From positions 1-38,877 of the IMG/VR virus record IMGVR_UViG_3300001815_000026: a stretch of DNA of 38,877 bases; one strand, 5' to 3'. Numbering within the stretch: position 1 is the stretch's first letter; each line of letters opens with the position of its first letter. The stretch comes from a virus. The notes under the pieces are model-generated. The model was not told the DNA's origin. It saw only the letters and a list, made by a program, of their open reading frames with translations, and did no database searches. Made by a program: the position numbers and the translations under genes. Positions 1 to 38,877 of the stretch are shown one piece after another.

Positions 1-99
1 CAACAACCGCGGCTCCTGTTCGTGTTACTGCCCACCCCCCCCTACATGCAGCTACATGTCATCAGGGGGTTGCACTGGCCGCTTGGTGGTCACCGCTCA
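1..99. other. Left-end stretch with no supported gene
   Basis: No convincing gene is seen here. On the minus strand a 12-codon frame (62-100) starts with an ATG that overlaps the stop of the gene at 100-702 (TAATG) behind a GGAGGGG ribosome binding site, but it is too short to call. An AGGAG six bases before a TTG at 6-4 could open a gene that continues beyond the window. No repeat shared with the right end was noticed. Confidence 0.4.
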
Positions 100-702
100 T
101 TATAGCCCCTCCGGATGTATGTCCGCCATCTCGCGCAGCGCCTTGGTGAGCGACTGGATCTGCCTGTTGAGGTCTCCGTCGAGCATGTGCAATCTATCGC
201 CGAGCTTGACCATCTCATCCTCCAGCACTGCCACACGCTCGAACAGCGACGCGGTGACGGCGATGGCGCCGGGGCTCGGTTGGTCGCGCAGGTGTGGGCA
301 TGGGTCGCCGTGGTCGGCCCACAGTAGCGAGTCTGAGAGTTCGCGGACCACCGGCCTCGCGTGTCCCTCCCCATGCTCTGCCATCCACTCGCGCACGATG
401 CGCAGTTGTCTTGATAGGTCGGCGCTGTGCTCCTGCTCCTGCTGTAGCCTGGATTCCAGATCGTTGCGGGTCTGGATATGGGCTTCGCGAGCCCGTTCGA
501 ACTGCTCCTGCTCCTGCTGTAGCCTGGCCTTGGCCCTATCGAGCCACTCTCCCGCCTGGTGCAGGTCTGACTCGGCGATGGCCTGTGCATCCCATAGGTC
601 GCGCAGCTCGCCGCACACGTCCTCCCAGGCCGAATCAGCACCACGCGACGAATGCTCGATTCTCCACTCCAGTCGTTCTCGCCTGCTCATCTCATTGGTC
701 AT
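100..702 (-). CDS. Coiled-coil protein of unknown function
   Basis: The product is 200 residues, acidic and very rich in Glu, Gln, Arg and Leu. Residues about 45-105 contain two near-identical RLQQEQE stretches and read as a long coiled coil. A second helical stretch rich in Leu, Asp and Arg occupies about 150-195. No catalytic motif is recognised. The start is the ATG at 702, which overlaps the stop of the upstream gene (ATGA) behind an AGGTGGTGG ribosome binding site. A start eight codons earlier is also possible. It is the last supported gene of the leftward replication-side operon. The function is unknown. Confidence 0.7.
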   Translation of the reverse strand: MTNEMSRRERLEWRIEHSSRGADSAWEDVCGELRDLWDAQAIAESDLHQAGEWLDRAKARLQQEQEQFERAREAHIQTRNDLESRLQQEQEHSADLSRQLRIVREWMAEHGEGHARPVVRELSDSLLWADHGDPCPHLRDQPSPGAIAVTASLFERVAVLEDEMVKLGDRLHMLDGDLNRQIQSLTKALREMADIHPEGL

Positions 703-968
703 TGGTCCACCACCTTTAGTAGGCAAGCCGGAACCACGGTTGCTCCACAGCCGAGCCCGATTAGGAGTAGCTCGGCGACCCCTGGGATATCAACATCAAC
801 CAGCCTGCACGAGTAGACACCGTCGTCCTCATGGAGCGCCAGGCATGGATCATCGTCGCCGGCAAGCGAGCAAGGCAGTTGCCTGCAACACTCTCCACAT
901 CGACTACAAGGCACATCCGTGCCAGCCACCCGCCACTCGCCATCACCAGTCCACCAATTATTGGTCAT
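699..968 (-). CDS. Small cysteine-cluster protein (YkgJ-like)
   Basis: The product is 89 residues. The N-terminal half carries closely spaced cysteines (CSRCGECCRQLPC, then CLAL and SCRL). This resembles the zinc/iron-chelating cysteine cluster of the YkgJ family, though the protein is shorter than the usual family member. A metal-binding role is inferred from the Cys spacing only. The gene overlaps the end of the DUF3987 gene upstream by 11 bases and the coiled-coil gene downstream by 4 bases, so the three are probably co-translated. No phage function is established. Confidence 0.65.
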   Translation of the reverse strand: MTNNWWTGDGEWRVAGTDVPCSRCGECCRQLPCSLAGDDDPCLALHEDDGVYSCRLVDVDIPGVAELLLIGLGCGATVVPACLLKVVDQ

Positions 969-3036
969 CGTTGTCTCCTTTGCCCGCTAACACGTTAGCA
1001 AGCCAATCGCTGTTGTTGTCGTTGTCGTTATCAGTAGCGTTATCGCTATCGGTAACGTTATCACCACCCAGGCCTTTTGTCAGTTTTGTCAGTGACTTTT
1101 TGGCGTGGTCACTTTTGTCAAACCCTCTGTGTGTGGGTCTCAAAAAACATCTATCTATCTTATTAGAATCACTACACTTGCCTATTTCTTGTGCAGATTT
1201 TATGTAAGCTTCACTACTTTTGGACGTGTATTTACCAGTGCCAGATTCCACTGACAGAACTGACAAAAGGTCGGTTTTGGGCTTAACGTTGGTTAACGTT
1301 ACATCATTAGGCCTAACGTTATTTAGCGTTATTACCGTTGAGGGCCTACCACCTGTCGTTATTATCTCTCGGCGACAATGACCGAGCCGCTCCAGGGCGT
1401 TAACGGCGCGGTCGACAGTATCGTTATCCGATAGGCCTGCCCATCCGTTGCGATAGATACCTCGTATCGTGTCGCCGCTGGATACCTCACCGGTCTCGAT
1501 CTTGGCTGCCAGGGCATGCGCTGCGACTATCTCAGGCGCTACTGTGCGCGCGTGGAGCCGGTCAACGTGCTGCTCGAGGTACTCACACCAGGCGATGGCC
1601 AGGCGCGCGCAGTCGGCTGTGATCCGGATGTACTCGCCGGGCTCCTGCGCCGGGGCGCCACCACCCAGACACCGGTCGATGTCGATTACGGTGTGGAAGA
1701 TCGCCGCAAGGGACGGCGTCAGGCTTCGGTATTTGGCCAAGTGGCCGCACTTAATCGGCTGCTCGTGGAGGTCGCCGCGCCGGATCCGCTGCTCCAGGTT
1801 GGAGCGCCACTCGTCGAAGATCTCCTGGGCCTGGAAGCTGAAAATCATGTCCTTTGGTTTGGTGTGGTCCATGATCTGGTCGACGGCGTCGAAGATCTCG
1901 AACGCGCGCTTTTTGTCGGCGTCAGAGCAGCCAGTTCGACGTGGTGCCCATTCTGGGAGGGTGTCTACGAACACCAGGACTTGCATGCGCTGTAGCAGCC
2001 CGTCGTCGCTCGTGCCATCTGAGACGCCCCGGATCAGCGGTGCGAGCCGGGCTGGCTGGATCGTGCCGTACAGGGCCAGGCAGTTGGCGGGGACGTAGAT
2101 CGTGCCGCGGCCGATCCGGTCGATAGTGCTGGATTTGTCTCCGTCCCAGGCCTCGAGGTAGTATCCTCGGTCTGCCTCGTGGCCCTGTTTGGCCAGCGTG
2201 GCCAGCCATCCGGCGAGCTCGTCGCGCAGGAGTAGCAGGCCTCTGGGGTTGTCGCGCTGGATCTCCTGGAGCTTTTCCAGGCTCGCGTCCTGGACGCTGT
2301 ATCGCCTCACCGAAACCTTGCAATCCTCGATCTCGTCCATGATCCGGCGCAGGTCGTGCGGATCGGCGTCACCTCGGCGCTTCGCCTTTGAGAGCTTCGC
2401 TTCCAGGGCCATGCGCTGCGGTATGGCGTCTGATTCGAGCGCATCGAAGCGCTCACGCTCGCGCTTGATCAGTGGCTCGAGGGGGGCTGTGGCTGCTGCC
2501 AGGGCCGGGGATTTGAGTAGGCCAGGCGGTGCGACGGTGCAGCCCCACAGGTTGGGTATCACGCGCCACGGGTTGCCCGGCTCAGGGGACACGGTGGCGC
2601 CGCGCCCCATGATGGCGCTCAGTGCGACCAGGGCGGGGGCGGCAACGCCGACCAGCGGTGTGCAGAGGTCATCGGCCTCACCTGTGATCCATCCCCTGAG
2701 CGGCTCCGGTATCAACTCGGGCGGTAGCTCTGGCGCCGGTGGAGTCATCGGCGGGAGCGGCTGTTTTTCCGGCCACGGCGGGCTGATATCGGCGGGTGCC
2801 TCGTGATCCTCGTGCGGCGGCGGCTCGTCGTCGGCAGCAAATGGGTCGAGTATGAGGATCCCGTCCAGGCCGAGGTCAACCCGCTCATCGGCGGTCAATC
2901 CGTCGTCTATGGCGCAGATATCGGCGTCGGGCCACATGCGCCGCGCGTGGTGCCAGCTCACGGCGTAGTGCATCGGCTCGGCGAGCTGGCCGCCGACGTG
3001 CGGCAGGAAAATATCCCGGGCGCAGGGTGGTATCAC
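958..3036 (-). CDS. DUF3987-family replication protein (primase/helicase-like)
   Basis: The product is 692 residues. Residues about 100-520 match the DUF3987 (YfjI-like) family of ATPases linked to phage and plasmid replication. A P-loop-like APPGLLKS lies at 169-176 and a Walker B-like LLLLRDELAGW at 267-277. A Pro-rich linker occupies 72-112. The C-terminal 120 residues are polar and Asn/Asp-rich, and their DNA is AT-rich and repeat-bearing (see the candidate origin). The start is a GTG at 3036 that overlaps the upstream stop (GTGA); a weaker alternative is the internal ATG at codon 22. With the SF2 helicase it probably forms the phage replication machinery, since no DNA polymerase is seen. 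The family call is good; the exact activity is inferred. Confidence 0.8.
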   Translation of the reverse strand: MIPPCARDIFLPHVGGQLAEPMHYAVSWHHARRMWPDADICAIDDGLTADERVDLGLDGILILDPFAADDEPPPHEDHEAPADISPPWPEKQPLPPMTPPAPELPPELIPEPLRGWITGEADDLCTPLVGVAAPALVALSAIMGRGATVSPEPGNPWRVIPNLWGCTVAPPGLLKSPALAAATAPLEPLIKRERERFDALESDAIPQRMALEAKLSKAKRRGDADPHDLRRIMDEIEDCKVSVRRYSVQDASLEKLQEIQRDNPRGLLLLRDELAGWLATLAKQGHEADRGYYLEAWDGDKSSTIDRIGRGTIYVPANCLALYGTIQPARLAPLIRGVSDGTSDDGLLQRMQVLVFVDTLPEWAPRRTGCSDADKKRAFEIFDAVDQIMDHTKPKDMIFSFQAQEIFDEWRSNLEQRIRRGDLHEQPIKCGHLAKYRSLTPSLAAIFHTVIDIDRCLGGGAPAQEPGEYIRITADCARLAIAWCEYLEQHVDRLHARTVAPEIVAAHALAAKIETGEVSSGDTIRGIYRNGWAGLSDNDTVDRAVNALERLGHCRREIITTGGRPSTVITLNNVRPNDVTLTNVKPKTDLLSVLSVESGTGKYTSKSSEAYIKSAQEIGKCSDSNKIDRCFLRPTHRGFDKSDHAKKSLTKLTKGLGGDNVTDSDNATDNDNDNNSDWLANVLAGKGDNDDQ
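1023..1340. repeat. Candidate replication origin: TAACGTTA/CGTTATC repeats plus AT-rich island
   Basis: The 3' part of the DUF3987 gene holds a cluster of short repeats. CGTTATC occurs at 1026-1032, 1038-1044 and 1056-1062. TAACGTTA (a palindrome) or its 7/8 match occurs at 1053-1060, 1284-1291, 1294-1301 and 1314-1321, with a TAGCGTTATT variant at 1324-1333. Between the two clusters, 1138-1215 is conspicuously AT-rich against a GC-rich background. Iterons next to an AT-rich stretch inside a replication gene recall lambda-type origins (established for lambdoid phages). That this is an origin is inference. Confidence 0.4.
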
Positions 3037-4196
3037 TGATCGCCGCCTTCGAGTAGTGCGCGGAGAGTTCGTTGAACCATGAACACCGGTTCACTTGGGT
3101 GCAACCGTTGAGCCGAGAGATCGTGTGCGTCCCTAATCCCATCCCTGAGCCGGTCCACCTCAGCCCGTGCGGCGTCGCGCTCGGATTCCGCCACTTCTCT
3201 GGCCATCAACTCCCTTTGCCATCGCTTGTATCTGTCGTCGCGCTGGTCTAGGGCCACATCTAGAGACGAAAAGCCTATGTTTGACTCATCACGTTTCTGC
3301 CGCCACTCCCTGAAAATCCGCTTGCACGCCTTGAGGTAGCGGGCTGCCATTTTCTGGGCCAATGTCAGATCCTGCTCGAGCGCGTCCGCCATTGTGGCCC
3401 ACCCCGCAGCGTCAGCGTCGGCGCCCCCGTATGCGTCCTCCAACTCCGCGATCCGCCTGTGCACCGCCTCCCATTGCTCTGGTAGCGCACACACACCAAA
3501 GTTCTCGCTGGGCTCATCGTGCGCAGGTGGTGACATGGGCGGCTTGCCACAATGACCGCAAACCATAGGGTGAGTCACCCATGGGCAGCTACATGTCTCC
3601 CGTGGCTCCGGCGCACCGTGAATGGGCAAACTAACGACTATCCGTCTGTTCATGCCATCCCTCACCGCCCTAACTACAATGTCCATCTCATGTGGTCTCG
3701 TCCGATAGGTGTCCACCAATAGCCGAGCGGAGTCGAGGAAGAATCTAGCATCACCAGATACAGAGTGTCGGGAGTCGGCAAGCTGCTTTTTCAGCCGCTC
3801 TACTTCAGCGGTAGCGGCAATCAGGTCGTAGCACGCGCTCCCGTAGCACTGTTGCTTCCAGTTCGCGCACCTCTCGCACCTTCCCGGTTCCCCGGCGGTC
3901 TCGAGGCGGTCGGCCATGCGCTCTAGTTGTTCCGGCTTCACTGCGAGGACCCAATTGCCGATCCCGTTTTGGTGGCACTTGTCGTACCTCACTATCTCAC
4001 GCAATTCCCCAGCCACCTCTAGCACGGCATCAGATACGCGGGGGAGGGCTTGCCATGCATTTTTGTAGATCTCGGCATAGTGCAGCGGACACTTCGCGGA
4101 GTCGCACCGCACACTGTCGCCGCCCCTACTGTAGTCCGCGTCATCCCCACAAATCGGACACGGCAACAGTCCGGATTTTCCGGTGGGTTCAGTCAT
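3033..4196 (-). CDS. Zinc-ribbon (Lar-like) N-terminus with long helical region
   Basis: The product is 387 residues. The N-terminus (about 10-50) carries LLPCPICG, a second Cys pair and AWQALP, as in Lar-type restriction-alleviation zinc ribbons. Lar proteins are usually under 100 residues, so this is a much longer composite. More Cys clusters appear near 107-123 and 200-218, and residues about 235-380 are charged and probably coiled coil. The ATG at 4196 is chosen over a GTG one codon earlier because it follows GGAGGA by six bases and makes a TGATG junction with the upstream stop. A restriction-alleviation role is only suggested by the N-terminal match. Confidence 0.6.
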   Translation of the reverse strand: MTEPTGKSGLLPCPICGDDADYSRGGDSVRCDSAKCPLHYAEIYKNAWQALPRVSDAVLEVAGELREIVRYDKCHQNGIGNWVLAVKPEQLERMADRLETAGEPGRCERCANWKQQCYGSACYDLIAATAEVERLKKQLADSRHSVSGDARFFLDSARLLVDTYRTRPHEMDIVVRAVRDGMNRRIVVSLPIHGAPEPRETCSCPWVTHPMVCGHCGKPPMSPPAHDEPSENFGVCALPEQWEAVHRRIAELEDAYGGADADAAGWATMADALEQDLTLAQKMAARYLKACKRIFREWRQKRDESNIGFSSLDVALDQRDDRYKRWQRELMAREVAESERDAARAEVDRLRDGIRDAHDLSAQRLHPSEPVFMVQRTLRALLEGGDQ

Positions 4197-4384
4197 CACT
4201 CATCCTCCAGCGTCTCGCACCAGGACACCCACGTGTCGCCGGTGATGTCGTCGTATTCGACCACGCCAGCACACCCGCAGTCATCGCAAATGATATCCTC
4301 ATCCGGCTGCACCATGCCGTCGCCGTGGTCATACCGCACACCGAGCCCACACACGGGGCACTCGTCCCACACTTCGTCACTCAT
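4196..4384 (-). CDS. Small acidic zinc-ribbon protein
   Basis: The product is 62 residues with two Cys pairs, CPVCG near the N-terminus and CDDCGC in the middle, as in a zinc ribbon. It is very acidic (many Asp and Glu). The start ATG overlaps the preceding stop (ATGA), and its own stop overlaps the next start. It lies in a run of small Cys-pair proteins around the helicase. The function is unknown. Confidence 0.6.
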   Translation of the reverse strand: MSDEVWDECPVCGLGVRYDHGDGMVQPDEDIICDDCGCAGVVEYDDITGDTWVSWCETLEDE

Positions 4385-4701
4385 CCCTCACCGTCCTTTC
4401 GCTGTGGGGAGAGGCGGTCGGCCCAGTAGTTGATTTTGTTGCGCGCATCCAACGCACCAAACCCAGGGCCAAGCAACACAAGCCGTTCGCGCGACGTGTC
4501 CACATTGCTATACTCCCGCATCTCCCTTACTACCCCCTCCACGTCGGGAGCGTGATAGCCCCACTCACAGTCACGCCATTCAGTCGCACACCCGGTGCAC
4601 AGATAGATATCGTCTATGCAGTTTGGCTGTACCCGCGAGGCGTAGCTGCACTCCGCCCCGCACTCGGGACACATGGGGATCTCTGCGCGTGTTAGTTTCA
4701 T
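4381..4701 (-). CDS. Small zinc-ribbon protein
   Basis: The product is 106 residues from an ATG at 4701 that overlaps the helicase stop (ATGA). Cys pairs CPECG, near residue 11, and CTGC, near residue 35, suggest a zinc ribbon. The C-terminal half contains a stretch near NKINYWADRLSP. An upstream in-frame extension in the helicase tail is rejected because it is Arg/Gly-rich shadow sequence without a ribosome binding site. The function is unknown. Confidence 0.6.
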   Translation of the reverse strand: MKLTRAEIPMCPECGAECSYASRVQPNCIDDIYLCTGCATEWRDCEWGYHAPDVEGVVREMREYSNVDTSRERLVLLGPGFGALDARNKINYWADRLSPQRKDGEG

Positions 4702-7094
4702 CTGTCTTGCCCTCCCTCGGCCTCGGCGAGCTCGCGGTACACTTTCGCCCGCGCCCTTGCGCCGTTGGCCAATACTGGGACTCCCCAGTCGCATAGGTCG
4801 ATAATTCGACCGTGTGTTTTCCCCGGCGCCGGACGCAGCACGCGCCCGATCGCCTGCAGCAGTCTCCCCGACCACTTGATCGGCGTCGCCAGTATCGCCG
4901 TGGAAGCCGCGGGCAGATTGAATCCCTCGCCAACGAGCTGAGTCGTGGCCAGGATAACCGGCACCTTGCCCGCCGCGATCTTCGCCTCGGCGTCGCGTCG
5001 CGCAGCCGCGCCGAGCTGCCCATGGAGCATGACGCCGCCGGCAGTGCGCGTGTAGTAGTTGATCATCTCAAGGTGTTCGACTCGGTCGCTCAGCACGAGC
5101 ACGAGCCCGTCGGCGCAGGCGCGCGCCGCTTGGTCGACGATCTGCCTGTTGCGATCGCCATCGGTCACGACAGCGGAGATCACCGCCTGATAATGCTCTG
5201 ACGGGTCAGTGTCGGTGACGAAGTCGGTCCCCACCTGCTCCACCTCGGTGGGCAGCACGTGACCGCTGCGCACGAGGAGCTCCCGCTCCACAGTGGTAGT
5301 CGGGCCGAGCGCCCAGCCGATGGCGTCAGTGAGCCCGTCGCGTCGGTACGGCGTCGCGCTCAGCCCGAGACGATACCGGCATCCGAAGTACTTGAGCGTT
5401 TGCCAGTAGCTGCCCGCTGGTGCCCTGTGGCAGTTATGCACCAGGATGCCGTCGGCAAAGTAGTTGTGCCGGTGTTCCACCTCTAGGTTATAGACAAGAC
5501 CGTCCGGACACAGCCCTCCAAATCGTCCATCACTTCCTGGTTCGTGAATCTCCACACGGTCCACCCGAGACCACGCAAGAAGCGCTCCTTTTTCCGGTCC
5601 TGTTTCTGTCTGCTCAGTGCGCAATGGCTTAGCCCGTCCACCTCCACCGCAACCATTCTCCCGATGTTTGCCACGTCCACCTTGTAGTGAGTTGGGAATC
5701 CTGATCCACGGGGCTTTCCGGTCCTTATAATCACCTCCATGTCCCACATCAGAGCGTCCGCCAGCATCTTCTGCGGGACCGTGGGCCCGCGCCCGTTCCC
5801 TCCTTGGGTAGGTGGCTTGTGGCCCATCTCCTTCAGTCTGGCTGACACTTTCGCGCGGATCTCCGGCCGGTGCATGGGGTTGTTTTTCTTCATTCGTGCC
5901 GATGCATGCTTCTTGTTCATGGCGACCATAGTCTGCCTCGCCCTGTTCGCAAGCCAAGTCTGGGCGCACTCGTCCGAGCAATAGAATGCGCCGCGGCGCG
6001 CCCGATCTAGCCCCTTCTTGCCGCTCAACTCCACCGGCCTTCCGCACTGCTTGCACTCCCCGTGAACTATCTTCCGCCGCTCCCACCTTCGTTGGGCCCT
6101 GCATTCCGGAGAGCAGTACGGGGTCATTGTTGAGTTCCAACTCTTCGGGGTGTACTTCTTCCCGCACACGTCGCAAGTCTTCGGTTTCATCCTGTTTCCT
6201 TTCAATGACGAAATCCCCGGCGCGCAACTCCAGTGCGGGCACATACCCGCGGCGCGTGTACACCGGGTGACCAGGTGTACACACTAGCGCGGATCCGGTG
6301 CGTAGGCAAAGGGATATCAATCTGCTTGGCTGACTGAAGTACGTTTTCGTCACCCTGCGTCGCACAACCGCGCCGGTGGAGTGGTTCACGCACTCGACTC
6401 GATCGCCGACTCTGCGCTGCTCTATCGGCACGCCATCAACCATTGTTCCGGCTGGCACGCACTCGTCGACGACCAGGTGACCGATATCCTCGGCCAGCAC
6501 GTCGGCGCACCTGGCCAGCGAATTGATGATCGCGACGATCACCGGGCTGGTCATGTGCCGGGGCTTGCCGCCGCCGATAGTCCCGGCCTCCACGCCGAGA
6601 AACTGCTCCACGGCGTCGACCCACTGCGCCTGCAACATCCGGTTGTGCACCGTGATCAGCGCGGGCTGTCGTCGCTGCGCGATGGCGTAGCAACCCATGA
6701 CGGTCTTTCCGCTGCCGGTCGGCGCCTCGAGCACGCCGAAGTCGCGCCGGGTCACCTGAGCCAGCGCGGCGAGTTGATACAGTCGCAGGTCGCCGCGGAA
6801 CTTGTAGTCAACCTCGGGCAGCGTCTGCAGTTGCATCTCGACCTCAACGGATTCGCCCGCGCGGTCGGCGGCGGTGATCGCCATCTGCATGCAGCCGCCC
6901 GGGATGGTCAACCCGGTGTCCCCGTGTGTCGTGTAGTATTCGAGCACCTTGGGTATCCCGAACGGCTTTTTACCGGCCTTGACGGCGCCGATGTATCGCG
7001 GATTGGGCAGCGTCAGCGTGGTTTTGATCTCGCGCATGGCGGCAGGGCCGCAGTCGAAGATCTCGATCTCGCCGCTCGTGTGTTCAATCCTCAC
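4698..7094 (-). CDS. SF2 (DEAD/DEAH-type) helicase interrupted by an intein
   Basis: The precursor is 798 residues. The host protein is an SF2 helicase: Walker A EAPTGSGKT (123-131), motif III-like GLSATPYRRDG (577-587) and motif VI QAIGRVLRP (747-755). The Walker B/DEXH motif is cut by an intein. Asp210-Glu211 are followed by intein Cys212, and Cys555-His556 resume the extein, so splicing rebuilds DECH. The intein is 343 residues (212-554) and the spliced helicase would be 455. Before splicing the ATPase site is broken, so activity should depend on splicing. The start is a GTG at 7094 with GGAGG seven bases upstream, overlapping the nuclease gene by 11 bases. The likely role is remodelling or unwinding DNA during phage replication or recombination (UvsW-like). 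Confidence 0.9.
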   Translation of the reverse strand: MRIEHTSGEIEIFDCGPAAMREIKTTLTLPNPRYIGAVKAGKKPFGIPKVLEYYTTHGDTGLTIPGGCMQMAITAADRAGESVEVEMQLQTLPEVDYKFRGDLRLYQLAALAQVTRRDFGVLEAPTGSGKTVMGCYAIAQRRQPALITVHNRMLQAQWVDAVEQFLGVEAGTIGGGKPRHMTSPVIVAIINSLARCADVLAEDIGHLVVDECVPAGTMVDGVPIEQRRVGDRVECVNHSTGAVVRRRVTKTYFSQPSRLISLCLRTGSALVCTPGHPVYTRRGYVPALELRAGDFVIERKQDETEDLRRVREEVHPEELELNNDPVLLSGMQGPTKVGAAEDSSRGVQAVRKAGGVERQEGARSGAPRRILLLGRVRPDLACEQGEADYGRHEQEACIGTNEEKQPHAPAGDPRESVSQTEGDGPQATYPRRERARAHGPAEDAGGRSDVGHGGDYKDRKAPWIRIPNSLQGGRGKHRENGCGGGGRAKPLRTEQTETGPEKGALLAWSRVDRVEIHEPGSDGRFGGLCPDGLVYNLEVEHRHNYFADGILVHNCHRAPAGSYWQTLKYFGCRYRLGLSATPYRRDGLTDAIGWALGPTTTVERELLVRSGHVLPTEVEQVGTDFVTDTDPSEHYQAVISAVVTDGDRNRQIVDQAARACADGLVLVLSDRVEHLEMINYYTRTAGGVMLHGQLGAAARRDAEAKIAAGKVPVILATTQLVGEGFNLPAASTAILATPIKWSGRLLQAIGRVLRPAPGKTHGRIIDLCDWGVPVLANGARARAKVYRELAEAEGGQDR
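5433..6461 (-). mobile_element. Intein in the helicase DECH motif, hosting an out-of-frame endonuclease gene
   Basis: Block A starts at Cys212 (CVPAGTMVDG). Block B is TPGHPVY with the usual His. Block F is VYNLEVEHRHNYF, and block G ends VHN, followed by Cys+1. The splicing parts are about residues 212-300 and 505-554, so it is a mini-intein of roughly 140 residues. The roughly 205 residues between them are Gly/Arg/Glu/Pro-rich with no LAGLIDADG or HNH motif in this frame. That filler is the reading of the endonuclease gene at 5483-6190 in another frame. All nucleophiles and the His-Asn end are present, so splicing is plausible; whether the long filler permits it is unknown. Confidence 0.9.
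5483..6190 (-). CDS. Zinc-finger / NUMOD3 / Vsr-like homing endonuclease nested in the intein
   Basis: The product is 235 residues, read in the +1 frame relative to the surrounding intein. The start ATG at 6190 has AAAGGA six bases upstream, so it has its own ribosome binding site. In order it has two Cys4 fingers (C6, C9, C26, C30 and C46, C49, C71, C75), a NUMOD3-type stretch (NPMHRPEIRAKVSA, about 104-117), and a PD-(D/E)XK domain of the DUF559/Vsr-like type. That domain shows Asp172 (KVDVA), Glu183-Val-Asp185 (VAVEVDGLSH) and a closing WTVWRFTNQEV. This matches the Vsr-like (EDxHD) homing endonucleases known near split inteins and group I introns. It probably cuts the intein-free helicase allele and so spreads the intein. 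Its stop codon lies inside intein block F. Confidence 0.88.
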   Translation of the reverse strand: MKPKTCDVCGKKYTPKSWNSTMTPYCSPECRAQRRWERRKIVHGECKQCGRPVELSGKKGLDRARRGAFYCSDECAQTWLANRARQTMVAMNKKHASARMKKNNPMHRPEIRAKVSARLKEMGHKPPTQGGNGRGPTVPQKMLADALMWDMEVIIRTGKPRGSGFPTHYKVDVANIGRMVAVEVDGLSHCALSRQKQDRKKERFLRGLGWTVWRFTNQEVMDDLEGCVRTVLSIT

Positions 7095-7431
7095 GAAACA
7101 TCCTCCCTAGGACCGCCGCGGCCTCGCGGTCGATCCAGTCATTGGCGCGCATGACGATCACCGGCGGGCGGCGGTCAAGGCGCAGATATAACACTATGGG
7201 CCTGGTATCACCGGCGTCGGCGCTATCTTCCTCGGCCTGCCTGAGCGCAGCCCAGAGGTTGATCCGGGCGCCGTGTTTTGACTCGATCCAGAACGGTGTG
7301 TTCTCCACATCGCAGTAATCGGCGCCGTTGTACTGGTCGCTCGTGGACTTGGCTTTGGGCCACACCCTGCGCATCAGGTCGCGGCAGTACAACTGCCCCC
7401 GCTTGCCCTTTGCTCGGCTGGCTTTACCCAT
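7084..7431 (-). CDS. PD-(D/E)XK nuclease, Holliday-junction-resolvase-like
   Basis: The product is 115 residues. A basic N-terminus (GKASRAKGKRGQLY) is followed by GADYCDVENTPFWIESKHG, which has the Asp...Glu-x-Lys spacing of PD-(D/E)XK nucleases. Next comes an ALRQAEEDS helix and a strand-rich end with PIVLYLRLDRRPPVIVM. The size and order fit small phage resolvase-like nucleases. A role in resolving branched DNA before packaging, next to the helicase, is inferred. The start ATG overlaps the upstream gene by 8 bases. Confidence 0.65.
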   Translation of the reverse strand: MGKASRAKGKRGQLYCRDLMRRVWPKAKSTSDQYNGADYCDVENTPFWIESKHGARINLWAALRQAEEDSADAGDTRPIVLYLRLDRRPPVIVMRANDWIDREAAAVLGRMFRED

Positions 7432-7612
7432 TGGTCATGTGCTCCAAGATGCGCTGACGAAACTCGTCGTCGGTCTCCCAGCGATAGCCGTCCGGCGGCT
7501 GCAGCGCGTAGACGCTGATCTCCGGCGCTGCCTCTCCAGGCTCTAGCTCGATGGCCATCCTACAGTAACCAGGATCCTGCGCCAGCATTGAGAACGTGTA
7601 CTCAGTTGTCAT
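7424..7612 (-). CDS. Hypothetical small protein
   Basis: The product is 62 residues and acidic, with no recognised domain. A Pro/Tyr-rich centre (YALQPPDGYRWETDDEF) is its most distinctive part. The start ATG at 7612 overlaps the upstream stop (ATGA). The longer frame to 7822 is rejected because its first 70 codons are an Arg-rich shadow of the upstream gene. Confidence 0.6.
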   Translation of the reverse strand: MTTEYTFSMLAQDPGYCRMAIELEPGEAAPEISVYALQPPDGYRWETDDEFRQRILEHMTNG

Positions 7613-7818
7613 TCGAGCAACCCCTTCAGAAAGCGATCCTCGCCGCGCCGCCCGAACCCGGGATCCGCGCTCGGTGATGGCGCCGACGGCCGAGCCTGGT
7701 TGATCAGTACGTCGATCACGCGCTGCAGTGCCTTGGCCTCGGCGCTGCGCTCCGGGTATGCGGCGAGCTCGCCGCGCAGCACTGCAAGCGCTTCGTGGCG
7801 GGATGGGTTGCGTATCAT
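7609..7818 (-). CDS. Hypothetical small helical protein
   Basis: The product is 69 residues. The first 45 residues look helical (EALAVLRGELAAYPERSAEA) and the rest is a Pro/Ser-rich tail. No domain is recognised. ATGA junctions on both sides place it in the same translationally coupled chain as its neighbours. Confidence 0.6.
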   Translation of the reverse strand: MIRNPSRHEALAVLRGELAAYPERSAEAKALQRVIDVLINQARPSAPSPSADPGFGRRGEDRFLKGLLE

Positions 7819-8078
7819 CCAAGCAACCCCGCGATAAAGCTATCCGGCTGCGGCTTCTCCACGTCGGCGAAGGTCGGCACCACCTCGCACCGGACCACCG
7901 CGGCGAGCGCGCTGCAATCCATGACCTGCGACGTCGCGGGGTTCGTTGGATCCTTGACCCGGATGGCTTCGCACGAGCGGGTTGGGCTACTGTCGCTCGG
8001 CTCCCAGATGTGCAGCACGTACCACACGGTATTGACGGCGCGGTAGTAGCGCCCCTTTTTGATGTCGTCGCCTGTCAT
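7815..8078 (-). CDS. Hypothetical protein
   Basis: The product is 87 residues, beginning MTGDDIKKGRYYRAVN. The pattern of alternating hydrophobic residues suggests a small beta fold, but no family is recognised. The ATG at 8078 overlaps the preceding stop (ATGA) and follows AAAGGCGAG. The frame stays open upstream as far as 8558, so an N-terminally extended form starting near 8468 cannot be excluded. Confidence 0.6.
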   Translation of the reverse strand: MTGDDIKKGRYYRAVNTVWYVLHIWEPSDSSPTRSCEAIRVKDPTNPATSQVMDCSALAAVVRCEVVPTFADVEKPQPDSFIAGLLG

Positions 8079-8468
8079 CGTCTCGCCTTTCTCGGCCGCT
8101 TGGCCGCCGCGCAGAACTCCATCAGATCCAGCGGTTGATCCGAGCGCGGCCTGCCGCTCACCCACACCGTACCGCCGATTACTCGGTCCCCGCTCCACGC
8201 CCGCACGAACTCTGTCACCCGCACCGGCAGACTGTACCATCTGAGCCTTTCGCCGCACCTTAGTGTCTTCGGCTGTATCGGCATCCTGTCCTCCCTGCAT
8301 TGCGCGCAGGCGCTCGTCGCGCGTCATTGCGCACACCGCCAGCACGTGAGTCCATCCGTCGTCCATATGCTCGCCCGGGTATCGAATCCCGGCCCGAATG
8401 GGGCGACCTGCGCGAGCTGCGAGCGTTTGTTGTGCTTTTTGTTGCGCCCGGGCACTACCGGCTGACAT
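7815..8468 (-). CDS. Uncertain overlapping frame, possible extended form of the 7815-8078 gene
   Basis: An uninterrupted frame runs from an ATG at 8468 to the stop at 7815, giving 217 residues. It fills the otherwise gene-free 8285-8454 and passes in another frame through the gene at 8075-8284. The first 60 residues (QQKAQQTLAARAG, later GWTHVLAVCAMTRDERLRAM) look protein-like. The middle is Gly/Ala/Arg-rich, as expected of a shadow. AAAGGAG stands 12 bases before the ATG. It may be a real short gene that lost its stop, or chance. Confidence 0.25.
   Translation of the reverse strand: MSAGSARAQQKAQQTLAARAGRPIRAGIRYPGEHMDDGWTHVLAVCAMTRDERLRAMQGGQDADTAEDTKVRRKAQMVQSAGAGDRVRAGVERGPSNRRYGVGERQAALGSTAGSDGVLRGGQAAEKGETMTGDDIKKGRYYRAVNTVWYVLHIWEPSDSSPTRSCEAIRVKDPTNPATSQVMDCSALAAVVRCEVVPTFADVEKPQPDSFIAGLLG
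8075..8284 (-). CDS. Hypothetical basic protein
   Basis: The product is 69 residues, basic, with a KRPRKARR tail. The ATG at 8284 follows a strong GGGAGG ribosome binding site, and its stop overlaps the next start (ATGA). Both features support it over the competing frame that runs through the same DNA. No domain is recognised. Confidence 0.6.
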   Translation of the reverse strand: MPIQPKTLRCGERLRWYSLPVRVTEFVRAWSGDRVIGGTVWVSGRPRSDQPLDLMEFCAAAKRPRKARR

Positions 8469-8685
8469 CCAGGCGAGGATCTCCTTTCTCTTCATTTGGT
8501 TGTGGTTCGCTCGCGTGGAATTGTTCGAGTTGATCGGCGTACCACTCCGCGGCGTCAATGACGGCTTGCAGCGGTTGCGGTATGCCGGACAGTTGCGGGT
8601 GAGCCGTCGCCCAATCGCGCAGCGCGCAGGCGGTGCTGTAGAGCCGCTCGGCAGCGACGATCACACGCTCGGCGTCGATGGTCAT
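8455..8685 (-). CDS. Hypothetical small helical protein
   Basis: The product is 76 residues, largely helical in appearance (ERVIVAAERLYSTACALRDW; VIDAAEWYADQLEQF). The ATG at 8685 overlaps the stop of the Gp3-like gene (ATGA). No domain is recognised. It follows the recombination gene pair. Confidence 0.6.
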   Translation of the reverse strand: MTIDAERVIVAAERLYSTACALRDWATAHPQLSGIPQPLQAVIDAAEWYADQLEQFHASEPQPNEEKGDPRLDVSR

Positions 8686-10109
8686 TCGAGCCCCCCGAGC
8701 ACGCCTTCCATGGTGTCGATGTCGTCGTCGGTCCACGTCTGCGCCTGCGTGCGCGCCTCGTAGTCCGGCCAGGCCTGCGCGATGGCGGCAACGACTCTGC
8801 CCTGATCAACGCCCCGTTTCTGGATCGTGTCCCGGACCATCGCCTGCATGCGCTGGTACGGTGTCGCGGGCGGGCCGCTGCCGATCTCCGGCGCGTGGTC
8901 GGCGGGCTTGGCCGGTGGCTCGGGTTCCGGCTCGGCGTCGGGCGCGCTAGCCTTGGCTCGGCAGTCGGTGCACGCGCCATTCTTGACGATGCCAGGCCCG
9001 AACATCTCGCCGCAAGACTTGCACGTGGTCCGGCGTGTGCGCTTCTTCGGCGGCTCCGGCTCAGACTCGGGCGTTGCAGGGGCGGCGGGCGGCACTGGCG
9101 CGTGGTCTACCACCTTGGACATCGGGACCACCGGTGCAGGCGCTGGTGCCGTGGTCTCGGCGGGCGGCATGATGCCAGCCAGCGGCGCGTCGGCGTAGCT
9201 CGGCTGCTCGGTGGCGACAGGCTCGGCCGCGGTGTCGATGGCGTCGGGGTAATACTCTTCTCCCTCGGCCTCGAGATCCTCGGCGCTGCCGGTCCCGGGC
9301 TCCTGCAACATGGCGCGGTAGCTGCCAGCCTGGGCCGCGGCGATCTGGTTGTTGAGCGCGCCGCGCATCTGGGCGAGTTCGAGCGCCTGCCGCTGCACCG
9401 CCTGCAGATTCTCGGCGCGCAGCTCCACGTGACAGACGTACACGGTCGACGGCCGCCCGCCGACGGGGTCGACCTGGACCGGGCGCACGCGCAGTACCAG
9501 CGGCAGGCCCTTGAGGATCCCCACCGTCTCGATGATCTGCAGTAGCGAGCCGTACATCTGTTCGCAGGAGATCTGCGACGTGGTGCGCCATCGGTGCACG
9601 GCACCGGCCACGGCCTGCCCAGGCACGCGCAATGAGCAGTGCAGCGCGCCGCTGTATTTGCATCGCCGGTTGCCCTTGGCGTCGGGCTGCAGCAGGTCAC
9701 ACGGGCAGTCAACGGTTTTGACCTCACCCTGCCACTCGCCGCGGTCGTCGTACACGCGCCGCTCGGCAGTCTCGCCATCGCCGCGACAGTATATCGACCG
9801 GCCGCGGTAGCTCACGTATGCGGTCGGAAACACGAGGTCGATATCGTCGCTATGCACGACGATCGGCAGCGTGCGGATCTTGCCGTCCTGGTCGGCGTAT
9901 TCGGCGGCGAGCTGCGACATGATCTTCTCGTCGGTGATCAGATCGCCGTTCTTGTCGTTGCCCTCCCTTTGTAGCGTTGTGATGGTGAAGTGGTCGTGCT
10001 TCTGCGGCACGCGATAGGTGCCGCCGCCGCGGCTCTGGCGCGCTTCGCCCTTACCGCCGATTTTGATGTGGCCGGCTTGCGCCAGGCTTGCTCGTAGATT
10101 CTTGATCAT
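8682..10109 (-). CDS. Gp3-like (recombination directionality factor family) protein with zinc-finger tail
   Basis: The product is 475 residues. Residues 1-240 resemble the Gp3-like family named after the phiC31 recombination directionality factor: IKIGGKGE near 16, HDHFTITTLQR near 38, DDIDLVFPTAYVSYRG near 88, Cys135, Cys137, Cys150 and Cys158, then RTTS and GLPLVLRVRP. Residues 270-360 are a Pro/Ala/Glu linker. A Cys4 finger (C363, C366, C380, C383) is followed by a second linker and a helical end. phiC31 gp3 is about half this length. The gene follows a RecE-like nuclease, with one small gene between them. A role with that nuclease, such as DNA binding or annealing, is therefore as likely as control of an integrase, and no integrase is seen. 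Confidence 0.7.
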   Translation of the reverse strand: MIKNLRASLAQAGHIKIGGKGEARQSRGGGTYRVPQKHDHFTITTLQREGNDKNGDLITDEKIMSQLAAEYADQDGKIRTLPIVVHSDDIDLVFPTAYVSYRGRSIYCRGDGETAERRVYDDRGEWQGEVKTVDCPCDLLQPDAKGNRRCKYSGALHCSLRVPGQAVAGAVHRWRTTSQISCEQMYGSLLQIIETVGILKGLPLVLRVRPVQVDPVGGRPSTVYVCHVELRAENLQAVQRQALELAQMRGALNNQIAAAQAGSYRAMLQEPGTGSAEDLEAEGEEYYPDAIDTAAEPVATEQPSYADAPLAGIMPPAETTAPAPAPVVPMSKVVDHAPVPPAAPATPESEPEPPKKRTRRTTCKSCGEMFGPGIVKNGACTDCRAKASAPDAEPEPEPPAKPADHAPEIGSGPPATPYQRMQAMVRDTIQKRGVDQGRVVAAIAQAWPDYEARTQAQTWTDDDIDTMEGVLGGLE

Positions 10110-10417
10110 CCTTCGTTTCTCCCTTTGGTTGTACTCGCCGCGGCGAGCGCGTCATTCATCTCGCGCGCCAGCACATTGCCGCCGTCATGGTCGGATGCAA
10201 TCGCCACCATGGTCTGCGGCAAGACAGTGATTGGCTGACTGTATTCCTCCCACCTCTGCATGCCGTTTGCAGCCCCGTCGAATCGCTGGCGTTGCCGGAG
10301 CGATACCTTCCACGCGAATTGGGTCCTGTCGTTTCGTACTCTGGCCGCCACTGATCGGCGGTATTCTTTCTCGGTGTGTACTCCCCTCGGCCCACGTACT
10401 CCGTCGTACAGTGCCAT
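10106..10417 (-). CDS. Hypothetical protein between the nuclease and Gp3-like genes
   Basis: The product is 103 residues and rich in Arg and Gln. The N-terminal half is basic (EYRRSVAARVRNDRTQF) and could bind nucleic acid, but no family is recognised. The ATG at 10417 shares its A with the upstream TAA stop (TAATG), behind AAGGGA. Position between two recombination genes suggests a related role (inference). Confidence 0.6.
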   Translation of the reverse strand: MALYDGVRGPRGVHTEKEYRRSVAARVRNDRTQFAWKVSLRQRQRFDGAANGMQRWEEYSQPITVLPQTMVAIASDHDGGNVLAREMNDALAAASTTKGRNEG

Positions 10418-11307
10418 TACTCGGTCCCTTGTTTGAATCGCCAGCGCGGCAGCTCGATCGGTTTCTCGTCGAGGTCGTCGGCTGGCCATTGTTTATTGTC
10501 TCTGCACTCGCACCAACGCCGGATGTGGTATGCGGTCTCTTCGGCGGCGAGCTCCAGCGCGCTGGAGGGCATCGGCCTGCACGCGACGCCGTGCGGCTCC
10601 ACGTTGGCGACCGTAATCAACCAGTGGCTCCAATCCTCGTAGGACCCGCAGCCGTTGGCGACCAGGCCCTGGGTATAGAGGTACAACTGCCAGTGGTAGT
10701 TGTACTGGCTCGCGTCGCGGTCGAACAGGAACGGCCGGATTTCCTTGGTCGTTTTGAGGTCCGACAGTACGAACTTCTCGAAGTCGACCAGGTCGGGGCG
10801 GCCCTTGAGCAGGATCCCGGTGTGCGGGCAGCGCCACACCAGCGACACCTGAGCATGCGCCCCGGCGTGGAGCCGCTGTGCCCGGTCGTTGTTGTCGAGC
10901 GCGGTCGCCATGCGCAGCGCCGTGCGCTCCACAGCCGCGCTGATCGCTGTCGTGCCAGGCGGCAGACTGTCGAGGTACTCCTGTCTGGCTTTGCCCGTCT
11001 TGGGCATCGGCTTCCCGGTGAGCGGGTTGATCTTGGGGATCACCTGGAATCCGTAGCGCGGATTCAGCGGGCGGCGCTCGACCCACAGCAGGTCAGTGGC
11101 GCTACCGAGGATGAAGCTCGCCGATGCCCTGCGCTTGATCTCGCCGGTCTGCCGCCCGTACCACAGCGCGGGCGACTTGGCGAAGTCACTCAGCCCTGAC
11201 TTGCTGAGATACGGCCAGGCGAAGTATTGCTCGGCGGGCACGTTGAGATAGATCCCCGGCCCTGGCTGCGGGCCGATGTCGGTTTTCTGGGCATCGGTGA
11301 GTACCAT
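10417..11307 (-). CDS. RecE-like exonuclease (PD-(D/E)XK)
   Basis: The product is 296 residues. It opens with GIYLNVPAEQYFAWPYLSKS, the entry motif of RecE/exonuclease VIII-type phage nucleases (DUF3799-like). The active-site set is visible as GRPD (169-172), SDLKTT (182-187) and a downstream QLYLYTQG (207-214). It should resect double-stranded DNA 5' to 3' in phage recombination (family knowledge). Such nucleases usually sit beside an annealing protein; here the nearby candidate is the Gp3-like protein. The ATG start lies just after the upstream stop. Confidence 0.85.
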   Translation of the reverse strand: MVLTDAQKTDIGPQPGPGIYLNVPAEQYFAWPYLSKSGLSDFAKSPALWYGRQTGEIKRRASASFILGSATDLLWVERRPLNPRYGFQVIPKINPLTGKPMPKTGKARQEYLDSLPPGTTAISAAVERTALRMATALDNNDRAQRLHAGAHAQVSLVWRCPHTGILLKGRPDLVDFEKFVLSDLKTTKEIRPFLFDRDASQYNYHWQLYLYTQGLVANGCGSYEDWSHWLITVANVEPHGVACRPMPSSALELAAEETAYHIRRWCECRDNKQWPADDLDEKPIELPRWRFKQGTE

Positions 11308-11487
11308 CTATTCGTCCTCCTCCATCTGCCGCATGAGCGCGTTCACCCCGGCGTCCAGCACGTCGTCTGTGTCGAATGTGGGCGTCTCGAAGAGACAGGA
11401 CTGGCACACCGCGTCGACCTCTCCCCATTCGGGATAGTGCGTCACGTACATGTTGCCCCCGCAGTGCGGGCAGGTCGGCTCCATCAT
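11308..11487 (-). CDS. Short zinc-ribbon protein (59 residues)
   Basis: The product is 59 residues. Cys pairs CPHCG (6-10) and CQSC (28-31) form a likely zinc ribbon, and the tail is acidic (ends MEEDE). The start ATG at 11487 has GGAGGT five bases upstream and overlaps the upstream stop (ATGA). Its own TAG ends one base before the RecE-like gene start. Spacing, ribosome binding site and Cys pairs together support a real gene despite its small size. Confidence 0.75.
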   Translation of the reverse strand: MMEPTCPHCGGNMYVTHYPEWGEVDAVCQSCLFETPTFDTDDVLDAGVNALMRQMEEDE

Positions 11488-11753
11488 CGCTTACCTCCAG
11501 TAGTGCGCGAGTTAAACCTGTCGATCCATTTCTCGATCTTCTTTTTGTCGTCGGCGGTGATCGGGTCGCCAGGGTCGCGGGGATCGTCATACACCATCAC
11601 CGTCGCGTTGATCCGGATCCCCGCCTTGCGCGCGTCATCCTCGAGCTGCGCGGCGCAGTCGGTACAGATGCCATGCGACACCTCGAGGACGGTCGGGTCG
11701 TCGTTAAATTGGGCGGGTAGCTGCCTGCCACACCATGCACATTTACGCGTCAT
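11484..11753 (-). CDS. Small zinc-finger protein
   Basis: The product is 89 residues. Cys pairs CAWCG (near 5-9) and CTDC (near 30-33) with HGIC between them suggest a zinc finger. The C-terminal part is charged (DDKKKIEKWIDRFNSR). The ATG at 11753 overlaps the pentapeptide gene stop (ATGA) and follows GGAGGTG. The function is unknown; DNA or RNA binding is possible. Confidence 0.65.
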   Translation of the reverse strand: MTRKCAWCGRQLPAQFNDDPTVLEVSHGICTDCAAQLEDDARKAGIRINATVMVYDDPRDPGDPITADDKKKIEKWIDRFNSRTTGGKR

Positions 11754-12376
11754 CGGAGCACCTCCAGTCGCTTGCATCGCAAGCCCTTAGCGCACGTCAC
11801 CACGTCGGTATGACGCGCCCGCACACGCACCAAGTCGATGCTATCGCGGTAGCCCAACTCGGCAGCGTGCACGTAGTCGCGGCACATGTAGATCCCCGGA
11901 TGGCACGCGGTGCTGTGGTCGGTGCTCAGGTACGGCGCTTCGTGCACGCTGCCGGGCGAGTAGACGTTGCTGCCCACGTGCTGTGATCTGCTGGTCCTGA
12001 CACCGTAGATCCATCCGTCGCGCACATCCCACCCCTGGTACGTGAGGGCCGCGGGCGTGCATCCGGGGTATCCAGCCAAACACGTACCACCCAGGTTCGC
12101 GCCACCCAGGTAAGCGCCACGCAGGTTCGCGCTACGCAGGTCAGCGTCACGCAGGTCAGCGTCACGCAGGTCAGCGCCACCCAGGTTCGCGCCACCCAGG
12201 TAAGCGCCACGCAGGTTCGCGCTACGCAGGTCAGCGTCACGCAGGTCAGCGCCACCCAGGTTCGCGCCACCCAGGTAAGCGCCACGCAGGTTCGCGCTAC
12301 ACAGGTTCGCGTCACCAAGGTCAGCGTCACCAAGGTCAGCGCGCGGCCCGATCTCGTATCCGTTGATCATGGTCAT
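11750..12376 (-). CDS. Pentapeptide-repeat protein
   Basis: The product is 208 residues. Residues about 12-100 are A(D/N)LxxA(D/N/Y)L-type pentapeptide repeats (ANLRGAYLGGANLGGADLRD and variants), which fold as a right-handed quadrilateral beta helix. The last 105 residues are non-repetitive with several Tyr, Trp and Cys. Some pentapeptide proteins mimic DNA and protect gyrase (established for Qnr/MfpA), but a DNA-mimic role here is not shown. The start ATG at 12376 has GGAG nine bases upstream; an ATG two codons later is an alternative. A promoter with a repeated element lies just upstream. Confidence 0.8.
   Translation of the reverse strand: MTMINGYEIGPRADLGDADLGDANLCSANLRGAYLGGANLGGADLRDADLRSANLRGAYLGGANLGGADLRDADLRDADLRSANLRGAYLGGANLGGTCLAGYPGCTPAALTYQGWDVRDGWIYGVRTSRSQHVGSNVYSPGSVHEAPYLSTDHSTACHPGIYMCRDYVHAAELGYRDSIDLVRVRARHTDVVTCAKGLRCKRLEVLR
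12062..12340 (-). repeat. Tandem DNA repeats encoding pentapeptides
   Basis: Near-identical units built from 15-base blocks (on the plus strand GCCACCCAGGTTCGC, GCCACCCAGGTAAGC, GTCACGCAGGTCAGC) occur many times. They make higher-order copies of roughly 60-75 bases. The near identity at DNA level points to recent tandem amplification and likely copy-number variation. Confidence 0.8.
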
Positions 12377-12377
12377 G

Positions 12378-12481
12378 GTGTCGCACTCCAAAGATCGCCG
12401 ACCCGGTGACGGTGCAGGTGCGACGCTGCAGGCTGCCACCGGGCCGACGGTAAAAATCAGATTGTCGGGATGTGTCGCACT
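12378..12481 (-). promoter_or_regulatory. Repeated element AGTGCGACAC at the promoter and ribosome binding site
   Basis: The 10-mer AGTGCGACAC on the minus strand occurs at 12481-12472, inside the promoter spacer, and again at 12387-12378, just before the pentapeptide start codon. Each contains a GTG-N3-CAC dyad. Between them, CCCGGTG (12404-12410 region) and CACCGGG (about 12438-12444) could pair into a long hairpin. Two copies at these places suggest operator sites or a leader structure controlling the gene (inference). Confidence 0.45.
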
Positions 12482-12489
12482 ACGGTCAA
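12461..12489 (-). promoter_or_regulatory. Sigma70-like promoter for the pentapeptide operon
   Basis: On the minus strand TTGACC (12489-12484) and GACAAT (12466-12461) are separated by 17 bases. The -35 box matches 5 of 6 consensus bases and the -10 box 4 of 6. It lies in the 124-base gap between the gene at 12501-12701 and the pentapeptide gene, one of the few real gaps on this side. It would start a transcript about 75 bases before the pentapeptide start codon. Confidence 0.5.
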
Positions 12490-12500
12490 TCTACAGGCCG

Positions 12501-12701
12501 TTATCGGTCGCTGTCAAGCAAAAAGCGCAGGTCGTCTGCCATTAGCACCGAGCTCGCTACATCGGTGAGCGTGCGGCCAGTCTCGTTTGCGAGCTCAACG
12601 GCCCTGTCGTGAGCGGCGGCGGTCACTCGGAGCAGCGCGTACTCGCTGCGTGCCTTGCGCGGCCTGGCGCCCCTGTGGGCGCGCTTTGGTGTGTCGGTCA
12701 T
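12501..12701 (-). CDS. Small ribbon-helix-helix-like protein
   Basis: The product is 66 residues. A basic N-terminus (KRAHRGARPRKAR) precedes YALLRVTAAAHDRAVELA and a second helix with TLTDVASSVL. This is the strand-helix-helix pattern of small CopG/Arc-type DNA-binding proteins. The ATG at 12701 has AGGAG eight bases upstream; an earlier in-frame ATG lacks a site. A repressor role at the nearby promoter at 12461-12489 is a reasonable but untested guess. Confidence 0.55.
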   Translation of the reverse strand: MTDTPKRAHRGARPRKARSEYALLRVTAAAHDRAVELANETGRTLTDVASSVLMADDLRFLLDSDR

Positions 12702-12715
12702 GATGCGTGCTCCTG

Positions 12716-12736
12716 TGCCCCGGTTGCCCGGGGCGG
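12716..12736 (-). repeat. Intergenic hairpin repeat, copy 1
   Basis: On the minus strand GCCCCGGGCAACCGGGGC has a 6-base stem (CCCCGG/CCGGGG) and a 4-base loop. It lies between the stop of the 60-residue gene and the AGGAG of the next gene. An identical copy is at about 12942-12960. No U-run follows, so a simple terminator is unlikely. Attenuation or mRNA processing is possible. Confidence 0.55.
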
Positions 12737-12739
12737 TGA

Positions 12740-12922
12740 CTACTGCGCACTTCCCCACGGCTTGGGGTAAGGAACTTCAAAGCCCCACACGCCATTTTTG
12801 ATGCAATATTTTCGCTTTCGGGCGTACTTGCTTTCACCGCCCTCTTGGAGATACGCCGCCATGTCCTTGCGGCGTTTTTTCTGGGTTTCTTTGATGCTCT
12901 TGCGGTTCTTTGATTTCGCCAT
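12740..12922 (-). CDS. Small basic protein
   Basis: The product is 60 residues and very rich in Lys and Arg (KSKNRKSIKETQKKRRKD; KYARKRKYC). The ATG at 12922 is preferred because AGGAG stands six bases upstream; the ATG two codons earlier abuts it. The high charge suggests nucleic-acid binding. No family is recognised. Confidence 0.6.
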   Translation of the reverse strand: MAKSKNRKSIKETQKKRRKDMAAYLQEGGESKYARKRKYCIKNGVWGFEVPYPKPWGSAQ

Positions 12923-12940
12923 TGTCATCTCCTGTGATGT

Positions 12941-12961
12941 GCCCCGGTTGCCCGGGGCGGT
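12941..12961 (-). repeat. Intergenic hairpin repeat, copy 2
   Basis: This is the second copy of the GCCCCGGGCAACCGGGGC hairpin, again placed between a stop (12968) and the next gene's AGGAG. The flanks (GTGCC before and GCGGTG after, plus strand) are also shared with copy 1, so the whole short cassette was duplicated. Confidence 0.55.
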
Positions 12962-12967
12962 GGGTGG

Positions 12968-13186
12968 TCAAGCCAACTCTGCGCGAATGTACCCGGCTTG
13001 CCAGTCGTCATTCGGCGCCCAGTCCATGTCGGCCAGATAGCGACCATCGTCGGCGGTGACGTGCCACCCATCATCATCCCGATGGATTGTGATGTCGGTG
13101 TCGGTGTCCGTCTGGTACGGGCCGCAGGTCAGGTCAACTCCATATTCGGCCGCGAGCGCGAAAAGCGTGGTTTCGATAGTGTCCAT
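12968..13186 (-). CDS. Small acidic protein
   Basis: The product is 72 residues and very acidic (TDTDTDITIHRDDDGWHV). The start ATG at 13186 is chosen because GGAGG precedes it closely; the ATG at 13225 has no ribosome binding site. It is the first gene after the promoter at 13230-13260. Small acidic early proteins of phages often act on host targets, but nothing here identifies one. Confidence 0.65.
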   Translation of the reverse strand: MDTIETTLFALAAEYGVDLTCGPYQTDTDTDITIHRDDDGWHVTADDGRYLADMDWAPNDDWQAGYIRAELA

Positions 13187-13229
13187 GCTGTCCTCCGTTC
13201 GGTTGGTGTTTTCTGTGTCGCTCATGTCT

Positions 13230-13260
13230 AATATATACATTGCACACGGACGCATTGCAA
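13230..13260 (-). promoter_or_regulatory. Sigma70-like promoter for the small-gene (early-side) operon
   Basis: On the minus strand TTGCAA (13260-13255) and TATATA (13237-13232) are 17 bases apart, followed by TTAG. It lies in a 118-base gap between the lysis cassette end and the small acidic gene. The gap is AT-rich at 13261-13295, with the palindrome AATTTAAATT, unlike the GC-rich surroundings. It probably drives transcription of the leftward small-gene and replication region. Confidence 0.55.
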
Positions 13261-13304
13261 CCCCTAAATTTAAATTATTTCGTTTTTTACTGGAGGGGGC
13301 CGGA

Positions 13305-13862
13305 CTACCGGCCAGCGAGCGCCGCCCGAATGGCCCTGGACCTGCGCCGTAGAGCCCACTGGTAGCCGCGGCGCGGCTTGGCCGGCCGGTTGTATCGCGC
13401 GTAACAGTATGCGGCGTCGCGGTGCCTGCACGTGCGCAACAGACCGGCGACCAGGTGCGCTGCGAGATAGGTGCTGATCCCGATATCCATCGACGCCTTG
13501 ACCTGCAACTTGCGGCCGAGGGTCTGCCAGTCGCCGTCGGGATACCCCGGCAGCCCGTGGCGCGATTGTCGCAGGCTATCCCATGACGCCCTATGCCAGC
13601 GCGCCCACGGCCAGAGCTGCCAGATCCCGCGTTCGAACCACTTGCCCCGGGCGCTCGTGCGGTAGTGGCTCTCGGTGTGCGCAATCGCCGCGAACAGCGC
13701 AGGGTCGAGTCTAAACCGCTTGGCTTCGCGCAGGATGGCGACGGCGAGCTCCTTGGCGTGCGTCGCCCGGGGGTTGATCTTGAGGATGTACGCGGTGAGC
13801 CGGTCGGCTTTGGTCGGTGCGGGCGCGGCGCAGATCGTCGCCGCCAGTATGATCGGTAACAT
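13305..13862 (-). CDS. Lytic transglycosylase-like (SLT) protein with signal peptide
   Basis: The product is 185 residues. A short hydrophobic N-terminus (MLPIILAATICAAPA) looks like a signal peptide. Then comes a helical stretch with LDPALFAAIAHTESHYRTSARG, where Glu64 sits where lytic transglycosylases keep their catalytic Glu, and GIWQLWPWARW follows in place of the usual G-hydrophobic-Q motif. It should cleave peptidoglycan glycan strands outside the membrane. The ATG at 13862 has AGGAG seven bases upstream. It closes the lysis cassette, so a lysis role (or a secreted wall-degrading aid) is likely. Confidence 0.7.
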   Translation of the reverse strand: MLPIILAATICAAPAPTKADRLTAYILKINPRATHAKELAVAILREAKRFRLDPALFAAIAHTESHYRTSARGKWFERGIWQLWPWARWHRASWDSLRQSRHGLPGYPDGDWQTLGRKLQVKASMDIGISTYLAAHLVAGLLRTCRHRDAAYCYARYNRPAKPRRGYQWALRRRSRAIRAALAGR

Positions 13863-13904
13863 GGGTCGCTCCTGATGTAGTGGAGCGATCACCCTACCAC
13901 AGAT

Positions 13905-14666
13905 CTAAGCGAGCTGCTCCCCGAGCTGCCCGATGGTCTGCGCCATCGCCTCGGCGTACCACGACGCCACGATCTCGCGCGTACCGACCAGCACAGGGCC
14001 GTCGCCCATCCGGTCGGTGCGGATAGTGTCGCGGTCAATCTCAACACCGTAGTGCGTCGACGGCGCGCGCTGCTCGATGCTGTTGCCGCGGGGGTATGGC
14101 GGCGGCGGCACCGGGCCAGCGGCTGCCCAATAGCAGGTGACCCCACGCAGCGCGTAAAGCTGTCGCGCGCTCATGCAGGTGAAGTTGTAGTACATACCCG
14201 CCCGGGGGCCACCGTCGCGGCACGAGCGCGCCCACGGTTGCACGTATCGCCCGACGCCGTCGGCACCCGCTGCCTGGGGCGCCTTGCCCTCTATATCGGC
14301 GAAGTGATGGTGGCCCTCTGGAAACCCGAGCTTGCTTGACGCGGCGGCGGCTGCCTTGCCGAGCTGCTCGCCGTATCCAGCCGAGCCGAACGCGCCGAAT
14401 TGCACGAGCGACAACGCGAACCCCTTGGACAGATACCGGCGCGATGTGGAGATCGCCAAACTGTTGCAACCGTTGGCCACGGCGTCGCCGTACTCGCCAC
14501 CGGGGACCGGGTTGTCAAGCACCGTGCCGTCGCGGCGGCTGTACCCAAAGATCACCTTGTAGCCGTCTGCGTGGAAAGCGTCGAGCTGCTCGTCGGTGAG
14601 CACGGCGACGGTGTCGAGCGCCTTCCATGTCCCGGGCGGCGGGCGAAACGCGATAAGCTCGGTCAT
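13905..14666 (-). CDS. DUF1906 glycoside-hydrolase-like protein, candidate endolysin
   Basis: The product is 253 residues. The layout fits the DUF1906/Rv2525c-like TIM-barrel family: an early LTDEQLDAFHADGYKVIFGYSR strand-helix, GGEYGDAVANGC, a KGFALSLVQ strand near 81-89, and HFADIEG (121-127) with the Asp124/Glu126 pair where a catalytic acid is expected. No signal peptide is seen, so it would need the holin-like proteins upstream to reach the wall. The ATG at 14666 overlaps the upstream stop (ATGA). Enzymatic activity is inferred. Confidence 0.65.
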   Translation of the reverse strand: MTELIAFRPPPGTWKALDTVAVLTDEQLDAFHADGYKVIFGYSRRDGTVLDNPVPGGEYGDAVANGCNSLAISTSRRYLSKGFALSLVQFGAFGSAGYGEQLGKAAAAASSKLGFPEGHHHFADIEGKAPQAAGADGVGRYVQPWARSCRDGGPRAGMYYNFTCMSARQLYALRGVTCYWAAAGPVPPPPYPRGNSIEQRAPSTHYGVEIDRDTIRTDRMGDGPVLVGTREIVASWYAEAMAQTIGQLGEQLA

Positions 14667-14926
14667 GGTGCGATCTCCCCATGGTACTGCTGGATCCGCG
14701 GATTGGTGCCGCCGATACCAGCGCGCGGGCACGAGTCGCGGCAGAAGATTTCAGCGGCGTCGCGCGCACGACTGCGGTCGAGCTCAGCACGGTCCGCCGC
14801 CCCCTTGTCATCGATCTGCAGCCGGGTCTTGATGGCCGTCAGGTCGTTCTGGATTTTGACGTAGACGCCTACCAGTCCGGCCAGCATAACGAGCACAGAG
14901 ATTAGGTGTCCGATGTAGGGCCCCAC
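14663..14926 (-). CDS. Small membrane protein with coiled coil (lysis region)
   Basis: The product is 87 residues. One membrane segment (LISVLVMLAGLVGVYVKI, about 8-25) is followed by a helical, charged stretch (DLTAIKTRLQIDDKGAADRAELDRS) and a Cys-containing tail. This layout resembles small lysis-cassette proteins such as inner spanins, but identity is not shown. The start is a GTG with AGGAG seven bases upstream. Confidence 0.6.
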   Translation of the reverse strand: MGPYIGHLISVLVMLAGLVGVYVKIQNDLTAIKTRLQIDDKGAADRAELDRSRARDAAEIFCRDSCPRAGIGGTNPRIQQYHGEIAP

Positions 14927-14936
14927 GGTCTCGCTC

Positions 14937-15143
14937 CTATCCTGGCATGTTGCGGTCGATGATCTCCACGACGGGGTCGGTCTCGTCGCTCGGGTTGGCG
15001 GCGTCTGCAGCGACCTGCGCGAGCACGCGCTTAGTCACGTCGGCGACCGGCTCGCCCGTCATGTCCGCGATCATTTTGATCAGGAGCCCAACGGCTCCGG
15101 CGATGCCCGCGATCAGCGCGGCGTTCGGGTCGGTGTCACTCAC
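14937..15143 (-). CDS. Small membrane protein, possible holin or antiholin
   Basis: The product is 68 residues with a single hydrophobic segment (ALIAGIAGAVGLLIKMIADM, about 9-28) and an acidic C-terminus. The start is a GTG with GAGGGGG six bases upstream, overlapping the upstream gene by 8 bases. Size and place fit a holin-type protein; one membrane span is fewer than most holins have. Confidence 0.55.
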   Translation of the reverse strand: MSDTDPNAALIAGIAGAVGLLIKMIADMTGEPVADVTKRVLAQVAADAANPSDETDPVVEIIDRNMPG

Positions 15144-15798
15144 AGGTTGCCCCCTCGATCATTTTGATAGCGCCCAGCACGGCGGCGCCCTGGTCGCCGA
15201 ACCACTGCGCCCATTGTTTGACCGCCCTGGCCAGACCGCACACCGCGGGTCTGAGCAGCACGATCCAGTTGACATTATCATCCTTCGCCCGCTCGGCGAC
15301 CTGGATCGCTGCCACGGTGATCGCGACGCTGTCGTTGACCACCGGCCGCACGATCTTACGCCACGTGCGCAGCGCGTCGCGGTGCTTTTTGATGCACGTG
15401 GCGTACTCGGGAGTTTTGGTGCCGTGCGCTTTGAGGCACGCAGCGTGCTTCGCCTTGACCGTCGACGCGAGTTGCTTAGCGGTGAGCGCCTGCGCCTTTT
15501 GCACGCTGTCGAGCGTGCGCCAGGCGGCGTCATAGGGGCCCTTGCATCCGGCCGACGCCATCAGGCACCCGGCCATGATGAGCAGAATCATCGCGGGCGG
15601 CACCTTCGGCCCCTTGACCGCGGGGAGCTGCTGCTCGACCCATCGGGCAGCGAAGCCCAACAGAGCGACGGCCAGCGCGCTGTACTGCTTGACCATGGTG
15701 GGCATGTAGTCGGCCGCTGCCACGATGCCGAGCAGACCGGCGAGCAGCACGAGCACGCGCCCGGTCCACTTCCAAATCGATAGTTGCTTCTCGGTCAT
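15136..15798 (-). CDS. Multi-span membrane protein with internal lipobox-like motif
   Basis: The product is 220 residues. Hydrophobic stretches lie at about 13-30 and 38-52, and 69-84. The third ends in MASAGC, which looks like a lipoprotein signal with Cys85. The rest is helical with several Cys. An in-frame ATG at Met70 (15591), behind AAGGTG, could give a separate lipoprotein, so one gene may yield a holin-like and a spanin-like product. Start and end overlap both neighbours. The membrane location is clear; the role is inferred from the lysis context. Confidence 0.55.
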   Translation of the reverse strand: MTEKQLSIWKWTGRVLVLLAGLLGIVAAADYMPTMVKQYSALAVALLGFAARWVEQQLPAVKGPKVPPAMILLIMAGCLMASAGCKGPYDAAWRTLDSVQKAQALTAKQLASTVKAKHAACLKAHGTKTPEYATCIKKHRDALRTWRKIVRPVVNDSVAITVAAIQVAERAKDDNVNWIVLLRPAVCGLARAVKQWAQWFGDQGAAVLGAIKMIEGATCE

Positions 15799-16334
15799 TG
15801 CGTCACTCCTGCGGCCTCTGCGCCGCTACCACCGGCGATCACACCGGGGCCGATTGCTGCGAGGTTGGTAATGCTGCCATGCCCTGCCCTGGACGTTGAC
15901 CAGACACAGGGCCACACCGAATAGGCCCGACCACGCCACGTGGCCGACCCGTAGCAGGTGGACCGCTCGGCGATCCAGTTGCGCCAGGCCGGGGCAAGCT
16001 GTATGACCTGCGCGTAGGTGAGCGCGACACGACAAGCGGGGGATGCGGCAATCAACGCAGCGACCCTCGTAGGTGTGCGGATGGACCAAACAGTCCAACC
16101 GGTCTCCCGACTGCCGATTTTGTGCGCAACCATGTTGGCTCGGCGCTTTGTCGCGACGTGGACGAGCCGCGTCATGGCGCGGGAGATGCGCACGTGATTA
16201 GACACTACGCGGATCCCATCATCCGTGACTTGGCCCACGGACAACGGCCATCCGTTGCACTCCACGATCCCGTATGTCATCGGCACGGGTGCGGGTTGGC
16301 TCAGGATGGCCAGGGCGATGATTGCTGCGCTCAT
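15795..16334 (-). CDS. Secreted hypothetical protein
   Basis: The product is 179 residues. The N-terminus (MSAAIIALAILSQPAPVP) looks like a signal peptide. The body has three or four Cys, which could form disulfides outside the cytoplasm, and a Gly-rich tail. The ATG at 16334 overlaps the upstream stop (ATGA) behind AGGTGA. It lies between the fibre-like genes and the lysis genes. No family is recognised. Confidence 0.6.
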   Translation of the reverse strand: MSAAIIALAILSQPAPVPMTYGIVECNGWPLSVGQVTDDGIRVVSNHVRISRAMTRLVHVATKRRANMVAHKIGSRETGWTVWSIRTPTRVAALIAASPACRVALTYAQVIQLAPAWRNWIAERSTCYGSATWRGRAYSVWPCVWSTSRAGHGSITNLAAIGPGVIAGGSGAEAAGVTQ

Positions 16335-17764
16335 GGTGTCACCTGTAGTCCGTACCAAATACCAGCGCACTGCGTACCATCAAGCCCCGATAGCAACAGG
16401 TCCCCGGTGGTTGTGAGGGGGTCCCAACAGGTCCCGTAAAAGATCCTGTTGGACCGCGTAACAGTGTCTCCTGGGCGGTAGTACGCGCCGTAGGACTCTT
16501 GTTCATAGACAGTGAAGTCGTCAAACTCACAGTATCCCGCGCCGCTTGCATTGCATAGGAGAGTGAACCCAGACCCAGCGGCAATGAATGTATGGTCAAC
16601 GGGTTGCCATGCTGTGGATGTGGTTCCGGACGTTAGCACCACAACTCCATCAGTCAGCCTTGGTAGGTATGTTGCATCACCACGCCACCATCCAACAGCC
16701 CTGTATGCAGTCCCAACGCTCAGGATAAATTGGCGAGCCATTGGATTCGTGATCCCGCCATACGCCACCCTCAACACTTGGGTTCCGCTGTGTGGGGTTC
16801 CTGATTCTTTTGTCATTGCCGCAGAGCTGATAGCCGTCCAATCCCCGACTCCCACGGCCTCCATATCCCCGTCCACAAGGAGCTGTGATCCAGTATTGCG
16901 GAGCCCGTTGGAGATAGCCCACTCTGGATCGCCCGTCGATACTGCGGCGGCCCCCGTGGGAATTACGGACAGCCCGGTGCCGGGCTCCTCTGTGACAGTC
17001 GGAGCCCACACGGACGCATCGGCCCCGCTGAATCGCATGGTAACCACACCAGCTCCCGTGGATGTCCACGAGGCCACATTGGTGGGGGTCACGAGCGACC
17101 ACACGCCACCCAGCGCCGTACAATCCACGGTGCCAGATCCGGTGCCACCCTGGTGTGCGATGGTGAGCGTCCCCGAGGAGCACTTAACCCAAACACGGGG
17201 ATAGACTGCGGCGCTGTTTGCGTAGCCAGTGCCTGCAGCGTCTACGGTGCCGCCGCCGTGAGTAATGGCCGCAGCGTAGCTGCCGCCTGTCGGGTCAGTG
17301 GTAGCGTCAATAGTAGATGTGACACACGTCCAATTGGTGCAATTTGGTGCCGCACCCAGCCCGGAGTACAGGATACGATTGACAGAATCCGGCTCTACGA
17401 CCCAACCCAGCCCCGTCGCATCCACCGTGTAGGGGATTTCGGTCGCGTCGAAACACTGCGCCGCCGTCGCGCTGATCGGGTAGCACGAGGAGCCGCCGGT
17501 GCGCGTCCAAGTCTGGTCTGATACGCGGGGCTTGGTGTCGCCAGTGCCACCAGCGGGCAGACCACACGGAGTCGTTGTGTCCAGGTCCCGAGACGCCAGC
17601 AGGTCAATCCGTACAGTCTCATGCGCTGGCGTCGGGATGTTCGAGCCGCTGCCGCCGATGGTAGACAGCACGCCGATCGCGATCGCGATCATCGCTGCGC
17701 CAGCTCCTGCCGCTCCGATTTGCCTCCCGGTGATTCTGCGCCGGTCGCCAGCGCGGGGACTCAC
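16331..17764 (-). CDS. Membrane-anchored fibre-like protein with carbohydrate-binding-type domain (copy A)
   Basis: The product is 477 residues. A basic start and a hydrophobic segment (about 15-38) suggest an anchor or signal. Residues 90-260 share the pattern of the 18215-19174 protein: CYP, GWVVEP (120-125), TIAHQG and W-x-P. The GW.(I/V)EP plus N-R motif recalls phage head-spike/fibre concanavalin-like domains. Residues 294-421 form an added beta-sandwich, LLVDGDMEA to EFDDFTVYE, like carbohydrate-binding modules. The end (from 440) again matches the other copy. The start is a GTG overlapping the upstream stop. An N-terminal membrane segment is odd for a virion fibre. Confidence 0.65.
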   Translation of the reverse strand: MSPRAGDRRRITGRQIGAAGAGAAMIAIAIGVLSTIGGSGSNIPTPAHETVRIDLLASRDLDTTTPCGLPAGGTGDTKPRVSDQTWTRTGGSSCYPISATAAQCFDATEIPYTVDATGLGWVVEPDSVNRILYSGLGAAPNCTNWTCVTSTIDATTDPTGGSYAAAITHGGGTVDAAGTGYANSAAVYPRVWVKCSSGTLTIAHQGGTGSGTVDCTALGGVWSLVTPTNVASWTSTGAGVVTMRFSGADASVWAPTVTEEPGTGLSVIPTGAAAVSTGDPEWAISNGLRNTGSQLLVDGDMEAVGVGDWTAISSAAMTKESGTPHSGTQVLRVAYGGITNPMARQFILSVGTAYRAVGWWRGDATYLPRLTDGVVVLTSGTTSTAWQPVDHTFIAAGSGFTLLCNASGAGYCEFDDFTVYEQESYGAYYRPGDTVTRSNRIFYGTCWDPLTTTGDLLLSGLDGTQCAGIWYGLQVTP

Positions 17765-18213
17765 GGGTGCGCCTCGTAGTGCACGAGATGCAGCGTCTGG
17801 TTAGCCGCCAGCCCGACCACCTCGGCGCCCACGTAACTCGTGCCGATGGGCGCGGCGATGTCCTTGCAGTTGCCGACGTCGACCGTGCCCAGTCCGCTTG
17901 ACCCGAGCACCCGCATTGCGGCGAGCGCGTACCACTCCTCGGTGGTCCGGTCGTAGCACCAGAGCGTGATCAACACATCGGCCGCGGCCTCGGCGCTGCC
18001 GGAAAAGCGCGCCTTGAGCTGCCAGGTCTTGCCGACCTCGAGATTTTGCGCACCGTTGCCAGTGCGCTGCACGCTCCACACGTTGTCATCGTCGGTGTCT
18101 GGCGTGCCCGTGGGCGCGGTGATGTCCGACGCGCTGGTCAGGCTGATCTCGCCAGGGTCGCCGCTGCCGTCGATGGTCAGCGGCCTGTGCGCGAATGGGT
18201 TGCTGATGGCCAT
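17761..18213 (-). CDS. Small beta-rich protein paired with fibre-like protein (copy A)
   Basis: The product is 150 residues. The pattern KARFSGSAEAAADVLITLW (about 66-84) and the ending VVGLAANQTLHLVH are shared with the 137-residue protein at 19177-19590, so the two are paralogues. The fold looks like a small beta sandwich. It directly precedes the copy A fibre-like gene, and the same order is seen in copy B. It may be a fibre accessory or decoration protein. Confidence 0.6.
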   Translation of the reverse strand: MAISNPFAHRPLTIDGSGDPGEISLTSASDITAPTGTPDTDDDNVWSVQRTGNGAQNLEVGKTWQLKARFSGSAEAAADVLITLWCYDRTTEEWYALAAMRVLGSSGLGTVDVGNCKDIAAPIGTSYVGAEVVGLAANQTLHLVHYEAHP

Positions 18214-18214
18214 G

Positions 18215-19174
18215 CTAATAGCTCCACGTCAACGATAGGGCATACATGATGCCATGACACCCGCTCAGTGTGATGGTGTGTCCGGAGTAGCTCCAGCACG
18301 ATCCATTGTGCGCAGTCACCGTCTGTGATTTGGTGACGCCGGACGCCGCCCAATAGGACCCAAGGGCGTTGTCAACGGTCCACGATGCCGCGCCCACTGT
18401 TGAGCCCGTAGCGTCCGACGTGGGCACCGTCCCGATAAACCGAGTGGACCGTGGGTATGCGAGCGCTTCGGTGGCAGTGACGCCCCAGAACGCGCAGTCA
18501 ACACCCGACAGGCGCAGGCGCAGGTTGCCGGATCCGTCGGACTCCATGCCCGTCGTCTCGGTGACCGCACTGTGCGACGGAGTCAGCAGGTTCCACCCCG
18601 TGCCCATCGCCGTTGCGTCGACAGACCATGCGCCGGTGCTGCCCTGGTGCGCGATGTCGAGCGTGCCCCCGCCTGGGCACTTCGCCCACAAGCGCAGGTC
18701 GAGCGCGGTGCTGTTGGAATACCCCGTCGCTGTAGCGTCGATGGTGCCGCCGCCGAAGGTTACGTCAATCGCGTCGCTCCCGCCGTCGGGAGCTGCCGCG
18801 GTGCTGTCCATCGTGGCCGTGGCGCAGACCCACGGGGCACCGCCACACGCGCCGCCCTGGTTGACTGGGAAGCGATTGGTCTGCGCTGGCTCGATGGCCC
18901 AGCCCATGTCCGTGGCGTCGTGCGCGTAGGGCACTGCGCCAGCCGCGAAACATGCCGCGGTTGTGCCGGTGGCGTCCTGCGGGTAACAGATCTCCCCGGT
19001 GCGAGAGTACCCCCGCCGCCAGTCGCCCGGTAGCGCGGTCTTGCTGGACGCGTCCAGGGATGTATTGTGGTGCACCGCCTTGCCGCCTCCCACGATGAGC
19101 GTGGCCAGAACGGCGGTAGCGACAACCGTTGTCGCGACGCTTCCGGCCGCGATGAGCTTGCGTCGCTTGGACAT
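18215..19174 (-). CDS. Membrane-anchored fibre-like protein (copy B)
   Basis: The product is 319 residues. A Lys/Arg start is followed by a hydrophobic segment (about 7-29), then GEICYPQDATG, GWAIEP, CPGGGTLDIAHQG and a closing CW...LSGC-GI-Y pattern. All of these are shared with the 477-residue protein at 16331-17764, but this copy lacks the carbohydrate-binding-type domain. The ATG at 19174 has GGAG five bases upstream. A receptor-binding or surface-adhesion role is inferred from the domain type and the tail context. Confidence 0.6.
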   Translation of the reverse strand: MSKRRKLIAAGSVATTVVATAVLATLIVGGGKAVHHNTSLDASSKTALPGDWRRGYSRTGEICYPQDATGTTAACFAAGAVPYAHDATDMGWAIEPAQTNRFPVNQGGACGGAPWVCATATMDSTAAAPDGGSDAIDVTFGGGTIDATATGYSNSTALDLRLWAKCPGGGTLDIAHQGSTGAWSVDATAMGTGWNLLTPSHSAVTETTGMESDGSGNLRLRLSGVDCAFWGVTATEALAYPRSTRFIGTVPTSDATGSTVGAASWTVDNALGSYWAASGVTKSQTVTAHNGSCWSYSGHTITLSGCHGIMYALSLTWSY

Positions 19175-19176
19175 GA

Positions 19177-19590
19177 TTACTCCACCTTGGTGACCATGAG
19201 CTCGGCCACCTGGTTGGCGGCCAGCCCGTTGACACGGAGGTATCCATACCGACAGTTGGGGTCGGTCTCCACGCGGATCATGCCGCCGGCGGTGAGGCTA
19301 GGATAGCCGTCGGTTCCGATCATGGATCCGCCGTTGCACACGTGCCACGCGCCGCTCCCGGCGTTGGCGTCGGGATCCCACTGGTACAGAGTGACCGTGA
19401 TGTCGACGGACGCCGCAGCCGAGCCGGTGAACCGCCCCTTGATGGTGACCGCCTTCGGCCCCTTGTAGCGGTTGGCGTTGCGAAAATCCACGTTGGCGTC
19501 GCCCACCACAGTGGGGGCCGCGTTGTCCGAGCTAATGGCGACCTCGTAGTCGCTGCTCGTCCCGGTGTACGGTACATGTCTGAAGCTCAT
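19177..19590 (-). CDS. Small beta-rich protein paired with fibre-like protein (copy B)
   Basis: The product is 137 residues. KGRFTGSAAASVDITVTLYQ and VNGLAANQVAELMV match the paralogue at 17761-18213. It is the first gene after the dyad-bearing promoter and has AGGAG six bases before its ATG. It may be a tail or fibre accessory protein. Confidence 0.6.
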   Translation of the reverse strand: MSFRHVPYTGTSSDYEVAISSDNAAPTVVGDANVDFRNANRYKGPKAVTIKGRFTGSAAASVDITVTLYQWDPDANAGSGAWHVCNGGSMIGTDGYPSLTAGGMIRVETDPNCRYGYLRVNGLAANQVAELMVTKVE

Positions 19591-19625
19591 CGGAATCTCC
19601 TATGGTCTGCGTCTCAGTTGGGTTG

Positions 19626-19654
19626 ATTATCCCCCACCATGGGGGTCGCGTCAA
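19626..19654 (-). promoter_or_regulatory. Strong sigma70-like promoter with dyad in the spacer
   Basis: On the minus strand TTGACG (19654-19649) and GATAAT (19631-19626) are 17 bases apart; each matches 5 of 6 consensus bases. The spacer contains the perfect inverted repeat CCCCCATGGTGGGGG (19645-19631), stem 6 and loop 3, which touches the -10 box. It lies in the 75-base gap before the gene at 19177-19590 and would drive the fibre/lysis operon. The dyad may be an operator. Confidence 0.65.
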
Positions 19655-19665
19655 CCGTCTTGGGC

Positions 19666-20991
19666 CTAGCCACCCACGACCGGGATCGCCACATTGTAGA
19701 ACGGCCTGCGGTAGGTCGGGCTAGTGAGTTTTGGCATATAAAACCGCTTCGGCCCGTCAAGCGTGTTTATTCTCAGCAGGTTGCCAGACGTGCCAGAGTT
19801 GCGGCAATAGATGGACGCGCCATCAACGTCAAAGTCGTCGCCAATATTTGCGATGGTGGCCGCCACCTTGCCGAGCGGAATCGAGGTATGGAGCCGCATC
19901 ATGTGCATGTTGTTCGTCGAGTCCTCGAAGTACAGATATTGGTCGTCGACTTCGAGGTTGAGGCAGTTGACCGCCCCGCCCACGCGATCCGACCAGAGCA
20001 GCGCCCCGGTGGTGCGATCCAGGCAAAAAAGGTTTTTATTCGGCCCCGCAGCAGTCGCGAAGTCATCCGTCCCCACATACACGAAATCGCCGTCGGCGGC
20101 AATTGCCCTGACCGTGGGCGCGTTGGTGTCGAGGGTGACCTGCCACTTGAGGACGGCCGAGCTGTTGACGTATGCCCATACGTCGTCGGTGTTTCGCACG
20201 CCGCCGCAGTAGTGCGTGTCTTGATCGATGGCCAATCCGAGCAGGCCGGCGCCGCCGCTGCCGGTGTTTGTGCTGCCGACGAGCGTGGGGCCTGCGCATG
20301 TCCACACGTCGACATAGCCCACGCCGGGGCTGCCGTTGATGCCGCAGACGTGTGCCCCGTTGGAACGGAGCCGACTGTGACTGTGACGCGTGGTGCTGTT
20401 GTTGGTCGGGTTGCCGCCGTCGGCGCGGTCACGTCGCCAGATCCCCGCGTTGCTCCCGTTGCTGACATACCACACGTAGACCCCATCACATGCCAGCGCA
20501 AAGAGGGCGTTGCCTGCGCTCGGTGTTGCGGTCCAGACGTAGGTTGACCCGCCCGCCCCATCCTGGCCATCCGCTGCGTTGACGGCGAGCAGTTCGTCGC
20601 TCGACACCCCTTGGGTATAAAAAACAAGCTCGCCGTCACAGCGCACGTCGGACACTGCGCCACCGCTGCCGAGCCCCGCAGTGTTGAATTTGGATGCGCC
20701 ACGATAACTGATGCCAGACGCAGTCGGAGGCACTACGTAAAAAATATCATCGACGGATGCTGCACCGATAGCCTCAGCAAGCTCATCCCATCGGCGCGGC
20801 GCGTTGGCCTCGATCCACTGGATCATCTCGCCCCACCGTGCATACATATAATTGTCTTCGTCGTGGCCCGGGGTCTGCGCGTTGGCCCACCCGGCGGCGC
20901 GCTCCGCTGTGGGGTCGGTCTCGGTTCCGGTTCCGCCGGTGTTCCACCCGACGTTATCGCCCAGTGTCGGTCTCGTGTTGACTTCGCTCAT
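19666..20991 (-). CDS. Beta-propeller (PQQ-like) tail protein
   Basis: The product is 441 residues. The N-terminal 70 residues (DNYMYARWGEMIQWIEANAP) resemble the attachment region of phage tail fibres. From about 95 on there are repeated blades of PQQ/quinoprotein type: ELLAVNAADG with STYVWT, and NLFCLDRTTGALLW with VGGAVNCLNLEVDDQYLYF. Six or seven blades look possible. It sits where tail fibre genes normally lie, after the baseplate genes, so it is a candidate receptor-binding protein. Propeller-shaped tail tips are less common than fibres. It overlaps the upstream gene (ATGA). Confidence 0.65.
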   Translation of the reverse strand: MSEVNTRPTLGDNVGWNTGGTGTETDPTAERAAGWANAQTPGHDEDNYMYARWGEMIQWIEANAPRRWDELAEAIGAASVDDIFYVVPPTASGISYRGASKFNTAGLGSGGAVSDVRCDGELVFYTQGVSSDELLAVNAADGQDGAGGSTYVWTATPSAGNALFALACDGVYVWYVSNGSNAGIWRRDRADGGNPTNNSTTRHSHSRLRSNGAHVCGINGSPGVGYVDVWTCAGPTLVGSTNTGSGGAGLLGLAIDQDTHYCGGVRNTDDVWAYVNSSAVLKWQVTLDTNAPTVRAIAADGDFVYVGTDDFATAAGPNKNLFCLDRTTGALLWSDRVGGAVNCLNLEVDDQYLYFEDSTNNMHMMRLHTSIPLGKVAATIANIGDDFDVDGASIYCRNSGTSGNLLRINTLDGPKRFYMPKLTSPTYRRPFYNVAIPVVGG

Positions 20992-21980
20992 GGTGTCACT
21001 ATCTCATAGAGTCTGAGGTTGTCGAATCCGGCCCACCCGGCCGCGCTCACGTTGGCGATCACCTGTAGCGCCGTCCCGGTCGCAATGAATACCTCGTTGA
21101 TGTCCTTCCAAGCGCTGGATGTGCCCCCGGTGTATACAGCGGTGGCGCCATCTGCAATCAACAGATTACCCGATGCCCCGTCGCCGACCGAGCTGCCGGT
21201 CAGCCAATATCGCTTCCCGATTGTGAGCACCGTCTGTGCCACCAACGGAAGCGACGTGCCGTTGTATGCGATCTTGCCCCACTGGCTCCCCTCCACCGGG
21301 TCGGGGCTGCCAGTCTCTTTGGACAGCGTCGGGCTATTGAGCGGGACCCACGCCGCCCACCCGGCCGCCTCGGCGTCGCCATCCGTCAGCAGGTCGGTCA
21401 AGTCGTCCATGTCGTGACCGTCGACCCGGCGCCCATAGGCGCCCGTCCCATAGCCGGGGCCGGTGTCGTATCGTTTGACCAGGCTGGGGATGCCCTCGCA
21501 GATCTCCACGTTGACGCCCGCCGGGGCGGCCTTCTCGATGAGTCGCACAGCCTCGTCCTGATACTCCCCTGTCACCGGGTCGGTGGTGGTGTACTCAAGC
21601 CGCCCTGCCCGGGGCTTCTTTTGGTAATACTTGACATTCTCGCCGGTGAGCTGGTTGATGATCCACAGGACGTCATCAACCCCGCCCTCGGAATCACTGG
21701 ACGCAATCGCTACCCTGATCAGATTCAAGTAACGCTCATCGTCAAGGCTCAGCCGAAGAGCCCGCACGATCTTGCCGAGCCGATCCAGGATGGCCCCTTC
21801 GGCGTCGCTGCCCAGGCGGGACTTCACCGCCACGTCGTACAGCAGATTTTCCAGGCGCTGCAGCTCGTCGCCGACGACGTCACAGATAGCAAGCGCAACC
21901 GGGTCGCCGTGAAACTGACCGAGGATGTCGGCCTTGAGCCGGGCGGCGTGGTCCGCGATCTTGCTGACGGGGCTGCTCAT
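20988..21980 (-). CDS. DUF2612 baseplate protein with C-terminal carbohydrate-binding-type domain
   Basis: The product is 330 residues. Residues 1-190 match the DUF2612 family found beside baseplate J genes (ILDRLGKIVRA, DDERYLNLIRV, GGVDDVLWIINQLTG). Residues 195-327 form a beta-sandwich (LLTDGDAEA to GFDNLRLYE) clearly similar to the domain at 294-421 of the 16331-17764 protein. The first part would sit in the baseplate and the second could bind the cell surface. The ATG overlaps the upstream stop (ATGA). Confidence 0.75.
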   Translation of the reverse strand: MSSPVSKIADHAARLKADILGQFHGDPVALAICDVVGDELQRLENLLYDVAVKSRLGSDAEGAILDRLGKIVRALRLSLDDERYLNLIRVAIASSDSEGGVDDVLWIINQLTGENVKYYQKKPRAGRLEYTTTDPVTGEYQDEAVRLIEKAAPAGVNVEICEGIPSLVKRYDTGPGYGTGAYGRRVDGHDMDDLTDLLTDGDAEAAGWAAWVPLNSPTLSKETGSPDPVEGSQWGKIAYNGTSLPLVAQTVLTIGKRYWLTGSSVGDGASGNLLIADGATAVYTGGTSSAWKDINEVFIATGTALQVIANVSAAGWAGFDNLRLYEIVTP

Positions 21981-23191
21981 GTGCTCACCACCACCACGTC
22001 GGTCTCGTCGAGATCGGGATACTCGTTGACATCCAGGGCCAGCGGTGACGTGTCGCCCGCGCCAGCCGTGGAACTGAGCTTGACGCCCACAACGATGGTT
22101 TTGATTCCAGGCACCGCCGCCAGATCGCCAACGCCCTTGATTACAGCGCCGGCGATCTGCGCCGGATAGACATCGTCACCCACGCCAAGGGTCGCGAAAT
22201 ACTCGATGACAATCGCCTCGATGAGATCGTCACCGGTGGCCGGGTAGTCGCTGTCAGTCGTGACGCCGACGTAGGCGTGGACGTCAGCCGCTGTGGCCCA
22301 ATCCCATGCTATGGTCTCGGTCTCCCCGCTGGCGTCCTCAACCGTGGCCGTCTGAGATCCCTTCATTCCCATCCCAAAGCCCACACCAGCCGTTCCCCAG
22401 ATCGCCTCTGCGATGCCGTCGGCGTCGGCCGTGCTCGGGTGCACAATGATCCACGCCTCCCCCGGGTCGATGCCGTCGGAGTCGGTTTCGAGCGGGTCGC
22501 GGTTGGAGAGCACTACCACGGCGTCGACGTCGTCGAGTTCGGAGATGCGAGTGTAGACGGCTTCTTCGGTGGTGGAACCAAGCGCGGTATCTTCGCTGCG
22601 CAGTCGGTAGTCCGTGCTCGTCTCGACGTCCTCCCCCATCTCGTCGGCGTCGATGGCCGCGACATTGGTGACCGCACTCCACCCGCTCACTCCGGTGACG
22701 ATACTGGTGATGGCGCCAGCGGCAGCCTCTACAGGTCCCGGATTTTCGGCCGTCGCCTGCACAGTGTCAGACCCTGCACCGCCGAACACAACCGCGGTGT
22801 CGGTGATGAACCTTTCGCCCCCGTTGGGGATGGCCACGGTGGACCCCGCCGGCACGGTGCATGCGCTCGTCGCCGTCAGCGTGAGTTCGACAGTGGAGTA
22901 CCTCTCCGGGTTGCGCACCGCCCCGCGCAATCGGTTAACGGCGTCCTGCGCCACCCCCTCGGCCTGGTCCGGGTCAAGCCCCGCCCAGATGTCGTTGACC
23001 AGTTCGTAGCAGTCGTGGATGCCGGCGGCCACGACGTCGAGGAACATCCCGTACAACGAGCTTGATCCGGTCGAAACCTCGGCGCCGAGGTCTGAATGGC
23101 TCTCGGTCGACTCGCGCATGTTGTCCCGGACCTCTGGGAGGGTGAGAACCCGCAAGCCGTTGCCGTTGAAATATGGGGTAGTCGCCATCAT
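21977..23191 (-). CDS. Baseplate J-like protein (Mu gp47 family)
   Basis: The product is 404 residues. The family signature PGPVEAAAGAITSIVTGVSGW lies near 150-170. VPAGSTVAIPNGGERFITD precedes it, and ETSTDYRLRSEDTALG follows. These proteins build the wedge ring around the central spike of contractile tails. The start ATGATG overlaps the upstream stop. The length is typical for the family. Confidence 0.9.
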   Translation of the reverse strand: MMATTPYFNGNGLRVLTLPEVRDNMRESTESHSDLGAEVSTGSSSLYGMFLDVVAAGIHDCYELVNDIWAGLDPDQAEGVAQDAVNRLRGAVRNPERYSTVELTLTATSACTVPAGSTVAIPNGGERFITDTAVVFGGAGSDTVQATAENPGPVEAAAGAITSIVTGVSGWSAVTNVAAIDADEMGEDVETSTDYRLRSEDTALGSTTEEAVYTRISELDDVDAVVVLSNRDPLETDSDGIDPGEAWIIVHPSTADADGIAEAIWGTAGVGFGMGMKGSQTATVEDASGETETIAWDWATAADVHAYVGVTTDSDYPATGDDLIEAIVIEYFATLGVGDDVYPAQIAGAVIKGVGDLAAVPGIKTIVVGVKLSSTAGAGDTSPLALDVNEYPDLDETDVVVVST

Positions 23192-23553
23192 GTCACCGCC
23201 GCAGTCGCGTTGAATGGTGCTGTCACCGTTTCCAGGATCTCAATGATACAGGTGATCGTCAACTGCCTGTCTGCGAGCGTGACCCGCACATCGGTGCATC
23301 CGGTGATCCCCTCCACGGTGAGGAGATATGCCTGGACGCGTGACGCGACTTGTCCGGTGCGGACGCCCTTAACGAGTATCTCGTCCGTCCACGGCAAGCC
23401 AGCGGTGGTATCGTACAACCATTCACCGCTTTGCGTTTGCACCGCAATGAGCGCGCGCTGCTTGACCTCTTCGATGGGGTCGCTCACCTCACGCACCTTG
23501 CCGCCGCTCACCTCCATTAGGCCTGTGCTCTGGTCGATGTAGAAGTCGGTCAT
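23188..23553 (-). CDS. Baseplate wedge protein (gp25/gp46-like)
   Basis: The product is 121 residues. EEVKQRALIAVQTQSGEWLYD and GLPWTDEI match small wedge proteins of the T4 gp25 / Mu gp46 type (also called DUF2634). They link the baseplate to the sheath. The ATG at 23553 is chosen because upstream codons are a shadow of the spike gene; the ribosome binding site is weak. It precedes baseplate J, the usual order. Confidence 0.8.
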   Translation of the reverse strand: MTDFYIDQSTGLMEVSGGKVREVSDPIEEVKQRALIAVQTQSGEWLYDTTAGLPWTDEILVKGVRTGQVASRVQAYLLTVEGITGCTDVRVTLADRQLTITCIIEILETVTAPFNATAAVT

Positions 23554-23555
23554 TG

Positions 23556-24254
23556 TTATTCCGCCTTGAGCTTTGTTGCGGTTGCGGTGAGGGACGCGAT
23601 CCCGGCCGATCCGAACGTCGACGACACCGGGCTGACAGTGCCCAACACAAGACCATTCAGGAACACCTCCACCTGCCCCATCCACGTTGCCATCGCCGCA
23701 GAGTATGGGCACTGGTCCCCATGGAGCCCCACCGCTTTGCTGGCAGCGCTGCTCCCGACGAGGTGGAGCCCGTACAGCACCGCCGCCGCTGCACTGTACG
23801 ACGTCGGGTCGGGCGGCGCCGCGACGGGGGTAGGCGCCAATGGGTAGGCCACGAGGTCGGACACCGAGAAGCGCCTATCCTCAACCGCGGGCACGGCAAC
23901 CGCGCCGGTCGTAAACCACCCGCTGTGGTCATGCCCCTCGGGCGCGAGCTGTACCGTGGTGCCGCTCACGAGCGGGAACTTGTAGCTGTTGGTAGCGTTG
24001 CCGTACCACGCCACCGGCACGCTCGGAAGCTTCGGCGGGACGAGCGGCTCGCCCTCCACGAGCAGCGGCACAGCCGGGACAACGGACGCCCGGTTTGTCG
24101 CTGCGTCGTATGATTCGACCGTACCGACCAGCGGGCCGGTGGCGCTCTGCAAGGCGATGTTGATGACATCCTCGAGGAGCTCGGTCAGGTCGACCTCCAC
24201 GCCGTCGGCGTCTTCCTCGTCCATCATCACGTTCGTCAGATCTTCGGGCGTCAT
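23556..24254 (-). CDS. Gp138-like membrane-piercing spike
   Basis: The product is 232 residues. The N-terminal 150 residues fit the Gp138 N-terminal domain: VGTVESYDAATNRASVVP, a run of prolines, FPLVSGTTVQLAPEGHDHSGW, and a closing DLVAYPLAP. These spikes sit at the tail tip and pierce the outer membrane (known for phi92). The C-terminal third is Ala/Ser-rich. The ATG at 24254 overlaps the hub gene stop (ATGA); the 115 codons before it are shadow. Confidence 0.8.
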   Translation of the reverse strand: MTPEDLTNVMMDEEDADGVEVDLTELLEDVINIALQSATGPLVGTVESYDAATNRASVVPAVPLLVEGEPLVPPKLPSVPVAWYGNATNSYKFPLVSGTTVQLAPEGHDHSGWFTTGAVAVPAVEDRRFSVSDLVAYPLAPTPVAAPPDPTSYSAAAAVLYGLHLVGSSAASKAVGLHGDQCPYSAAMATWMGQVEVFLNGLVLGTVSPVSSTFGSAGIASLTATATKLKAE

Positions 24255-25078
24255 CTGATGGCCTCGCACTGCGCCTGCGTTTTCCACTCGAGCCCACGCT
24301 TGCCTCCAGCATGCTCCACAACGGCCGCGCGGTAAAGCCCGTTGATGGACCGCGACTTGATCATCACGCCGAACCCGGCCACTACCGCCGGGTTGAGGCG
24401 GGACACGAAATTGACCCCCTTTTTCGTCCGGGTCGGCGAGCCCACCATGTCGGTCTGTGGGCTGACGAGCGGGACGTTTCCGGGGGGCTGCGCCGACTGC
24501 TGCATGATGTAGATCACGCGGCCCTGGATAGTCCAGTAGTACCCACGCGGAGCAAGGATCTCGGTGAGCGCGCGGCGCCACTTTCCGGAGCATGCCCACC
24601 CGGCCGGGAAGCTGTCCGTGGGGTACACGCTGCCAAGGCCGAGCACGAGTCGGTCGGACGCCTGTGCCAGCGCGACCAGGTCCTTGACCACCTGAGCAAC
24701 GGGAGTGTTGGGCGGGTAGGCGAGCGACGCGGTGAGATCGCGGAATGCCCGGTGGCCATCCTTGGCCTTGACCGTTGTCACCCGCTCCGGTGTGCTCTCC
24801 TTCGTGGTGACGCCCGACCCCTTGAGGATGTCGCCGTAAAACAGCTTGCCCGGGGAGCCGACCCCGGCCCTGATCTGCATGACGTTGCCAGGGGCCTCAA
24901 TGGCGGCGACGGTGGCGTCGCTCAGGTTGGCAATGACCGCCGTTCCCTCGTTGGGCTTGCTGCCCTTGTAGTGTTTCGTACGGAAGGCGATGTCACCGTC
25001 CGTGATGAGCTTGCCGGGTGAGCCCGGGGGGCCGATCAATATTTCGATGACCCGTCTTTTCTCCGCGGCCACCATCAT
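24251..25078 (-). CDS. Baseplate hub protein (gpD / gp27-like)
   Basis: The product is 275 residues. RRVIEILIGPPGSPGKLITDGDIAF starts the beta-rich first domain. VKDLVALAQ and the region to GRVIYIMQ, PLVSPQTDMVGSP and KKGVNFVSRLNP follow, as in hub proteins of contractile tails. The hub holds the spike, whose gene is next. The ATGATG at 25078 overlaps the upstream stop; the 22 codons before it are rejected. Confidence 0.75.
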   Translation of the reverse strand: MMVAAEKRRVIEILIGPPGSPGKLITDGDIAFRTKHYKGSKPNEGTAVIANLSDATVAAIEAPGNVMQIRAGVGSPGKLFYGDILKGSGVTTKESTPERVTTVKAKDGHRAFRDLTASLAYPPNTPVAQVVKDLVALAQASDRLVLGLGSVYPTDSFPAGWACSGKWRRALTEILAPRGYYWTIQGRVIYIMQQSAQPPGNVPLVSPQTDMVGSPTRTKKGVNFVSRLNPAVVAGFGVMIKSRSINGLYRAAVVEHAGGKRGLEWKTQAQCEAIR

Positions 25079-25461
25079 GGCACCGTAATCGTCCAGGGCC
25101 GTGTTGACGGGTCGGGGCTGCCAGTGACCCACGAGAGCCTCCAACGATGACCGAGGCCCTCATAGGTGCACGCATCGTCACCGGTCTCGTCGCCGATGTC
25201 TAACAGGAACAGGTGCCCGCCGCTGGGCTTGCGGCCCGTGTTCGCCCACCCGATTGGGTAGTTGGGGACGAGCCGTTTGCCAATGATCGCCTTCTCGCCG
25301 TCGCTCGTCCACAGGTCAATGTTCCAGCGCTCGGCCCGGTCATTCCACCAGATGCGGTAGTTCCAGGACTCATCGCCCAGATCGACGTCCTCATAGGTGT
25401 ACTCGCGCACCGCCTCGGCCGGCTCGATGGGCTCCAACTCTCTCTCGACGATGAACGCCAT
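25075..25461 (-). CDS. Baseplate plug-like protein (DUF6983 type)
   Basis: The product is 128 residues. ESWNYRIWWNDRAERWNIDLW, GKRLVPNYP and HLFLLDIGDETGDDACTYEG resemble small phage proteins that plug the baseplate centre next to the hub. The ATG at 25461 is preferred over a GTG three codons earlier because it shares a base with the upstream stop (TGATG). Confidence 0.65.
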   Translation of the reverse strand: MAFIVERELEPIEPAEAVREYTYEDVDLGDESWNYRIWWNDRAERWNIDLWTSDGEKAIIGKRLVPNYPIGWANTGRKPSGGHLFLLDIGDETGDDACTYEGLGHRWRLSWVTGSPDPSTRPWTITVP

Positions 25462-26006
25462 CACAGCCACCCGAGCCTAAGTGCGCCCTTCAGCGCGGTT
25501 GATTTAGGGAGGCCCCCGGTGGATCCACTGCCGCCGGACTTGTTTGCGCCGCCGCGCTTCTCGACCTTCGCCCTGAGCTTGGACGCGGGGACCTGCGCGG
25601 TGCCCGGCATGGTCGACTCAATGGGGGCCAGTGTGAGCTTGCCGCTCCACGAGTACCCGTCATCAACGCCCTTGGAAATCTCGGCGCGCTGAATCACCAG
25701 GGTCCCGACGTAGAGTTCCGACACCACCACCACCTCGGCCTGTTTGTCAGCCAAGGCCACGAGCTCATCGCGCACGTTGACCAGCTTGGTGGGGTTGTAC
25801 ACAGCGGGCTCGACGGCCATCGAGGTGATCTTGCCCTCCACTGTTGCGAGCATGGGCTTCGATGCGATGTAGTCGTTTTTCGTGCCGATGCCCTCAACCT
25901 TGCGCTTGGCCAACTCGTACTCGTGCACCTCGGCCCATTGCAGATCGGCATCAAACGCGAACGCCGCAGCAAACAGGTTTTTAGGATCGTAGATTTCTGT
26001 GGGCAT
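25461..26006 (-). CDS. Baseplate/tail protein (Dit-like)
   Basis: The product is 181 residues. It is predicted beta-rich, with SKPMLATVEGKITSMAVEP, VVSELYVG and KLTLAPIES. The size, position right after the tape measure gene and the pattern fit the Dit-like N-terminal baseplate proteins of myophages. The C-terminal 35 residues are a Lys/Gly/Ser-rich tail. The ATG shares its A with the upstream TAA (TAATG). The family assignment is moderate. Confidence 0.55.
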   Translation of the reverse strand: MPTEIYDPKNLFAAAFAFDADLQWAEVHEYELAKRKVEGIGTKNDYIASKPMLATVEGKITSMAVEPAVYNPTKLVNVRDELVALADKQAEVVVVSELYVGTLVIQRAEISKGVDDGYSWSGKLTLAPIESTMPGTAQVPASKLRAKVEKRGGANKSGGSGSTGGLPKSTALKGALRLGWL

Positions 26007-27829
26007 TATCTTTGCCCCGCTGGCGGTTTTTTGAGATCGCGGCTTGCCTTGGTGAACGCTTTTTTGATCCCCTTATCCAGCCTGTCGTTGACGGCCTCGG
26101 CGATCTGCCTAGGGTCACCGGACGCGTACACGTTGAGCGGGATGGCGCCGGGCGCGACGTGGGTCGTTACGTTCGTTCCGCCGCCTGCAACAAGGGGCGG
26201 CCGCATGGTGCCGGCAGCGTAGGCCATGGCCGGGGCGGGGGTAAGCATGCCGCGGATCATCGGGGTTCCGCCGGCCGCGCCGCCGCCGCCCTTGCCGGTG
26301 TACCGGTTCAACGTCTCGGCCAAGCCCCCGGCTGCGATGCGGCCCCCCACCCTGGTCTTGCCGGTCAGCCCTGTGAGCTTGCCGATGGCGTTGATTGCCG
26401 TCGTGGCCTTGTCGATGATCTTGCTCAGCCACTTGATCATATCTTGCAGCCCTCGGCCAGCATACCCGACGCCAACGGCAAGGCCCTTCCAGGCCTTGGT
26501 CTGAAACACGAGCAGATCGGACGCGATGCGGATCGCCCACGCCAGGCCGTTGAAGCTAAAAATCATCAACTGCACAGCGCCGCGGAACGCCGGACCGATG
26601 AGCGGTTGCATGGCTGCGCCCAGCTCTGCCAACGCCGGCTTTAGCTCCTTCCACGATTGCGCGAGCGCCGGTCCGATCTCGCCCCACGCATCCTTGGCCG
26701 CCTTGGCCATGTCGAGCAGCGCCGTTTTGAGATCCTTGGCGAGCTGCGAGTCCCCCAGGATGCGACCGATCAGCGAATCCTTGCCCTGGGCGAAATAGAC
26801 CAGGTCTTCGATGATGAGATAGACCAGCGCGAACCCTGCGAACAACAACGCCACCTTTGCCGCGGCCGCCGCACTTGCCATGTTGAGCGCGCGGACTGCA
26901 TGCACACCGGCCCACACGCCCTTGACGAATCCGCCAACCTTGCGCAGCACCGACGTAGTGATCATTGCGCCGATGGCGATGCCCGCGAAGATGGCGCCGG
27001 TCTTCAATCGTCTGGTGAGCTTCTCGAGGTTGTTCCCCTCGCGAACCCATGCCGTAAATCCGCGCAGTAGCTTGTTGATGGCCGGCAGTAGCTTCAGCGC
27101 TAACTGGTTGCGCAGGCCGGTGAAGACCATCTTTGTGCGCAACATCTCATCGTTGTAGTCCTCGGCGATCTTCTGCTGCTTCCGGCTCAAGACAAAGCCG
27201 TACTTCTCGGCCTCGCGCATCGCCTTCTTGATGCCCTCGGCGCCGCCGGACATCAGTACGCCCATTTTCTTACCAGACCGGCCAAAGGCGTTTTGAAGGA
27301 TCTGCGCGCGGCGGATCGGATCCTTGACCTTCTTGAGCCCGTCGGCAAACGCCGTCATCATTTTGATCGGGTCACCAAGGAACTTGCCGCCGCGCAGTTT
27401 CAGACCCGCCCGGTCGAATGCGTCGGCCATGGCCTTGGAGCCGTCGGCGGCATCGGCAGCGGATTTAGCGAACTTCGGCAGCGCTGTGTTGAGCTCGCTT
27501 TGGGTCACCCCTGCGAGCCCAGCGGCAAAGGTCAGCTTTTGGTAAGCTTCGGTCGAGATGCCGAGGCCGTCGGCGAACTTCGCGTTCTCATCTGCGGCCT
27601 GCGCGAAGTCGGACGTAAAGAACCGCAACGCGCGGTAGGCACCAAAAGCGACAAGCGCCTGGCCCGCGCGGCGCAGTCCGCCCACCACGCGGTTCTGGAA
27701 TAGCTCGGCCTTCTTGGCCGTGGTCGACAGGTGGTGTGCGCTGCGCTTCGTGCCTCGCTCGATGGCGGACAGACGCCCGGCGTTGAACCTGAAGTCAAAT
27801 ACAGTGTGGACTTCAGACAGCGCCATCAT
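26006..27829 (-). CDS. Tape measure protein
   Basis: The product is 607 residues. It starts with an amphipathic helical region (TVFDFRFNAGRLSAIERGTK), has AQAADENAKFADGLGISTEAYQ near 75-96, and two hydrophobic stretches (GAIFAGIAIGAMITT about 276-290 and AAAAKVALLFAGFALVYLI about 320-340). A Gly-rich C-terminal region follows. At about 0.15 nm per residue it predicts a tail near 90 nm (rule of thumb). The start is ATGATG overlapping the stop of the frameshifted chaperone frame, which is the standard neighbour. Confidence 0.9.
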   Translation of the reverse strand: MMALSEVHTVFDFRFNAGRLSAIERGTKRSAHHLSTTAKKAELFQNRVVGGLRRAGQALVAFGAYRALRFFTSDFAQAADENAKFADGLGISTEAYQKLTFAAGLAGVTQSELNTALPKFAKSAADAADGSKAMADAFDRAGLKLRGGKFLGDPIKMMTAFADGLKKVKDPIRRAQILQNAFGRSGKKMGVLMSGGAEGIKKAMREAEKYGFVLSRKQQKIAEDYNDEMLRTKMVFTGLRNQLALKLLPAINKLLRGFTAWVREGNNLEKLTRRLKTGAIFAGIAIGAMITTSVLRKVGGFVKGVWAGVHAVRALNMASAAAAAKVALLFAGFALVYLIIEDLVYFAQGKDSLIGRILGDSQLAKDLKTALLDMAKAAKDAWGEIGPALAQSWKELKPALAELGAAMQPLIGPAFRGAVQLMIFSFNGLAWAIRIASDLLVFQTKAWKGLAVGVGYAGRGLQDMIKWLSKIIDKATTAINAIGKLTGLTGKTRVGGRIAAGGLAETLNRYTGKGGGGAAGGTPMIRGMLTPAPAMAYAAGTMRPPLVAGGGTNVTTHVAPGAIPLNVYASGDPRQIAEAVNDRLDKGIKKAFTKASRDLKKPPAGQR

Positions 27830-28646
27830 GCGCCCCCGGGTCCCTCACGCAGATACTGCAAGCGAAGATACAGATACGCCTCGAATACCTCGTCATACGA
27901 CCAAGTGGCCGCCATGACTGCGGGCGGGATATTGAGGCGAGTGGCGACATACCAAAACTGTCTCCCGTGCCATGACGCCCCTAGCGAATCCTCGACCCGC
28001 GCGGCCTCCCGCTGGCGGTCCTGGAATCTTTCCTCGGCGTCGGCATCGTGGACATCTCCTAGGGCTGCAATAGTCCGCCGGTCAGACTCTTCACAGCATC
28101 GCTCCACGTCGCGGGTCGGTCCCGCCCAACGTGAAAAAAATTGACCACCAAGACCATCAGGGCGGCCAGCCAATACTCGGCCATGTTGCCATCGCCGAAG
28201 GCTGCGTCCCTTTGGTCGGGATCCGACAGGGCCTGCTCGATGTAGTCTTTCGGCTTGCCGTCCCCAGATGTGGTCGGCACGCTGCGCAGCTCCTTGACCT
28301 TAAGCTGGCGCTTGGTGCGGCCGAAGATGCGGGCGATGACCTCGGGGCCGCCCTGCTCCTGGAGCATCGCAAACAACGGACCCATCACGCGGGACACGCG
28401 GGACACGTCGACCTTGCCGATCAGCGTGGAGGCCAACTCAGAGAGCTTGCCCTCGCGCATCATCACCTCAAAGCCACCATCGGCCAGCGCCGGAGCCAGG
28501 GACCCGAGAAGATCGGCGACGATCTCAAGCGCCGGCTGTCCGACCATGAGCTGCAGCGCCGCGTTCTCGTCGCAGGAAAAAAGCTCCACCTCGTACAGGT
28601 GCGGCTTGCCGTCGCGATCATCGAGCTCGAAATGCACAATCCGCAA
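27826..28646 (-). CDS. Tail assembly chaperone G-T fusion made by -1 frameshift
   Basis: Translation of the chaperone at 28059-28646 reaches T_TTT_TTT (28140-28134) in the correct phase. A -1 slip there gives ...VVNFF-SRWAGPTRDV and continues to the stop at 27826, for 171 plus 102, or 273 residues. The downstream frame has no ATG and no good start (its first non-stop start-like codon is a TTG without a site), so frameshifting is the likely way to express it. It ends with YDEVFEAYLYLRLQ, typical of the T part. It lies directly before the tape measure gene, as in lambda G/GT. Confidence 0.75.
28059..28646 (-). CDS. Tail assembly chaperone (G-type)
   Basis: The product is 195 residues in the zero frame. 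It is helical from about 40 onward and contains GQPALEIVADLLGSLAPALA and YIEQALSDPDQRDAAFGDGN. The start is a TTG at 28646 with GGGAGGT five bases upstream; no ATG fits as well. It lies between tube and tape measure genes, the fixed place for tail chaperones, which hold the tape measure during tail assembly. The last 24 residues after the slippery site are specific to the unshifted form. Confidence 0.7.
   Translation of the reverse strand: MRIVHFELDDRDGKPHLYEVELFSCDENAALQLMVGQPALEIVADLLGSLAPALADGGFEVMMREGKLSELASTLIGKVDVSRVSRVMGPLFAMLQEQGGPEVIARIFGRTKRQLKVKELRSVPTTSGDGKPKDYIEQALSDPDQRDAAFGDGNMAEYWLAALMVLVVNFFHVGRDRPATWSDAVKSLTGGLLQP
28134..28140 (-). other. Programmed -1 frameshift site T_TTT_TTT
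   Basis: Seven T's on the minus strand, phased as aaT TTT TTT in the upstream frame, are a perfect X_XXY_YYZ slippery heptamer. The downstream frame is exactly -1 relative to the upstream one. It lies inside the overlap of the two chaperone frames and is the only such T run there. Confidence 0.75.
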
Positions 28647-28657
28647 GACTCACCTCC

Positions 28658-29098
28658 CTACGCTTCAGTCGCAGAGCCGCCGACGATCTTGTCCACCTGC
28701 AAGTGCGCGGTGAACTCCAGCGGGTTCGCGCTGTCGCCCCACTTCATGTCAGCATGCTTTTTGAACAGGATGCGACCGGACGCCACCTCGTCCTGGGATT
28801 TGAGGTTGGTCGCGTTGAAGCTGTACATCACGCCGTCGGCCGCCAGGCTCGCCTCGTGGAGCTGGCGCAACAGCGTAATGAGGTAGTGCCCCTGCTGCAA
28901 TCGGAACATCAGGGACGCAACGCTGTTGTGCTTCCGGATGTAGATGACGTAGCCATCGCTGCCTTCCTGTTTTTCGAAGTCGTCGCCATCGTAGGCGATG
29001 GTCATGGCGTCGCCCTCGGCGAAGCCGGAAAGCGGCGGCAGACTGCCGATGTTGATCGCGCAGAACTGCAGGCCGAATGTTGCTGATTTCTTGGCCAT
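28658..29098 (-). CDS. Tail tube protein (DUF3277 type)
   Basis: The product is 146 residues. GFAEGDAMTIAYDGDDFEKQ and GSDGYVIYIRKHNSVASLMF are typical of the DUF3277 tail tube family that pairs with DUF3383 sheaths. It would form the inner tube of the contractile tail. The ATG has AGGAG six bases upstream. It follows the sheath gene, the normal order. Confidence 0.85.
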   Translation of the reverse strand: MAKKSATFGLQFCAINIGSLPPLSGFAEGDAMTIAYDGDDFEKQEGSDGYVIYIRKHNSVASLMFRLQQGHYLITLLRQLHEASLAADGVMYSFNATNLKSQDEVASGRILFKKHADMKWGDSANPLEFTAHLQVDKIVGGSATEA

Positions 29099-29110
29099 GT
29101 TCGTCTCCTA

Positions 29111-30478
29111 TCAGGTGAGCTCCAGGTACGTCGTGACGCTGACCTTCTCGGCGGCGCCGCGGGCCTGCGCGGATGACGTCACCCGGATCAGTCTGTTGGT
29201 GACGTCTGCCGCTGGCATGTCGGCGCGCGCCACGATGGACACCTCGGTGGTGCCCTCGTTGAGATGCCCGATCCGCACACCGCGGGCGAGCACCGTTTCG
29301 GCGTCCTTGACGAAGACCCGGAGGTCTTTGTCGTTGAGCCCGACGCTCAGGTTGTTCGCCGAGAAGTCCAGAAGCGTCTGGGCGAACTCTTCTTCCTGGC
29401 GCGCCTCCAACCAATCCTCGGCGACGATGGTGTCCAGGTGCTTGTTCGTGGTGGACACGCCGGGGCCGAAGACCAGGCTCCCGCGGAACGTGGTGATGAG
29501 GTTGCCGAAGTTCGTCCCGGTCTCCTCGTCGTTGATGTTGCCCTGCTGCGTCGACGTGAGCTTGGGATCCTTCTGCGTGACGTCCGACATGGGCGTGTAG
29601 TGCCAGCCGGTGGCCTTCTCATCCGGGTCAGCCTGCAGCTTGTAGGCCATCGCCTTCACCGCTACCAGCTCGCTGTCGTCGTGGTGCCACACGTAGGCAG
29701 TGCGGCTGTTGCTCTTGGCCTGGAGCTCCTCGAGATCGTTCCCGGAGGCGGCCGTGAGGACGTCAGCGTCGGAGCTCTGGCCGATGAAGTTCCGCTTATT
29801 GATCTGGCCCCACGAGGAACACGCCTTCATGTTCACCAGGTTGTCGGCGGGGGTGCTGTCGATCTCGCAGGTAAACCACTTCCACGCTGCGTCTTCGGCC
29901 AGGATGGCGTCGAGGTCGGACCCGATACCGGCGTTGGGCGTGGTGTGTACCAGGGTGAGCGTGCCGTCGCCGTCCACGGACACGGACACCGAGAACGGCT
30001 CCCCGGCGTTGTCGGCGGTCAGGGTGATGTCCGGGTCGGCACCGCCGACGGTGACGTCCTCATCGGCAATCGCCGCGGTGACGGCAGCGTCCAGAGCAGT
30101 GTGCACACTGGACACGGTCGGGGTGGCGCCGGCCACGTACTCGGTGACCACGCCGTTGACGGTGATGGTGTACACGTCATCCTCCGCGGGGGTGCCCCCC
30201 ACGGTGATGGTGTCCACCTGCGCCACGGCCGAGTCGCCGAGCCGACCGATCTTGATCGGCTGCACGTATTTGTCTTGGCCGAAGTGCGCAGCTACCGCGG
30301 CCTTGCCCTCGGTGCCCAGCAGGGTGTCGGCCACGGCCTCGGCGCTCGACGCGTAGGAGCGAACCCGCTCGGGGAACGTGGGGGATGTGCTCGCGTGCAG
30401 TGGGATATTGAGCACCGCCGCCTGTACAGGCGCGGCCCCGGAACTCACCGCAGCGGAAACGTTGCTATCAAAGGTCAT
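29111..30478 (-). CDS. Tail sheath protein (DUF3383 type) with inserted beta domain
   Basis: The product is 455 residues. The core matches DUF3383-type contractile sheaths: an N-terminal strand set ending SSAEAVADTLLG, later YVWHHDDSELVAVKAMAYKL, GTNFGNLITTFRGSLVFGPG and a C-terminal ARADMPAADVTNRLIRV. Residues about 86-182 are an extra domain (VDTITVGGTPAEDDVYTITV, then DITLTADNAGEPFSVSVSVD), a beta sandwich seen in several phage structural proteins. The ATG has GGAG six bases upstream. It contracts to drive the tube through the envelope. Confidence 0.85.
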   Translation of the reverse strand: MTFDSNVSAAVSSGAAPVQAAVLNIPLHASTSPTFPERVRSYASSAEAVADTLLGTEGKAAVAAHFGQDKYVQPIKIGRLGDSAVAQVDTITVGGTPAEDDVYTITVNGVVTEYVAGATPTVSSVHTALDAAVTAAIADEDVTVGGADPDITLTADNAGEPFSVSVSVDGDGTLTLVHTTPNAGIGSDLDAILAEDAAWKWFTCEIDSTPADNLVNMKACSSWGQINKRNFIGQSSDADVLTAASGNDLEELQAKSNSRTAYVWHHDDSELVAVKAMAYKLQADPDEKATGWHYTPMSDVTQKDPKLTSTQQGNINDEETGTNFGNLITTFRGSLVFGPGVSTTNKHLDTIVAEDWLEARQEEEFAQTLLDFSANNLSVGLNDKDLRVFVKDAETVLARGVRIGHLNEGTTEVSIVARADMPAADVTNRLIRVTSSAQARGAAEKVSVTTYLELT

Positions 30479-30481
30479 GTC

Positions 30482-30994
30482 CTACTCCTCGGTCACCGTG
30501 GTGGTTGCCACAGCGGTCTCAGCGGCCTCAACGTCGGCCTCGGTGTCTTCGCTCCACGCGACGTCGAACACGCACGAGGCGTGAGGCTCGCGCGTCGCGT
30601 CGCGCATGATTGGATCCGGCAAGATGGGGCCGGCCCGCCTGATGACGTAGTCGCCGGCCGCCAGTAGCAGCGCCGTCGTGGTGTCGCCGTAGATGGACAT
30701 GCGCAACGCGCGCACGTAGTCCATTGCCCCGGGGCCGTAGATGTCCACGGCCAGCGAGCCCTCGGCCATGACCGTGGTGTATCTGACTACCTTGTTGTCG
30801 GCGGCTGCCTCGTCCGTGGTCTCGTCCACCGGGGAGCCGGGGGCGTCGTCGTTATCCCAGCCGATCATGACGTAGGTGTCGGCGCTTGCGTCCACGTTGG
30901 GGCGCGGCACACTCGGATCGCCTTCGTCCTCGTAAATGACAGTCAGGCTAGTGATGGCCTCCACCCAGCTTCGATACACATCAATGGCGCTCAC
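30482..30994 (-). CDS. Neck/tail terminator-like protein (LIC_12616 type)
   Basis: The product is 170 residues. It lies directly before the sheath gene, where LIC_12616-type tail terminators lie in this phage group. It has a beta-rich middle (VVRYTTVMAEGSLAVDIYG), a helix DYVRALRMSIYG and an acidic, Thr/Ala-rich C-terminus. It would cap the tail end that meets the head. The start is a GTG with GGAGG seven bases upstream, overlapping the upstream stop (GTGA). Confidence 0.6.
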   Translation of the reverse strand: MSAIDVYRSWVEAITSLTVIYEDEGDPSVPRPNVDASADTYVMIGWDNDDAPGSPVDETTDEAAADNKVVRYTTVMAEGSLAVDIYGPGAMDYVRALRMSIYGDTTTALLLAAGDYVIRRAGPILPDPIMRDATREPHASCVFDVAWSEDTEADVEAAETAVATTTVTEE

Positions 30995-31362
30995 GTGGCC
31001 ACCTCCTCGTCAGGCCCGTAGGCCAGCAATACATAGGCGCGGTGACCCAGGGAGACACCGTCCCAATCCTCGAGGCCGGTCACCAGGTATGATCTGCCGC
31101 CCCAGATCACGATATCGGGCGGCACTCCTTCCTCGTCGTACTCGATAAGGTGGAGGGCGTCCTCTGCGTCATCGGCCCAGATCTCGAACTTGGCCGAGCT
31201 GCGATCCTGCTCCGGCAACATGTCCAGCGTCTCGGGCCCAACGGGTTGCGGCCGTGACGCGGTGATGGTCGATACCACCTGCGCGCCAGGAACCCATACG
31301 CCGTTGACCCACGCGCCGGAGCGGCGCTTGACGGTGATGGTCACGGGGTCAAGGATACCCAT
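30991..31362 (-). CDS. Head-tail adaptor/stopper-like protein
   Basis: The product is 123 residues. VTITVKRRSGAWVNGVWVPG, then ASRPQPVGPETLDMLPEQDR and FEIWADDAEDAL followed by ...VIWGGRSYLVTGLEDWD, fit the small head-tail stopper family (SPP1 gp16-like pattern). The ATG shares its base with the upstream TGA (TGATG). It lies in the connector block between capsid and sheath. Confidence 0.6.
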   Translation of the reverse strand: MGILDPVTITVKRRSGAWVNGVWVPGAQVVSTITASRPQPVGPETLDMLPEQDRSSAKFEIWADDAEDALHLIEYDEEGVPPDIVIWGGRSYLVTGLEDWDGVSLGHRAYVLLAYGPDEEVAT

Positions 31363-32069
31363 CAGCGGCGCCCCTTCTTCATGGCCTTTTTCCGCTTGGA
31401 CTCGGCACGCAGCGCCCGCTGCTCTTCTTGCCATCGCTTCTTCAAGCTCTTCGATGCGATCTGATACTGGAGGTTACGCAACAGGCGCCCGGTGTCGCCG
31501 TGGCCCGTGGCCTGGAACGACTGCCGTAGGGCGCGCTTTGTGTTCGCGCCGAATTGCCTCAACGGCTTGGTGTAAGTCCCGTTGCGGATCATGCTCTGGA
31601 CGACCTGCTCCAACTCGTGCTCGGTGGCCGCGGCGCGCGATTTCAGCGCGCGGACGTGGTACGGGCTGCCAAGGCCTGCGCCGGTCCGGCCCTGCAACAC
31701 GCCGGCGACTCGCGCCACTGGCGTCCCTGCGGTCACCTTGCGGGCGAGTCCCCGGGTGGAGAAGCCAGCCGACTTGAACACCTTTCGCAGCTCCTTGATC
31801 CGGCGCTTGCGGAAGTCCTTATCCTTGATCGTGTTGACCTGTCGCCGCGCCGCGCGGATGTATTGCCGGCGCTCCAGCTCCTCCGGCGAAATCTGCCGGC
31901 GGTATCGGGTCCGGTCCTGGCCGCGTGACCTGCTGCCGACGTGGCCGCGTGGATACTTGGCCTTTCCGGTGAGGACGCCAACGCCCATCACCAGGTCGTC
32001 AATCTTGCCGCCGGCCGCCTGGAACGCGTCGAGCTTGTGGCGGTTGGTAAGTACGTGGAAGCCGGCCAT
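31362..32069 (-). CDS. Basic head-tail joining/tail completion-like protein
   Basis: The product is 235 residues and strongly basic. The C-terminal half (QFGANTKRALRQSFQATGHG, then DTGRLLRNLQYQI) resembles tail completion proteins of the virion morphogenesis (gpS/gpG-like) kind. The middle has many Arg (RRQYIRAARRQVN). The ATG at 32069 is chosen; it begins two bases after the upstream stop, behind GGGGGTGG. Its role at the neck is inferred from its position. Confidence 0.5.
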   Translation of the reverse strand: MAGFHVLTNRHKLDAFQAAGGKIDDLVMGVGVLTGKAKYPRGHVGSRSRGQDRTRYRRQISPEELERRQYIRAARRQVNTIKDKDFRKRRIKELRKVFKSAGFSTRGLARKVTAGTPVARVAGVLQGRTGAGLGSPYHVRALKSRAAATEHELEQVVQSMIRNGTYTKPLRQFGANTKRALRQSFQATGHGDTGRLLRNLQYQIASKSLKKRWQEEQRALRAESKRKKAMKKGRR

Positions 32070-32070
32070 G

Positions 32071-32481
32071 CTACCACCCCCCGCCAGAAGCAAACAGCGT
32101 CGGGTCTTCGCACAACGGTGCGATGTCAGACCATGCAGCTAACTTCGCCGCGTCGATGCGGCCGGCCTCGGCGCCGGTGTATTCCTCTTCTCGGCGCCCG
32201 GTCTTGGACTTGCGCGCCACCATGGACGCGCGCGCGTGCTCGTCCCACCGCACGCGCATGTACTTCCAGATCCCGGCTGTGGCCATGTCGAGCTCGTCGC
32301 TGTCCATGTCCAGACCGTTGACCATCTTGTTGACCCACACCACCGCCTCAGCCAGCCAGACCTTGAGGTTGGCGTCGTCGGCCGCAGTCGCACCGAGGTA
32401 GTCGCGCACGGACGGGAACGTCCCGACGGACTGCGACGGGTCGGCGCGGGCGGCGGTGAGGTATGTGATGATCGTGGCCAC
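32071..32481 (-). CDS. Head-tail connector-like protein
   Basis: The product is 136 residues from a GTG at 32481, four bases after the upstream stop and behind TAGGA. It is helical, with LKVWLAEAVVWVNKMVNGLD and TAGIWKYMRVRWDEHAR. The layout fits small gp6-like connectors that sit beneath the portal. The Arg-rich upstream extension is rejected as a shadow. Confidence 0.5.
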   Translation of the reverse strand: MATIITYLTAARADPSQSVGTFPSVRDYLGATAADDANLKVWLAEAVVWVNKMVNGLDMDSDELDMATAGIWKYMRVRWDEHARASMVARKSKTGRREEEYTGAEAGRIDAAKLAAWSDIAPLCEDPTLFASGGGW

Positions 32482-32485
32482 GATC

Positions 32486-32698
32486 CTACTTGCGGTCTCG
32501 GGCCTTGACCTTCTTCGCTCGCTTCTTGGCCTTGGCCTCTGCCTTGGCCTCAACGAGCTGATCGCCCTCGATGATGACGGCGCGGCCGCTTTGGGTCATC
32601 GCCAATGCGGTGGCCGTGGGGATTCGCAGCTTGTCGCCGGGTTTGCACAGCCGCCCGTTGTGGCGATGCGGCCGCGAGAGTTTGACGTAAAGACTCAT
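32486..32698 (-). CDS. Small basic structural-region protein
   Basis: The product is 70 residues with a Lys/Ala-rich tail (EAKAEAKAKKRAKKVKARDR). The ATG at 32698 has AGGGGG about five bases upstream. It follows the capsid gene and a strong RNA hairpin. The first half (GRLCKPGDKLRIPTATALAM) resembles short beta-type phage proteins. The function is unknown. Confidence 0.6.
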   Translation of the reverse strand: MSLYVKLSRPHRHNGRLCKPGDKLRIPTATALAMTQSGRAVIIEGDQLVEAKAEAKAKKRAKKVKARDRK

Positions 32699-32719
32699 GG
32701 TGCCCCCTTTCAGGGAGGA

Positions 32720-32755
32720 CCCCGCCGGGCCGAACCGCAGCCCGACCCGACGGGG
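32720..32755 (-). other. RNA hairpin after the capsid gene
   Basis: On the minus strand CCCCGTCGGGTCG pairs with CGGCCCGGCGGGG through 13 positions (two G-U), with a 10-base loop. It lies 15 bases after the capsid stop and before the next ribosome binding site. No U-run follows, so it is more likely an mRNA-stabilising or attenuating structure than a strong terminator. Confidence 0.55.
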
Positions 32756-32769
32756 AGGAAGATTGTTGA

Positions 32770-34347
32770 CTACGGAGCGCCGTCCCACTGCGCCGAGACG
32801 TAGGCCTCGACGCTCTTGATGGCGTGGGCGCGCAAGGCCTCGTAGCGACATCGGATGATGTTCTTGGAGAAGTCGTCATCCTCGTAGCCCCAGGCCAGGT
32901 TCGCCATGTCGGCGTCCGCGATCTCGCTCGCCTCGGCGAAGTTGATCGGGATGAAGTCGCCGCTGGTGACGGCGTCGTCGTGGAAGAGCTCGAAGGCGCC
33001 CAGGTACCAGGAGCCGCCGATGAGCGACAGGGAGAAGTTCCCGAAGTTGCCCGACTGCAGGTAGTGCCCATCGTCGCCCTTGAGCGTCCACAGGTCCGGC
33101 ATGTCGGCTTGTTTCATGATGACCGAGATGAGCCCGGTCCAGGGGATGAGAGACGCCGACCGGATGATCGCGTCCACCTGGTTGTCGCCGGCCACACCGT
33201 CGGACCACGAGTAGGTCTGCGCGCCGGTGTAGGTGGTGAGGCCCTGGAGCTGGATCGAGCTGTCGTCGCCATAGAGCAGGTGGCGGCTCATGTTGCGCAT
33301 GTCGCGCATGGGAGCCTTGCCCTCGATGAAGCTGCGCAGCCCCGTGACGGTGGCCAGCGCGTTCTCGGTGGTGGGGATGATGACCGGAATCATCTTCATC
33401 GAAAACGAGTCGTTGCCGATGCCGACCCAACCGGAGGGCTTGGCGGCCTTCTCGGCGATCACGCCGTAGTTCTCGCAGGTGACCCGGGACCCGTCAGCCA
33501 GGTCGAAGTCGATGGCGTTGGTGGTGACCGTGACAACCTTGGTGCTGGTGTTGATCGACACGATGGCCGCCTCACCAGCGAGGGAGTCGTCCGAGTTCCA
33601 GAACTTCAGGACGCCGATGTCAGGAAGTCCGACGATCTCGTTGAGGGTACACGTGCTGGTCGGGGTCGGGTCGCCGTTGAGGGCACCGTCCAAGGTCGAG
33701 GTCCAAGCGCCGTAAACGCTGGCGCCGTCCTCTTTGACCACGGTGTAGGACGTGGCGCCCCGCACGATCTGCGAGGGGATGCGCTCGCCCAACCGCATCG
33801 CCCACATGGGGGGCGTCACGATGCCGGGGCGGTACGCGGTCAGGTTGAGACCCGACAGGTCCGACAGCGACACAGGGGTCACAGCCTTCTCTTCGGCGCG
33901 GGCCGCGGCGAAGGACTTGATCGAGGTCGGCTTGGACCATCCGCCCATTGGCGCAGCGGACCGGGTCGGCCGCCCTTCGGCGTCGAACATGGATTTGTAG
34001 GACGGCGAGTTGGCCACGCCGTCGACGATGGTTTTGAACCCCTCGGGCGCACCGTCGAGCTTGTCGCCCATGGTGCCCAGGGCGGTCTTCGCGGCGAGCT
34101 CGTCGACCCGCTCGTTGACCTTGTCGATGAGGCCTTCCCAAGGCTGGTTGTCCGCCTCTCCAGCGAACTGGCTCACGTTGGCGATCGCCGTCTTGAGCTC
34201 CTCGATCTCGGTCTGCCACGGGTGATCGTCCAGGGCGTTCTCCACCTGCTCCACACGGTCGGCAACCGTCTTGAGCTGGTCACGCACCTGGGCAGGGGTG
34301 ACCCCGCTTTTGGTCTGCGTGTCATCGTCGATGTTCATTGCGCACAT
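32770..34347 (-). CDS. HK97-type major capsid protein with inserted domain
   Basis: The product is 525 residues. Residues 1-115 are a coiled-coil-like delta/scaffold region (QLKTVADRVEQVENAL; LIDKVNERVDELAAK), which the protease would remove. The shell domain runs from about 165 to 520 and ends in ALRAHAIKSVEAY. Residues about 209-297 are extra relative to HK97-like proteins and lie in the E-loop position, between YTVVKEDGAS and AEKAAKPSGWVGI. They include AIVSINTSTKVVTVTT and FDLADGSRVT. Length above the usual 385-400 residues is explained by the delta region plus the insert. The ATG overlaps the upstream stop (TAATG). Confidence 0.85.
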   Translation of the reverse strand: MCAMNIDDDTQTKSGVTPAQVRDQLKTVADRVEQVENALDDHPWQTEIEELKTAIANVSQFAGEADNQPWEGLIDKVNERVDELAAKTALGTMGDKLDGAPEGFKTIVDGVANSPSYKSMFDAEGRPTRSAAPMGGWSKPTSIKSFAAARAEEKAVTPVSLSDLSGLNLTAYRPGIVTPPMWAMRLGERIPSQIVRGATSYTVVKEDGASVYGAWTSTLDGALNGDPTPTSTCTLNEIVGLPDIGVLKFWNSDDSLAGEAAIVSINTSTKVVTVTTNAIDFDLADGSRVTCENYGVIAEKAAKPSGWVGIGNDSFSMKMIPVIIPTTENALATVTGLRSFIEGKAPMRDMRNMSRHLLYGDDSSIQLQGLTTYTGAQTYSWSDGVAGDNQVDAIIRSASLIPWTGLISVIMKQADMPDLWTLKGDDGHYLQSGNFGNFSLSLIGGSWYLGAFELFHDDAVTSGDFIPINFAEASEIADADMANLAWGYEDDDFSKNIIRCRYEALRAHAIKSVEAYVSAQWDGAP

Positions 34348-34796
34348 TACGCGTCTCCTTCTGGTTCTGGTATTGTCTCAACGTAGGCGACTTCGTTTGA
34401 CGCGAGGAAGCGGGCCGCCACCGTGACCTCCCTCAGCTCCAGGTCGGTCAAATGCCAGACCTCTTTTTTTTGATACTTGTCGATGGTGCGGAAGCCGAAG
34501 CTCGCGCCGCTCTTGCCGTGGGTCTCGAGGAACGCCTGGACGTCCAACCCCTTCACGGTGTCGTTGATGACGCCCTCGAAGTACAACCCCTTGCGGTCCT
34601 GTTTGATCTTGGTGGTGATGCCCACCGGGATCGAGTCGCGATTCCATCCGCCGTCATGGTTGTGCTGCCAGTAGATATCGATCGGCGTGTCCGGGTTGGA
34701 TTTGATCCAGTTGCCGAACGCACCCCGGTCAATCACTTCACCGTGGTTGTCCCGGTTGCCGAAAATCGACGCGTAGCCTCGGACCTTCATTGCCAT
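34347..34796 (-). CDS. Prohead serine protease (HK97 type)
   Basis: The product is 149 residues. KVRGYASIFGNRDNHGEVI and DRGAF are the family start; YWQHNHD holds the catalytic His45, and SGASFGF holds Ser99. It cleaves the delta domain of the capsid during prohead maturation. The ATG at 34796 has a GGGGG stretch upstream but no classic site. It follows the plus-strand insert rather than the portal directly. Confidence 0.88.
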   Translation of the reverse strand: MAMKVRGYASIFGNRDNHGEVIDRGAFGNWIKSNPDTPIDIYWQHNHDGGWNRDSIPVGITTKIKQDRKGLYFEGVINDTVKGLDVQAFLETHGKSGASFGFRTIDKYQKKEVWHLTDLELREVTVAARFLASNEVAYVETIPEPEGDA

Positions 34797-34846
34797 GACA
34801 TGACACTACCCCCGAACACTCGCGCGAAACAGATGACGGAAACATG

Positions 34847-34873
34847 TTGACATGGTTAACGGCGCATGATAGC
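34847..34873 (+). promoter_or_regulatory. Weak candidate promoter for the plus-strand pair
   Basis: A perfect TTGACA lies at 34847-34852, with GATAGC at 34868-34873 as a poor -10 at 15-base spacing. It is placed upstream of the plus-strand gene at 34884. The -35 match is perfect, but the -10 match and the spacing are weak. Confidence 0.25.
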
Positions 34874-34883
34874 CGTTGAGGAC

Positions 34884-35072
34884 ATGAGCGAGAAAACGAC
34901 ACACGAACGGGTCTATGGTTCAACGCGCTGGGCGCTCAAGATGACGAGCGCCGAGATCGACTGCTCCATCGCGGAGGTGTTGGCGCGCGTCGAGCACGGC
35001 GACGCGGCAGCTCTGTCGGTGTGGCAGAAGCACGCCCGGTGGGTTGCGAAGCAAGACAAGGGGGGTCGATGA
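34884..35072 (+). CDS. Small plus-strand protein in the head gene block
   Basis: The product is 62 residues. It is helical and charged (SAEIDCSIAEVLARVEHGD, then LSVWQKHARWVAKQDKG). The ATG at 34884 is chosen over an earlier one at 34866 because GAGG stands four bases upstream. It is one of only two supported plus-strand genes. Its stop overlaps the next start (ATGA). The function is unknown; an inserted accessory (moron-like) gene is likely. Confidence 0.6.
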   Translation: MSEKTTHERVYGSTRWALKMTSAEIDCSIAEVLARVEHGDAAALSVWQKHARWVAKQDKGGR

Positions 35073-35305
35073 TTGACCGCAGGATAGCCTGGCCCAATGG
35101 ATGGTCAACCCGCATCCGCACCGGGTTCATGTACGACGACTACACGAGAAACCAACAAAGGACGTTGGTCCAAACATGGGACCGCGAAGGCATGCTTTTC
35201 AGGGAGCAGATATGCGTCATTGGCCCCCGGGGCTATGTGGCCGTCGTGGTCTATGGCAGGATGCCAAGCCTACTCGTCCGCACCCTCATCCCCAGAGTCA
35301 TCTGA
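35069..35305 (+). CDS. Plus-strand protein overlapping the portal gene end
   Basis: The product is 78 residues. The ATG overlaps the previous TGA (ATGA) behind AAGGGGGG. It contains TWDREGMLFREQICVIGPRG and a hydrophobic tail. The last 36 bases overlap the end of the portal gene on the other strand, so the pair is convergent with the portal gene and divergent from the protease gene. No family is recognised. Confidence 0.55.
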   Translation: MIDRRIAWPNGWSTRIRTGFMYDDYTRNQQRTLVQTWDREGMLFREQICVIGPRGYVAVVVYGRMPSLLVRTLIPRVI

Positions 35306-36556
35306 CTCGGGTTCCGGCTCCGCAGCCCCGTCGCCGTCCTCCCGACCAGCCACTACCGCCGGCATGTTAGGCCGCTCCAGCTCATCGAACGCAGGCAACC
35401 CCAACCGCAGGAACTCGTTGACGGCGTTCGCCGGATAACCGAGGTCCATGAACTTCTTTCCAGTCTCTGCCTTCTCACGCAGCCACGCGAGACCGAGCGG
35501 CGCCCCCACCACGTCATACCAGATCCGGACGTCCGGCCCATAGGCCGGCGTGATGGCCTGTGAGTTGATGGTGTCGTACAAGCTTGTCAGCCGCGGCTGG
35601 ATGCAGAACATGAAGTGCGCGCGCAAGCTGTTTTCCCACGACTGGTAACGCGCGTCATCGAGCACGCCAACGATGGGCGGCGGGATGTCGTGCGAGCTGA
35701 TAATGTTGTTCCGCGCGTTCTTGTGGTGTGTCGGCACGTCGTCGATGGTGTGCAGCGGACCGCCCTGGATATCCACGTTGTCGCCGACGACCAGTGACTT
35801 GCCCGCCTTCGTCGCGCCCTCGAATGAGTCCTCTAGCATCGTCTCAACCCGGGTCCGCTGGTCGTCAGTCATCGCGAACAAGCTCTTAACCTTGAACACC
35901 ACGCCCGGCGCCACGCGCGTCTCGAGGTCGTACCGAATGCGGCGGCTCGCCGCGTAGTCGACACGGATGGACGGCTCCGCAGCGACCGGGGGGGCCACCC
36001 CCTCCCATCTGCTCGTGGGACTGGCGTGCGTCACGTTGACCACCTCGTCGGGCGGGATGTTGTCGCCACTATGACCCGCCCGGTTCCACGCGGTCACGTA
36101 CCCTTGATCGTCCGTCGTCGCCTGCAGCTCCACGAGGTACAGTCCGAGCATCTGCAGGCCGCTACCACTGCGCACAGCCCGGAAAAACTCGTTGCCGCCG
36201 AGCTCCTTCCGCAACGCGCCGGCCGCCACCTGGTCCTTCCAGCTCCAGTTCATCTGCGGCGCGAAGCGGCCGTAGGGCCTGTGCAACAACGCGTTGAGCT
36301 CGTGGGACGGCGCGGAGACCCATCTCTCGGTTCCGCGCTCCCGGGTCTGCACCACGGCCGGGAATGACGCCATGTCCTGAGAGATCCGGTGCGCGCAGAT
36401 GTACGTCCAGAGCGCCTGCGTGTAGACGGTGAACAGCTCGCCGCCGTCGAAGTTCTGCGCGGCCATGAAGCCATCGTCACCGACCAGGACTTGGACGGTC
36501 CAGGACTTCTGCTCGGCCGGCGCCATCCATTTTTTAATCCTGTCTCTGATGCCCAT
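35270..36556 (-). CDS. HK97-family portal protein
   Basis: The product is 428 residues. Features are YTQALWTYICAHRISQDMAS near the N-terminus, VVNVTHASPTSRWEG, and SSHDIPPPIVGVLDDARYQSW in the conserved C-terminal core, with an acidic tail rich in Glu and Asp. It forms the ring at the capsid vertex through which DNA passes. The second ATG (36556) is preferred because GGAG stands six bases upstream. The terminase gene ends just before it. Confidence 0.88.
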   Translation of the reverse strand: MGIRDRIKKWMAPAEQKSWTVQVLVGDDGFMAAQNFDGGELFTVYTQALWTYICAHRISQDMASFPAVVQTRERGTERWVSAPSHELNALLHRPYGRFAPQMNWSWKDQVAAGALRKELGGNEFFRAVRSGSGLQMLGLYLVELQATTDDQGYVTAWNRAGHSGDNIPPDEVVNVTHASPTSRWEGVAPPVAAEPSIRVDYAASRRIRYDLETRVAPGVVFKVKSLFAMTDDQRTRVETMLEDSFEGATKAGKSLVVGDNVDIQGGPLHTIDDVPTHHKNARNNIISSHDIPPPIVGVLDDARYQSWENSLRAHFMFCIQPRLTSLYDTINSQAITPAYGPDVRIWYDVVGAPLGLAWLREKAETGKKFMDLGYPANAVNEFLRLGLPAFDELERPNMPAVVAGREDGDGAAEPEPESDDSGDEGADE

Positions 36557-36559
36557 CAT

Positions 36560-38104
36560 CTACTCCTTGTTGCCGAGCACGCTTGCGACCACGCTGCCCG
36601 GGGCGTTGTTCATGATCCATATCAGCGCCTGACTCGTGGCGTCAACCTGGTCATCGTGGCGCGCCGCCGGGAACGATGTCACCTCCGGGATGTACACGTC
36701 GCGCACCCACGAGTAATCAGTGTTCACGTCGCCGCACTTCTCCCAGTCCGGAACGTAGATCCGGCGTTGCTCCCACAACGGCAATGTCGCCGACAGCCGC
36801 TCTTCTTTCGACTGGCCCTGCGGGTTGAATCCTTCGATGCCGTAGATCTCCCGCTCCAGCGCTTCCATGACATGCTTCCCGGCCGCCTTCTCCTCAATGA
36901 CGATCGCGAACAGGTTGGGCCAGATCCGATTCTGCTCCCGCACCGCCGCCAGCATCTCAGGGAGGTTCATCCGCCGGCGGACCTGGTCGAGCAAATAGAC
37001 CGAGCTCCCCTTTGCGCCCCACGTCTGCCCCACAACGAAGTCGGCGTCCTTCGTCTTGCTCGCGAACGTGCAGTCCCACGAGCCGATCACAAAGTCGAGG
37101 TCCGCCGGCAACGTGTCGGGGCTCCAGAACTGCACCCAGTCCTTGAGCACCATTGACCCGGTCGCCGGCACGGGGCGCTGTTGAAACTGTCCGGCGTATC
37201 CGCGCGACCCCAGATCGATCTTCTTCGCGTCGATGGCCTCTTGATTCAGGCGGCCAGGGAACAGTAGCTCACCTTCTTCGGTGCGCGGGTCGGTCCACCC
37301 GATGCCGGTGCGACATCGCCGCGACGTCTCGAACTCAGCCGGCATGTAGAGGTGTTCCCAGCCGCCATCCTCGAGGAACACGCCGGTCAGGTCCAGGTCG
37401 TGCAACCGCTGCATGATGAGGATCACGACCCCGGTGCGCTCGTCGTTGAGCCGGGTCATGAGTCGCTGTTTAGCGTGGACCGCGTGCTCGGTCAACGAGG
37501 CCTTGTCGCTGTACGCGTCGGCCGCGTCGAGCGGATCATCGAAGATCACAATGTCCGCGTTGACCCCCTGGCCGCGCTGGCCCATCACCTTAGAGATGCG
37601 ATGCCCGCCCGCGCTGTTCCTGTAGTAGCCCTTCGCCGCCTGTTGTGCACCATCGGGGCCGGCCCTGAAATCCCACTTCGGCCGGAACATCGCCCGGTAG
37701 GCGGGAGACATGCAGATCTCGCGCATCGAGTCCGCGTCACGCTTGCGCACGTCGTCGTCTGCGCTAGCGACGAGGAACTGTAGCGCGGGGTTAGTGGTCC
37801 AGCACCAACTCGGAAAGGCGACGCTCACTGTCCATGATTTGAGACACCGGGGCGGCTCATTGATGATGAGCCGGCGGATCTGCCCGTCACGGCATGCCTG
37901 CAGATGCTCGGCCTTCGCTGAAAGGTGCCAATTCCACTCCAGCGCGTTTTTGTGTTCGGGACTGATGGGCCACGCCCAGCGCATGTACCTCTCGAGGTCG
38001 TTACGCATGATCTCCGCGTCGACCAGGCGCAGGAGCGTGTTGCGCTCCACCCGCGAGACGGCGAGCTCCATGTCCATCATGGACATCTCAGTCCGTGGTG
38101 TCAT
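36560..38104 (-). CDS. Terminase large subunit
   Basis: The product is 514 residues. Walker A-like PPRCLKS (84-90) has Cys-Leu where many have His-Gly. Walker B is ADIVIFDD (183-190). Motif III-like VVILIMQRLHD (226-236) follows. The nuclease half has GSWDCTF (Asp344), IVIEEKAAG (Glu404) and HDDQVDA (Asp484/485). It cuts and translocates the genome into the prohead through the portal. The start at 38104 overlaps the small-subunit gene by 17 bases, and its ribosome binding site is poorly spaced, so a later Met is possible. Confidence 0.9.
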   Translation of the reverse strand: MTPRTEMSMMDMELAVSRVERNTLLRLVDAEIMRNDLERYMRWAWPISPEHKNALEWNWHLSAKAEHLQACRDGQIRRLIINEPPRCLKSWTVSVAFPSWCWTTNPALQFLVASADDDVRKRDADSMREICMSPAYRAMFRPKWDFRAGPDGAQQAAKGYYRNSAGGHRISKVMGQRGQGVNADIVIFDDPLDAADAYSDKASLTEHAVHAKQRLMTRLNDERTGVVILIMQRLHDLDLTGVFLEDGGWEHLYMPAEFETSRRCRTGIGWTDPRTEEGELLFPGRLNQEAIDAKKIDLGSRGYAGQFQQRPVPATGSMVLKDWVQFWSPDTLPADLDFVIGSWDCTFASKTKDADFVVGQTWGAKGSSVYLLDQVRRRMNLPEMLAAVREQNRIWPNLFAIVIEEKAAGKHVMEALEREIYGIEGFNPQGQSKEERLSATLPLWEQRRIYVPDWEKCGDVNTDYSWVRDVYIPEVTSFPAARHDDQVDATSQALIWIMNNAPGSVVASVLGNKE

Positions 38105-38672
38105 CGTCCTTGTCGCCGGCCAGGATCTCCCGGTACGCGATGAGCTGCTCCGGGGTCATGGTGGCGATGGCCTGCGCCGCTTCGTCGAGAGCCTCGCCGC
38201 TCTTGTCGGTGACCTCCATGCGCTTCACCGGCACGAGCCCGCCGATACCGAGGATCTTCTCCGCGGCCATCGCCCTGGTGGACGCGCGCACCATCGGCTT
38301 GTACAACTTGTGGCCGTGCTCGTCGGTCACGTGGTTACCCTGCCGGTCCATGATAGGGATGTTCCGCTTGTCCATCATGATGTGGTAGAGGGTGTCGCAG
38401 GCGTCGTTGAGCCGGTCAACGAAGCGCTGCATACAGGCCTCCCTGGTGATCTCCCGCTTGCCCAGCGACTCGCGCAGGGATTTGTAATCGTGCTCGCCGA
38501 CAAGCCGTTGCCAGTCGTACTTCGATGACCATCGCCTGAGCTGGGAGTGCGACCGGTCAGACAACCCCAACGCGCGGGTCGCCTTGAGTAGCGACCTCGT
38601 CGGCCCCATGTCCCGATACACCTCGTAAGCGATTCTCGCCTTGTCCGTCATCTCTGTTTTATCTCGTGCCAT
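38088..38672 (-). CDS. Terminase small subunit-like DNA-binding protein
   Basis: The product is 194 residues. The N-terminal stretch KARIAYEVYRDMGPTRSLLK through SKYDWQRLVGEHD is helix-turn-helix-like, as in small terminase subunits that recognise packaging sites. The tail is Glu/Asp-rich (DKDDDTTD). Position directly before the large subunit supports the call. The ATG at 38672 is preferred over one 15 codons earlier, though neither has a strong ribosome binding site. Confidence 0.7.
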   Translation of the reverse strand: MARDKTEMTDKARIAYEVYRDMGPTRSLLKATRALGLSDRSHSQLRRWSSKYDWQRLVGEHDYKSLRESLGKREITREACMQRFVDRLNDACDTLYHIMMDKRNIPIMDRQGNHVTDEHGHKLYKPMVRASTRAMAAEKILGIGGLVPVKRMEVTDKSGEALDEAAQAIATMTPEQLIAYREILAGDKDDDTTD

Positions 38673-38877
38673 ATCCAAGAAATAACACGCCGGGGCCAAG
38701 GGGTCAACGCGGCGCATGGTTGAGCATTGCGCGGTGGCGGGGATGGTAAGAAGTCAGATCGTGTTACGATTAAGCGCAGGCGCAGACATTAAAGTGCGCC
38801 TACTGACTAGGTGGGAATAGGCTAAGTACTTGAAATCCGTGACTTTGCCCCAAAAATGACGCGGTGCGATTGCGTTG
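38673..38877. other. Right-end non-coding stretch (possible packaging/promoter region)
   Basis: No gene is supported here. It holds a repeat (GCGCAGGCGCAG near 38774), a CCTACTGACTAGG small dyad near 38799-38811 and the candidate promoter listed separately. If the genome is circular or packaged from this region, this is where a cos or pac site would be expected (inference). Confidence 0.35.
38788..38817 (-). promoter_or_regulatory. Low-confidence promoter for the packaging operon
   Basis: On the minus strand TTCCCA (38817-38812) and TTTAAT (38793-38788) are 18 bases apart. The -10 matches 5 of 6 and the -35 only 4 of 6 consensus bases. It is the best pair noticed upstream of the terminase genes. 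Confidence 0.25.

What the first reader, a model, noticed from the sequence alone, without database searches (positions are those of the whole stretch)
5433..6461. Homing endonuclease gene nested out of frame inside a continuous intein that splits a helicase DECH box
Seen directly: the helicase frame is open over 798 codons. Intein blocks A, B, F and G with Cys1, His-Asn and Cys+1 are present, and the insertion point is exactly between DE and CH of the ATPase motif. In the +1 frame a full zinc-finger/NUMOD3/Vsr-like nuclease gene with its own AAAGGA site lies inside. Known: inteins normally carry an in-frame endonuclease, and Vsr-like endonucleases have been described as free-standing genes between halves of split inteins. 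Inference: this is an intermediate or alternative architecture. A mini-intein was invaded by a free-standing homing gene, yet the intein frame stayed open, so a cis-splicing precursor with about 200 residues of filler is still made. The two genes could be expressed from one transcript by separate initiation.
Basis: partly seen in the sequence, partly recalled or inferred. Interest (0 to 1): 0.92.

Follow-up and report, generated by a model that had tools for sequence, protein, structure and literature searches.

The report
Intein with endonuclease overprinted out-of-frame
Phages carry self-splicing protein inserts (inteins) whose DNA-cutting mobility gene is written in a second reading frame of the same DNA, and in about 100 distinct lineages selection has kept both frames readable, an arrangement I found no description of and which can break down into a split intein.

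Summary
The helicase frame (7094-4698, minus strand) is open over 798 codons. A canonical intein (5433-6461) splits DE|CH, and an EDxHD/DUF559 homing endonuclease gene (6190-5483) lies inside it in the +1 frame.

It is not a one-off intermediate. Searches by endonuclease and by intein sequence gave 99 non-redundant loci (28-66% GC; phages, MAGs, cultured Vibrio, Corynebacterium and Pseudomonas phages) with the same layout and frame offset, in SF2 helicases and clamp loaders. The intein frame holds 0 stops where codon permutation predicts about 930.

Across most of the overlap the intein-frame protein shows no constraint beyond avoiding stops, and AlphaFold calls it disordered. In the last ~30 codons both frames are constrained (z up to 13.6): the same bases encode the nuclease C-terminus and an intein strand.

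Related loci show other stages: an empty site with a co-conversion-like scar, mini-inteins with a nuclease fossil left in the +1 frame, and a fractured (split) version nested inside the overprinted clade. Best reading: a cis-splicing intein with a separately initiated, overprinted endonuclease; a new variant of a known kind. Splicing, expression and homing are inferred, not shown.

The parts
4698..7094 (-). Intein-containing SF2 (ResIII/XPB-like) helicase precursor CDS, GTG start, 798 aa
6462..7094 (-). N-extein (211 aa, ends ...VVDE at Walker B/DECH box)
   Evidence: intein-free homologue L001
5433..6461 (-). Intein, 343 aa (C1 ... HN), inserted DE|CH
6183..6461 (-). N-terminal Hint half (blocks A, B), overlapped only by the first codons of the nuclease gene from its 6190 start
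   Evidence: AlphaFold pLDDT 94-98 for intein residues 1-90
5595..6182 (-). Overprinted filler in the intein frame: constrained only to avoid stops, predicted disordered
5486..5569 (-). Dual-coding segment: nuclease residues 208-235 in one frame, intein C-terminal Hint strands in the other
   Evidence: z up to 13.6
5433..5594 (-). C-terminal Hint half (blocks F, G; ends VHN)
   Evidence: AlphaFold pLDDT 86-97, NCBIfam intein_Cterm
4698..5432 (-). C-extein starting C+1-H, with stop
5483..6190 (-). Nested EDxHD/DUF559 homing endonuclease gene (235 aa), +1 frame; zinc-finger region, NUMOD3-like MKKNNPMH motif, Vsr-like nuclease domain
6197..6202 (-). Shine-Dalgarno-like AAAGGA, 6 nt upstream of the nuclease ATG
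   Evidence: sequence; for enrichment in relatives
5343..5432 (-). Putative co-conversion tract: 73% identity to empty-site relative L001 against 88-91% on either side

Best explanation
This is a mobile intein whose homing endonuclease gene is overprinted. One mRNA carries two reading frames. The host frame (frame 0) is translated straight through to give an N-extein / Hint-N / disordered filler / Hint-C / C-extein precursor, which splices in cis to restore the helicase DECH box. A second initiation inside the intein, from an internal Shine-Dalgarno and ATG, reads the +1 frame and makes a free EDxHD endonuclease. That enzyme cuts the intein-free DECH-coding allele and is copied in together with the intein by recombination. 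Because the host needs the spliced protein, selection removes any stop in frame 0 while the nuclease is kept in frame +1. The last ~30 codons are read usefully in both frames. The arrangement probably arose once, spread between SF2 helicase and clamp-loader genes at Walker B, and decays either by in-frame deletion of the nuclease body (mini-intein with a fossil) or by loss of frame 0 (fractured, split intein). Shown: anatomy, conservation, selection on both frames, fold predictions, empty site, decay forms. Inferred: splicing, expression, cleavage and homing.
For: (1) 99 non-redundant loci, GC 28-66%: 0 intein-frame stops against ~930 expected by synonymous permutation; third frame 1683 stops; 55-locus set with host codon usage: 877 expected, summed log10 P -522. 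(2) The 79 further loci found by intein sequence were open and +1-nested as far as each could be read: 76 automatically, 2 by eye, 1 cut by the contig end. (3) Related endonucleases outside this arrangement (fractured L037, in-frame L006/L068/L074, antisense L005, free-standing ORFs) have 17-130 stops in the equivalent frame. (4) Per-column test: no excess intein-frame constraint over nuclease residues 1-207, strong excess at 208-235. (5) Nuclease codon changes p3>p1>p2; D172, E183, D185, H189, D198 invariant in 51 homologues. (6) SD of 5 nt or more at 35% of nuclease starts against 6% of control ATGs; a nuclease-frame stop lies within 60 nt upstream in 81/99, which leaves little room for a fusion. 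(7) AlphaFold: both Hint halves pLDDT ~86-98, filler ~50, nuclease 91.8; Foldseek top hits Mtu RecA intein and I-Bth0305I. (8) Empty site L001 with a divergent 90-nt 3' flank. (9) Nuclease more alike than exteins: 98 vs 87%, 59 vs 29%. (10) Fossil nuclease C-termini in the +1 frame of mini-inteins: L164-L169 at z 4.7-6.2 and L240 at z 5.6 above synonymous shuffles.
Against: No protein-level or cleavage data. The window's start-site SD is modest, and about two thirds of relatives lack an SD of 5 nt or more at the first ATG. Pfam Intein_splicing is just under its cut-off for the window. Weak excess filler similarity in pairwise tests (mean z 2.3) could hide a small additional constraint, although the per-column test places it in the C-terminal overlap.
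Confidence: 0.88

Rival explanations
1. Ordinary split (fractured) intein with a free-standing endonuclease; the open frame is chance or a sequencing error.
For: Fractured genes with Vsr-like HEGs are described (Dassa 2009, from memory), and L037/L071 is such a case.
Against: 0 stops in 99 loci against about 930 expected; even the window alone has P 0.001.
Confidence: 0.01
2. The endonuclease is made by +1 ribosomal frameshifting as a Hint-N/nuclease fusion, not by internal initiation.
For: The nuclease frame is always +1, and many starts lack a strong SD.
Against: A nuclease-frame stop lies a median 18 nt upstream of the ATG, leaving almost no window for a shift; SD enrichment of about six-fold. 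Slippery sequences were not searched for.
Confidence: 0.05
3. The frame-0 filler is itself a functional domain, for example regulating splicing or binding DNA, and is the reason the frame is open.
For: Pairwise filler identity is slightly above simulation (30 vs 25%).
Against: Per-column conservation over nuclease residues 1-207 equals expectation; predicted disordered; largely deleted in the mini-intein derivatives.
Confidence: 0.05
4. The element is not spliced and is tolerated like the ShiLan out-of-frame HNH insertion.
For: ShiLan is an open-frame insertion with a hidden HNH gene (PMC11855218).
Against: Here C1, block-B His and C-terminal His-Asn are conserved in 48 diverse members (C1, H65 and N343 invariant; H342 nearly so), both Hint halves fold, and the insertion would destroy Walker B of a replication ATPase.
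Confidence: 0.03

Closest known systems
Canonical full-length inteins with an in-frame LAGLIDADG/HNH endonuclease
   Same: Hint fold, C1/His/His-Asn/C+1 chemistry, insertion at a conserved ATPase motif, homing endonuclease between the Hint halves.
   Different: The endonuclease is not a domain of the intein protein; it is a separate protein in the +1 frame and the intein carries an apparently meaningless filler instead.
Fractured genes: split inteins with a free-standing Vsr-like endonuclease (Dassa et al. 2009; recalled, paper not held in the library)
   Same: Same endonuclease type (EDxHD/Vsr-like), DNA synthesis/repair host genes, phage setting, endonuclease gene between intein halves.
   Different: Here frame 0 stays open and splicing can be in cis. 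The fractured form L037/L071 has 24-25 frame-0 stops over the nuclease gene and appears as a derived branch of the overprinted clade.
ShiLan domain (PMC11855218, Arsenault, Gosselin and Gogarten 2025)
   Same: Open-frame insertion in a phage gene that hides a homing endonuclease in another frame.
   Different: HNH family, no intein, not spliced, in DNA methylases; here a complete Hint intein surrounds and overlaps an EDxHD nuclease.
I-Bth0305I (EDxHD homing endonuclease, PDB 3R3P)
   Same: Nuclease domain fold (Foldseek top hit, probability 1.00; profile hit E 0.014).
   Different: I-Bth0305I is group-I-intron encoded; different DNA-binding modules.

Membership tests
Intein (Hint, cis-splicing) | Cys1, block B T..H, His-Asn at the C-terminus, Cys/Ser/Thr +1 | tested here: met
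   C1, H65 and N343 invariant and H342 nearly so in 48 members; [HS]N|C in every locus where the intein C-terminus is held
Intein (Hint, cis-splicing) | Hint fold | tested here: met
   AlphaFold both halves pLDDT ~86-98; Foldseek Mtu RecA intein E 7e-6, TMt 0.76
Intein (Hint, cis-splicing) | Removal restores an intact host protein; empty sites exist | tested here: met
   L001 intein-free 455-aa helicase, best segment 90% identical
Intein (Hint, cis-splicing) | Actual protein splicing | not testable with these tools
   needs expression
Canonical intein with endonuclease domain | Endonuclease in the same reading frame as the Hint domain | tested here: not met
   nuclease is +1 in all 99 non-redundant loci
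Fractured gene / split intein | Stop codons separate the intein halves; two polypeptides | tested here: not met
   0 stops in frame 0; met only by L037/L038/L071
EDxHD homing endonuclease (I-Bth0305I type) | Vsr-like fold with conserved D/E/H/D residues | tested here: met
   invariant D172, E183, D185, H189, D198; 3R3P top Foldseek hit; DUF559 in 46/46
EDxHD homing endonuclease (I-Bth0305I type) | Site-specific cleavage of the empty allele | not testable with these tools
   only indirect: co-conversion-like tract, nuclease-extein identity discordance
ShiLan-type out-of-frame insertion | No self-splicing domain, HNH nuclease | tested here: not met
   Hint present; nuclease DUF559/EDxHD
Group I intron | Ribozyme covariance match | tested here: not met
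   no Rfam match with E up to 1 in 4600-7200

The most novel reading that the evidence does not exclude
Overprinted inteins are a distinct, old class of mobile intein in which the homing gene and the splicing protein share DNA in two frames, with a dual-coded strand. They are one natural route by which fractured genes and split inteins arise: frame-0 loss at the overprinted stage leaves the two halves already flanking an independent gene.
Probability: 0.65. Interest if true: 0.9.

Novelty: new variant of a known kind. Interest (0 to 1): 0.86.

Why it matters
A homing endonuclease gene and the intein that carries it are thought either to share one frame or to be separated by fracturing. Here about 100 lineages keep both proteins readable from the same DNA. 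This gives a clear, quantifiable case of selection to keep a frame open, a dual-coded segment between two unrelated folds, and a set of related stages (empty, mini, overprinted, fossil, fractured) that makes the open question of how split inteins arise directly testable. It also shows an annotation blind spot: in the seven cultured-phage records examined, such as CP-T1 and phi673, the region is annotated as one CDS (usually 'helicase') and the nuclease is missing.

Tried and rejected
The 48-intein alignment was too diverse for a pattern scan; 9- and 5-sequence subsets worked. Considered and rejected: chance open frame, sequencing error, fused in-frame nuclease, group I intron, functional filler. 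A first automatic labelling of host genes missed some clamp loaders and was corrected. L005 (antisense nuclease in a broken intein) and L006/L068/L074 (in-frame nuclease) were set aside as comparators. The pairwise filler test gave a weak signal that the per-column test traced to the C-terminal overlap.

Full report
What is there. The minus strand of the window carries a GTG-started, 798-codon open frame (7094-4698) with SF2 helicase domains interrupted by a Hint-type intein. The intein is 343 residues (6461-5433) and lies exactly between DE and CH of the Walker B motif. Inside it, in the +1 frame, is a gene for a 235-residue protein (6190-5483) with an AAAGGA site six bases upstream of its ATG. 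The protein has a zinc-finger region, a NUMOD3-like MKKNNPMH motif and a DUF559/Vsr-like nuclease domain. No Rfam intron model matches. The window is a contractile-tailed phage fragment (tail sheath, baseplate, terminase).

Empty site. IMG/VR contig 3300022688_000024 (L001) carries the same helicase without the intein: 455 aa, best segment 90% identical, next to the same RusA-like neighbour. DNA identity is 88-91% on both sides but 73% in the 90 bases just 3' of the insertion site, as expected from one-sided co-conversion during homing.

It is a family, not a curiosity. A nuclease-based scan of viral and genome contigs plus tblastn of phage records gave 69 intein-embedded loci including the window. 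These include cultured phages CP-T1, phi673, K391, 104E43.1, 159E43-1b, 1.088.O and MR14, where the whole region is annotated as one CDS and the nuclease is absent. An independent scan seeded by intein sequence gave 79 more loci, some on contigs already seen: 76 were classified automatically as open with a +1-nested nuclease, two more on inspection, and one is open up to the end of its contig. After removing near-duplicates 99 remain. In all of them the nuclease is +1 relative to the host frame; in nearly every locus whose termini are held the site reads DE|C...HN|C, with minor variants such as EE|C or SN|C. The hosts are SF2 helicases and clamp loaders (of the first 55, 40 and 15).

Selection on both frames. 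For each nuclease gene I shuffled synonymous codons. The 99 genes should hold about 930 stops in the host frame; they hold none, while the third frame holds 1683. Using each locus's own extein codon usage the 55-locus set predicts 877 stops, with summed log10 probability of zero stops -522. Loci are related, so this is not a strict probability, but single AT-rich members (28-29% GC) reach log10 P of about -10 to -15 on their own. Related nucleases outside this arrangement (fractured L037/L038/L071, in-frame L006/L068/L074, antisense L005, other ORFs) have 17-130 stops in that frame. So openness is a property of being inside a continuous intein, not of the nuclease sequence. The nuclease frame is also selected: substitutions follow p3>p1>p2, and D172, E183, D185, H189 and D198 are invariant in 51 homologues.

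Three zones. Column by column, host-frame conservation over nuclease residues 1-207 is what the nuclease protein plus stop avoidance predicts. From residue 208 to the end it is far higher (z up to 13.6). There the same bases encode the nuclease C-terminus (LGWxVLRFxNxEV...) and the intein strands RVESVEI...VYNLEVE. AlphaFold gives both Hint halves pLDDT of about 86-98, the filler around 50, and the nuclease 91.8. Foldseek's best hits are the Mtu RecA intein for the first and I-Bth0305I for the second.

Expression. A Shine-Dalgarno match of five or more bases precedes the first nuclease ATG in 35 of 99 loci against 6% of control ATGs, and a nuclease-frame stop lies a median 18 nt upstream. Internal initiation fits better than a frameshifted fusion, but about two thirds of loci lack a strong site and the mechanism is inferred.

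Mobility and decay. Nuclease identity exceeds extein identity in several pairs (98 vs 87%, 59 vs 29%). Mini-inteins at the same site come in two kinds. L164, L165, L166, L167/L170 (the same sequence), L168, L169 and L240 lack the nuclease body but keep its C-terminus as a fossil in the +1 frame; L164-L169 score z 4.7-6.2 above synonymous shuffles and L240 scores z 5.6. L171 and L173 show no fossil. L067 has a truncated nuclease in a still open intein. L037/L071 is fractured: the host frame is broken by many stops, the nuclease lies between the halves, and the C-terminal overlap is kept. On the tree it is sister to overprinted L124 with SH-aLRT 95, inside the overprinted clade rooted on the in-frame, antisense and free forms. 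The tree is a quick one with many open forks, so this direction is likely rather than proven.

Interpretation. The simplest account is one ancient founding event in which an EDxHD nuclease gene came to overlap the C-terminal Hint strands of an intein in the +1 frame, followed by spread as a homing unit. The host requirement for a spliced ATPase keeps frame 0 open. Loss of the nuclease by in-frame deletion gives fossil-bearing mini-inteins; loss of frame 0 gives fractured genes.

Literature. Searches of the held library found no description of an out-of-frame homing gene inside an intein. The nearest are the ShiLan hidden HNH insertion, which has no intein (PMC11855218), the EDxHD family review (PMC3943268), and fractured genes (Dassa et al. 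2009, from memory; not held). Subscription papers and preprints could hold an earlier mention.

Noticed in passing
L002/L050 (about 1083-4070 of L002): The clamp-loader gene with the overprinted intein carries a second intein splitting the Walker A motif (STG|C...N|CGKTT).
   Followed up: no
L004/L065 (1118-4741): The helicase carries a second intein downstream (CLDDQTQIL...VGNC) near the C-terminal helicase motif, in frame, in addition to the overprinted one.
   Followed up: no
L006, L068, L074: Mu-F-like head protein inteins carry a related DUF559 nuclease in frame, so this nuclease type also exists as a conventional intein domain.
   Followed up: partly
L005 3683-6799 (-) with 3905-4558 (+): Intein broken into two halves with a related nuclease on the opposite strand between them.
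   Followed up: partly
L067 3516-3836: Truncated nuclease (106 aa) in a still continuous 203-aa intein: apparently a decaying copy.
   Followed up: partly
L037/L038/L071: Fractured derivative; the C half could start at an in-frame ATG (MRRKKEQTVSFERV...), so two trans-splicing polypeptides are plausible. Its insertion site (DEHHR|C) differs by a few residues from DE|CH.
   Followed up: partly
window 7084-7431 (-): RusA-like Holliday junction resolvase next to the helicase, same order as in L001.
   Followed up: no
window 958-3036 (-): Second predicted DNA helicase (phrog_2373), in which I did not look for an intein.
   Followed up: no
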